Shown here in pieces: positions 1 through 37,289 of a DNA stretch of 37,289 nucleotides. Each line of letters opens with the position of its first letter. Within the stretch, counting starts at the first letter, position 1. Source of the stretch: Acidobacteriaceae bacterium (GTDB lineage: Bacteria > Acidobacteriota > Terriglobia > Terriglobales > Acidobacteriaceae); NCBI GenBank assembly GCA_003131585.1, contig PKVW01000056.1:5589-42877 (forward strand). The letters run 5' to 3'. The translations under genes were made by a program, and so were the position numbers. A model generated the notes under the pieces. The model was given only the letters and a program-made list of their open reading frames with translations. It was not told the origin of the DNA and did no database searches.

Positions 1-159
1 GCCGCTCTTCCACGGTACTTCAGCGATTTGCGAGTTTTTCCGCAGCCTGCTAGGCCCGGCGGGAACGATCTCTGCGGCTGAAGGCGCGGCTTAATCCTCC
101 ACGGCCTTCACGCCGCGCCTGAAGGCGTGCCCCGATGCGAATCGGGTGGTTCAGCCCTC

Positions 160-190
160 AAGCCGCTCTCAGGAGCGGCTTCTTTCTTGC
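160..190 (+). terminator. Possible hairpin terminator or REP-like palindrome
   Basis: A perfect 9-bp stem AAGCCGCTC/GAGCGGCTT with loop TCAG is followed by TCTTTCTTG. The T-run is interrupted, so a rho-independent terminator is only possible. A REP-type palindrome is equally likely, given three hairpins in a row. Confidence 0.35.
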
Positions 191-246
191 CGGCGGCTGG
201 AATCCGATTCTCCACGTTCCTACCCCGTTTCCTCGCTCACCGGGAC

Positions 247-276
247 TTGAAAGATACGTCTACTAACGGGTACAGT
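247..276 (+). promoter_or_regulatory. Candidate sigma70-type promoter for the LolA-like pair
   Basis: TTGAAA (247-252) and TACAGT (271-276) are separated by 18 nt. They match 5/6 and 4/6 consensus positions. The predicted transcript starts about 45 nt before the ATG at 331. Confidence 0.3.
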
Positions 277-330
277 ACTGGTTCCCGTTTTCCGGGTTCT
301 TTCAGTCCCTCGCCAACAGGAGTTTGCTCG

Positions 331-1098
331 ATGCGTCACGTCGTGATTGTGCTGCTTGCTGTCTGCTGCTTCGGTGTATTTTCCTACTCTCAAACCGCGG
401 ACGAACTGATTGCCAAGAACATCCAGGCCAGGGGCGGGATGGAGAAGATGAAGGCCATCAAGAACATCCGCATGACGGGCAAGTTCGAGGGCGGCGGAGG
501 CTTCACCGCTTCCGTGGGGCAGGAGAACGCGCGGCCCAACTTGATCCGGCAGACGTTCTCGCTCCAGGGCATGACGGCCGTGCAGGCTTATGACGGCTCG
601 ACCGGCTGGCAGATCCAGCCCTTTGGCGGGAAAAAGGATCCGGAACTGATGGGCGAGGACGACTTGCGCGACCTGCTGCTGGATGGCGACTTTGACGGGC
701 CTCTGGTGGACTACAAAGAGAAAGGCAGCACGGTGGAGTATCTGGGGCATGACGTGGTCGATGGAGACGACGCGCTGCGGCTGAAGGTGACGCTGAAGAA
801 CGGCGACATCATCTATGACTACCTCGATCCGGATACCTTTATCGAAATCCGCAGGGAGATCCAGCAGTTTATCCGGGGCTCGCAGCGGGATCGCGTGGTG
901 GGCCTTGGTTCCTACAAGCCGGTAGCGGGCGTGATGTTTCCGTTCTCGATTTCGAGCGGACCGAAGAACAATCCCGATGCACAGACGAGCACGGTGCTGA
1001 AAATGGAAGTGAATGTGACGATCGATCCGGCGGACTTTATGCTGCCGGCGTCGCTGAAGACTGAGGAAAAGAAGTCCGGGCTGGTCGGGGTTCACTAA
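331..1098 (+). CDS. LolA-like secreted protein (outer-membrane lipoprotein-sorting family), copy 1
   Basis: The product is 255 residues. It starts with a Sec signal peptide (MRHVVIVLLAVCCFGVFSYS, cut probably before QTADEL), followed by a helix with the common N-terminal pattern of this family (ADELIAKNIQARGG). The remainder looks like the open beta-sheet of LolA/LolB-type carriers, with a YLDPDT strand and a GVMFPFS strand typical of the COG2834 group. I chose ATG 331 because AGGAG lies at 318-322; the open frame extends upstream to 127 but through palindromes. The role is inferred: it would bind lipid or lipoprotein in the periplasm, and no substrate can be read from the sequence. The next gene is a close paralogue, 23 nt downstream. 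Confidence 0.65.
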   Translation: MRHVVIVLLAVCCFGVFSYSQTADELIAKNIQARGGMEKMKAIKNIRMTGKFEGGGGFTASVGQENARPNLIRQTFSLQGMTAVQAYDGSTGWQIQPFGGKKDPELMGEDDLRDLLLDGDFDGPLVDYKEKGSTVEYLGHDVVDGDDALRLKVTLKNGDIIYDYLDPDTFIEIRREIQQFIRGSQRDRVVGLGSYKPVAGVMFPFSISSGPKNNPDAQTSTVLKMEVNVTIDPADFMLPASLKTEEKKSGLVGVH

Positions 1099-1121
1099 TT
1101 CGCTCTGGAACAGGAGTTCCC

Positions 1122-1898
1122 ATGCGTCACACGGCGATGGTTCTGGTTGTGACCTCGTGCCTCAGTGTGTTTGCGTGCGCTCAAACTGCGGAGGAACTGG
1201 TCAACAAGAACATCCAGGCTAAAGGCGGTCTGGAAAAGATCAAGGCTGCTAGGACCCGGCTTACGACGGGCAAAATCAAGAGCAGCGGCAGACGCCGAGT
1301 CTCCGTCGCGAGCTTCAAACAAATGAACATGCGCCCAGATTTAGTCCGCAACAACCTCACTCTGCAAGGGATGACCGCGGTCCAGGCATACGATGGTTCC
1401 GTGGGCTGGCAGACTCAGCCTTTTCGCGGACGCAAAGATCCGGAGTTGATGGGCGAGGATGACTTGCGCGACTTGCTTCTAGCCGCCGATTTTGATGGTC
1501 CCCTCGTCGATTACGCCCAAAAAGGCAACACCATCGAGTATTTAGGGCATGACTTGGTCGATGGCGATGACGCTCTGCGTCTCAAGGTCACGCTGAAAAA
1601 CAGGGACATCGTTTATTACTATCTCGATCCTGACACCTATCTTGAAATCCGAAAAGAGATTCAGCAGTTTATTCGGGGCTCAGTGAGAGACCGAGTGGTT
1701 GACTTGGGATCGTACAAGCCGGTGGATGGAGTCATGTATCCTTTCTCGATCTCCGAAGGCTCCAGGGGCAATCCTGGCGCCCAAGTAATCACGCTTGAAA
1801 AGATTGAAGTGAATGTAGCTTTTCAAGATTCTGACTTTGCTCTGCCGGCGTCGCTGAGGAGTGAGGAAAAGAAGTCCGGGTTGGTCGGGGTTCACTGA
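1122..1898 (+). CDS. LolA-like secreted protein, copy 2 (tandem paralogue)
   Basis: The product is 258 residues and is colinear with the gene before it. Long identical blocks include MTAVQAYDGS, KDPELMGEDDLRDLLL, DFDGPLVDY and EIQQFIRGS, and the two share the C-terminal ending EEKKSGLVGVH. The signal peptide is MRHTAMVLVVTSCLSVFACA. AGGAG lies just before the ATG. The first third is less conserved between copies than the rest. Third codon positions are visibly less GC-rich than in copy 1 at many matching codons, so the copies have drifted differently or one arrived separately. The stop codon falls inside a 13-nt tandem repeat (1888-1926). Function is inferred as for copy 1. Confidence 0.65.
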   Translation: MRHTAMVLVVTSCLSVFACAQTAEELVNKNIQAKGGLEKIKAARTRLTTGKIKSSGRRRVSVASFKQMNMRPDLVRNNLTLQGMTAVQAYDGSVGWQTQPFRGRKDPELMGEDDLRDLLLAADFDGPLVDYAQKGNTIEYLGHDLVDGDDALRLKVTLKNRDIVYYYLDPDTYLEIRKEIQQFIRGSVRDRVVDLGSYKPVDGVMYPFSISEGSRGNPGAQVITLEKIEVNVAFQDSDFALPASLRSEEKKSGLVGVH

Positions 1899-1926
1899 TT
1901 GGGTTCACTGATTGGGTTCACTGATT
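1888..1926. repeat. 13-nt tandem repeat x3 carrying a stop codon
   Basis: Three perfect copies of GGGTTCACTGATT run at 1888-1900, 1901-1913 and 1914-1926. The first copy holds the last codons and TGA of the preceding gene, so the gene end has been multiplied. On the minus strand the unit reads AATCAGTGAACCC, which resembles the GTG-containing unit at 10366-10418. Confidence 0.95.
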
Positions 1927-1986
1927 CGCTGAGATGAAAATGAAGACGACAACGAAAATCATTTGCGTGGAAAAGGACTCGTAAAC

Positions 1987-4900
1987 ATGAAAGCATCCGC
2001 TCGCAATTCTTGGGGAATGATTGTGTTGTTCGCCGGAGCCTGGCTGTGCGCACCTTTGCAGGCCCGAGCACAAGCGGCCTACCGCTTCGACGCGGCAACG
2101 GTTTCAGGTCTGCCGGCGCGAAACATCGGCTCGGCCACCATGAGCGGGCGTATTGCCGCGGTGGATGCGGTGGAGGAGGACGGCCGCATCACCGTGTTCG
2201 TGGGCGCGGCGAGCGGCGGAGTGTGGAAGTCGGTGAACGGCGGCACCACGTACAAGCCGGTGTTCGACCGGGAAGACGTGCAGTCGATTGGCGCGGTGGC
2301 GATTGATCCGTCGAATTCGAAGATCGTCTGGGTGGGCACCGGCGAAGGTTGGACGCGAAACAGCGTGTCGGTGGGCGACGGCGTGTACAAATCGACCGAT
2401 GGCGGCGAGAACTGGACCAACGTTGGCTTGAAAGACAGCGAACACATCGCCAAGATCCTGGTGAATCCCGGCGACAGCAACGACGTATTGGCCTGCGCCA
2501 TGGGGCATCTGTGGGACGACAACGACGAGCGCGGAGTCTTCCAGACAACCGACGGCGGCAAGACCTGGAAGAAAGTTCTGGCGGGTGCGAATGGTTCAAG
2601 CGGCTGCGCCATGATTGCGAGGAGCAAGCAGGAACCGAAGACCGTGTATGCCTCGATGTGGGATTTCCGGCGGCAGGGCTGGACGTTCCGCTCGGGAGGC
2701 CCGGGCAGCGGGCTGTTCAAGTCCACCGACGGCGGCGCCCACTGGAGCGAGGTCAACGACGGCAATGCCAGGGGACTGCCGGCAAAACCATGGGGCCGTG
2801 TCGCGGTGCAGGTGGCGCCGTCGAAGCCGCAAGTGGTGTACGCCAACATCGAAGCGGAAAAGCGGGGACTCTACCGGTCTGACGACGGCGGGGCAACATG
2901 GACCAGGCTGGATGCCAGCAACTTCATGGTGTGGCGTCCCTTCTATTTCGGCAACCTGATCGTCGACCCGAAGGATGAAAATAAGATTTTCAAGCCCGAT
3001 CTCATTCTTCTGCTCAGCAACGATGGAGGAAAGACCTTCAACGTGGTTTCGGGCGGGGCGCACGGCGACTTCCACGACGTGTGGATCAATCCGAAGAACC
3101 CGAACGTCGTGATTGCCGGCGATGATGGCGGCTTGTGGCGCAGCGAAGACGGCGGGAATCGCTGGAAGCACCAGATGAACCTGCCGGTTTCGCAGTTTTA
3201 TCATGTGAGCACGGACAATGCGGACCCCTATCGCGTGTACGGCGGCTTGCAGGACAACAGTTCATGGGTGGCCGATTCGTCGTATCCGGGCGGCGTCAGC
3301 AACTCTCGCTGGGAAAACATGTTCGGCGGCGATGGCTTCTGGATGTTCGAGGATACTTCCGACCCGGCCTATCTTTATGCCGAGGCGCAAGGTGGCGAGA
3401 TTGGGCGGGTAAATCGCTATACACATGAGACTCGCAGCCTCAAGCCTTGGCCGAATTATGGCGAGAAGAAGCTGCGCTTCAACTGGAACACTCCGATTCA
3501 CATGAGTCCCAATGAGAAAGAGAAGGGAACAATTTATATCGGGGCGCAGTTCCTGTTTCGCTCGCGCGATCATGGCCAGTCGTGGGATCGCATTTCTCCC
3601 GACCTGACCACGAATGATCCTGAAAAGCAGAAGCAGGAGGAGTCGGGCGGCGTGACCGTCGACAACTCTTCGGCGGAGATGCACACCACGATCTACTCGA
3701 TATCCGAGTCGCCGAAGAACGGTCAGGTCATCTGGGTCGGCACCGACGATGGGAATGTGCAGATCACCCGCGATGGGGCGAAGACCTGGACGAACGTGGT
3801 GGGAAACGTCGGCGGCCTGGGGAAGAATTCGTGGGTCTCGACCATCGAGGCCAGCCGCTTCGACGAAGGCACGGCATACGCCACATTCGACCGGCACACG
3901 TTCGGCGATATGAAGCCGTACGTTTATAAGACCACGGACTACGGCCAGACGTGGACGGCGCTTCCGGCGCAGGAGAGCGGCGTACGCGGGTTTGCTCATG
4001 TGATCAAGGAAGACACGGTCAACCGTAATGTGCTTTTCCTGGGCACGGAGTTCGGGCTCTGGATTTCGGTGGATGGCGGAGAACGCTGGGCGCAATACAA
4101 AGGGACGAACTTTCCGGCGGTGCCGGTGGACGACATCGCTGTGCAGGCGCGGGAATCCGACCTGGTGGTGGCAACGCACGGGCGCGGCATCTGGATCGTG
4201 GACGATATCTCGCCGCTGCGCTCGCTGGCGCCGGATCTGATGACCAAAGAGGCGACGCTGATTCCGGGCCGGGCTGCGATCCAGTACTTTGACGTGGGGG
4301 GTGGCTGGCCCGAAGGCGACGAGACTTTCCGCGGCCGGAATCGGCCGGAAGACGCGCAGATCACCTACTACCAAAAAGGCCGGCACATCTTCGGCGATCT
4401 AAAGCTCGAGATTTTCGACCAGGATGGCAAGCTGGTGGACACAGTGGCCGGGAGCAAGCATCGGGGACTGAACCGCGCAGGGTGGGGAATGCGCGTGAAG
4501 CCGCCGGCGGTTGCTCCCGCGGCGTCGGCGCTGTTTGAAGCGGCGCAGGGACCGCGGGTGCTGCCGGGCACCTACACGGTAAAGCTGACCAAAGGGGACC
4601 AAACTTACAGCGAGCAATTGAAGGTTGTGATCGATCCGCGAGCCAAGTATTCGCTGGAGGAGCGCAAGGCGCAATTCGAGCTCTCGATGAAGGTCTACAA
4701 GCTGCTGGAGCACATGACCTATACAGTGGAAGCGATCGAGGGAGTGCGCGACGCGGCCAACATGCGGGCGGCGAAGCTGGCTGCGAAGGATCCTCTTCGC
4801 AAGCAACTGCAGCAACTTGCCGCGGAGTGCGACGCGCTTCGCTCGAAGATCGTGGCCACCAAGGAAGGCGGCATGATTACCGGCGAAGAACGCATCCGCG

Positions 4901-5190
4901 AACTGCTGGGACAACTCTATGGCGCCGTGACGGGCTACGACGGCAAGCCCACGGATTATCAGGCGGCGCGGACCGACTCGCTGGGTCATGAATTGGAAGA
5001 TGTAGTCGTTGACTTCCAGAAACTGACGCAGAAAGAACTGCCGGGAATCAACGCCGGCTTGAAGAAGAAGAAACTGGAGTCCATCGCCGTACTGGCCGAG
5101 ACAGAATGGCAGAAGAAGAAGGCGGAGTCCGCGGTTGCTGCGGGCGCGGGAATGCGGACGGCGGAAGGCGGCGTGCGCGAGATGGATTAG
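1987..5190 (+). CDS. Secreted Asp-box (BNR/sortilin VPS10-like) beta-propeller protein
   Basis: The product is 1067 residues. A signal peptide (MKASARNSWGMIVLFAG... ending QARAQA) is followed by at least ten Asp-box motifs of the S-x-D-G-G-x-T-W type, for example STDGGENW, TTDGGKTW, SDDGGATW, SEDGGNRW, SRDHGQSW, TTDYGQTW and SVDGGERW. This indicates one or two multi-bladed propellers over roughly residues 35-760. The last 300 residues are different: a beta domain like those that follow glycosidase propellers (VLPGTYTVKL), then helical, Lys/Glu-rich segments. Proteins of this build are annotated as glycosyl hydrolases or sortilin-like, but the catalytic function is unproven. I chose ATG 1987 over an upstream TTG (1963) because AAAAGGA sits at 1971-1977 and the signal peptide starts there. 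Confidence 0.8.
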   Translation: MKASARNSWGMIVLFAGAWLCAPLQARAQAAYRFDAATVSGLPARNIGSATMSGRIAAVDAVEEDGRITVFVGAASGGVWKSVNGGTTYKPVFDREDVQSIGAVAIDPSNSKIVWVGTGEGWTRNSVSVGDGVYKSTDGGENWTNVGLKDSEHIAKILVNPGDSNDVLACAMGHLWDDNDERGVFQTTDGGKTWKKVLAGANGSSGCAMIARSKQEPKTVYASMWDFRRQGWTFRSGGPGSGLFKSTDGGAHWSEVNDGNARGLPAKPWGRVAVQVAPSKPQVVYANIEAEKRGLYRSDDGGATWTRLDASNFMVWRPFYFGNLIVDPKDENKIFKPDLILLLSNDGGKTFNVVSGGAHGDFHDVWINPKNPNVVIAGDDGGLWRSEDGGNRWKHQMNLPVSQFYHVSTDNADPYRVYGGLQDNSSWVADSSYPGGVSNSRWENMFGGDGFWMFEDTSDPAYLYAEAQGGEIGRVNRYTHETRSLKPWPNYGEKKLRFNWNTPIHMSPNEKEKGTIYIGAQFLFRSRDHGQSWDRISPDLTTNDPEKQKQEESGGVTVDNSSAEMHTTIYSISESPKNGQVIWVGTDDGNVQITRDGAKTWTNVVGNVGGLGKNSWVSTIEASRFDEGTAYATFDRHTFGDMKPYVYKTTDYGQTWTALPAQESGVRGFAHVIKEDTVNRNVLFLGTEFGLWISVDGGERWAQYKGTNFPAVPVDDIAVQARESDLVVATHGRGIWIVDDISPLRSLAPDLMTKEATLIPGRAAIQYFDVGGGWPEGDETFRGRNRPEDAQITYYQKGRHIFGDLKLEIFDQDGKLVDTVAGSKHRGLNRAGWGMRVKPPAVAPAASALFEAAQGPRVLPGTYTVKLTKGDQTYSEQLKVVIDPRAKYSLEERKAQFELSMKVYKLLEHMTYTVEAIEGVRDAANMRAAKLAAKDPLRKQLQQLAAECDALRSKIVATKEGGMITGEERIRELLGQLYGAVTGYDGKPTDYQAARTDSLGHELEDVVVDFQKLTQKELPGINAGLKKKKLESIAVLAETEWQKKKAESAVAAGAGMRTAEGGVREMD

Positions 5191-5242
5191 GACGACACGT
5201 TGGATTATCTTTCGTTTGCAGACGTCCTCAGACATCCTCGAG

Positions 5243-6988
5243 CTAGGCCAACTCCAATTCGATCTTCTTCGCAGCCGGATCAAGCTTCGCGATCCGAAAC
5301 TTGCGAATCTGTCCGGCGCGGATGGCTTCCGGCTTGGCCTCGCCGGCGGTGGTTCCACCCTTCCAGCGCGCCTGCAACATCGAACCCAGCGAGGACAAAT
5401 CGGGCTTCGAGGCGGCCTTCGAGTGGGGTTCCGAGGATGACGAATCCGGCTCGGCCCGCGCGTCTTTTGCGGCCGCTGGACTCGCCGCGTCCATGCGGCA
5501 CTTGCCCTGGATGCCTTCGCCTAGTTCCACGCACGCGTCTCCGTCGGAAACCTCGATCATGCGGCCCGTGACCACGTCGCCTTCCTTGTGTTCGGCGATA
5601 TATTCATCCAGTCCGCTGGGAACCAGTTGCTTCATGCTCAGGCGCAACTGCCGCTTCTCGGTATCGACCGCGAGCACCTGGGCCTTGACTAGTTGTCCTA
5701 CCTTCAGCACTTCTTGCGGATGGTTGATGCGCTTCTCGGCGCTCATCTCGCTGATGTGAATCATGCCCTCAACGCCTTCGGAAAGCTGCACGAACGCGCC
5801 GAACGTGGTGACGCTAACGACCGGCCCTTCGATCACCGAACCGGCGGCAAATTTCTGCGCCACCTCGGCCCAGGGATCTCCCAGCGCCTGCTTCAGGCCG
5901 AGGGAGATGCGACGCTCGCCAGTATTTACTGACAGAATCACGGCGTCGACAATCTCGCCCGGCTTCACCAGGGTGCTGGCGCTCCTCATCTTCTTCCCCC
6001 ACGACATCTCCGAAACGTGGATCAGCCCTTCAATCCCCGGCTCCAGTTCCACAAACGCCCCGAACTCGGCCACCCGCGTAACCGCGCCGCGCACGCGTTC
6101 GCCTGCCTGATATTTTCCGGCCACCGCGTCCCAGGGATGCGGCTGCAGTTGCTTCAGGCCCACGGAAATGCGCCGCTTGCCGGAATCGTTCGCGATCTTG
6201 AGCACCTTCGCTTCGATCTGCTGCCCCACCGAAAGCACGTCCGCCGGATTGTTCACGCGGCTCCAGGCAATGTCGCCCACATGCAGCAAGGCATCCACGC
6301 CTCCCAGATCCACGAAAGCGCCGTAATCGGTGAGGCTGCGGACCGTAGCGCTCACCGTATCGCCTTCCTTCATCTCCGAATACCGGCGCTCCTTCACCGA
6401 GCGCTCTTCCTCTTCGGCTACGGCGCGGCGGTCCACCACCACGTCTTCCTCCGTCACATCGAGTTTGATAATGCGGCAGAGAATCTCCTGCTCCACTAAC
6501 TTCTCCATTTCGGCGGCATCGCGCGCTCCGCTGCGCGAGGCTGGCATGAACGCCCGCACTCCCACGTCCACGCTGAGCCCGCCTTTGATCACGCCCGTCA
6601 CCGTGCCCACAATCGTTGCCTTGTCCGCGAAGGCCTTCGCCAGTGCCGGCCAGTCTTTTGGCCGCTCGACTTTGGCGCGCGTGAGCTGGTAATAGCCCTC
6701 CGGATCGCGGCCCTTGACCGAGACCGTCAGCCTATCGCCGGGCTTTACAGTTTCGCCGGCGCTCTGCAAGAGCGACAGCGGCAGGATGCCTTCGCTCTTG
6801 AAGCCGATATCGAGGAAGACCGACTCGCCGGAGACAACAATCACCGTGCCTGCGATTTGTTTGCCGCCATCTTCAGCTTTGCGCGAATGGCTCTTCTCGT
6901 ACTGGGAAAGCATGTCGCCGAACGACTCGCCGAGTTCGGCGGCGGATTCGGCGGTGGCTTGGGATTCCGGAATGCCTGAGTCGGACAT
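5243..6988 (-). CDS. rpsA: 30S ribosomal protein S1
   Basis: The product is 581 residues with six S1 (OB-fold) RNA-binding repeats starting near residues 43, 125, 207, 294, 379 and 468. Repeats 3-5 carry the classical DYGAFVDL, EFGAFVEL and TFGAFVQL strands and LLHVGDI/LIHVSEM/MIHISEM motifs. S1 binds mRNA on the small subunit and helps initiate translation of leaders with weak Shine-Dalgarno sequences. The sixth repeat is odd: after GIQGKCRM a Ser/Ala/Glu-rich stretch of about 57 residues (501-558) intervenes before the final strands (RKFRIAKLDPAAKKIELELA). The 29-nt leader before the ATG shows no strong ribosome binding site and ends at the tRNA remnant. The gene converges with the Asp-box gene, 52 nt apart. 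Confidence 0.9.
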   Translation of the reverse strand: MSDSGIPESQATAESAAELGESFGDMLSQYEKSHSRKAEDGGKQIAGTVIVVSGESVFLDIGFKSEGILPLSLLQSAGETVKPGDRLTVSVKGRDPEGYYQLTRAKVERPKDWPALAKAFADKATIVGTVTGVIKGGLSVDVGVRAFMPASRSGARDAAEMEKLVEQEILCRIIKLDVTEEDVVVDRRAVAEEEERSVKERRYSEMKEGDTVSATVRSLTDYGAFVDLGGVDALLHVGDIAWSRVNNPADVLSVGQQIEAKVLKIANDSGKRRISVGLKQLQPHPWDAVAGKYQAGERVRGAVTRVAEFGAFVELEPGIEGLIHVSEMSWGKKMRSASTLVKPGEIVDAVILSVNTGERRISLGLKQALGDPWAEVAQKFAAGSVIEGPVVSVTTFGAFVQLSEGVEGMIHISEMSAEKRINHPQEVLKVGQLVKAQVLAVDTEKRQLRLSMKQLVPSGLDEYIAEHKEGDVVTGRMIEVSDGDACVELGEGIQGKCRMDAASPAAAKDARAEPDSSSSEPHSKAASKPDLSSLGSMLQARWKGGTTAGEAKPEAIRAGQIRKFRIAKLDPAAKKIELELA

Positions 6989-7017
6989 GATTTAAGTCGG
7001 GGAGTAGTTGAAAGAAA

Positions 7018-7062
7018 TGGCAGCCACGAGGAGACTCGAACTCCTGACCTCTACCGTGTCAA
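7018..7062 (-). other. tRNA-Val(GAC) 3' half, probable attachment-site remnant
   Basis: Read on the minus strand, this 45-nt stretch has an anticodon loop TTGACAC (anticodon GAC, Val), the 3' anticodon strand GGTAG, a variable loop AGGTC, a T arm AGGAG-TTCGAGT-CTCCT, an acceptor strand CGTGGCT, a discriminator G, and an encoded CCA. No 5' half follows: the required AGCCACG strand and D arm are absent, and pairing with GGTAG fails after three bases (CTAGA instead of CTACC). The break inside the anticodon stem is where tyrosine integrases often cross over. It is therefore best read as a duplicated tRNA end left by an integrated element, not a working tRNA. Confidence 0.7.
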
Positions 7063-7079
7063 TCTAGCCGGGATAGATT
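7061..7079. repeat. Small inverted repeat next to the tRNA remnant
   Basis: AATCTA (7061-7066) and TAGATT (7074-7079) form a perfect 6-bp stem with a 7-nt loop. The stem starts at the edge of the tRNA-derived segment. It could be an integrase arm or core site, or chance. Confidence 0.4.
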
Positions 7080-7113
7080 TTACAACAACTTAAGCGACCG
7101 CGGGGCTGAGCGC

Positions 7114-7740
7114 CTATTTCGTGCCGCCGAGTAGTGCCAACGCCTGGTCTGTGGCGATAACTTTTGCTCCGAGAGCCTGCAGTTCGGCCATGGCGCGTTG
7201 GCCATCTTCGGCCTTCAAGGTTTCGATCGCATCCCGAACCACCGAGACGCGGCGGCCACGCTCAAGCAATCCCTTCGCCGCGAAACGAACGCAGTATTCC
7301 GTCACCACGCCAAAGACAACGAACCCAACGTCATCCCCTAATCGCTTTACGAGTTCCGCTGCATGCCGGCTCTCGAAGATGTCGAGCGTCTGTTTTTCGA
7401 GGAGAATCTGCTGGTATTGTGCAGAAAAAAGATCGCGCGGCAGCGCTGCCGTGGGCTCGTTCGCTACGATGACAACCTTCTCCGTCAGCCCTTCAGGAAC
7501 AAAAGCGGAGCCTGGGGTGCCTTTGATGCAGTGAGGAGGAAACGTTCTGAACTCGGGATCGTCCTGCGTGTGGTAGCAGCCATGCGAGACCAGAAGGACC
7601 CGGTCCTGGCGGGCGGCGTCCGCAAGCCTTCGAATATCGGGCAGCAATCGTTCGGCGCCGGGCACGTAGAGCTTGCCGCCGGGCAGCATGAAGTCCGCCT
7701 GCGTGTCGACTTCCCACAAAACGAGATCGCGAGATAACAT
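7114..7740 (-). CDS. Isochorismatase-family cysteine hydrolase (nicotinamidase-like)
   Basis: The product is 208 residues with the family core: DTQADF near the start (catalytic Asp12), FPPHCIKGTPGS (residues 67-77, like the PPHC-GT-G motif of nicotinamidases), a Lys in LEKQTLDIF (Lys116), and Cys150 in FGVVTEYCVRFA. Asp-Lys-Cys is the catalytic triad of the family. SHGCYH supplies His residues at the place of the metal-binding site. The likely reaction is hydrolysis of an amide such as nicotinamide, but related enzymes have other substrates. The frame is open back to 7860; I chose ATG 7740 because the family begins a few residues before DTQADF and a 16-bp palindrome lies upstream. It is in the same direction as rpsA, 125 nt away. 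Confidence 0.75.
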   Translation of the reverse strand: MLSRDLVLWEVDTQADFMLPGGKLYVPGAERLLPDIRRLADAARQDRVLLVSHGCYHTQDDPEFRTFPPHCIKGTPGSAFVPEGLTEKVVIVANEPTAALPRDLFSAQYQQILLEKQTLDIFESRHAAELVKRLGDDVGFVVFGVVTEYCVRFAAKGLLERGRRVSVVRDAIETLKAEDGQRAMAELQALGAKVIATDQALALLGGTK

Positions 7741-7784
7741 TGCCGAATCCGCCTGATCGCCCGCCGCAAAAGCCAGCCTATACC

Positions 7785-7800
7785 ATTGTTTGCAAACAAT
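7785..7800. promoter_or_regulatory. 16-bp perfect palindrome, probable operator
   Basis: ATTGTTTGCAAACAAT is a perfect dyad 45-60 bp before the chosen start of the isochorismatase-family gene. Its size and position suit a dimeric repressor such as a MarR- or LacI-type protein. No matching regulator gene is adjacent. The region upstream of 7800 also serves the divergent gene at 7978. Confidence 0.5.
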
Positions 7801-7977
7801 CGGGATTCCGTCAAACTCTTCAAACAGGAATTGTACAAACTCATGACATTCTGATGACAAACGAAAGCTCGCGCGATCCTAGCATCCACTCACAGCAGTC
7901 AGAGTTATTACGCTTCTAACCTGCTTGGAATTTGGGTTTCTGACCTATTCATCTCTGACCCGCTGAAAGGAGATTTT

Positions 7978-9006
7978 ATGCAACGTCGCCGGATCGCTTT
8001 CACCGCTTGCCTCGGCTTTGCGTTGATGTTTGTTTCCAACGCGGCCCTGGCGCAATATCAACTCACGAACTTGGTTTCGAATCAGGTAGGAGCCGCGAAA
8101 CACACGGACCCTCTTCTGGTAAACGCGTGGGGACTAGCGTACGGGCCGGGCGGACCATTCTGGGTCAGCGATCAAGGCTCAGGCTGGTCGACACTCTACG
8201 ATGGCAACGGAATCAAGCAAGGCTTGAATGTGGTAATCCCTTCGGCGAGCGGCCAGGGACCGGGCTCTCCCACAGGAATTGTGTACAACGGATCGCAAGA
8301 GTTCCAGGTGCAGGGTTGGGCATCGATTTTCCTGTTTGCCACGCTGGACGGAACCATCAGCGGGTGGGCGCCTCAATCCAATCCCAATCAGGCGATCGTC
8401 GCCGTGAACAACTCGAGTTCGGGCGCCGTGTATACGGGCCTGGCGATCACCAGCAACGCTTCCGGAAATGTTTTGTTCGCCGCGGACAACGCGAACAACA
8501 AAGTAGACATGTATGACGGCAACTTCAATCTGGTAACTTCGTTCACCGATACGACGCTTCCTGCGGGCTTCGCCCCTTTCGGCATCCAGGACATTGACGG
8601 CCTGGTCTATGTGGCGTTTGCCAGTTCGTCTGTCGCGCCGGGCGGCTACATTGACATCTTCAGCGAAAGTGGCGCGTTCCTGAAACGCCTGACGCAAGGC
8701 GGCCGCTTGAACCACCCCTGGGGTTTCGCCGCGGCCCCGAACACTTTTGGGCCATTGAGCAATACCCTGCTGATCTCCAACAATCTCAACAAGAGCGGGA
8801 CCATCAATGCTTTCAATGCGATTACGGGCCAGTTCGTAGGTACAGTCAAGGACACCAACGGCAAAGCAATCCATATCGACCAGCTTTGGGGAATTGAGTT
8901 TGGCGGCGGAACGTCAAGCGATGGCGGAAAGAGCCAGCTGTTCTTCACCGCCGGCCCCGACAACAACCTGGCTGGGACCTTTGGGGTGATTGCGTTCAAG
9001 CCGTAG
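7978..9006 (+). CDS. TIGR03118 family secreted beta-propeller protein
   Basis: The product is 342 residues with a clear signal peptide (MQRRRIAFTACLGFALMFVS... ending ALAQ). The family pattern is present: LVSNQVGAAKHTDPLLVNAWGLAYG near the mature N-terminus, then GSPTGIVYNG, DGTISGWAP, LFAADNANNKVDMYD, HPWGFA and DQLWGIEFGGG, spaced like blades of a propeller. The family has no proven function. A strong ribosome binding site (AAAGGAG) lies 5-6 nt before the ATG. It stands alone, divergent from the hydrolase gene, and a hairpin that may end its transcript follows at 9038. Confidence 0.8.
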   Translation: MQRRRIAFTACLGFALMFVSNAALAQYQLTNLVSNQVGAAKHTDPLLVNAWGLAYGPGGPFWVSDQGSGWSTLYDGNGIKQGLNVVIPSASGQGPGSPTGIVYNGSQEFQVQGWASIFLFATLDGTISGWAPQSNPNQAIVAVNNSSSGAVYTGLAITSNASGNVLFAADNANNKVDMYDGNFNLVTSFTDTTLPAGFAPFGIQDIDGLVYVAFASSSVAPGGYIDIFSESGAFLKRLTQGGRLNHPWGFAAAPNTFGPLSNTLLISNNLNKSGTINAFNAITGQFVGTVKDTNGKAIHIDQLWGIEFGGGTSSDGGKSQLFFTAGPDNNLAGTFGVIAFKP

Positions 9007-9037
9007 ATTCATTTGGCGTGCGCGAGATCATTCCAGC

Positions 9038-9066
9038 AAAGGGCGCCATGCGCGCGGCCTTTGTTA
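9038..9066 (+). terminator. Possible terminator after the TIGR03118 gene
   Basis: AAAGG/CCTTT (9038-9042 with 9058-9062) encloses GCGC/GCGC (9043-9046 with 9052-9055), with two unpaired G on the right side. TTTGTTAT runs out of the stem. It begins 32 nt after the stop codon. Confidence 0.4.
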
Positions 9067-9135
9067 TCTGAAGTTTGTTTTCGTAAAGAAAGCGCCCTGC
9101 AGCGATCGGCCGCGCTCAGTGACCATTCGTCGTGA

Positions 9136-9537
9136 CTACGAGGCCGGTTCCTGCGGGCGCTGAACGAACGACCGCAGACTCGTTTCCAAGGCGTTTCTGC
9201 TGGCCTCGGGCAAATCGACGAAGTGGAAGGGTTGGAGCCAGCCTTGGGTAGCCCACATGGCGAACATGATCTCTGCCTTTTCGCGGATGATGGTCTCCCC
9301 GAGGTGGAAGATCAGTTCAACTTCGAGGTTTTCGTCGAGCGGCTTCTCCAGGTGCATGAGGCCGCCGGAGGTGGAAAGCTGATGCAGCTTACCTCGCACT
9401 TCGCGCCGGTTAGGCAGCCGAATGAGCGTCAGGACAGATCCGCGGAACTTGACCCGAAAAGGGCGACCTCGATGCTGGACGGCGGTCAATCCGGCCGAAG
9501 AAGTACCCACCGCGACCGCTTCTGGCGTCTGCGACAT
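9136..9537 (-). CDS. PilZ-like domain protein
   Basis: The product is 133 residues. The pattern RPFRVKFRGSV...LPNRREVRGKLHQLSTSGGLMHLEKPLDENLEVELIF resembles a PilZ barrel: a basic patch, a (D/N)-x-S-x-x-G-like turn (LSTSGGLM), and strands of the sort found in cyclic-di-GMP effectors. The RxxxR arginine pair is only partly conserved, so nucleotide binding is uncertain. The frame also opens six codons earlier at a GTG (9555); neither start has a good ribosome binding site. A second PilZ-like gene follows upstream on the same strand. Confidence 0.55.
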   Translation of the reverse strand: MSQTPEAVAVGTSSAGLTAVQHRGRPFRVKFRGSVLTLIRLPNRREVRGKLHQLSTSGGLMHLEKPLDENLEVELIFHLGETIIREKAEIMFAMWATQGWLQPFHFVDLPEASRNALETSLRSFVQRPQEPAS

Positions 9538-9670
9538 CGCGACTAAAGTATGCACCCCGCCACAGGCGGCACGAGGTTACGAAAGCACGGGACGCAACGC
9601 AGCGATTGGCCCAGGGAAAATGCGACGGCTCGCTTAAAGCGATCTCGCTGATTGTATTGTTTTCGAGCGG

Positions 9671-10129
9671 CTATTTTCGGCCGGGATGGGCCTCGCCCTG
9701 GCCGGAGAACAAGTTGTAGGGCCAGGCATTCCCGCTCTTGGCCGCGGCCGTGCCCGCACCGCCAGTGGAGCTGGCACTGGGATTGGGGGCGCAGTTCCAA
9801 TCCGCCGGCGGATCGGCAATCCCCCACACATTCCCGTGGTTGTACAGCGCCACTCCGATAAGAAAATATTTCCCGTCATTGCCCAGCGGCAGGCAAGTCG
9901 CCACGCGGGCAGAAGCGCTTCCGCCGCCCGGCAGATCGCTCATCAGCACTGGAGTTTCGAGTGGCAAGGCTTGCGATGCGCGGAATCCGCAGCCCTGCGC
10001 GCTCACTACGAGGGCGGCACATTCCGCACAGAACGGATGCTTCCGATCCATGCTGGTCACGGTCACGGGAATCTCCACACGCAATCGCGTGCTGCGCCGC
10101 CTCGTCGTCCTGGGTGTGAGTATTTCCAT
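9671..10129 (-). CDS. PilZ-like domain protein with start codon in a tandem repeat
   Basis: The product is 152 residues. The N-terminus TPRTTRRRSTRLRVEIPVTVTS fits the arginine-rich opening of PilZ proteins (RxxxR then a first strand). VVSAQGCGFRASQALPLETPVLM fits the S-x-x-G turn and next strand, and FLIGVALYN fits a late strand. The last 40 residues are Ala/Gly/Ser-rich and probably disordered. The start is well fixed: an in-frame TAA sits 6 nt upstream of ATG 10129. That ATG lies in the first of four 15-nt repeats, and each upstream copy makes a three-codon start-Glu-stop frame in the same phase. Confidence 0.6.
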   Translation of the reverse strand: MEILTPRTTRRRSTRLRVEIPVTVTSMDRKHPFCAECAALVVSAQGCGFRASQALPLETPVLMSDLPGGGSASARVATCLPLGNDGKYFLIGVALYNHGNVWGIADPPADWNCAPNPSASSTGGAGTAAAKSGNAWPYNLFSGQGEAHPGRK

Positions 10130-10183
10130 TCTGCGTTATTCCACTCTGCGTTATTCCATTCTGCGTTATTCCATTCTGCGTTA
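10124..10183 (-). repeat. 15-nt tandem repeat x4 containing a start codon
   Basis: Four copies lie at 10124-10138, 10139-10153, 10154-10168 and 10169-10183. On the minus strand the unit is AATGGAATAACGCAG. Each repeat carries ATG (GTG in the second) followed by GAA TAA, so repeats 2-4 are minimal ORFs in frame with the PilZ-like gene. Only the copy nearest the gene reads ATG GAA ATA and stays open. Between each TAA and the next start there are six bases (CGCAGA). Confidence 0.95.
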
Positions 10184-10365
10184 TTTCACCGGGACTCGCG
10201 CCGTCCCCAACACACAGTTTGACAGAACCGGGGCTGGTCGCATCCCTAAGAAAGATCTAATGAGGATGACGGAAGTAACCTTCGGCTGCGTCGAGGGCAG
10301 GGCGGAGCGTCGCTTTCGCTCATTCGAAGACCGCTGCCTTGCGCTGTTAAGATGGCTCGACATCC

Positions 10366-10418
10366 GTGAACCAGATCCGTGAGCCAGATTAGTGAACCAG
10401 ATTAGTGAACCAAGACAG
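10366..10418 (+). repeat. 13-nt tandem repeat at the start of the nucleotidyltransferase gene
   Basis: Units begin with GTG at 10366 (GTGAACCAGATCC), 10379 (GTGAGCCAGATTA), 10392 (GTGAACCAGATTA) and 10405 (GTGAACCAAGACA). Because 13 is not a multiple of three, each GTG opens a different frame. Those at 10366 and 10379 end after eight codons at TAG. The one at 10392 is the long frame. Confidence 0.9.
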
Positions 10419-11612
10419 GGGAATCGAAGATCCGCCATACCTGTGGACCGTCCAGAGCCAAACACCTTAGCTGCGCCCGAGTGGAAGCTTCTGCTGGCCG
10501 CCAGTTCCGCGGATCCGAGCGAGGGCGATCTCGGCCGCATCCTGTCTTTGTTGCAAAAACCAATCGAGTGGGAGGCTGTGCTTCGCCTCGCGGATCAGCA
10601 CGGCACATCGTCGCTGCTGTATCGGAACCTCTCACCTTTGGGCGACGACGTTCCTTCGGCTGCGCGGGCAACGCTGCGCCAGCGTTACGAGAGGAACGTC
10701 CACAAGTCGCTCTTTCTTACGCGCGAGCTGATCCGCATTCTGGATTGTCTCGATGCGCTCGGCATCGAAGCGATTCCGTACAAAGGCGTCGTACTGTCGG
10801 AGGCCTACTACGGCGACATGGCGCTGCGCCAGTCCGGTGACATGGACTTGTTCGTTCGAAGACAGGACGTGACACGCATTAAGAATGCGGTCCGTGATTT
10901 GGGCTACACAGCGCGTGTGCCCATTCCTGAAGCAGCCGAGGAAGATTACATCGCTTCGGGCTACGAGTGCACGTTCGACAGTCCCGCCGGACGCAACCTG
11001 CTCGAATTGCAGTGGGCGTTGCAGCCGCGTTTCTACGCCGTCGACTTCGAGATGGATGGACTGTTCGAACGCGCGGTGAGCGTCACGGTTGCGGGCCGCC
11101 GCGTGAAAACGCCTGCTCCCGAAGATCTGCTGCTGGTGCTAGCGGTGCATGCCGCGAAACATGTTTGGGGAAAGCTGATCTGGCTGCGCGACATCAAACA
11201 GATATTAAAGGCGGAAAGTTTGAATTGGGATTGGGTTCAGTCTCGTGCCCGAGGATTTGGCATCGAGCGGATTCTGCGCATCACGCTGCTGCTGGCGAAT
11301 CAGCTTTTGGCGGCGCCGATTCCTGCGGCAATCGAACCGGCGATTCAGGCGGACCGCGGTGCGCGGGCTTTGGCTGACGAGATTGCCGCGGCCGTGGCTG
11401 CTGGAGTCTCGTACGACGCACAGCAGATATCGTACTTCCGGCTCATGTTGCGGCTTCGCGAACGCAGAGCGGATCGCTTGCGCTTCCTGGCGCGGCTGAC
11501 CTTCACTCCTGGTCCGGGCGAGTGGGAGGCGATTCGTCTGCCTAAGACTCTGTTCCCTCTCTATCGACTTGTGCGTCTGGCGCGGCTTGCGTCCAGATTC
11601 GCGCGGGGCTAA
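10392..11612 (+). CDS. Nucleotidyltransferase-fold protein (PF14907-like)
   Basis: The product is 406 residues. The core pattern AIPYKGVVLSEAYYGDMALRQSGDMDLFVRRQD (about 117-149) is that of the uncharacterised nucleotidyltransferase family PF14907: a Lys in YKG, then GDxDLFV supplying the metal-binding Asp pair. Later LELQWALQP and DLLLVLAVHAAKHVWGKLIWLRDI also fit that family. Members often occur near polysaccharide or peptide-modification genes, but no such gene is adjacent here. The start is uncertain. GTG 10392 lies in a 13-nt repeat with no clear ribosome binding site, and an in-frame GTG at 10443 is the alternative. The divergent PilZ-like gene also has a repeated start, 260 bp away. 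Confidence 0.7.
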   Translation: MNQISEPRQGNRRSAIPVDRPEPNTLAAPEWKLLLAASSADPSEGDLGRILSLLQKPIEWEAVLRLADQHGTSSLLYRNLSPLGDDVPSAARATLRQRYERNVHKSLFLTRELIRILDCLDALGIEAIPYKGVVLSEAYYGDMALRQSGDMDLFVRRQDVTRIKNAVRDLGYTARVPIPEAAEEDYIASGYECTFDSPAGRNLLELQWALQPRFYAVDFEMDGLFERAVSVTVAGRRVKTPAPEDLLLVLAVHAAKHVWGKLIWLRDIKQILKAESLNWDWVQSRARGFGIERILRITLLLANQLLAAPIPAAIEPAIQADRGARALADEIAAAVAAGVSYDAQQISYFRLMLRLRERRADRLRFLARLTFTPGPGEWEAIRLPKTLFPLYRLVRLARLASRFARG

Positions 11613-11620
11613 GAAAACCT

Positions 11621-12388
11621 CTAGCGACTCGCCAGACCGCCTGCGGTTTCGCCGCCGTCCATGGTGAAGACTTGGCCGGTGGCGTAGGCTGCATCGTCCG
11701 AGGCCAGGAATGCGAACAGCGCGGCGATCTCTTCCGGCTGGGCATGGCGGCGGAGGGGAATCTTGCGGTTCACTTCGTCGAGCATGGCGTCGCTGTATTC
11801 GGCGCGCTGCATGGGTGTGAGCACATATCCGGGAGCGACGGCGCACACGCGGACTTTAGGCGCGAGTTCGAGCGCCATGGAGCGGGTCAACTCGATCACT
11901 CCCGCTTTACTTGCGTTGTAGTCGGCATAATAAGGATAGCCCATGACCCCGTTGGTGGAAGCGGTTTGCAGAATCACTCCGCTGCCGCGCTCGACCGAGA
12001 AACGTTCCATCATGTGGCGCGCGGCGGTCTGCGCCACGTAGAAGACGCCGGTGAGATTTACGGCGATCACGCGGTCCCATTCTTCGGGCGTGATGTCGAG
12101 GAAATTGTGGCGAATGCTGATGCCGGCGTTGTTGATGAGGACATCGACTCCGCCCATCGCACGGACGGCTTCGGCGAGCGCGGCTTCCACCTGCATCAGG
12201 TCGGTGACGTCGGCGACGATGGCCTCGGAGATTCCCGGCAGTTGCTGACGAATGGCTTCGCAGGCCTTGGCGTCGCGGTCGAGGATGCAAACGCGTGAGC
12301 CTTCTTCGAGGAAGCGCGCGGCGGTGGCAGCGCCGATTCCGCTGGCGCCTCCGGTGATTAGGACTTGTTTGTCTTTCAGGCCTCGCAC
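11621..12388 (-). CDS. SDR family NAD(P)-dependent oxidoreductase (FabG-like)
   Basis: The product is 255 residues, the normal size for classical short-chain dehydrogenases. It shows TGGASGIG (12-19, nucleotide binding), Asp37 after the second strand (hinting at NAD preference), NNAG (86-89), and a catalytic set Asn111, Ser144, Tyr157, Lys161. The end FTMDGGETAG is typical. It would oxidise or reduce a hydroxyl/keto substrate in the cytoplasm; the substrate cannot be read. The start is GTG 12388, preceded by GAGGA six bases upstream. The gene converges with the nucleotidyltransferase gene (8 nt apart). Its first codons are duplicated in a decayed copy at 12704-12722. Confidence 0.85.
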   Translation of the reverse strand: MRGLKDKQVLITGGASGIGAATAARFLEEGSRVCILDRDAKACEAIRQQLPGISEAIVADVTDLMQVEAALAEAVRAMGGVDVLINNAGISIRHNFLDITPEEWDRVIAVNLTGVFYVAQTAARHMMERFSVERGSGVILQTASTNGVMGYPYYADYNASKAGVIELTRSMALELAPKVRVCAVAPGYVLTPMQRAEYSDAMLDEVNRKIPLRRHAQPEEIAALFAFLASDDAAYATGQVFTMDGGETAGGLASR

Positions 12389-12722
12389 GCCATTTCCTCG
12401 ATTTCCAGTTTCCAGTCTCGGGTGTTGGGTCTTAAGGTCTCATTCCTCGGCTGTTTGCTTTACTGTTATCGTGAGCAGAACTGAGCAGCGGAAACTCTCA
12501 TCTTTCAGCACAATTAGTTAGATCTTACACACTTAGGACTTAGGAGGGACTATGTTAGGTTACGGTTTGGCGGGAACAATTATCGTAATTCTGCTGATTG
12601 TTTTTATCGTGCGCGCTCTGTGAACCCAAAGCTCTGGGCGCGCGCGAAACGCGTCCAGATTCGTTCGAGTTTGCCCGTGGACTCGGGAGTTGGTTATGAT
12701 CCATTTGTCTTTCAGGCCTCGC
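12368..12722. repeat. Duplicated SDR gene start (19-bp identical copies)
   Basis: An identical 19-mer, TTTGTCTTTCAGGCCTCGC, occurs at 12368-12386 (codons near the start of the SDR gene) and again at 12704-12722, where it belongs to no gene. Weaker similarity continues past it (CCATTTCC against GCAGTTTCC). The second copy is therefore a remnant of the SDR 5' end. Confidence 0.75.
12552..12623 (+). CDS. 23-residue single-span membrane peptide
   Basis: The reading frame encodes MLGYGLAGTIIVILLIVFIV and three more residues, RAL. It has an excellent ribosome binding site (AGGAGGG at 12542-12548, three bases before the start). Residues 5-20 form one hydrophobic helix, and a single Arg near the end should leave that end in the cytoplasm. 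Bacterial genomes carry many such tiny hydrophobic proteins (KdpF-like subunits, stress peptides), but I cannot assign this one to a family. It shares a duplicated leader with the cytochrome c gene downstream, which hints at similar expression. Confidence 0.6.
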   Translation: MLGYGLAGTIIVILLIVFIVRAL

Positions 12723-12967
12723 TTGGCAGTTTCCGGTTCTCAAGTCCGCAACCGTCGGAAACTCACCTTGAAAGTGTTACAGGAAAAGGGGGGACCGATC
12801 CTCGCTCAGGGCAGCCTTTCTCGCCATGAAAGCGAGAAATGGGGCAGCCCCGGCCGCCGGAGCTAGTCCCCCGAATCAGCGGGCATGAGCAAGATTGAGC
12901 AGCCAACGCTCGTCATCTTTCAACATAATCAGTTAGATCTTACACATATAGGTACGCAGGAAACGGC
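12624..12967. other. Intergenic stretch before the cytochrome c gene
   Basis: No protein gene is supported. The stretch holds the decayed copy of the SDR start (12704), a long-range pairing with internal hairpins (12789-12872), and the second copy of the 40-nt leader block (12913-12952). Confidence 0.6.
12789..12872 (+). ncRNA. Possible structured RNA (closed by a 7-bp stem)
   Basis: GGGGGAC (12789-12795) can pair with GTCCCCC (12866-12872). Inside are TTTCTCGC/GCGAGAAA (12817-12824 with 12832-12839, 7-nt loop), a short GGGG-CAG-CCCC hairpin (12841-12851) and CCGG/CCGG. The layout is that of a multi-branched RNA about 90 nt upstream of a cytochrome gene. It does not match a riboswitch class I know. 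A cis-regulatory element, a small RNA or a GC-rich coincidence are all possible. Confidence 0.35.
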
Positions 12968-13861
12968 ATGAGACATGGGATGAGGATTATCGCGGTAGTC
13001 CTTTTTCTTTTCGCGCTGTCGTTGTCCGGGTGCGCCCAGGTTGTGACTCCCGTGGAGGGCGAAAGCTGGCTGGAGCGCCTTCATCGCCCGTTCGATGAAA
13101 CCAGCATGGGCAAGTCGTCCGGCGTCTACGGCCCCGCAGCTCCGATGCCCAGCGAATGGCCGCTGCCACACCCGGCGTTGCAGCTTTCCAACGAGTTCAC
13201 CGGGCAAAGCACCACCCTGCACGGCTCTGACCTGTACCGCTTCAAGTGCCAAGGCTGCCATGGCGCATTCGGCACAGGCGCTCCTCCGGAAATCAACTCT
13301 GTCATCGACCCTGTGCGGGCGACCTCCGCAAGGATGTACATCGAACGCATGAAGAAGGTGGGGATGGACGTGGCTTCGAAGGATGCCGTGCCCCTCGCCG
13401 GGCAAGCCGAGGCCATGCTGCTCGACCGCCTGCATAAAGGCGGCACAGATATGCCTTCCCCCAATCCTTACCTGACAAATGCGGAAGTTCGCTCGCTATT
13501 CGCATACCTACGGCAGCTTGCAGGTATCCCCGGCGCGGAGAAGCGGCAGGTTCCCGTCGTCGAACCACCCTTACGCGTGGGCGAGCATATCGTGAAATCC
13601 ACATGCCACATCTGCCATGCTTCGGTCGGCCCCAACCCCAGCCCCCGAGAACTTTCGGAGGGGCAGATTCCGCCACTCAGCAGACTTACGACACGCCTGA
13701 GCCTTAACGAATTCGTCACCAAAGTCACGGTTGGTACGCCTGTGCTTGAAGGCTCACCCGCGATGCCAGCCCGTGGTCACATGCCTGTGTTTACGTACCT
13801 GACCCCGGATGAGGCGGCGGATGCATATTTGTACTTGTCGCTGTACCCACCACGCAACTAG
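12968..13861 (+). CDS. Diheme c-type cytochrome lipoprotein
   Basis: The product is 297 residues. The leader ends in LSGC (lipobox Cys22), so the mature protein should be lipid-anchored. There are two heme-binding motifs, CQGCH (near residue 94) and CHICH (near 213), each followed by a plausible Met ligand segment (GTDMPSPNPY and SPAMPARGHMP). It is therefore two fused cytochrome c domains joined by a linker. It would carry electrons in the periplasm. The copper protein gene starts 28 nt downstream, and the pair is probably co-transcribed. Its usage of CCC/CAT and other codons looks slightly less GC-biased than that of the oxidase genes. The partner enzyme is unknown. Confidence 0.8.
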   Translation: MRHGMRIIAVVLFLFALSLSGCAQVVTPVEGESWLERLHRPFDETSMGKSSGVYGPAAPMPSEWPLPHPALQLSNEFTGQSTTLHGSDLYRFKCQGCHGAFGTGAPPEINSVIDPVRATSARMYIERMKKVGMDVASKDAVPLAGQAEAMLLDRLHKGGTDMPSPNPYLTNAEVRSLFAYLRQLAGIPGAEKRQVPVVEPPLRVGEHIVKSTCHICHASVGPNPSPRELSEGQIPPLSRLTTRLSLNEFVTKVTVGTPVLEGSPAMPARGHMPVFTYLTPDEAADAYLYLSLYPPRN

Positions 13862-13888
13862 CGGTGGCATTTTGAAAGAGGAGTGTTT

Positions 13889-14458
13889 ATGAAATTCACT
13901 GCATTGCTCGTTGTCCTGCTGCTCTCGTGCCTCAATGCTTTCGCCGGCACGCTGAGCGGAACGGTCAAAGCCACACGCCAATCGGCTGTGGTGCTTGAGA
14001 CTGTGCCTGCCAAGGCTTTCCCAGCCCCAACGCAGACTGCCGCGATGAATCAGCAAGGGATGAAATTTATGCCCGCGCTTTTGGTCATCCAGCAGGGCAC
14101 TACGGTCGTGTTCAGCAACGACGATAACGTCCCCCACAACGTCTTCTGGCCGAGTATTTCCGGCAACAAGAAGCTGAGCCACAACGTTGGCACGTTCAAC
14201 AAGGGCAAGACCCTGAATTTCAAGTACGAAAATGCCGGGAACGTGCCGTTGCTGTGCAACATACATTCCGAGATGGTTGGCACGATTGTGGTGAGTCCTT
14301 CTCCGTATTTCGCCGAAACGGACGCGGCTGGCAACTACACGATCAAGGATGTCCCAGACGGCACATACAAGGCGACCGCATGGGACAATGGCAAGGCCAC
14401 GACCGTCCCCGTAACCGTGAAGGGCGATACCAAGCTCGATTTCGCCCCGGCAAAGTAA
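13889..14458 (+). CDS. Secreted cupredoxin (type-1 copper) protein with C-terminal beta domain
   Basis: The product is 189 residues with signal peptide MKFTALLVVLLLSCLNAFAG. The copper site is visible: His in VPHNVFW, then Cys-x-x-His-x-x-Met in LLCNIHSEM, the plastocyanin/azurin type-1 arrangement. The last 50 residues (ETDAAGNYTIKDVPDGTYKATAWDNG) form a carboxypeptidase-regulatory-like beta sandwich. It should act as a periplasmic one-electron carrier next to the diheme cytochrome. The start is ATG 13889, preceded by AGAGGAG; a GTG at 13883 overlaps that site and is less likely. Confidence 0.8.
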   Translation: MKFTALLVVLLLSCLNAFAGTLSGTVKATRQSAVVLETVPAKAFPAPTQTAAMNQQGMKFMPALLVIQQGTTVVFSNDDNVPHNVFWPSISGNKKLSHNVGTFNKGKTLNFKYENAGNVPLLCNIHSEMVGTIVVSPSPYFAETDAAGNYTIKDVPDGTYKATAWDNGKATTVPVTVKGDTKLDFAPAK

Positions 14459-14595
14459 AGGCGTGGCTGCCGACCACCGGGTTCCTTGACCGGGAGGCGG
14501 CCATGTTTAAACCTCGCAACTCTCATTCGGCGGAACGGCGGCCCGGCCTCGGCGAGTCACTACTGGCGGGCACTGATTGCGTCCTGTCTTGAGCC

Positions 14596-15798
14596 TTAGG
14601 TCGGTTTGCCGCGGAAGAAGTAGATGAGCTCGATGATCAGAATGATTACGACCATTAATTCCAGGACGAAGGCGCGGCTTTGGTTGAATTCGTCCACCAT
14701 GAAGCGGTAGAGCTCTTCGGCGGTTTGCAGCTTTTGCTGGACCAGGTCTTTGTAGTCGGGCACTCCGACTTTCAAGGCTGCGAGCTTGTAGAGGCGCGCG
14801 GAGAACATGTCGCTCAGGAACTTGATAGCGTTGTCGGCCCGCTCGGTCAGTTCGCTCACATCGAGCAGGACGGTGTGGAGTTTCGAGGCGGCGCGGGCGG
14901 TGCGCCAGCGCGACCAGAGGCCGCGGCCTCCGCGATCGAGGAAGTCGTAGACGCCTTCCAGCTGTTTGGTCAGCAGTTCGTCATAGTGGCGGAACTCGAG
15001 CAACTGCGAGTTGGCGTACTGCAGAAGTTGGATGGCAGTCTCGGCGCCGACGGGATTGTCGTAGATGAAGGCGGCGTTCCATCCGATCACGGCCAGATCG
15101 TTGGGGTAATAGGAGATTCGCGATTGAAGAATTTCCTGGCGCTCGCCCTCGGAAAGCGGCTGGGTCTCTCCGCGCACGACCTGGGAAATGCAGTCGCCCT
15201 GGGAAGCGAGAAGATCCGTAGCGGAGGGTGAGCCGGCAATCTCGCGCAGATGGAAGATGAAATAATCTTCTTTCAACCATTCGGTGGTATCGGGCTTGAC
15301 GTTATACGGTTTGACCAGCGCGGGAGCGGCGCGCTCCAGTTTTTGCTTCACGATGCGGGTTGCCAGGCTCTCGAAGTTGGTATCCCAAACCCAGCGGCTG
15401 GAAAGTTGCACCAGCTTGTCCCAGTCGCCGGAAAAGGGCAGCTCGAAGACCACGCTGACCACGCCGTAATCGAAGTACTTGATGTCGCCCTGCAGCCGCT
15501 CGCCGCTTTCAAGAACAAAGGGTTCGAGGGCCTCTTCGACCGGAGGACGCTGGTAGCGAACGTATCCGGGGGCGATGTGTTTGAAGCTGGCATCGGCGGT
15601 GCGCGCGCCGAGGATTTGGCGAAGCTGGTCGAGGCGAATCTCTTCGCACACGTCGAACTGGATCAACACCAGTACGGAGCCGCACAGGGGGACGTCCGTG
15701 GGCTTGGCGGCAACCAGGGCGGGCAGGGCCTCGGCGGGGACTTTGCCGACGGCTGGCTGCGGCGACGGCACAAGAAGCGTGCTCTTTTCGGTTTCCAT
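14596..15798 (-). CDS. RMD1/DUF155-like membrane-anchored protein
   Basis: The product is 400 residues. The N-terminal part (GSVLVLIQFDVCEEIRLDQL, then FDYGVVSVVFELPF) and the central helices resemble the DUF155 family (yeast Rmd1, mammalian RMND1, COG1723). As in that family, a single hydrophobic segment closes the protein (VLELMVVIILIIELIYFF, about 373-392). The C-terminal anchor implies that most of the protein faces the cytoplasm. Mitochondrial relatives support translation; the bacterial role is not known. I chose ATG 15798. The open frame continues upstream to 16017 but runs into the promoter of the divergent toxin-antitoxin pair. Confidence 0.65.
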   Translation of the reverse strand: METEKSTLLVPSPQPAVGKVPAEALPALVAAKPTDVPLCGSVLVLIQFDVCEEIRLDQLRQILGARTADASFKHIAPGYVRYQRPPVEEALEPFVLESGERLQGDIKYFDYGVVSVVFELPFSGDWDKLVQLSSRWVWDTNFESLATRIVKQKLERAAPALVKPYNVKPDTTEWLKEDYFIFHLREIAGSPSATDLLASQGDCISQVVRGETQPLSEGERQEILQSRISYYPNDLAVIGWNAAFIYDNPVGAETAIQLLQYANSQLLEFRHYDELLTKQLEGVYDFLDRGGRGLWSRWRTARAASKLHTVLLDVSELTERADNAIKFLSDMFSARLYKLAALKVGVPDYKDLVQQKLQTAEELYRFMVDEFNQSRAFVLELMVVIILIIELIYFFRGKPT

Positions 15799-15988
15799 GG
15801 CGTTCGGTTTCTTTCGAGAGGCGAAGCGCGACGGCGTCTGGGCGCACTGCAACCCGCCGGGTATTGCGTCACTGCGACGTGGCCTCGCGTCTATAACTAT
15901 TGTCCCAGAAAATGGGGAGGATGGGCAGGCGACCGATAAGTTGATGATGTACAAGGGTTTGTGCGCTAATTGAGGTGGCGAGAAATAG

Positions 15989-16017
15989 CGGACATCTCGC
16001 GAGAAAAGTGATAACAT
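15989..16017 (+). promoter_or_regulatory. Candidate promoter of the Phd/PIN operon
   Basis: CGGACA (15989-15994) and TAACAT (16012-16017) are 17 nt apart, each matching four consensus positions. Transcription would start near 16024, inside the palindrome at 16017-16035. Confidence 0.35.
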
Positions 16018-16035
16018 GTGTACATTGAGTACACA
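16017..16035. promoter_or_regulatory. Inverted-repeat operator of the toxin-antitoxin operon
   Basis: TGTGTAC-ATTGA-GTACACA is a 7+7 bp perfect dyad three bases before the antitoxin ATG. This is the usual place for autoregulation by a Phd/VapB-type antitoxin or its toxin complex. Confidence 0.6.
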
Positions 16036-16038
16036 ATA

Positions 16039-16332
16039 ATGGACACCGTCAGAATTGGCATCCGTGAATTCCGCGAGAAGCTAGCGGGCTATCTCGAATC
16101 CGATCAACCCTTGGCGATTACTCGTCATGGTGAAACGCTCGGGTTTTACATTCCAGCGCAGAAGCGCAGCCGGGCGGCGGAATTGCAGGCCATGCGGGCC
16201 GCTGCGAAAGATCTGGATGAGATGATCGCGTCGTGGGGAACGACGGAAGACGAAGTGATGGACGAGTACAGGCAGATTCGCCGGGCTGCCCGTGAGAAAA
16301 AGCGCAATGCCAAGCAGAGCCCTGGTAGTTGA
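16039..16332 (+). CDS. Phd/YefM-type antitoxin
   Basis: The product is 97 residues. Its N-terminal half fits the Phd fold: VRIGIREFREKLAGYLESDQPLAITRHGETLGFYIPA, with the strand-helix-helix-strand order and the typical R-H-G-E turn. This half should bind DNA as a dimer. The C-terminal half (ELQAMRAAAKDLDEMIASWG...) is helical and charged and would wrap the toxin. I chose ATG 16039. An in-frame GTG at 16018 lies in the operator, before the predicted transcription start. The PIN toxin gene overlaps its end by 26 nt. Confidence 0.75.
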   Translation: MDTVRIGIREFREKLAGYLESDQPLAITRHGETLGFYIPAQKRSRAAELQAMRAAAKDLDEMIASWGTTEDEVMDEYRQIRRAAREKKRNAKQSPGS

Positions 16333-16729
16333 CGCCAACATCCTCGTGCGGGCTGTCTTGGGGAAGCGCGTGCGCGAGGTGATCGAGACCCACGGCGGAG
16401 ACGTGTCGTTCTTCGTTCCCGACTCCGCTTACGCCGAGGCCGAAGAGCACTTGGCTGCTCTTGTGGTCAAGCACGGGGGCGATCCGGGGAAAGCGCTCAC
16501 CCTCTTGCGATCCTTGGGCCGTTTGATGGAACTGATTGGCAGCGATGTGTACGGCGAGTTCGAAGTTGAAGCACGAGAACGGCTGGCGCGGCGGGACCCG
16601 GAAGATTGGCCCATACTGGCGTGTGCGCTCGCGCTTCGATGTCCGATCTGGACAGAAGACACAGATTTTTTCGGTTGCGGCGTCGCTACGTGGACTTCCG
16701 ATCGGGTGCGGCTGTTCCTACGGGAGTAG
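16307..16729 (+). CDS. PIN-domain toxin (putative endoribonuclease)
   Basis: The product is 140 residues, the usual size for VapC-type toxins. The acidic metal site is present: Asp in ALVVDANIL, Glu in YAEAEEHL, Asp in RDPEDWPILACAL, and the terminal pair in WTEDTDFF. PIN toxins cut RNA (often tRNA or rRNA) until neutralised by the antitoxin encoded just upstream. The start is taken as ATG 16307, overlapping the antitoxin gene by 26 nt. A GTG at 16292 is possible. The gene converges with the FAD/Fe-S oxidoreductase gene, 38 nt apart. Confidence 0.75.
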   Translation: MPSRALVVDANILVRAVLGKRVREVIETHGGDVSFFVPDSAYAEAEEHLAALVVKHGGDPGKALTLLRSLGRLMELIGSDVYGEFEVEARERLARRDPEDWPILACALALRCPIWTEDTDFFGCGVATWTSDRVRLFLRE

Positions 16730-16767
16730 AACTGCTAGCCGTCGCGTTGGGGCAGCACCGCTTCTAA

Positions 16768-19700
16768 CTACTTCCTTCGAGACAATCCCCACAACAATGC
16801 CCCGCCTGCTGCCAGGGCAGCTAACCCCAGGCCGGCGCGCTTCATGGACTGGAACACTTCGGCCTCGCGGCGACGGGCGCGTGCGGACTCTGGATAGGGG
16901 AGGGATTCGGGCGCGCTGGAGCCTGCGCCGGTCGCGTTCAGCGCCATCTGGAGGACCTCAGCCAGGTGAAGGGCATGGCGGGGCGAGCCGTGAGCGATCT
17001 GTTCGCGGCAACTGAAGCCGTCGGCGATGATCAGCCAGTCGGGCGGAGCATGGCGGACGGCGGGGAGGAGTTCGAGCTCGCCGATGGCGATGGACAGGTC
17101 GTACTTATCGGGATCGAAGCCGAAGGAACCGGCCATGCCGCAGCAACCGGGAGCGGGGCTGTGGACGTCGACGCCCATGCGTCCGAGGACCGACTCTTCG
17201 GCGGTCATCTTCATGAGGGATTTGTGATGGCAGTGACCGTGGAGGAGCGCTTTGCAATCGAGCCGGGGCAGCGGGAAATTCTTTGCGCTGGTCTCCAGGA
17301 ATTCGCTGAGCAGGAAAGTCTGGCGCGACAAGGCTTGCGCCCGCTCGTCGTGGGGAAAGAGGTTGAGGAGTTCGTCACGAAACACGGCGACGCAGCTAGG
17401 CTCGAGGCCGACGATGGGAATGCCAGCTTCGATTTCGGGGGAGAGTTCGTCGAGAATCTGAAGCAGAAGCGCGCGGGCACGGTCGAGCATGCCGAAGTCG
17501 TAGAGCGGGCGGCCGCAGCAAAGATTAGCTCTTGGGACGAGGACCCGGAAGCCGGCGGCTTCGAGGACATCGACGGCGGCCTTCGCGGTCGCGGGCTGGA
17601 AATAGTTATTGAAAGTGTCGGGCCAGAGGAGAACGGGCGTTCCCTCAGGGGCTAAAGCCCTTAGGTTTTCAGCGCTATACGGCACGGCTGAAGCCGTGCC
17701 CTTCCCGAGCGTATCCTTACGACGGCTCGCCAGGCGTTCCGATCGTCGGCGTTCAAACCAGGCTTTGAAAGTCTCCGGAGCGAAGGCTGGGATGGCGCGC
17801 TGCTTGGGAACTCCGGCGACGAGCTTTGAGACGTCGCGCAGGAACGGAAGTTGCGTGATCAGGTTGGCAACGCCGGGCGCGTGCGATGCGAGGTGCGCCC
17901 ACAGATCGATGTTGCCGAAAGCATAGGCACTGCGCGGCCGCAGGCGTCCTTCGTAATAATGGGAAAGAAACTCGGCCTTGTAGGTGGCAACGTCGACGCC
18001 GACCGGGCATTCGCTTTTGCATCCCTTGCAAGCGAGGCAGAGATCGAGCGACCGCTTCACTTCTTCACTGCGCCAGCCGTCGCGGATGATCCCATCTCTT
18101 CGACTTTGGCCCTGGGTCATCTCCCAGAGCAGGTGGGCGCGGCCGCGCGTGGAGTGTTCTTCGTCGTGCGTGGCGCGGTAGCTGGGGCACATCAGGCCGC
18201 CTTCTTCGCGGCGGCACTTGCCCACGCCCACGCAGCGCAGAGTTGCCTGGGCGAGGCTGCCGTGGTCGGCGAGGAACTGGAAGTTGGTTTTGGGTTCCCA
18301 TGGAGAGTAAGCGGCGCCGAGGCGGAGATTTTCGTCGAGCTTGTAAGGCTCGACCAGCTTGCCGGGATTCATCTTCCAATCTGGATCCCAGGCCGACTTG
18401 AAGTCACGGAAAGCCTGAACCAATTCCGGGCCGAACATTTTGGGGAGCAACTCGGCGCGAGCTTGACCGTCGCCGTGCTCGCCGGAGATGGAGCCGCCAT
18501 AGCTGACCACGAGGTCGGCAGCCTCTTCCATAAACTTGCGGAACTTGGAGATGCCGTCTTTCGATTGCAGGTCGAAGTTAATGCGGGTGTGTACGCAGCC
18601 GTGGCCGAAGTGGCCATAGAGCGAGCCTTTGTACGCGTAGGCGGCCATCATCTTGCGCAGATCGCGGAGGTAGCCGCCGAGTTTTTCCGGCGCGACCGCC
18701 GAGTCTTCCCAACCTTCCCAACTCATCGGTTCACCGGGCACATGGGAAGTGACGCCGAGGCTCGACTCGCGGACTTCCCACACGCGCTTTGCCTGCCGCG
18801 TGTCGGTGTAGAGACGCAGGTTCGGCGGATGCGCGCTGCGGGTGAGAGTCTGCATTAGACTGCGGGCCTGGGATTCGGCTTCCAGCGCGGTCGAGGCGCC
18901 GAACTCCACCATCAGCCAGCCTCCGCCCTCGGGCAGGAGCGCGAGGCCTTCGGAGTTGATCCCTTTCGCTCGCGTGTAGCCGACGAGAAGATCGTCGAAA
19001 CCTTCGAGTCCGATCGGCTTATGGGCCATGATTTCGGGCACATGGTCGGCGCATTGATAAATGTCGGGATAGGCGACGACCAGCAGTACGCGTTCGGGCG
19101 GACTCGCGACCAGCCGGCACGTCGCTTCGAGAACCGTGACACACGTGCCTTCGGAACCGACGAGCGCGCGCGCCACGTGGAATCCGTTCTCAGGCAGGAG
19201 AAAGTTCAGGTTGTAGCCGGAGACGCGGCGAGGAATGTTGGGAAAACGCTGGCGGACGAGATCGCCGTAGGCGGCGGCGATGGTTCGCAGCTTGGTGTAG
19301 ATCTCGCCGCGGCGGCCGCCTTGCTGGAGGATGCGATCGAGTTCCGCGCTGGACGTGGCTCCGACCTTCATGCGCACGCCGTCGTAGGTGAGGATTTCCA
19401 GTTCCTCGACGTTGTCGTCGGTCTTGCCGGCCATGACCGAGTGGACGCCGCAGGAGTTGTTGCCGATCATGCCTCCGAGAGTGCAGCGGTCATGAGTGGC
19501 GGGATCGGGGCCGAAAGTGAGATGGTGCTTTTCGGCAGCGGCGCGGAGATGGTCGAGCACCACTCCGGGCTGCACGCGGGCGATGCGGCGGGCAGGATCG
19601 ATTTCAAGAATCCTCGCCATATACTTGGAGAAGTCGAGGATGACGGCGACGTTGCAACACTGGCCGGCGAGAGATGTGCCGCCTCCGCGGCAGAGCAGGG

Positions 19701-19968
19701 GCGCGCCGAACTGGCGGCAGAGCGCAATCGTCGCCAGTACATCGTCGGCATCGCGAGGGAGCACGACGCCGATGGGGACCTGGCGGTAGTTGGAGCCGTC
19801 GGTGGCGTAGAGCGCGCGAGTGCCGCGGTCGAACCGAACGTTACCGCGAACGTCATCGCGAACTCCGCCGCGAAATTGCGCGCGCAGAGCTGCGGCCAGC
19901 CCCGGCGCGTCCACCTGCGCGGACTTTGATTTTGCGGCTTCGGCGAGTTCTGGGAATCTGTCTTGCAT
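16768..19968 (-). CDS. FAD-linked oxidase/Fe-S/CCG-domain fusion oxidoreductase (GlcD-GlpC type)
   Basis: The product is 1066 residues. In order: a PCMH-type FAD-binding domain (GGGTSLAGQCC near 95; TLGGMIGNNSCG near 160), an FAD-linked oxidase C-terminal domain, a ferredoxin-like part with CVGVGKC...CP (near 577) and CLACKGCKSECPVG (near 642), then two CCG motifs (NLCCGRPL near 815; PGCCGMAGSFG near 940). The order is that of D-lactate/glycolate dehydrogenase-like fusions, which oxidise a 2-hydroxyacid and pass electrons to quinone. A terminal hydrophobic helix (GLGLAALAAGGALLWGL) suggests membrane attachment. Residues 752-775 are encoded by a palindromic repeat lying in the linker before the CCG part. 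The gene follows the zinc-ribbon gene by 13 nt. Confidence 0.85.
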   Translation of the reverse strand: MQDRFPELAEAAKSKSAQVDAPGLAAALRAQFRGGVRDDVRGNVRFDRGTRALYATDGSNYRQVPIGVVLPRDADDVLATIALCRQFGAPLLCRGGGTSLAGQCCNVAVILDFSKYMARILEIDPARRIARVQPGVVLDHLRAAAEKHHLTFGPDPATHDRCTLGGMIGNNSCGVHSVMAGKTDDNVEELEILTYDGVRMKVGATSSAELDRILQQGGRRGEIYTKLRTIAAAYGDLVRQRFPNIPRRVSGYNLNFLLPENGFHVARALVGSEGTCVTVLEATCRLVASPPERVLLVVAYPDIYQCADHVPEIMAHKPIGLEGFDDLLVGYTRAKGINSEGLALLPEGGGWLMVEFGASTALEAESQARSLMQTLTRSAHPPNLRLYTDTRQAKRVWEVRESSLGVTSHVPGEPMSWEGWEDSAVAPEKLGGYLRDLRKMMAAYAYKGSLYGHFGHGCVHTRINFDLQSKDGISKFRKFMEEAADLVVSYGGSISGEHGDGQARAELLPKMFGPELVQAFRDFKSAWDPDWKMNPGKLVEPYKLDENLRLGAAYSPWEPKTNFQFLADHGSLAQATLRCVGVGKCRREEGGLMCPSYRATHDEEHSTRGRAHLLWEMTQGQSRRDGIIRDGWRSEEVKRSLDLCLACKGCKSECPVGVDVATYKAEFLSHYYEGRLRPRSAYAFGNIDLWAHLASHAPGVANLITQLPFLRDVSKLVAGVPKQRAIPAFAPETFKAWFERRRSERLASRRKDTLGKGTASAVPYSAENLRALAPEGTPVLLWPDTFNNYFQPATAKAAVDVLEAAGFRVLVPRANLCCGRPLYDFGMLDRARALLLQILDELSPEIEAGIPIVGLEPSCVAVFRDELLNLFPHDERAQALSRQTFLLSEFLETSAKNFPLPRLDCKALLHGHCHHKSLMKMTAEESVLGRMGVDVHSPAPGCCGMAGSFGFDPDKYDLSIAIGELELLPAVRHAPPDWLIIADGFSCREQIAHGSPRHALHLAEVLQMALNATGAGSSAPESLPYPESARARRREAEVFQSMKRAGLGLAALAAGGALLWGLSRRK
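17647..17700. repeat. Two-hairpin REP-like element inside the oxidoreductase gene
   Basis: GGGCT-AA-AGCCC (17649-17660) and GGCACGGCT-GA-AGCCGTGCC (17681-17700; 9-bp stem) are separated by about 20 nt. Both share the core GGCT-R-AAGCC. The element has the same order and spacing as the one at 29754-29809. It is in frame and adds about 20 residues to the encoded protein. Confidence 0.85.
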
Positions 19969-19981
19969 CCGGCGAGCGTCG

Positions 19982-20668
19982 TTAATTCGAGGAGGAATTC
20001 GGCGCGTCAGACCTACGGGTCACATTTGTGATCTGGATCTTCGTCTTGTCGCCAGCCGCTTCAATGTTAATGGTGACCATGCTCTTATGATCGTTCGAGA
20101 CAATCGTGCAACGGTTCGCCTCGGAGCTCACCACCATCGCATTGGGAAATCGCGACTTATAGAAGCTGGCGACTTTGTCCACGGAATCGGCACTCTCGAA
20201 GTTTAGCGATGCCGTATGAACTCCTCCGAAAGTTGCGGAAGCGGCGCCGTCTTTCAAGGCTTGTGCTCCGGGATAGAGATCCACGCCCAGAGTGCGAGCC
20301 GCCTCTTGCGGATCTGTTGTGGTCTGGACGGTGCCGAACGGAGTTTCCACTTTCACATTGTCCCCCTCCTGGCGAACGTGGGTGCGATGGGCGACCCGCC
20401 ATGCGAAAAACGCGACTGAAGTGACGCCGAGAATTCCCACGAGCACGATCACGCCCACCACGATCAGAATGGCCTTAAGAGCGCCGCCCGAATTTGGCGC
20501 CGGGGCGGAAGCCGCTGGAAACGTGGAGGTCACTGGAGGCGCAGTGCCACCCGCAACCGGAGGCGTGACGGCCGGGGCGGGCGACGAAGCGACTACCGCT
20601 GCGCCGCACTTGCTACAGAACCTGGTTCCGGGAACCATACTCGCACCACAAGAATTGCAGAATGCCAT
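19982..20668 (-). CDS. Zinc-ribbon, single-span membrane protein
   Basis: The product is 228 residues. It begins with a double zinc knuckle, CNSCG (4-8) and CSKCG (18-22), followed by a Pro/Ala-rich linker, one transmembrane helix (ILIVVGVIVLVGILGVTSVAFFAW, about 66-90) and a C-terminal domain of about 130 residues (DLYPGAQAL, VASFYKSRFPN, MVTINIEA) with an alpha/beta look. The ribbon should face the cytoplasm. Proteins with this build are frequent in Acidobacteriota, with no known function. AGGTGAG precedes the ATG. It lies between the oxidase genes and the FAD/Fe-S gene on the same strand. Confidence 0.7.
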   Translation of the reverse strand: MAFCNSCGASMVPGTRFCSKCGAAVVASSPAPAVTPPVAGGTAPPVTSTFPAASAPAPNSGGALKAILIVVGVIVLVGILGVTSVAFFAWRVAHRTHVRQEGDNVKVETPFGTVQTTTDPQEAARTLGVDLYPGAQALKDGAASATFGGVHTASLNFESADSVDKVASFYKSRFPNAMVVSSEANRCTIVSNDHKSMVTINIEAAGDKTKIQITNVTRRSDAPNSSSN

Positions 20669-20751
20669 AGCTCACCTCATACCGATGGAGCGTTGCAGAC
20701 GGTCGGCGCGAGTATACCGCAGATTGGACGGGAAACAGAACGGGATTAAGC

Positions 20752-21045
20752 CTAGCTCCACAGCCGGGTCGCGTAGTCGGACATGCTGAGTCCCAGCAGC
20801 AGGAGCAAGAAGAACAATGCCACGATCACGACAAGTTTGGTGAGCTTTTCGCTGGCATGCCAGACATGCATAAAGAAAAGAGCGACCAGAGTTGCCTTAA
20901 GGGTGGCAATGCCGAGGGCAACGGCGGCATTGTACTGGCCGAGCTCTACGAAGGCGGCTTTATACGTGATGTAAGTACACAGCAACAGCGTGATCCAGAT
21001 GCCGAAATACATTTTCAGCGGCGACGATTTTGAATGTTCAGACAT
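20752..21045 (-). CDS. ctaF: Cytochrome c oxidase subunit IV (prokaryotic small subunit)
   Basis: The product is 97 residues with three hydrophobic helices (YFGIWITLLLCTYITY, AVALGIATLKATLVALFFMHVWH, LVVIVALFFLLLLLGLSM). The middle helix with ATLKATLVALFFMH is the signature of the caa3-type subunit IV family. It is an integral, non-catalytic subunit of the oxidase. I chose ATG 21045, preceded by GAGGA; the frame extends seven codons upstream. It is the last oxidase gene, separated by 24 nt from subunit III. Confidence 0.85.
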   Translation of the reverse strand: MSEHSKSSPLKMYFGIWITLLLCTYITYKAAFVELGQYNAAVALGIATLKATLVALFFMHVWHASEKLTKLVVIVALFFLLLLLGLSMSDYATRLWS

Positions 21046-21069
21046 AACGATCCTCGGACATAACACGCC

Positions 21070-21780
21070 TTACGGGTGCCGGTCGATCAGGTAAAGCAAG
21101 GGAAACAGGTAAATCCAGATAATGTCGACGAAGTGCCAGTAGAGGCCGCCGATCTCGACGGGAGTGTTGTACTCCGGAGTAAATCGTCCCTTCCAAGCCA
21201 TAATTAGGAGCCAGAGAAAAAGGCCAAGTCCGATGATCATGTGCAACGCGTGCAGGCCCGTCATGATGAAGTAGAGAGAGAAGAATATCTGCGCATGGCG
21301 CGGGTTGGCGTACTGACCCGGATGCCCGGGGAGCGGCACCTTGTCGAAACTGAACGAAGCGCCGGGGACGTGATGCTCCACGAATTTATCTTTGTACTCA
21401 ACTCCCTTGATGCCGAGAAAGGCGAGACCGAGGAGGAGGGTGATGCCGAGGCTGACGAGCAGCAACGTGCGGCGGGCGGTCTTCGCGGCCCAGACGGCGA
21501 GGACCACGGTCAAACTGCTGCAAATGAGTACGGCGGTGTTGGTGGCGCCGAGAGTTGCGTTGAGGGTCTTGCTGGCGGCGCCGAAATCGCCGAAGTACCA
21601 GCGGCGATAAATCAGGTAAGCGCAGAACAGACCGCCAAAAAACATGACTTCGGTGGCGAGGAAGACCCACATTCCCAGGCTGGCGGCATCGCGCTGCTGC
21701 TGCGGCTCGGCGAAGTGGTGCAAGAGTTCCGGGTGGTGTTGCTCCTCGTGGTGAAGGCCGACGAGCGTGCTATCGGGCAA
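21070..21780 (-). CDS. ctaE: Cytochrome c oxidase subunit III
   Basis: The product is 236 residues with the subunit III pattern: a soluble N-terminus, then helices such as [24 protein letters not shown] (which includes the conserved Glu), [44 protein letters not shown] and the ending [22 protein letters not shown]. It packs against subunit I in the membrane. It overlaps the end of ctaD by 11 nt, which points to translational coupling. Confidence 0.92.
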
Positions 21781-23425
21781 CGGGGACCTCCCGCTTGTGG
21801 GGCGCGTCCAACTCTTCGTAGTTGTAGGCCTCCCAGGTCACGACGGGTTCTTCGTCGAAGTTAAAAGTCGGCGGCGGCGAGGCGGTCTTCCACTCGAGTC
21901 CGGCTGCATTCCACGGATTGTCGGATGCCGGCTTGCCGTAGCGCATGGACCAGAGGAAGTAGACCATGGGCAGCAGATATCCGACGCCGAGGACGGTGGC
22001 ACCCGCAGTCGATAGAACATTGAGCACTTGGAACTCCGGCATGTGGCTGTAATCGTAATAACGCCGCGGCATGCCCATATAGCCGAGCAGGAACTGCGGG
22101 AAGAATGTGAGATTGAAGCCGATGAAAACGATCAACGCGGCCAGGCGGGCCCAGCCTTCAGGATAAAGACGGCCGGAAATCTTAGGCCACCAAAAATGCA
22201 TTCCTCCGAGATACCCCATGACCGCTCCTCCGACCATAATGTAGTGGAAGTGAGCCACGATGAAGTAGGTGTCGGTAACGTGGACATTGATGCCCAGCGC
22301 GGCCAGAAATAGTCCGGTGAGGCCGCCCATGGTGAAAAGTCCAAGAAATCCGAAGGCGTAGAGCATGGGCGCGTCGTAGTGGATCGAGCCTTTATACAGA
22401 GTGGCCGTCCAGTTGAAGACTTTGATGGCTGAGGGCACCGCCACCGCATAGCTCAAGAAGGAAAACACGAGAGCCGAGTAAATGGAAATGCCGGCCACGA
22501 ACATATGGTGGGCCCAGACGAGGAAACCGAAGACGGCGATGGCGATGGACGAAAAGGCGACAAAGCTATATCCAAAGATGCGCTTGCGGGAGAAGCAGGC
22601 GATGATCTCGGTGACGACGCCCATCGCTGGAAGAATCATGATGTAGACGGCGGGATGCGAATAGAACCAGAACAGGTGCTGGAAGAGGACCGGATCGCCG
22701 CCGAGTTTGGGATCGAAGATGCCGAGGTGCAGAGCGCGTTCGGCGGCGACCAGCACGATGGTGACGGCGATGACCGGCGTGCCCAGAAGCTGAATGATGC
22801 TGGTGGCGTAATGCGCCCAGATGAACAGGGGCAGGCGAGACCACGTCATGCCGGGCGCGCGCATGCGGTGGATGGTGACCACGAAGTTCAGGCCGGTGAG
22901 AATGGAAGAGAATCCCGCGACGAAGATCGCCAGTCCCGCTTCGACGATTTTTGTGTTGGTGAAGTTGGTGCTGAAAGGTGCGTAAAACGTCCAGCCGGTA
23001 TCCACGCCGCCGGTCAGCATGCAGTGCATCATCATTACGCCGCCGATGATGTAGAGATACCAGCTCAGCAGGTTGATGCGGGGGAAAGCGAGATCCCTGG
23101 CTCCGACCATCAAGGGCACGAGGAAGTTTCCCAGCACGGCGGGAATGGAAGGAATCAGGAAGAAGAACACCATGATCATGCCGTGCATGGTGAAAAGCTT
23201 GTTGTAAGTATCGGCCTGCACCAGATCGCCCGCGGGCGTGAGCAGTTCGAGGCGCATGAGCAGCGCAAAGAAGCCCCCGACAAAAAAGAAGAACGTGATG
23301 GAGACGAGATAGAGCAGCGCGATGCGTTTGTGGTCGGTGGTGAGCAGCCAGGACCAGACGCCGTACTCCTTGTTCAAATAGTTTTCGCGCTCAACGGGTT
23401 GTGGGATCGTGGTCGGCATACTCAT
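21770..23425 (-). CDS. ctaD: Cytochrome c oxidase subunit I (A2-type heme-copper oxidase)
   Basis: The product is 551 residues with 12 predicted helices. Heme and copper ligands are visible: [11 protein letters not shown] (low-spin heme His), [13 protein letters not shown] (CuB His and the cross-linked Tyr), and the distal [11 protein letters not shown] pair. The sixth helix reads YSHPAVY and not GHPEVY, so this is an A2-type oxidase whose D-channel ends at a Tyr-Ser pair in place of the Glu. It reduces O2 to water and pumps protons. It overlaps ctaC by 4 nt and ctaE by 11 nt. Confidence 0.95.
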
Positions 23426-24474
23426 TGCACCTGACTTCCATTGGGTTGGGCATTGGTTTGGGCTTTGGGCTGGGTTGAGGACTGGATCTGCACGGACGGG
23501 GCGGCCGTGCCGGCGGTGGCCTTAATGGTCTTGCCCACGGCGCCCGAGTTGTCCGCGGAAATCGACTTGATATAGGCGACCAGGGCATTCAATTGTTCTT
23601 CGCTGACCAATCCCTGAAATGTAGGCATGATCGGCTGGAATCCTTTCACGCGCTTCCCGCCCGGATCGAGGATGCACTCGCGAACATAGTTCTCGTCGGC
23701 GGTGACGGTGCGGCCGTCTTCGAGTTGCACGGGCTTGCCGAAAACTCCCTGCAGATTGGGGCCGCGGCCCTGGGCGTCAGCGCGGTGGCAGGTGGAGCAG
23801 CCGAGCTCGGCGAAAAGTTTCTCGCCCGTCGCCGAGAGTGGACCGGTCGAACCGCCGTTCATCCACGCTTCATACTGAGCCGGTTGCATGACCACGACCG
23901 AGCCGACCATGCCGGAGTGCTGGGTACCGCAATATTCGGCGCAGAACAAATGATAAACGCCCGGCTTGGTGGCGCGGAACCAGGCCACGGTGTAGCGGCC
24001 CGGCAGCACGTCCTGCTTCATGCGGAAAGCGGGCACGAAGAAGCTATGAATCACATCCTGCGAAGTCATGATCATTTTGACGTCGCGTCCGACCGGGACG
24101 TGCAGTTCGTTGATCTCGCGCTGGCCTTCGGCGTGCTCCAGCTTCCACATCCATTGTTTTGCCACGACATAAACTTCGGCGGCGCCGGAGGGCGGAGTGC
24201 GCTCTTTGAAATAGACTGCGGCGCCCCAGACGAAGATCACCATAAAGACGATGAACGGGATGACGCTCCAGGTGATTTCCAGCGGGATGGAACCTTCGAT
24301 CTGCTCGGCGCGAACGCCGGGGCGGTGGCGGAATCGCGCGGCGAAAAAGATGAGGCAGGTGAAGATGAGCAGGGTCATCATCCCGGTGACGATGAGCAGA
24401 AAGATATAGAGAGCATCCACGTGGCCCGCCATGGTGGAGGCCTGCTCCGGCCATAATGGAAAATTATTGAGCAT
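23422..24474 (-). CDS. ctaC: Cytochrome c oxidase subunit II fused to cytochrome c
   Basis: The product is 350 residues. Two N-terminal helices are followed by a cupredoxin domain with the complete CuA set: His in [10 protein letters not shown], and [12 protein letters not shown] (Cys about 177 and 181, with Glu, His and Met). A fused cytochrome c domain follows (CSTCH near 225; distal Met probably in [10 protein letters not shown]), making this a caa3-type subunit. The last 45 residues are Ser/Thr/Gln/Pro-rich and likely disordered. Electrons enter through the fused heme and move to CuA, then to subunit I. It overlaps sco by 11 nt. No lipobox is seen. Confidence 0.93.
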
Positions 24475-25339
24475 ACCGTGTCCGCGCCGCTTTTTTCCGG
24501 GTTACCGAGCGATCCAGCCGCCACAAGATGAAAAGAAAGATGCCCATGATGAGAATTGTCGCGGCCGCCGCCAGCCGCAGAATGTTCGAGACCATGGCGC
24601 CATACTTCCCGGTCTCCGGATCATAGTGATAGCAATAGAGCAGCACCTGATCCACGGCATTGCCGATCTTTCCCTGAGAAGCCTCCACCAGTCCCATGCG
24701 CAAATCCTTTGGCGGAAAATCCACGCCGTAGAAGTAGCGCGAGATGCGGCCTTGCGGCGTGAGCACCATGATGGCGGTGGCATGCGCGTACTGATTGCTC
24801 TTGGGATCGTATTGATACTGGAAGCCGACAACCTTGGTGAGCGCGTTAATCGAGTTCGGCTGGCCGGTGAGGAAATGCCAGCCCGCGGCAGCATTGGCGC
24901 GCCCGTAGCGCTTGACGTAGTCGATCTTCTTGGCGGCGGCCATCTCGGGAGTCTCGCGCGGATCGAAGCTCACGGTGACCACGTCGAATTCGTTGCCCAC
25001 GTCGAACTTCACCAGGCGCATGGCGCTGGAGAGTCCGGCCAGAGCCTCGCCGCATAGCATGGTGCAGTTGTAGTAAACCAGGTTGAGGATCAGGGGCTTG
25101 TGGCCGAAGTAATCCCCCAGCTTCACGGTCTTGCCGGTGTCGTCGCGGAAGGTGAGATCGGGCGGCACCTGCGCATCGAGGTGCTGCTCGATGCCGACGT
25201 TCTCGAGCCGCGGAGGCCGCGTGTTCGCGGGAGGAGACATGACGCCATTGTTCATCTGCGCCGAGGCGGAAGCTGCCAGCAGCGTGACGGCCAACGAGAC
25301 GGAGGCGGCGGAAATCGAATTGTTCTTCTTCAGGCTCAC
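24464..25339 (-). CDS. SCO1/SenC copper chaperone for the CuA site
   Basis: The product is 291 residues. A signal peptide (ending ASASAQ) is followed by a thioredoxin-like SCO domain with the copper-binding CTMLC (Cys about 89 and 93) and the third ligand His near 184 in YAHATAIMVL. A C-terminal helix (ILRLAAAATILIMGIFLFILW) anchors it, which is an extension not found in all Sco proteins. It delivers copper to, or reduces, the CuA cysteines of subunit II, whose gene follows with an 11-nt overlap. The start overlaps the previous gene by 4 nt. Confidence 0.9.
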   Translation of the reverse strand: MSLKKNNSISAASVSLAVTLLAASASAQMNNGVMSPPANTRPPRLENVGIEQHLDAQVPPDLTFRDDTGKTVKLGDYFGHKPLILNLVYYNCTMLCGEALAGLSSAMRLVKFDVGNEFDVVTVSFDPRETPEMAAAKKIDYVKRYGRANAAAGWHFLTGQPNSINALTKVVGFQYQYDPKSNQYAHATAIMVLTPQGRISRYFYGVDFPPKDLRMGLVEASQGKIGNAVDQVLLYCYHYDPETGKYGAMVSNILRLAAAATILIMGIFLFILWRLDRSVTRKKAARTRYAQ

Positions 25340-25848
25340 TTCTTGTCATCCTGCTTCTTGACGGTTCGCGTATTATCTGTTTCCTTCGTGGCGGCAGGAG
25401 CGTCGCTGGCTGCTTCTGGCGAACGCACGGGAAGTCCTTGTTGCACGAGCAAATCCATGGCGCGTTCAATGGGAATGCGCACCGTGCCGGCTTTTTCATC
25501 CGCCCAACCGTAGGTATTCAGGGTTTTGTCTTCTTCCAGACGGCTTCCGTTCAGTTGACCGCGCTCGTCTTCCTCCAGCTTGGGGTTGGGGAAGGCGCTC
25601 CGCGGGTATTCTGAGGAGATGTGCCTTGTGTCTGCGGGAAGATTGGTGACCAGAGGATTCACTGGAGGCTGCAAAGCTCTTTCGCGGTGATCGAGAAATA
25701 CATAGAGGCCCCTAAGGCCGAACATGCACAGCACCGTTCCCACCACCAGGGTCAACAAAAAATAGAGGATACCGGACACCGGCAGATCCTGGCGCTCGAA
25801 GCTGCCGTGCCCGGTTGTGTTCTCGTGTTTGCCGGTCTCGTGGTTCAT
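25336..25848 (-). CDS. Single-span membrane protein of the ACIII-caa3 operon, function unknown
   Basis: The product is 170 residues. A short polar N-terminus is followed by one transmembrane helix (ILYFLLTLVVGTVLCMFGLRGLYVF, about 27-51) and a soluble part of about 110 residues. The soluble part contains LNTYGWADEKAGTVRIPIERAMDLLVQQGLP, which looks like a small conserved fold, and then a Lys/Asp-rich tail. It contains no heme or metal motif. Similar proteins lie beside sco genes in related operons (from memory), so an assembly or stabilising role for the ACIII-oxidase complex is a reasonable guess. ATG 25848 lies at the end of a 14-nt repeat array. It overlaps sco by 4 nt. Confidence 0.7.
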   Translation of the reverse strand: MNHETGKHENTTGHGSFERQDLPVSGILYFLLTLVVGTVLCMFGLRGLYVFLDHRERALQPPVNPLVTNLPADTRHISSEYPRSAFPNPKLEEDERGQLNGSRLEEDKTLNTYGWADEKAGTVRIPIERAMDLLVQQGLPVRSPEAASDAPAATKETDNTRTVKKQDDKK

Positions 25849-25926
25849 CTCTGGTTGCTCATCTCTGGTCGCTCATCTCTGGTTGCTCATCTCTCTCTTT
25901 GCCCATCGCTCTTTGGCCATCTCTCG
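25841..25926 (-). repeat. 14-nt start-codon repeat array before the membrane-protein gene
   Basis: On the minus strand the units are GAGATGAGCAACCA (25893-25880), GAGATGAGCGACCA (25879-25866), GAGATGAGCAACCA (25865-25852) and a last GAGATGAACCA (25851-25841) that holds the true ATG. Two degenerate units (GAGAGATGGCCAAA, GAGCGATGGGCAAA) precede them. Three frames ATG AGC (A/G)AC CAG AGA TGA are chained, each TGA overlapping the next ATG. Confidence 0.93.
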
Positions 25927-25957
25927 TTGACATCCTTCATTGATCGTGCGTTCTTAT

Positions 25958-27163
25958 TCATGTGCCGGCTTGCAGAACTTCATGCGCATCCGGGTCATAG
26001 GCTGGCAGAAGGGGCAGCGAAGCCAGGTTGCGGAAGAAGTACCAAAGCCAGATACCGCCGATGGCGATGGGCACCACTACATCGGCCAGGGTCAGAACGA
26101 AAGTCCTCGAAAAATTCGGCTCGATGATCCAAAACAGATCGAGGTAGCGCATCAGCAACAGCCAGACCGCGAGCCACACCAGCCGGCGAATGTCGCGCTT
26201 AAATGGGCGCGAGAGCAACATGGCGAACGGAACGACGAATTGGAACAAAGCCAGAATCAGCCCAATCGATCCCCAACCGCCATTCAGTCGTCGGATGTAA
26301 AAGGTAATCTCCGCCGGCAGGTTTCCTGCCCAGATGATGAGCCACTGCGAGAATGAGAAGTACGCCCACATCATGATGAAGGTCAGTATCCACTTGCCGT
26401 GGTCATGGACAAAGTCAGGCTTCAGCATCTCCGACATGGGCTTGTAGTTGAAGAGGATGCGTTCGACTACGACCGCAAAGCACATGGCGGAGAGCACTTC
26501 GCCGATGAGAATGATCAGGCCGAAGATGGTGGAGATCCAACTGGGATCGAGGGACATGATCCAGTCAATGGCGGCGAAAGAGATGGTGAACGCGTAGAGG
26601 ATGAGTCCGGGGCCGCTGACTGCCTTGAACCGTCCCGAGTTGTCCGGGGCGTTGGGCCGGTCCGTCTCCTTCGACCATTTCGACAGCAAGAAAGAGAGCA
26701 GGTTCCAGATGGCGAAGTAGAGGACGGCGCGAATGACGAAGCCGTTCACCGTCAGATAGGTTTGCGTGATCTGTTCGAGGTGTTGGCGGAGATGCTTGTC
26801 TTCGATGTTGCCGAGTGGCTGCGCCCAGATATAGAGCCGCCGTATCCCGAGAATGACGGGAATGAAGAGAAGGGCAAGCAGCGGCAGCGTACGCATGGCC
26901 GCGCCCAGGATGCGGCGGATAACCGTGCCCCAGCCGCCTCCGGTAAGGTGGCGGATCATGAGAATCGCCATGGAGCCGAGCGCAACGCCCAGCCAGCACA
27001 TGAAGCCGAGCAGGTAGGCGCGATAGAATTCTTCGGGGCGGGTGAAAGCCAAGACAACGGCGATCACGGCGAAGACGACGCCAATCACCAGCGAGCGCTG
27101 AGAGATTTTTCTTACGACCTGCGGCGCCGTCAAATCGAGATGTGGAGTCTTCACGGCGCTCAT
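25958..27163 (-). CDS. actF: Alternative complex III subunit ActF (quinol:cytochrome c oxidoreductase membrane subunit)
   Basis: The product is 401 residues with about ten hydrophobic helices, for example LVIGVVFAVIAVVLAF, AYLLGFMCWLGVALGSMAILM, LPLLALLFIPVILG, ILYAFTISFAAIDWIMSL and ILTFIMMWAYFSFSQWLIIWAG. The YAFTISFAAIDWIMSLDPSW block is characteristic of ActF. It is a membrane subunit of ACIII related to the quinol-binding ActC fold, although quinol binding in ActF is doubtful. ATG 27163 overlaps the stop of actE by 4 nt. After its stop come 109 nt with a repeat array, then the next gene. Confidence 0.9.
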   Translation of the reverse strand: MSAVKTPHLDLTAPQVVRKISQRSLVIGVVFAVIAVVLAFTRPEEFYRAYLLGFMCWLGVALGSMAILMIRHLTGGGWGTVIRRILGAAMRTLPLLALLFIPVILGIRRLYIWAQPLGNIEDKHLRQHLEQITQTYLTVNGFVIRAVLYFAIWNLLSFLLSKWSKETDRPNAPDNSGRFKAVSGPGLILYAFTISFAAIDWIMSLDPSWISTIFGLIILIGEVLSAMCFAVVVERILFNYKPMSEMLKPDFVHDHGKWILTFIMMWAYFSFSQWLIIWAGNLPAEITFYIRRLNGGWGSIGLILALFQFVVPFAMLLSRPFKRDIRRLVWLAVWLLLMRYLDLFWIIEPNFSRTFVLTLADVVVPIAIGGIWLWYFFRNLASLPLLPAYDPDAHEVLQAGT

Positions 27164-27834
27164 CTGCGGTCCTCGGATTTTGCACTCGTCCCGGGCGCAG
27201 TTTCAGGCTCAATTGCGGGGAGGGTCGCGCCTGACCCCGGCTCGCCGCGGAACTTCGGAGGTTCCGAGGGCACGGCCTGTCCCGCGGGCACGTCCGCCTG
27301 GGTTGCGTTTTGACTGAACTGCAGCGCGCGGATGTAGGCAACGATGTTCCAGCGGTCTCGCGGCGGAATCTGCGCCGCATAATCGGGCATGATGCCGAAG
27401 CCGTTGGTAATCACGTCATAGAAGTAGCCCAGCGGGGCTTTCCGCAGCCGCTCGATGTGATACGACGGCGGCTTGCGCGCGAAGCCGCGCGAGGGGATGA
27501 AGCCGTTGCCGTCGCCGACACGCGAATGACAGGGAGCGCAATAGATGTCGAAGCGCTCGCGTCCCCGTTGCAGAACTTCTTTTGTCACCGGAAATGGCAT
27601 GGAGTCGCCGGGACTGTTCCCCGCTTTGCCGGTATAGAAATAAGTATCTTCGCGCAACTCGCCGCGGGCCACGGTACCCTCGACCGGCGGACGCTCGGAG
27701 CGCTGATCGGCGAAAAAGTCGCTGCGGGAAAGCGGATTCTGCCGCGGCTGCACGTGCATATCGAGACGGCAGGCCGCGAGCACCGCGATCGCTGCCAGCA
27801 GACCCACGACGGAAATTTGGCGGAGGCGCGGCAT
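27160..27834 (-). CDS. actE: Alternative complex III subunit ActE (monoheme cytochrome c)
   Basis: The product is 224 residues. The signal ends in VLAAC (Cys22), so it is a lipoprotein. A single heme motif CAPCH lies near residue 98, with a candidate Met ligand in NGFGIMPDYAAQIPPRDRW. The C-terminal 40 residues are Pro/Ala-rich. ActE is the peripheral monoheme cytochrome subunit that can hand electrons to the downstream acceptor, here probably the cytochrome domain of CtaC. It starts one base after the actD stop and overlaps actF by 4 nt. Confidence 0.9.
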   Translation of the reverse strand: MPRLRQISVVGLLAAIAVLAACRLDMHVQPRQNPLSRSDFFADQRSERPPVEGTVARGELREDTYFYTGKAGNSPGDSMPFPVTKEVLQRGRERFDIYCAPCHSRVGDGNGFIPSRGFARKPPSYHIERLRKAPLGYFYDVITNGFGIMPDYAAQIPPRDRWNIVAYIRALQFSQNATQADVPAGQAVPSEPPKFRGEPGSGATLPAIEPETAPGTSAKSEDRR

Positions 27835-28371
27835 CTAGCTGGGTACCTCCGAAATGGAGCGCGGCTGCAGGCTTTGCAGAAAACCGCGTGTGCCGGCCGG
27901 ATCGTACTTGGGGTCGGAGGAAAACACGATCAGGAAGAAGCGATCTTTAGACGCCAGCGCAAAACGCGGCACATTGAATACGGGATGATACGGCATGGGC
28001 AAGCCGTTCAGTGCGAGCATGCCGAACACCGCGGAGATTCCGGCAAAAAGAATCGTCATCTCGAACGTAATCACGATGAATGCGGGCCAGGAATGATAAG
28101 GCTTGCCGCCAATGTTGAGCGGATAATCCACCGCCGCCATCCAGTACTGCATGAGGTAGGCGCCGAGACCGCCGACGATGCCGCCGATCAGCACCACCAG
28201 CGGAACTTCATCGCGATGAAAACCAATTTCCTCAGCCAGGCCTTCGATGGGAAACGGGCTGTAGGCATCGATCTTTCTGTAGCCTGCCCGGTGCGTGCGG
28301 CGCGCCGCTTCGACCAGAGCGGTGGGCGAGTCGAACTCGGCCATCATGCCGTAGATGGGATCGCGCTTCAT
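27835..28371 (-). CDS. actD: Alternative complex III subunit ActD (DUF3341)
   Basis: The product is 178 residues. The N-terminal soluble part (YGMMAEFDSPTALVEAARRTHRAGYRKIDAYSPFPIEGL) is the DUF3341 signature. It is followed by a two-helix membrane hairpin (VPLVVLIGGIVGGLGAYLMQYW and FIVITFEMTILFAGISAVFGML). It has no cofactor motif. ActD is a membrane subunit of ACIII that contacts the quinol-side core. ATG 28371 overlaps the stop of actC by 4 nt. Confidence 0.92.
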   Translation of the reverse strand: MKRDPIYGMMAEFDSPTALVEAARRTHRAGYRKIDAYSPFPIEGLAEEIGFHRDEVPLVVLIGGIVGGLGAYLMQYWMAAVDYPLNIGGKPYHSWPAFIVITFEMTILFAGISAVFGMLALNGLPMPYHPVFNVPRFALASKDRFFLIVFSSDPKYDPAGTRGFLQSLQPRSISEVPS

Positions 28372-29744
28372 TCCGCTTTTACCTCCGCCTCGGGCAAGAG
28401 GGTGCGCATCTCAAAAATCGAGATCGCAGGCAGAATACGCAGGAAAAGGAACATGGCCGCCAGGAACATGCCGATGGTGCCGATGAAGGTCATCCAGTCC
28501 CAGCGCGTGGGGTAGTACATGCCCCAGGAAGAGTTCAGGAAGTCACGATGCAGGCTGACGACGACGATGATGAAGCGCTCCAGCCACATGCCCACCAGGA
28601 TCACGCCCGAAATCAGGAACAGCGCCACGGGGCTGGTGCGCAGCTTGCGAATCCACAGCACCTGGGGAATAAAAATGTTGCAGCTGAGCAGGGACCAGTA
28701 AGGAACGGCATAGGGACCATGCAGGCGGTTCCACAGCGTGAAGGCGTCGTAACGATCGCCGCTGTACCAGCCCATGAAGGCCTCGATGCCATAACCGTAG
28801 GCGACGATCAATCCCGTGGCCAGCATGACTTTCGCCGAGTTCTGCAGATGACGCTCGGTAATAAAATCTTCCAGGCCATAGATCTTGCGGATAGGAATGG
28901 CCAGCATGAGGACCATGGCAAATCCGGAGTAGATGGCGCCGGCAACAAAATACGGCGGAAAGATAGTGGTATGCCAGCCGGGCACGATGGCGATAGCAAA
29001 GTCAAAGCTCACGACGGTGTGGACCGAGAGCACGAGGGGCGTGGCTAATCCGGCCAAGAGAAGATAGGCAGTCTCGTAGCGGTGCCAGTGCCGCGCCGAT
29101 CCGCGCCAGCCCATCGAGAGCATGCCGTAGATTATTCTGGTCACAGGATGCGCCGCGCGATCGCGCAGCGTGGCCATGTCGGGGATCAAGCCGATGAACC
29201 AGAACAGCAGCGAGATGGTGGCGTAGGTGGAGACGGCGAAAACGTCCCACATGAGCGGGCTGCGAAATTGCGGCCACACGCCCATGGTGCTGGGATATGG
29301 AAAAAGCCAGTACGCCAGCCAGGGACGCCCGACGTGGATAAGAGGAAAGATTCCAGCCGCAGCCACGGCGAACAGCGTCATCGCTTCGGCGAAGCGGTTG
29401 ATGGAATTGCGCCACGATTGCCGCAGCAAGAGAAGGATGGCGGAGATGAGCGTGCCGGCGTGGCCAATGCCGATCCACCACACGAAATTGACGATGGCGA
29501 AACCCCAGCCGATGGGGATGTTCGCGCCCCAGATGCCGATGCCTTTCAGAAACAGGTAGCCGATGGCGTAGAGCATCATCATCGTCAACATGAAGGCAAT
29601 GCCGAAACCCAGGAACCACCCATTCGACGCGGGACGGGTCAGCACAATCGCGCTGATCTTTTCCGTGACCGTGCCGAAGGTGTAGCCCGGCTCGATTACC
29701 GGGGACCGTTGCGCGTCCTCCGTCATTTTGTATTGCTCTTCCAT
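28368..29744 (-). CDS. actC: Alternative complex III subunit ActC (NrfD/PsrC-like quinol-binding subunit)
   Basis: The product is 458 residues with about ten helices. The NrfD-type pattern is present: GWGFAIVNFVWWIGIGHAGTLISAILLLLRQSWRNSINRFAEAMTLFAV, then HVGRPWLAYWLFPYP and VVSFDFAIAIVPGWHTTIFPPYFVAGAIYSG. His in WIGIGHAG and the Asp in SFDFA are those expected around the quinol site. ActC oxidises quinol in the membrane and passes electrons to ActB. A 40-nt leader after the REP-like element separates it from actB. It overlaps actD by 4 nt. Confidence 0.93.
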   Translation of the reverse strand: MEEQYKMTEDAQRSPVIEPGYTFGTVTEKISAIVLTRPASNGWFLGFGIAFMLTMMMLYAIGYLFLKGIGIWGANIPIGWGFAIVNFVWWIGIGHAGTLISAILLLLRQSWRNSINRFAEAMTLFAVAAAGIFPLIHVGRPWLAYWLFPYPSTMGVWPQFRSPLMWDVFAVSTYATISLLFWFIGLIPDMATLRDRAAHPVTRIIYGMLSMGWRGSARHWHRYETAYLLLAGLATPLVLSVHTVVSFDFAIAIVPGWHTTIFPPYFVAGAIYSGFAMVLMLAIPIRKIYGLEDFITERHLQNSAKVMLATGLIVAYGYGIEAFMGWYSGDRYDAFTLWNRLHGPYAVPYWSLLSCNIFIPQVLWIRKLRTSPVALFLISGVILVGMWLERFIIVVVSLHRDFLNSSWGMYYPTRWDWMTFIGTIGMFLAAMFLFLRILPAISIFEMRTLLPEAEVKAE

Positions 29745-29753
29745 GAAGTAAGT

Positions 29754-29809
29754 CGGGCTAAAGCCCGTTTCTTAAGAATTGTCCTGTGCGGCGCGGCTGA
29801 AGCCGCGCC
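29754..29809. repeat. Two-hairpin REP-like element between actB and actC
   Basis: CGGGCT-AA-AGCCCG (29754-29767) and GGCGCGGCT-GA-AGCCGCGCC (29790-29809) are 22 nt apart, in the same order and with the same cores as the element at 17647-17700. Here the element lies in the 80-nt gap of an operon, so it would be in the mRNA and could stabilise or attenuate it. Confidence 0.85.
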
Positions 29810-29824
29810 CTTTCAAAGCCACTA

Positions 29825-32800
29825 TCATTCAACTATCGGCTTCCACGCGAAAGTCGCTGGAAACTCCGGGTTCGGGTTGCTTACTTCCGCCAGATACGTG
29901 GTCCGCGGGCGAGTATTGAGTTCGCCCAGCAGGCTGTAGTTGCGCGACTGCGCCTTCAACTTTGAGACCCGGCTGTTGGGGTCGTTGATGTTGCCGAACA
30001 CAATCGCTCCCGCCGGGCAGGACTGCTGGCACGCGGTCTGCAACTCGTTCTCGTGATTGCTGTCGTTGATCTTGCGGTCTTCACGCTCGGCGTCGATGCG
30101 GCGCTCGTTGATGCGCTGCACGCAGTACGTACACTTCTCCATCACGCCGCGGCTGCGCACGCTGACGTCGGGATTGCGCATCATCTTGTATTGCGGCGTC
30201 TCCCAATCCTGAAAGAGCAGGAAGTTGAACCGCCGCACCTTATAAGGACAGTTGTTCGAGCAATAGCGCGTGCCCACACACCGGTTGTAGACCATGTCGT
30301 TCAGGCCTTCGCTGGTGTGATTGGTGGCGCCCACGGGACAAACCACTTCGCACGGCGCGTCCTCGCATTGCATGCAGGGCACGGGCTGGAAGAATGCTTT
30401 GGGATTGTCGCGGTCGCCCTGATAATAGGCGTCGACGCGAATCCAGTGCATGTGCCGGCCGAGGGCGGCCTGCTCCTTGCCCACAACCGCGATGTTGTTT
30501 TCCGACTGGCAGGCCAGCATGCAGTTGTTGCAGCCCACGCAGGAGTTCAGATCAATCGTCATGCCCCAGGCGTAGGCCTCGTCTTTATAGGGATAAGGCT
30601 GATAGAGGGTAAGTCCGGGCGCGGGCTCGTCTTCTTTCGCGAAGTTTGGTTCTTTGCGATATTCCTCAAGCGTGGTTTCGCGGACCAGCGGACGATGGCC
30701 GCCATCGGGCGTATCCATGCTCTGATAGCCTTGCGTGGAAGCGAGCTTGTAGGTGTCCCCGGTCTTGCGGATTTGCAGGCCGGTAGCGATCCACGGCGCG
30801 GAGCTTGTGCGCAACGCATAAGCATCGAAACCCTGTGCTGTTCCGACTCTGCCCGCTCGCGTGCGGCCGTAGCCGAGTGTGACCGTGACGGAGTTGTCGG
30901 GATGGCCGGCTTGAATCCAAACCGGGCCGGTGACTTTCTTGCCATTCAGCTCCAGTTCGACAACGTCTTCCACTTTGATCTGCAACCGCTCGGCCATCTT
31001 GGGGCCGATGAGCACGGCGTTGTCCCAGGTGAGCTTGGTCATCGGCTTGGGAAGTTCCTGCAGCCAGCCGTTGTTGGAGAATTGTCCGTCGTAGATGGTG
31101 GGATCGCGGCGGATGTTGAGCTCGATGGAGTTGGAGTTCGTGCTGGCTGCGAGAGGCGGATTGAGATTGTCGGATTTTGCGGCAACCTGCTTCGCTCCGA
31201 ACGCCGTTCCTTCAATCCAACCATCGTGCAACGACTTGCGCCAGAACTGCTCGAAGTCAGGCCCAGCGTGCTGTTTTTGCCAGTAGGCGCGAGTGAGGTC
31301 GTAACCTGTCGCGTCGGCCTGGCCGGAGAGCAGCGCGACGAACTCCACAGCGCTCTTGCCGTTGTAAAGCGGGGCGATCAGCGGCTGGACGATGCTGACC
31401 GTGCCATCGTAAGCGCGGGCGTCGCCCCATGCCTCAAGTTCGTGCGCCTGATTAATGTGCCACTGACAAAGTTCGGCGGTCTCGTTCTGATAAAGACCGA
31501 GGTGTACGCGCAGAGGCACTTTGTTACCGTTCAGCAGTTCGGCGAATCTGAGATCGGCGGGAGCATCGTACGCCGGATTGCCGCCGAGGATGACCAGTAC
31601 ATCCACTTTGCCGGCGTTCATGTCGGCGACGAGATCTTTGATTGAATCGGTCTGATTGACCGGGTTCGTATCGATGGTGTCGGTATAGAACACGGTCTTG
31701 CCGACGTTCCCGAGTTTTGCGTTAATCGCGTGGGCTAAGGCGTGAACCCCGGGCGACTGATGGCCTCCAGCGATTACTACGCTCGATCCGCTATGAACCC
31801 GCAAGTCCTGCATAACGCCTACCAGATAGTTCAATTGCTGCTCGTCGGGAAGACTGGCATGGGTGCCGATTCCGCATCCCGCCGCCAGAGCGTGGGCAAA
31901 ATTGTCGATATCACTTGCCCTCATTGGCAGCCGATGATCCGCCTTCGCTCCCGTTGTCGTCGGCGTGCTCTCGACCACGTACAGCCGGTTCATGTTGCCA
32001 TCGGGATTGCGCCGCTTGGCGAAATCGCGGATGTAGCGGACATTTCCCGGAAAACCCGCATACAGGAAGTCGGCGTCGAGCGAGACACTTACGTCGGCCT
32101 TTTCAAAATCGTAGCGCGTCTCGACCGGCTGTCCGAAGGCCAGCTTCGCGCCTTCGAGGACGTTGTCGCGGTTGACCGGCTCGTACACATGCCACTTGGC
32201 TTGCGGATACATCTTCAGGAAGTTGCGCAGTTGATCGGCGAGCGCGGGAGAAGAGATCGTCGGCGTGAGAATGCGAATGCCCGCGCCTTGCAGCGCTTTC
32301 TGCGCACTGAGCGGGCCGCGAATCGCGGTTAGAAACGACTGCCAGGAGCGCTGGTCGCCCATCGACATCACGCTCTGCGAGCGGTCGGGATCGTACATTC
32401 CGAGAATCGAAGCTTGCGCGAAAATGTCCGTGCCGCCGAGCGACGCGGGATGCCGGTCGTTGCCTTCAATCTTTGTCGGACGGCCGAGGTGGCTCTCGAC
32501 CAGCAACGGGCTGGCGTATCCGCCGAGCGTCATTGCTGTGGCGTAGAACATCGGGCGTCCGGGAATCACGTCCTCAGGCTGGCGGACGTATGGGACGATC
32601 GGTTCGAGCGGCAGACGCACGCATCCGCTCATGCCGGCCAGCGCCATGGACGCGCCCATGACTTTCAGGAAGCCGCGGCGCGAGACGGAATCCACCCACT
32701 CGGAAGCGCCTTTGGGAAATTCGCGGTGCAGCGCCTCGTGGAAAGCGGGGCTGCCGGCAAGCTCTTCCAGGCTGCGCCAGTATTCCGGGCCAGCCTTTTC

Positions 32801-32902
32801 GTTGGCCTCTTCGATTTGCGCGCGGAGGGAGTCCAGGTCAAGTTTGCTTTTCTTGCTGGGGCAAACGTCTTCGCGCTTTCCGGTTTTGAGTTGATCTTCC
32901 AT
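29825..32902 (-). CDS. actB: Alternative complex III subunit ActB (molybdopterin-like/Fe-S fusion)
   Basis: The product is 1025 residues. A long N-terminus carries the extended Tat motif SRRGFLKVMG (74-83) followed by GMSGC (Cys94), so a folded, lipid-anchored export form is likely. Residues about 100-740 resemble the catalytic chain of molybdopterin enzymes; ActB members lack the cofactor. The C-terminal part has four Cys groups: CVGCNNCMLAC (near 786), CMQCEDAPCEVVC (near 844), CVGTRYCSNNC (near 874) and CTYC with CQQSC (926 and 958). These hold the chain of Fe-S clusters that links ActC to ActA. A 300-nt hairpin-rich gap separates it from actA. Confidence 0.93.
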   Translation of the reverse strand: MEDQLKTGKREDVCPSKKSKLDLDSLRAQIEEANEKAGPEYWRSLEELAGSPAFHEALHREFPKGASEWVDSVSRRGFLKVMGASMALAGMSGCVRLPLEPIVPYVRQPEDVIPGRPMFYATAMTLGGYASPLLVESHLGRPTKIEGNDRHPASLGGTDIFAQASILGMYDPDRSQSVMSMGDQRSWQSFLTAIRGPLSAQKALQGAGIRILTPTISSPALADQLRNFLKMYPQAKWHVYEPVNRDNVLEGAKLAFGQPVETRYDFEKADVSVSLDADFLYAGFPGNVRYIRDFAKRRNPDGNMNRLYVVESTPTTTGAKADHRLPMRASDIDNFAHALAAGCGIGTHASLPDEQQLNYLVGVMQDLRVHSGSSVVIAGGHQSPGVHALAHAINAKLGNVGKTVFYTDTIDTNPVNQTDSIKDLVADMNAGKVDVLVILGGNPAYDAPADLRFAELLNGNKVPLRVHLGLYQNETAELCQWHINQAHELEAWGDARAYDGTVSIVQPLIAPLYNGKSAVEFVALLSGQADATGYDLTRAYWQKQHAGPDFEQFWRKSLHDGWIEGTAFGAKQVAAKSDNLNPPLAASTNSNSIELNIRRDPTIYDGQFSNNGWLQELPKPMTKLTWDNAVLIGPKMAERLQIKVEDVVELELNGKKVTGPVWIQAGHPDNSVTVTLGYGRTRAGRVGTAQGFDAYALRTSSAPWIATGLQIRKTGDTYKLASTQGYQSMDTPDGGHRPLVRETTLEEYRKEPNFAKEDEPAPGLTLYQPYPYKDEAYAWGMTIDLNSCVGCNNCMLACQSENNIAVVGKEQAALGRHMHWIRVDAYYQGDRDNPKAFFQPVPCMQCEDAPCEVVCPVGATNHTSEGLNDMVYNRCVGTRYCSNNCPYKVRRFNFLLFQDWETPQYKMMRNPDVSVRSRGVMEKCTYCVQRINERRIDAEREDRKINDSNHENELQTACQQSCPAGAIVFGNINDPNSRVSKLKAQSRNYSLLGELNTRPRTTYLAEVSNPNPEFPATFAWKPIVE

Positions 32903-33202
32903 TGTTTTGTTGAAGGATTGGTTCCGTCCCTACGGGACTCGCTCCGCCTTCATCGTCGCTACCCGGCACTTCCGTGCCGGGCTTTCACATGCCGCCCCTT
33001 CGGGGCTCGTCCGGTTGCGCTTTTGGGTGGCGCAGCGCTTTAACGCTGCGATCAGCACCCACTCTATTCAGCGGCTTTAGCCGCCGAGGTACCTCAGAGG
33101 CTAAAGCCTCTTTTCAACTCAGCCTCAACCGCAGGCCTGAAGGCCTGCGCCACCCAAAAGCCAAAAACAATAGGTCAGATCAAGAGTACCGGGTGCCGCC
33201 CC
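32903..33202. repeat. Seven-hairpin cluster in the actA-actB gap
   Basis: Perfect hairpins lie at 32926-32938 (5 bp), 32962-32981 (8 bp, CCCGGCAC-TTCC-GTGCCGGG), 32994-33006 (5 bp), 33031-33050 (7 bp), 33071-33084 (6 bp, GCGGCT-TT-AGCCGC), 33096-33111 (7 bp, AGAGGCT-AA-AGCCTCT) and 33131-33148 (7 bp). A perfect 17-bp inverted repeat, GCTTTTGGGTGGCGCAG (33019-33035) against 33145-33161, encloses the last four. I see no gene here. Confidence 0.85.
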
Positions 33203-33901
33203 TTACCGATGGCACGTGCTGCAACTAGTGATGTCCTTCACGTTACGCACGCTGTATTTCTTCACCAGGGCCGAACCCAGTTCAATCTGATCCGTGAAGC
33301 TCTGTCCGTCCACAACCACCGGGTTTATGCCGGTCGGCTGCTGATAGCGCATGTTGAATACCTGATCGCGCGGGCGCAGATTCTTCTCCGGCGCGCGATG
33401 ACAATTCAAACACCACTCCATCTGCAAGCTCTCCTGCTGATACATGAGCGGCATCTGGTCAACTGGACCGTGGCAGGTATTGCAGCCCACGCCTTTATTG
33501 ACGTGAATGCTGTGATTGAAAAAGACGAAGTCGGGAAGCTGGTTCACCCGCGTCCATTGCAGCGACTCGCCCGAGCGGTAGCTGGCGCGGACGGGCTCCA
33601 GCAACTGCGCGTTGGTCCAGATCTGCGAGTGGCAGTTCATGCAAGTCTTGGTGGGAGGAATGCCGGCGAAACTCGAAGTCTCGACAGAAGTGTGGCAGTA
33701 GCGGCAGTCGATACCGAGTCCAGCAACGTGATGCTCATGGCTGAAGGGCACGGGCTGCGGCCTGCGCACGCCGGCATACGTTACGTAGGGCGAACGCTGG
33801 ACCTCCATCGCCACCCAGCCGAGCGCGGCAACGACGAAGACCGCGCCAAAAATCGTGGCCCGGGACAGAGTGTTCGTGCTGCGATGAAAAATCTGCGGCA
33901 T
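33203..33901 (-). CDS. actA: Alternative complex III subunit ActA (pentaheme cytochrome c)
   Basis: The product is 232 residues. An N-terminal uncleaved or signal helix (IFGAVFVVAALGWVAM, about 17-32) is followed by five CxxCH motifs: CRYCH (66), CMNCH (87), CNTCH (140), CLNCH (164) and CSTCH at the very end (227). Several His residues stand as distal ligands (PFSHEHHVAG, FFNHSIHVNKG). It should be anchored on the periplasmic side and receive electrons from the Fe-S chain of ActB. It is the first gene of the block, after a 320-nt intergenic stretch with a promoter-like sequence. Confidence 0.93.
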   Translation of the reverse strand: MPQIFHRSTNTLSRATIFGAVFVVAALGWVAMEVQRSPYVTYAGVRRPQPVPFSHEHHVAGLGIDCRYCHTSVETSSFAGIPPTKTCMNCHSQIWTNAQLLEPVRASYRSGESLQWTRVNQLPDFVFFNHSIHVNKGVGCNTCHGPVDQMPLMYQQESLQMEWCLNCHRAPEKNLRPRDQVFNMRYQQPTGINPVVVDGQSFTDQIELGSALVKKYSVRNVKDITSCSTCHR

Positions 33902-34221
33902 GCTTACGTACGAGCTAGCACAAATGAGAACAGCAGATCCCTAATTTATGGAAGCGTGATGGTTACGACGCGAAAGAAAACATCCGCAGATTTTCTCGCG
34001 CCGCTAAAAGAACAGGAGATTATAAATACTTCGCGCGGAGTTGTCGCGCACTTTCCGCGGGAGCGGAGAAATTTCCCAAGATTGAACCCTGCCGAAAACA
34101 GACCCTTTTCGCAGGCGGTAAAGAATGCCGCATGCCAGGACGGCAAGTCCGGGAGTCGCGAGCCGTGTCCACCACACATCTCCATTCAACGCCTCCACTA
34201 CAATGAAGGCCGTCGGCGCCA
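33902..34221. other. Divergent intergenic region (actA-amidase)
   Basis: No gene is supported here. It holds the candidate act promoter (34019-34047, minus strand). The amidase start has only a weak ribosome binding site, and I see no clear promoter for it on +. Confidence 0.5.
34019..34047 (-). promoter_or_regulatory. Candidate promoter of the ACIII-caa3 operon
   Basis: On the minus strand GCGACA (34047-34042) and a perfect TATAAT (34024-34019) are spaced by 17 nt. The transcript would start near 34012, with a leader of about 110 nt before actA. Confidence 0.45.
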
Positions 34222-35604
34222 ATGTCTATCTTGGAAACTATCGTGGAGCTTGCGCCGCGTCTGCGGCGGAAGGAAGTTTCTCCGCTCGAGCTGACTCGCG
34301 CCTGCCTCGATCGCATCGAGAAACTCAATCCCGCGCTGAATGCCTTCATCACGCTGACCGCCGACGCTGCGCTGGCAGAGGCACGGGCCGCGGAAATCGA
34401 GATCTCGCGCGGGGAGTGGCGCGGGCCGCTCCATGGGATTCCGTTTGCGATAAAAGACCTGATCGATACCGCGGGCACACGCACGACCGCTGCCAGCGCG
34501 CTTTACCAGAATCGTGTCCCGACGGAGGATGCGGAAGTGGTGCGGCGGCTGCGGCGGGCCGGCGCGGTCATTCTCGGCAAGAACAATCTGCACGAGTTCG
34601 CTTATGGCGGGAGCTCGCTGGTGAGTTTTTTCGGCGACATTCACAATCCCTGGAACACGGCGCACATCGCCGGAGGATCGTCCGGAGGATCGGCGGCCGC
34701 CGTTGCTGCCGGGCTTTGCTACGCGGCGATTGGCACCGATACGGCTGGCTCCATCCGCGAACCGGCTGCGCTGTGCGGGTGCGTTGGGATCAAACCGACT
34801 TATGGGCGCGTGTCGTGCCAAGGAGTGATTCCGCTTTCGTGGTCGCTGGACCATGTTGGGCCGCTGGCCGCTACCGTGGGCGATGCGGCTGTTGTGCTGC
34901 AGACCATTGCGGGATACGATCCGCTCGACGTGTGCAGCGTTGACGTTCCTGTATCCGACTTTGTTTCTGGCTTGCGCGACGCGACGAAGGCTCTTCGTGT
35001 TGGCATTCCGCGGGCGTATTTTTATGACGATCTTGACCATGAAGTTCGTGCGGCGGTGGAGCAAGCTCTCGCGGTGATCGGGACGCTGGTGGCGGAGATG
35101 GATGAAGTGCATATCGAGGTGGCCACGAGCCGTACCGTGCAAGCCGCCGAATCTTTTGCCTATCACGCCGTTGATATCGCCCGGACGCCTGAGATTTACC
35201 AACCGGAGACTCTGCGGCGCATTCGGTCCGGGGCGAACATTTCAGCGGCGGAATATATTCAGCGGCGGCGCGAACTGGATCAGGAGCGGCGCCGCGCTCA
35301 TGACTTCTTCGCCGACGTGGATTTGCTGGTCACGCCGACGATACCCATTCCTGCGCCTGCGATCACCGAGCTGAAAAAAGATCCTGACGCGCTTCGTCCG
35401 GCGGAACTTGCGTTGCTGCGCAACACGCGCCCGTTCAATGTGTGGGGACTGCCTGCGATCTCAGTGCCCTGCGGCTTTACGAAAAGCGGGCTGCCCATCG
35501 GACTGCAGATCGCGGGGCCGCACTGGCGGGAAGAGCTGGCGCTGAGGCTGGCGCAGGCTTACGAGTCGGCGACCGAGTGGCGCGAGCGGGGTCCGGTGGG
35601 ATGA
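34222..35604 (+). CDS. Amidase-signature family amidase (GatA-like)
   Basis: The product is 460 residues. The amidase signature is complete: Lys78 in IPFAIKDL, Ser153 in GGSSGGSAAA and Ser177 in GTDTAGSIREPAALCG make the Ser-cis-Ser-Lys triad, at nearly the same numbers as in bacterial GatA (Lys79, Ser154, Ser178). GIKPTYGRVS also fits. It hydrolyses a carboxamide in the cytoplasm. GatA is a possible role, but no gatB or gatC is near and the C-terminal third is not decisive, so a stand-alone amidase is the safer call. The gene stands alone and diverges from the act operon. Confidence 0.8.
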   Translation: MSILETIVELAPRLRRKEVSPLELTRACLDRIEKLNPALNAFITLTADAALAEARAAEIEISRGEWRGPLHGIPFAIKDLIDTAGTRTTAASALYQNRVPTEDAEVVRRLRRAGAVILGKNNLHEFAYGGSSLVSFFGDIHNPWNTAHIAGGSSGGSAAAVAAGLCYAAIGTDTAGSIREPAALCGCVGIKPTYGRVSCQGVIPLSWSLDHVGPLAATVGDAAVVLQTIAGYDPLDVCSVDVPVSDFVSGLRDATKALRVGIPRAYFYDDLDHEVRAAVEQALAVIGTLVAEMDEVHIEVATSRTVQAAESFAYHAVDIARTPEIYQPETLRRIRSGANISAAEYIQRRRELDQERRRAHDFFADVDLLVTPTIPIPAPAITELKKDPDALRPAELALLRNTRPFNVWGLPAISVPCGFTKSGLPIGLQIAGPHWREELALRLAQAYESATEWRERGPVG

Positions 35605-35775
35605 ACTGTCGCGTCCACAGCTTCCAGGCTGTGTATTTCTGCATAAAATAAATTTTCGACGCAACTCCCGACGTGTGGATGGATTGGCTTCTGGGAGCAG
35701 ATATCCGGATCAAATTTTTCTTTCGATACCCCTGAAAGCCTTGCCCGGCGCGGGTTTCGCGAAAGCGTATCGCGC

Positions 35776-35833
35776 AAAATCTTGTTTTCAAAGAACTTAG
35801 ATACCAAAATCTTGAGAACAAAGGGCTTAGGGG
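35776..35833. repeat. Degenerate ~30-nt direct repeat
   Basis: CAAAATCTTG-(6 nt)-AAAGAACTTAG and CAAAATCTTG-(4 nt)-CAAAGGGCTTAG follow each other directly. On the minus strand each reads CTAAG...CTTTG...CAAGATTTTG. It looks like a dispersed-repeat fragment; whether other copies exist cannot be seen here. Confidence 0.6.
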
Positions 35834-36015
35834 CGGGCACTCTGGGTTCTCCCAACCGTCACTGCCTCGACCATGATCGCGCGAATTGAATTATGTTGCA
35901 AGGTTGGATGTCACAGTGAGGTTGTGGAAAACTGGCGTGGATCCGGGCAGGTGAGCACCAACAATTCCCGCCACAAGTGCCGCTTGGGCGCCAGCGGGAA
36001 CCACAATTTATGTAT

Positions 36016-36044
36016 TTGACATCATATGATGTAAATGCCATACT
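36016..36044 (+). promoter_or_regulatory. Promoter with embedded 14-bp operator of the HigB/HigA pair
   Basis: TTGACA (36016-36021, perfect) and CATACT (36039-36044) are 17 nt apart. The palindrome ACATCATATGATGT (36019-36032) overlaps the -35 box. Transcription would start near 36051, at the GTG 36050, so the message may be leaderless. Binding of the XRE-type antitoxin here would block the promoter. Confidence 0.6.
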
Positions 36045-36049
36045 GGGAC

Positions 36050-36412
36050 GTGAGTTGGATTGTCGAGATTGGCGACCAATTCAGGCCGGAGTTCTTCGCG
36101 TTACAGGAAGACGTTCAGACCGAGATTCTGGCGTTGGCACGATTCCTTCAGCAGGTCGGACCGCAGTTGGGACGGCCCCGCGTCGATACGCTGAAGGGTT
36201 CCCGCCACGCGAACATGAAGGAGTTGCGGTTCAGCGCAGCGGATGGCGAGTGGAGAGTGGCGTTTGCTTTCGATCCGAAGCGCAGGGCCGTCCTGCTCGT
36301 TGCCGGGGATAAATCAGGAATCAGCGAGAAGCGTTTCTATCGCGAGTTGATCCGCAAAGCGGATGAGCGTTTCGCCACCCACCTGATCTGGCTGAAAACG
36401 ACGAGGAGATGA
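36050..36412 (+). CDS. HigB-like toxin of the RelE/ParE superfamily (Gp49 type)
   Basis: The product is 120 residues. It shows the Gp49/HigB pattern: EDVQTEILALARFLQQVGPQLGRP, then DTLKGSRHANMKELRF, EWRVAFAFDP and VLLVAGDKSGISEKRFYRELIRKADERF. Such toxins cut mRNA on the ribosome. I chose GTG 36050 (family members begin MSWxVE), though an ATG at 36035 is open in frame. ATG 36035 would lie upstream of the predicted transcription start. The antitoxin gene follows two bases after its stop. Confidence 0.85.
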   Translation: MSWIVEIGDQFRPEFFALQEDVQTEILALARFLQQVGPQLGRPRVDTLKGSRHANMKELRFSAADGEWRVAFAFDPKRRAVLLVAGDKSGISEKRFYRELIRKADERFATHLIWLKTTRR

Positions 36413-36414
36413 GC

Positions 36415-36789
36415 ATGCCTACGAACGTGGACGACATCATCAAGAAGCTGAGTCCCGCGCAACGCAAGAAAGTCGAGGCCCGCGCGGCTCAGTTGATCGC
36501 CGAAGAAATGACCTTGCGCGAACTACGGCACGCCCGCAAGCTCACGCAGGTACGGGTCGCCAAGACTCTCGGGATTACCCAAGACAGCGTCTCGCGGCTC
36601 GAAAAGCGCAGCGACCTATTGCTGTCTACTCTGCGGAAGACTGTAGAGGCCATGGGCGGCAACCTCTCTCTCGTGGCTGAATTTCCGGATCGCGCGCCGG
36701 TCGTTCTCTCCGGCATTGCCGAAGACAGGCCCGGGGAGAAGCCTATAGGCCGATGGCCCCGCCCCCGCTCCGAATCCGACTGCTGCTGA
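36415..36789 (+). CDS. HigA-like XRE antitoxin
   Basis: The product is 124 residues. The helix-turn-helix spans about 40-85: LRELRHARKLTQVRVAKTLGITQDSVSRLEKRSDLLLSTLRKTVEAMGGNLSL, the normal order for antitoxins paired with Gp49-type toxins. The tail (AEFPDRAPVVLSGIAEDRPG) is followed by a Pro/Arg-rich end. It should bind the toxin and the palindrome at 36019-36032. I chose ATG 36415 because GAGGAG (36403-36408) lies six bases before it; an ATG at 36409 overlaps the toxin stop. Confidence 0.85.
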   Translation: MPTNVDDIIKKLSPAQRKKVEARAAQLIAEEMTLRELRHARKLTQVRVAKTLGITQDSVSRLEKRSDLLLSTLRKTVEAMGGNLSLVAEFPDRAPVVLSGIAEDRPGEKPIGRWPRPRSESDCC

Positions 36790-36831
36790 GTATGCCTGCG
36801 TGGGAGCCGTGTTGCACGTTATAGTCCGCCG

Positions 36832-37191
36832 CTACTGCGGCAACTTGTTGATTAGACTCTCGGCTGCAGGGAGAAGTTGATTAATCCTCTTGATCGCCTC
36901 ATCCAAGGTGGAAGCATAGTCGATGGTCATTGATTGCTCCCTTAGAATGTCCTCCCTCGATTTGGCTAATGCGGTCAGCTCAAACAATCGCGCGGTAGCG
37001 TGGTTCTTGACCCTCTCCAAATTTGACAGTCGATCGTAAAACCGAATTATCTCCGGAACAAGGGGATCAGAGACATCCCGCAGCATCCCGAGCTGGCAAC
37101 TATAGACGCCGGTTTGAAAGGTAGTAGCAAGGTGCAGGCCTCTTCGCACTCCCTTTTGCAAGAGGTCCTTCACTTCGGTTGCGTCCTGCAC
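36832..37191 (-). CDS. Small helical protein, function unknown
   Basis: The product is 119 residues and I do not recognise the family. It is rich in helix-forming residues and has heptad-like stretches (IIRFYDRLSNLERVKNHATARLFELTALAKSRED, then TLDEAIKRINQLLPAAESLINKL), so it is probably a helical bundle or coiled coil. It has no signal peptide or membrane segment. I chose GTG 37191, preceded by GGGAGGA; a TTG at 37203 opens in frame. The base composition is visibly more AT-rich than in its neighbours. It lies next to a toxin-antitoxin pair, so a mobile origin is possible. Confidence 0.5.
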   Translation of the reverse strand: MQDATEVKDLLQKGVRRGLHLATTFQTGVYSCQLGMLRDVSDPLVPEIIRFYDRLSNLERVKNHATARLFELTALAKSREDILREQSMTIDYASTLDEAIKRINQLLPAAESLINKLPQ

Positions 37192-37274
37192 GGTTCCTCC
37201 CAAATGCTTACGTTGCCGTCAAGGTGAGAGCTGGCGCGGTCTTATTTCTCTGCCGCTGTGTGGTAAGAAAGTTG

Positions 37275-37289
37275 TCGAGCTTCGCTCGA
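37275..37289. repeat. Hairpin at the window edge
   Basis: TCGAGC-TTC-GCTCGA is a perfect 6-bp stem with a 3-nt loop; the window ends on its last base. It may be a palindromic repeat of the type seen elsewhere here. Confidence 0.5.

Follow-up and report, generated by a model that had tools for sequence, protein, structure and literature searches.

An in-frame, double-hairpin REP-like palindrome in an Acidobacteriaceae oxidoreductase and its association with RAYT genes

The window analysed here, a 37,289-nucleotide stretch of contig PKVW01000056.1 from an Acidobacteriaceae bacterium (GCA_003131585.1), contains a palindromic segment that is translated on paper as part of a FAD/Fe-S oxidoreductase. 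This arrangement raises the question of what the segment is, how it entered a protein-coding gene and why the reading frame has survived it. A preliminary description of the locus had proposed a REP-like element, mobile now or formerly, that is tolerated in protein linkers in the manner of the Rickettsia palindromic elements. Here we delimit the element, follow its copies through the genome and the genus, and weigh the explanations for its presence.

The element, its host gene and its copies

The host gene (16768–19968, minus strand) is a single unbroken ORF of 1066 aa in the ORF list, and its protein combines FAD_binding_4, FAD-oxidase_C, Fer4 and CCG domains (Pfam). The FAD half is D-lactate dehydrogenase-like, and the PDB matches are D-lactate dehydrogenases. 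The element lies between the Fer4 part and the CCG domain, where the preliminary description had placed it; both hairpins are present, and the surrounding frame is intact. The extent originally given, 17647–17700, was right in location and slightly too narrow. When 40 genome copies were aligned with their flanks, information fell from more than 1 bit to background at the element ends, and these sharp ends therefore define the whole unit as 17643–17708 on the plus strand. These 66 bp, or 22 codons, run antisense to the oxidoreductase gene and code for about residues 754–776 of its product, GKGTASAVPYSAENLRALAPEG.

The general layout of the ~67-bp unit is CCTCAG, a first hairpin, a spacer of ~20 nt, a second hairpin and a tail, with CCTCAG and CCTTCCCGA as the consensus ends of the family. 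Folding and alignment place hairpin 1 of the window copy at 17649–17660 (GGGC-TAAA-GCCC) and hairpin 2 at 17681–17700 (GGCACGGC-TGAA-GCCGTGCC), both on the plus strand. The tail CTTCCCGA follows at 17701–17708 (plus strand) and was assigned to type TTCCCG from the copy alignment and the tail classes. The copy scores 76.3 bits at 17642–17710 against our covariance model, R1, and folded alone it gives z = −3.1 on the plus strand and −2.3 on the minus strand. Paired stem changes occupy 21 cells of the alignment against a shuffled mean of 4.7; they are confined to three of the 15 pairs, and neither the number of pairs nor the pair types exceed the shuffles. The GT[AG]G foot is absent from hairpin 1 in all 40 copies, and its complement occurs at hairpin 2 in one of the 40. 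The element is a GTAG-less, double-hairpin variant of in-frame REP/RPE-like palindromes, which are themselves known already.

The AlphaFold2 model of the window protein, built with 39 orthologues, has a mean pLDDT of 88, and residues 756–773 fall below 50 between confident helices and strands. Low confidence at this point is partly expected because the insert is absent from many of the aligned orthologues; the predicted structure nevertheless suggests that the element-encoded segment sits in a loop that seems tolerant of insertion, in keeping with the tolerance in linkers proposed at the outset.

Further family members occur in the window. The intergenic copy noted earlier near 29754 is indeed of the same type (29748–29819, plus strand, tail CTTTCAAAGC, 56.2 bits, E = 2.9e-14). 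An inverted dimer (inverted repeat I2) consists of a left half on the minus strand (33021–33090, 37.8 bits) and a right half on the plus strand (33091–33159, tail GCGCCACCCAAAA, 52.4 bits); the two meet head to head without a gap, in the same order as the copies that flank most RAYT genes (see below). A weak family match lies at 68–137 (E = 4e-4). The window also holds short tandem repeats at 10117–10191 (15 nt) and 25836–25891 (14 nt).

A 151-bp query around the element returned 42 BLAST matches in its own genome, including the window copy itself. Forty of these were used to build the covariance model, the left part of the other two being impossible to frame, and the model found at least 131 matches at E ≤ 1e-3 in the 3.93-Mb genome. 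This figure is a lower bound because scoring covered 150 candidates, which do not include the window copy at 33021–33090. Two copies in this genome (L092, 1957–2025; L098, 2006–2076) lie within a larger unit reaching ~30 bp further on each side, with near-identical terminal inverted repeats of about GTAGTGGGTCAGTTTGAA ... TTCAAACTGACCCACTAC, possibly a composite MITE.

Beyond this genome, all 37 genus genomes hold at least three family matches at E ≤ 1e-4 among the matches listed. Its distribution becomes patchy beyond the genus: 14 genomes from the same order together yielded one match to the model, and among ten genomes of the same class two carry at least ~80 matches, one carries three and seven carry none. 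The named relatives are Acidobacteriota and include Candidatus Sulfotelmatobacter.

The expectation that other genes should carry the element in frame was borne out. In the own genome, 32 of the 131 copies sit within an ORF of 180 aa or more that extends 35 codons or more beyond the copy on either side, a test that lets through spurious ORFs in GC-rich DNA. Requiring an open frame together with Pfam support leaves 15 in-frame copies in 13 conserved genes, so the parallel with Rickettsia holds for behaviour. These genes encode the oxidoreductase, MoaA, PurL (two copies), a DinG-like helicase, HemD, a peptidase C26, TilS (two copies), Dus, an Lhr-like helicase, an HpnE-like amine oxidase, RsmG, a Methyltransf_28 protein and hydantoinase A, the names DinG, HpnE and Lhr being our reading of Pfam matches. 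We take them to be core or essential genes elsewhere. The other 17 copies include one that makes up the C-terminal end of the RAYT gene itself (L339), copies in proteins with no Pfam match and copies in likely spurious ORFs; the census counts in-frame copies and leaves gene breakage by the other 116 listed copies outside its scope. Scoring the codon usage of the sequence around each of the 131 copies proved too weak, calling six in frame, and was replaced by the open-frame and Pfam criterion. One copy with coding sequence on both sides in different frames (L094) was judged by eye to lie in a gap between two genes.

Pfam domains span or bracket the copy in 12 of the 13 genes; for PurL, TilS and RsmG the bracketing draws on several Pfam stretches plus orthologue or PDB alignments. 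In Dus, the Pfam match stops at the element and the last part of the profile is unmatched. Structural alignments place the inserts in loops missing from the matched chains of MoaA (1tv7; query 95–126 versus chain 92–97), TilS (3a2k; 157–259 versus 116–122) and RsmG (1xdz; 248–310 versus 65–74), and the PDB match of HemD is too weak for such a comparison. In purL of the same genome, the two copies form an inverted-dimer-like pair, in frame, with a 6-bp gap.

The unit itself is not favourable to translation. Across 121 copies a mean of 2.4 of the six frames is open, against 3.7 of six in random local stretches, and an adaptation of the unit for translation was accordingly dropped as an idea. Because the unit is less open than random local DNA, the in-frame copies look like survivors of a filter and not like products of design. 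Copies of the TTCCCG type are in frame in conserved genes more often than others (12 of 47 versus 3 of 84, Fisher p = 2.9e-4), an excess that may arise because the model was built around the window subfamily, because this subfamily is younger, or because its RAYT inserts differently.

A second short repeat was observed nested in frame inside the element, with peptides such as LRLRSGQA, CPERSRR and ALSEQSEPKG, at L201 ~2000–2106 (hemD of genome G017), L372 2001–2093 (own genome), L114 736–829 and L194 1320–1413. Insertions inside insertions therefore also remain open.

Association with RAYT genes

The own genome contains 14 Y1_Tnp matches, of which two are pieces of one locus and one falls below the cut-off. 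The gene at C23:83773–84165 is a REP-associated tyrosine transposase (RAYT), matching NCBIfam NF047646 (REP_Tyr_transpos) with 105.1 bits against a cut-off of 80, and its sole PDB match is TnpAREP (4er8, E = 3.5e-8). Of 41 genus genomes, 24 contain relatives of this RAYT (E ≤ 1e-15), and 30 of the 43 matches were taken as a locus set.

These 30 loci contain 82 family copies in 96.5 kb under the covariance model. In 26 of the 30 loci a copy of the element lies within 400 bp of the RAYT gene on each side, and the order is inverted in 23; at the own locus, the flanking copies share one orientation, and the 5' copy is a fragment at the contig end. Thirty IS200-type Y1 loci used as a control yielded seven matches in 93.7 kb, and 30 purL loci yielded three in 125 kb, all of them in-frame inserts. 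An IS200-type Y1 gene beside a copy tandem on contig C48 had been considered as mobiliser and was rejected, two of those seven matches lying in its own locus.

RAYT clades and element types correspond closely. The RAYT tree comprises five clades, and the tail types of the flanking copies are TTCAAA in clade A (19/19), TTCCCG in B (7/7), TGATAC in C (6/6), CCACCC in D (18/18) and TCCACG in E (24/29). Clade thus matches tail type in 74 of 79 classified copies, three of the 82 being unclassified, with the caveat that one tail type, the fifth, was added once the data had been inspected. In a test on the first coding, with four classes and 24 loci, tail type required four changes on the RAYT tree against a shuffled mean of 12.3 and minimum of 10 (200 shuffles). 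Median copy number is 72 in the 21 genomes with this RAYT versus 34.5 in the 16 without (p = 0.0015), a comparison among the matches listed that takes no account of kinship or completeness.

Judged by this association, the RAYT is apparently the mobiliser of the element. By analogy with TnpAREP, this HUH/tyrosine single-strand transposase would recognise the hairpins and the tail and would move element copies through single-stranded DNA. The REP-like character claimed at the outset is in line with these loci. Present mobility of the window subfamily is a separate matter. Its tail, TTCCCG, is the type of clade B (G009, G011 and G018), and the search of the own assembly (96% complete) found no clade-B RAYT; ten of the 13 own Y1 loci, all but L009, L010 and L017, were placed on the RAYT tree. 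The window copy may therefore be an orphan whose RAYT has been lost or was not assembled, and the mobility of its subfamily today is doubtful.

Occupancy of shared loops and competing explanations

The oxidoreductase linker varies widely among relatives. An orthologue at E ≤ 1e-100 is present in 43 of 61 genomes searched, and the linker could be read in 33 of 37 same-genus genomes, G005 being truncated by a contig end and G017, G026 and G027 lacking a match; a second copy in G021 (61% identical) was excluded from the count. Linkers were not equally long in all orthologues: 19 of the 33 contain a family member (weakest match E = 4.5e-4), eight are short and empty, as expected if relatives lack the segment, and six hold other extra sequence. 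All 33 are open in frame, and outside the genus the linker is mostly short. In two sister species, G028 with a filled site and G036 with an empty one, the 45 bp preceding the site are identical; exact insertion junctions are unreadable in this pair because the short linker itself differs. Filled and empty pairs, whose exact junctions are not legible, show no readable target-site duplication or target motif. An orthologue from Acidobacteriaceae bacterium JOPF007 (L295, 57% identical) has at this linker a peptide that looks similar, KGHDFRRAGVDRKKDEALTPE. A programmed frameshift near residue 170 of the oxidoreductase in L040, L053 and L067 was considered and dropped; two N, a run of N and an ambiguous base, respectively, stand at the site, so that these shifts look like assembly gaps.

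Four further genes were followed through 41 genus genomes, with matches in 38 (tilS), 38 (purL), 39 (moaA) and 37 (hemD). Thirty loci per gene were aligned and 21 more were read by anchors, tblastn and the covariance model, and matches that stop short of the insertion site were excluded from the counts. The site holds a family member, is empty or holds other sequence in 22, 6 and 9 cases for tilS (n = 37), in 15, 16 and 4 for moaA (n = 35) and in 10, 21 and 3 for hemD, with one ambiguous (n = 35). In purL, three sites are filled (G000, G023, G022), three are slightly longer and 27 are empty (n = 33). Including the oxidoreductase, one stop-free frame crosses the site in 172 of 173 rows. The odd row is tilS of G026, whose frame shifts at two assembly N at the element edge and which for that reason cannot be judged. 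Stops first read in tilS of G028 lie upstream of the gene start as we read it and were set aside; its linker is open, and a later frame change falls in a locus with 27 N.

A species tree was computed for 37 species from the first locus set with inserts removed, and 17 of its 34 inner branches are starred. On it, presence of the element requires at least 7 (oxidoreductase), 5 (tilS), 8 (moaA) and 6 (hemD) changes, and 111, 82, 32 and 6 of 200 shuffles, respectively, are as low. Presence in the oxidoreductase and tilS is scattered like chance, moaA less so, and presence in hemD follows the tree. We read this scatter of presence and absence, as far as sequences can tell, as showing turnover, leaving the direction of gain versus loss aside.

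Taken with the RAYT association, these observations lead us to regard the oxidoreductase segment as very probably a copy of a REP-like mobile element that is non-autonomous, moved by a RAYT and kept in frame in flexible loops. Copies that arrive out of frame, carry a stop or strike a rigid part of a gene would be lost. In-frame copies in flexible loops would be retained and read through, adding ~22 residues; the sequences display such copies, and their translation is presumed. The same loops of several housekeeping enzymes would gain and lose copies repeatedly, the pre-CCG linker of the oxidoreductase being one such loop.

The strongest competitor replaces repeated transposition by a single ancestral insertion per loop, followed by vertical inheritance, repeated loss, deletion and gene conversion. 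The tree-like distribution in hemD fits such a history, as do the filled moaA genes, whose inserts share one frame and orientation and nearly one entry point. The insert common to G000, G028 and G020 lies at one point in the oxidoreductase, and between G000 and G028 its hairpins are identical while the spacer has diverged, a pattern that conversion or hairpin constraint could give. Against it, the oxidoreductase linkers of different species hold several subfamilies in both orientations, purL is filled in only three of 33 genomes, and hemD of G017 has an element within an element, which shows later gain. We consider one insertion per loop unlikely, though the most serious of the rivals.

The identical hairpins and diverged spacer of G000 and G028 could also reflect retention of the palindrome for an intragenic RNA or DNA function, such as translation pausing, mRNA protection or a binding site, with the peptide incidental. 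Intragenic copies do keep their stems as intergenic copies do; since the stems persist at every kind of location, a role specific to the gene is not required to account for this, and relatives without the element exist for each of the five genes. Such a function is improbable. Still less probable is recruitment of the encoded peptide for a function of its own: the frame is kept in 172 of 173 rows, as that idea would have it, but residues 756–773 have low predicted order (pLDDT below 50) and the same linker holds unrelated peptides or none in other species. Chance or misassembly in this draft of 75 contigs has a negligible probability and is ruled out by copies in separate assemblies, given at least 131 matches in the genome and an insert that G028 and G020 share at one and the same point.

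Known systems and significance

The element, apparently moved by a RAYT, has partial counterparts among known palindromes. The portions of PMC3733652 seen describe GTAG and CGTC REPs that in several species fall entirely within known genes, list the residues they encode, and report different REPs at about the same recB site in two Xanthomonas species; the link to RAYTs is discussed, and Koribacter, of the same phylum, appears there solely in connection with tyrosine transposases that have terminal inverted repeats. Like those REPs, the element is a short dispersed palindrome found partly within genes. Unlike the REPs described in these portions, it lacks a GT[AG]G foot, has two unlike hairpins in a ~67-bp unit, and turns over in the same loops across ~40 congeneric genomes.

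The Rickettsia palindromic elements (RPEs), as far as covered in the text seen of the review PMC10969869, are ~150 bp long and each carry an ORF for a conserved peptide. They resemble the present element in inserting in frame into unrelated genes at tolerated places; in contrast, the latter is ~67 bp long, is read in both orientations and several frames, and has an associated transposase. Enterobacterial RU repeats, known also from within genes (PMC2759123, in part), are likewise small mobile repeats able to add codons, whereas the basic unit here has no visible terminal inverted repeat or target duplication.

PMC6006769, in the sections available, reports RAYT genes with REPs at their flanks and also REPs that lie in frame within such genes. 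The REPtrons described there share with our loci the inverted copies flanking the gene and a distinct element type for every RAYT type. By eye, the motifs DHVH, WQ and YIRQNP read like the signature given there for subclass 2.7; that subclass goes with canonical GT[AG]G REPs in the same text, whereas the element here has no such foot. The Solibacter class 3 case mentioned in the excerpt belongs to another Y1 class than the RAYT here.

Among the matches listed in a search that left most subscription literature outside, neither in-frame palindromes in Acidobacteriota nor same-loop turnover across a genus came up as the subject of a paper. New in this analysis are the exact limits of the unit, its further host genes, the sites of turnover and the transposase clades matched to it. 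Rickettsia is the best-known setting of mobile palindromes in frame, and the text seen of PMC10969869 names no mobiliser for them there. With an element, a candidate transposase, filled and empty sister sites and reused loops in hand, the entry of selfish palindromes into proteins and its tolerance by enzymes become directly testable. For annotation, loop peptides such as GTAEAVPF, REGHDFSRA, ALAPE and WKSGASAPR in genomes of this genus probably derive from mobile DNA.

A broader reading, which we offer tentatively and do not quite favour, is that five RAYT-REP families with lock-and-key tails form a genus-wide standing source of in-frame insertions that re-enter and leave the same loops of core enzymes. 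If it is true, orthologous enzymes of close species would alternate between short and long forms, and protein loops in this genus would evolve under the drive of transposons.
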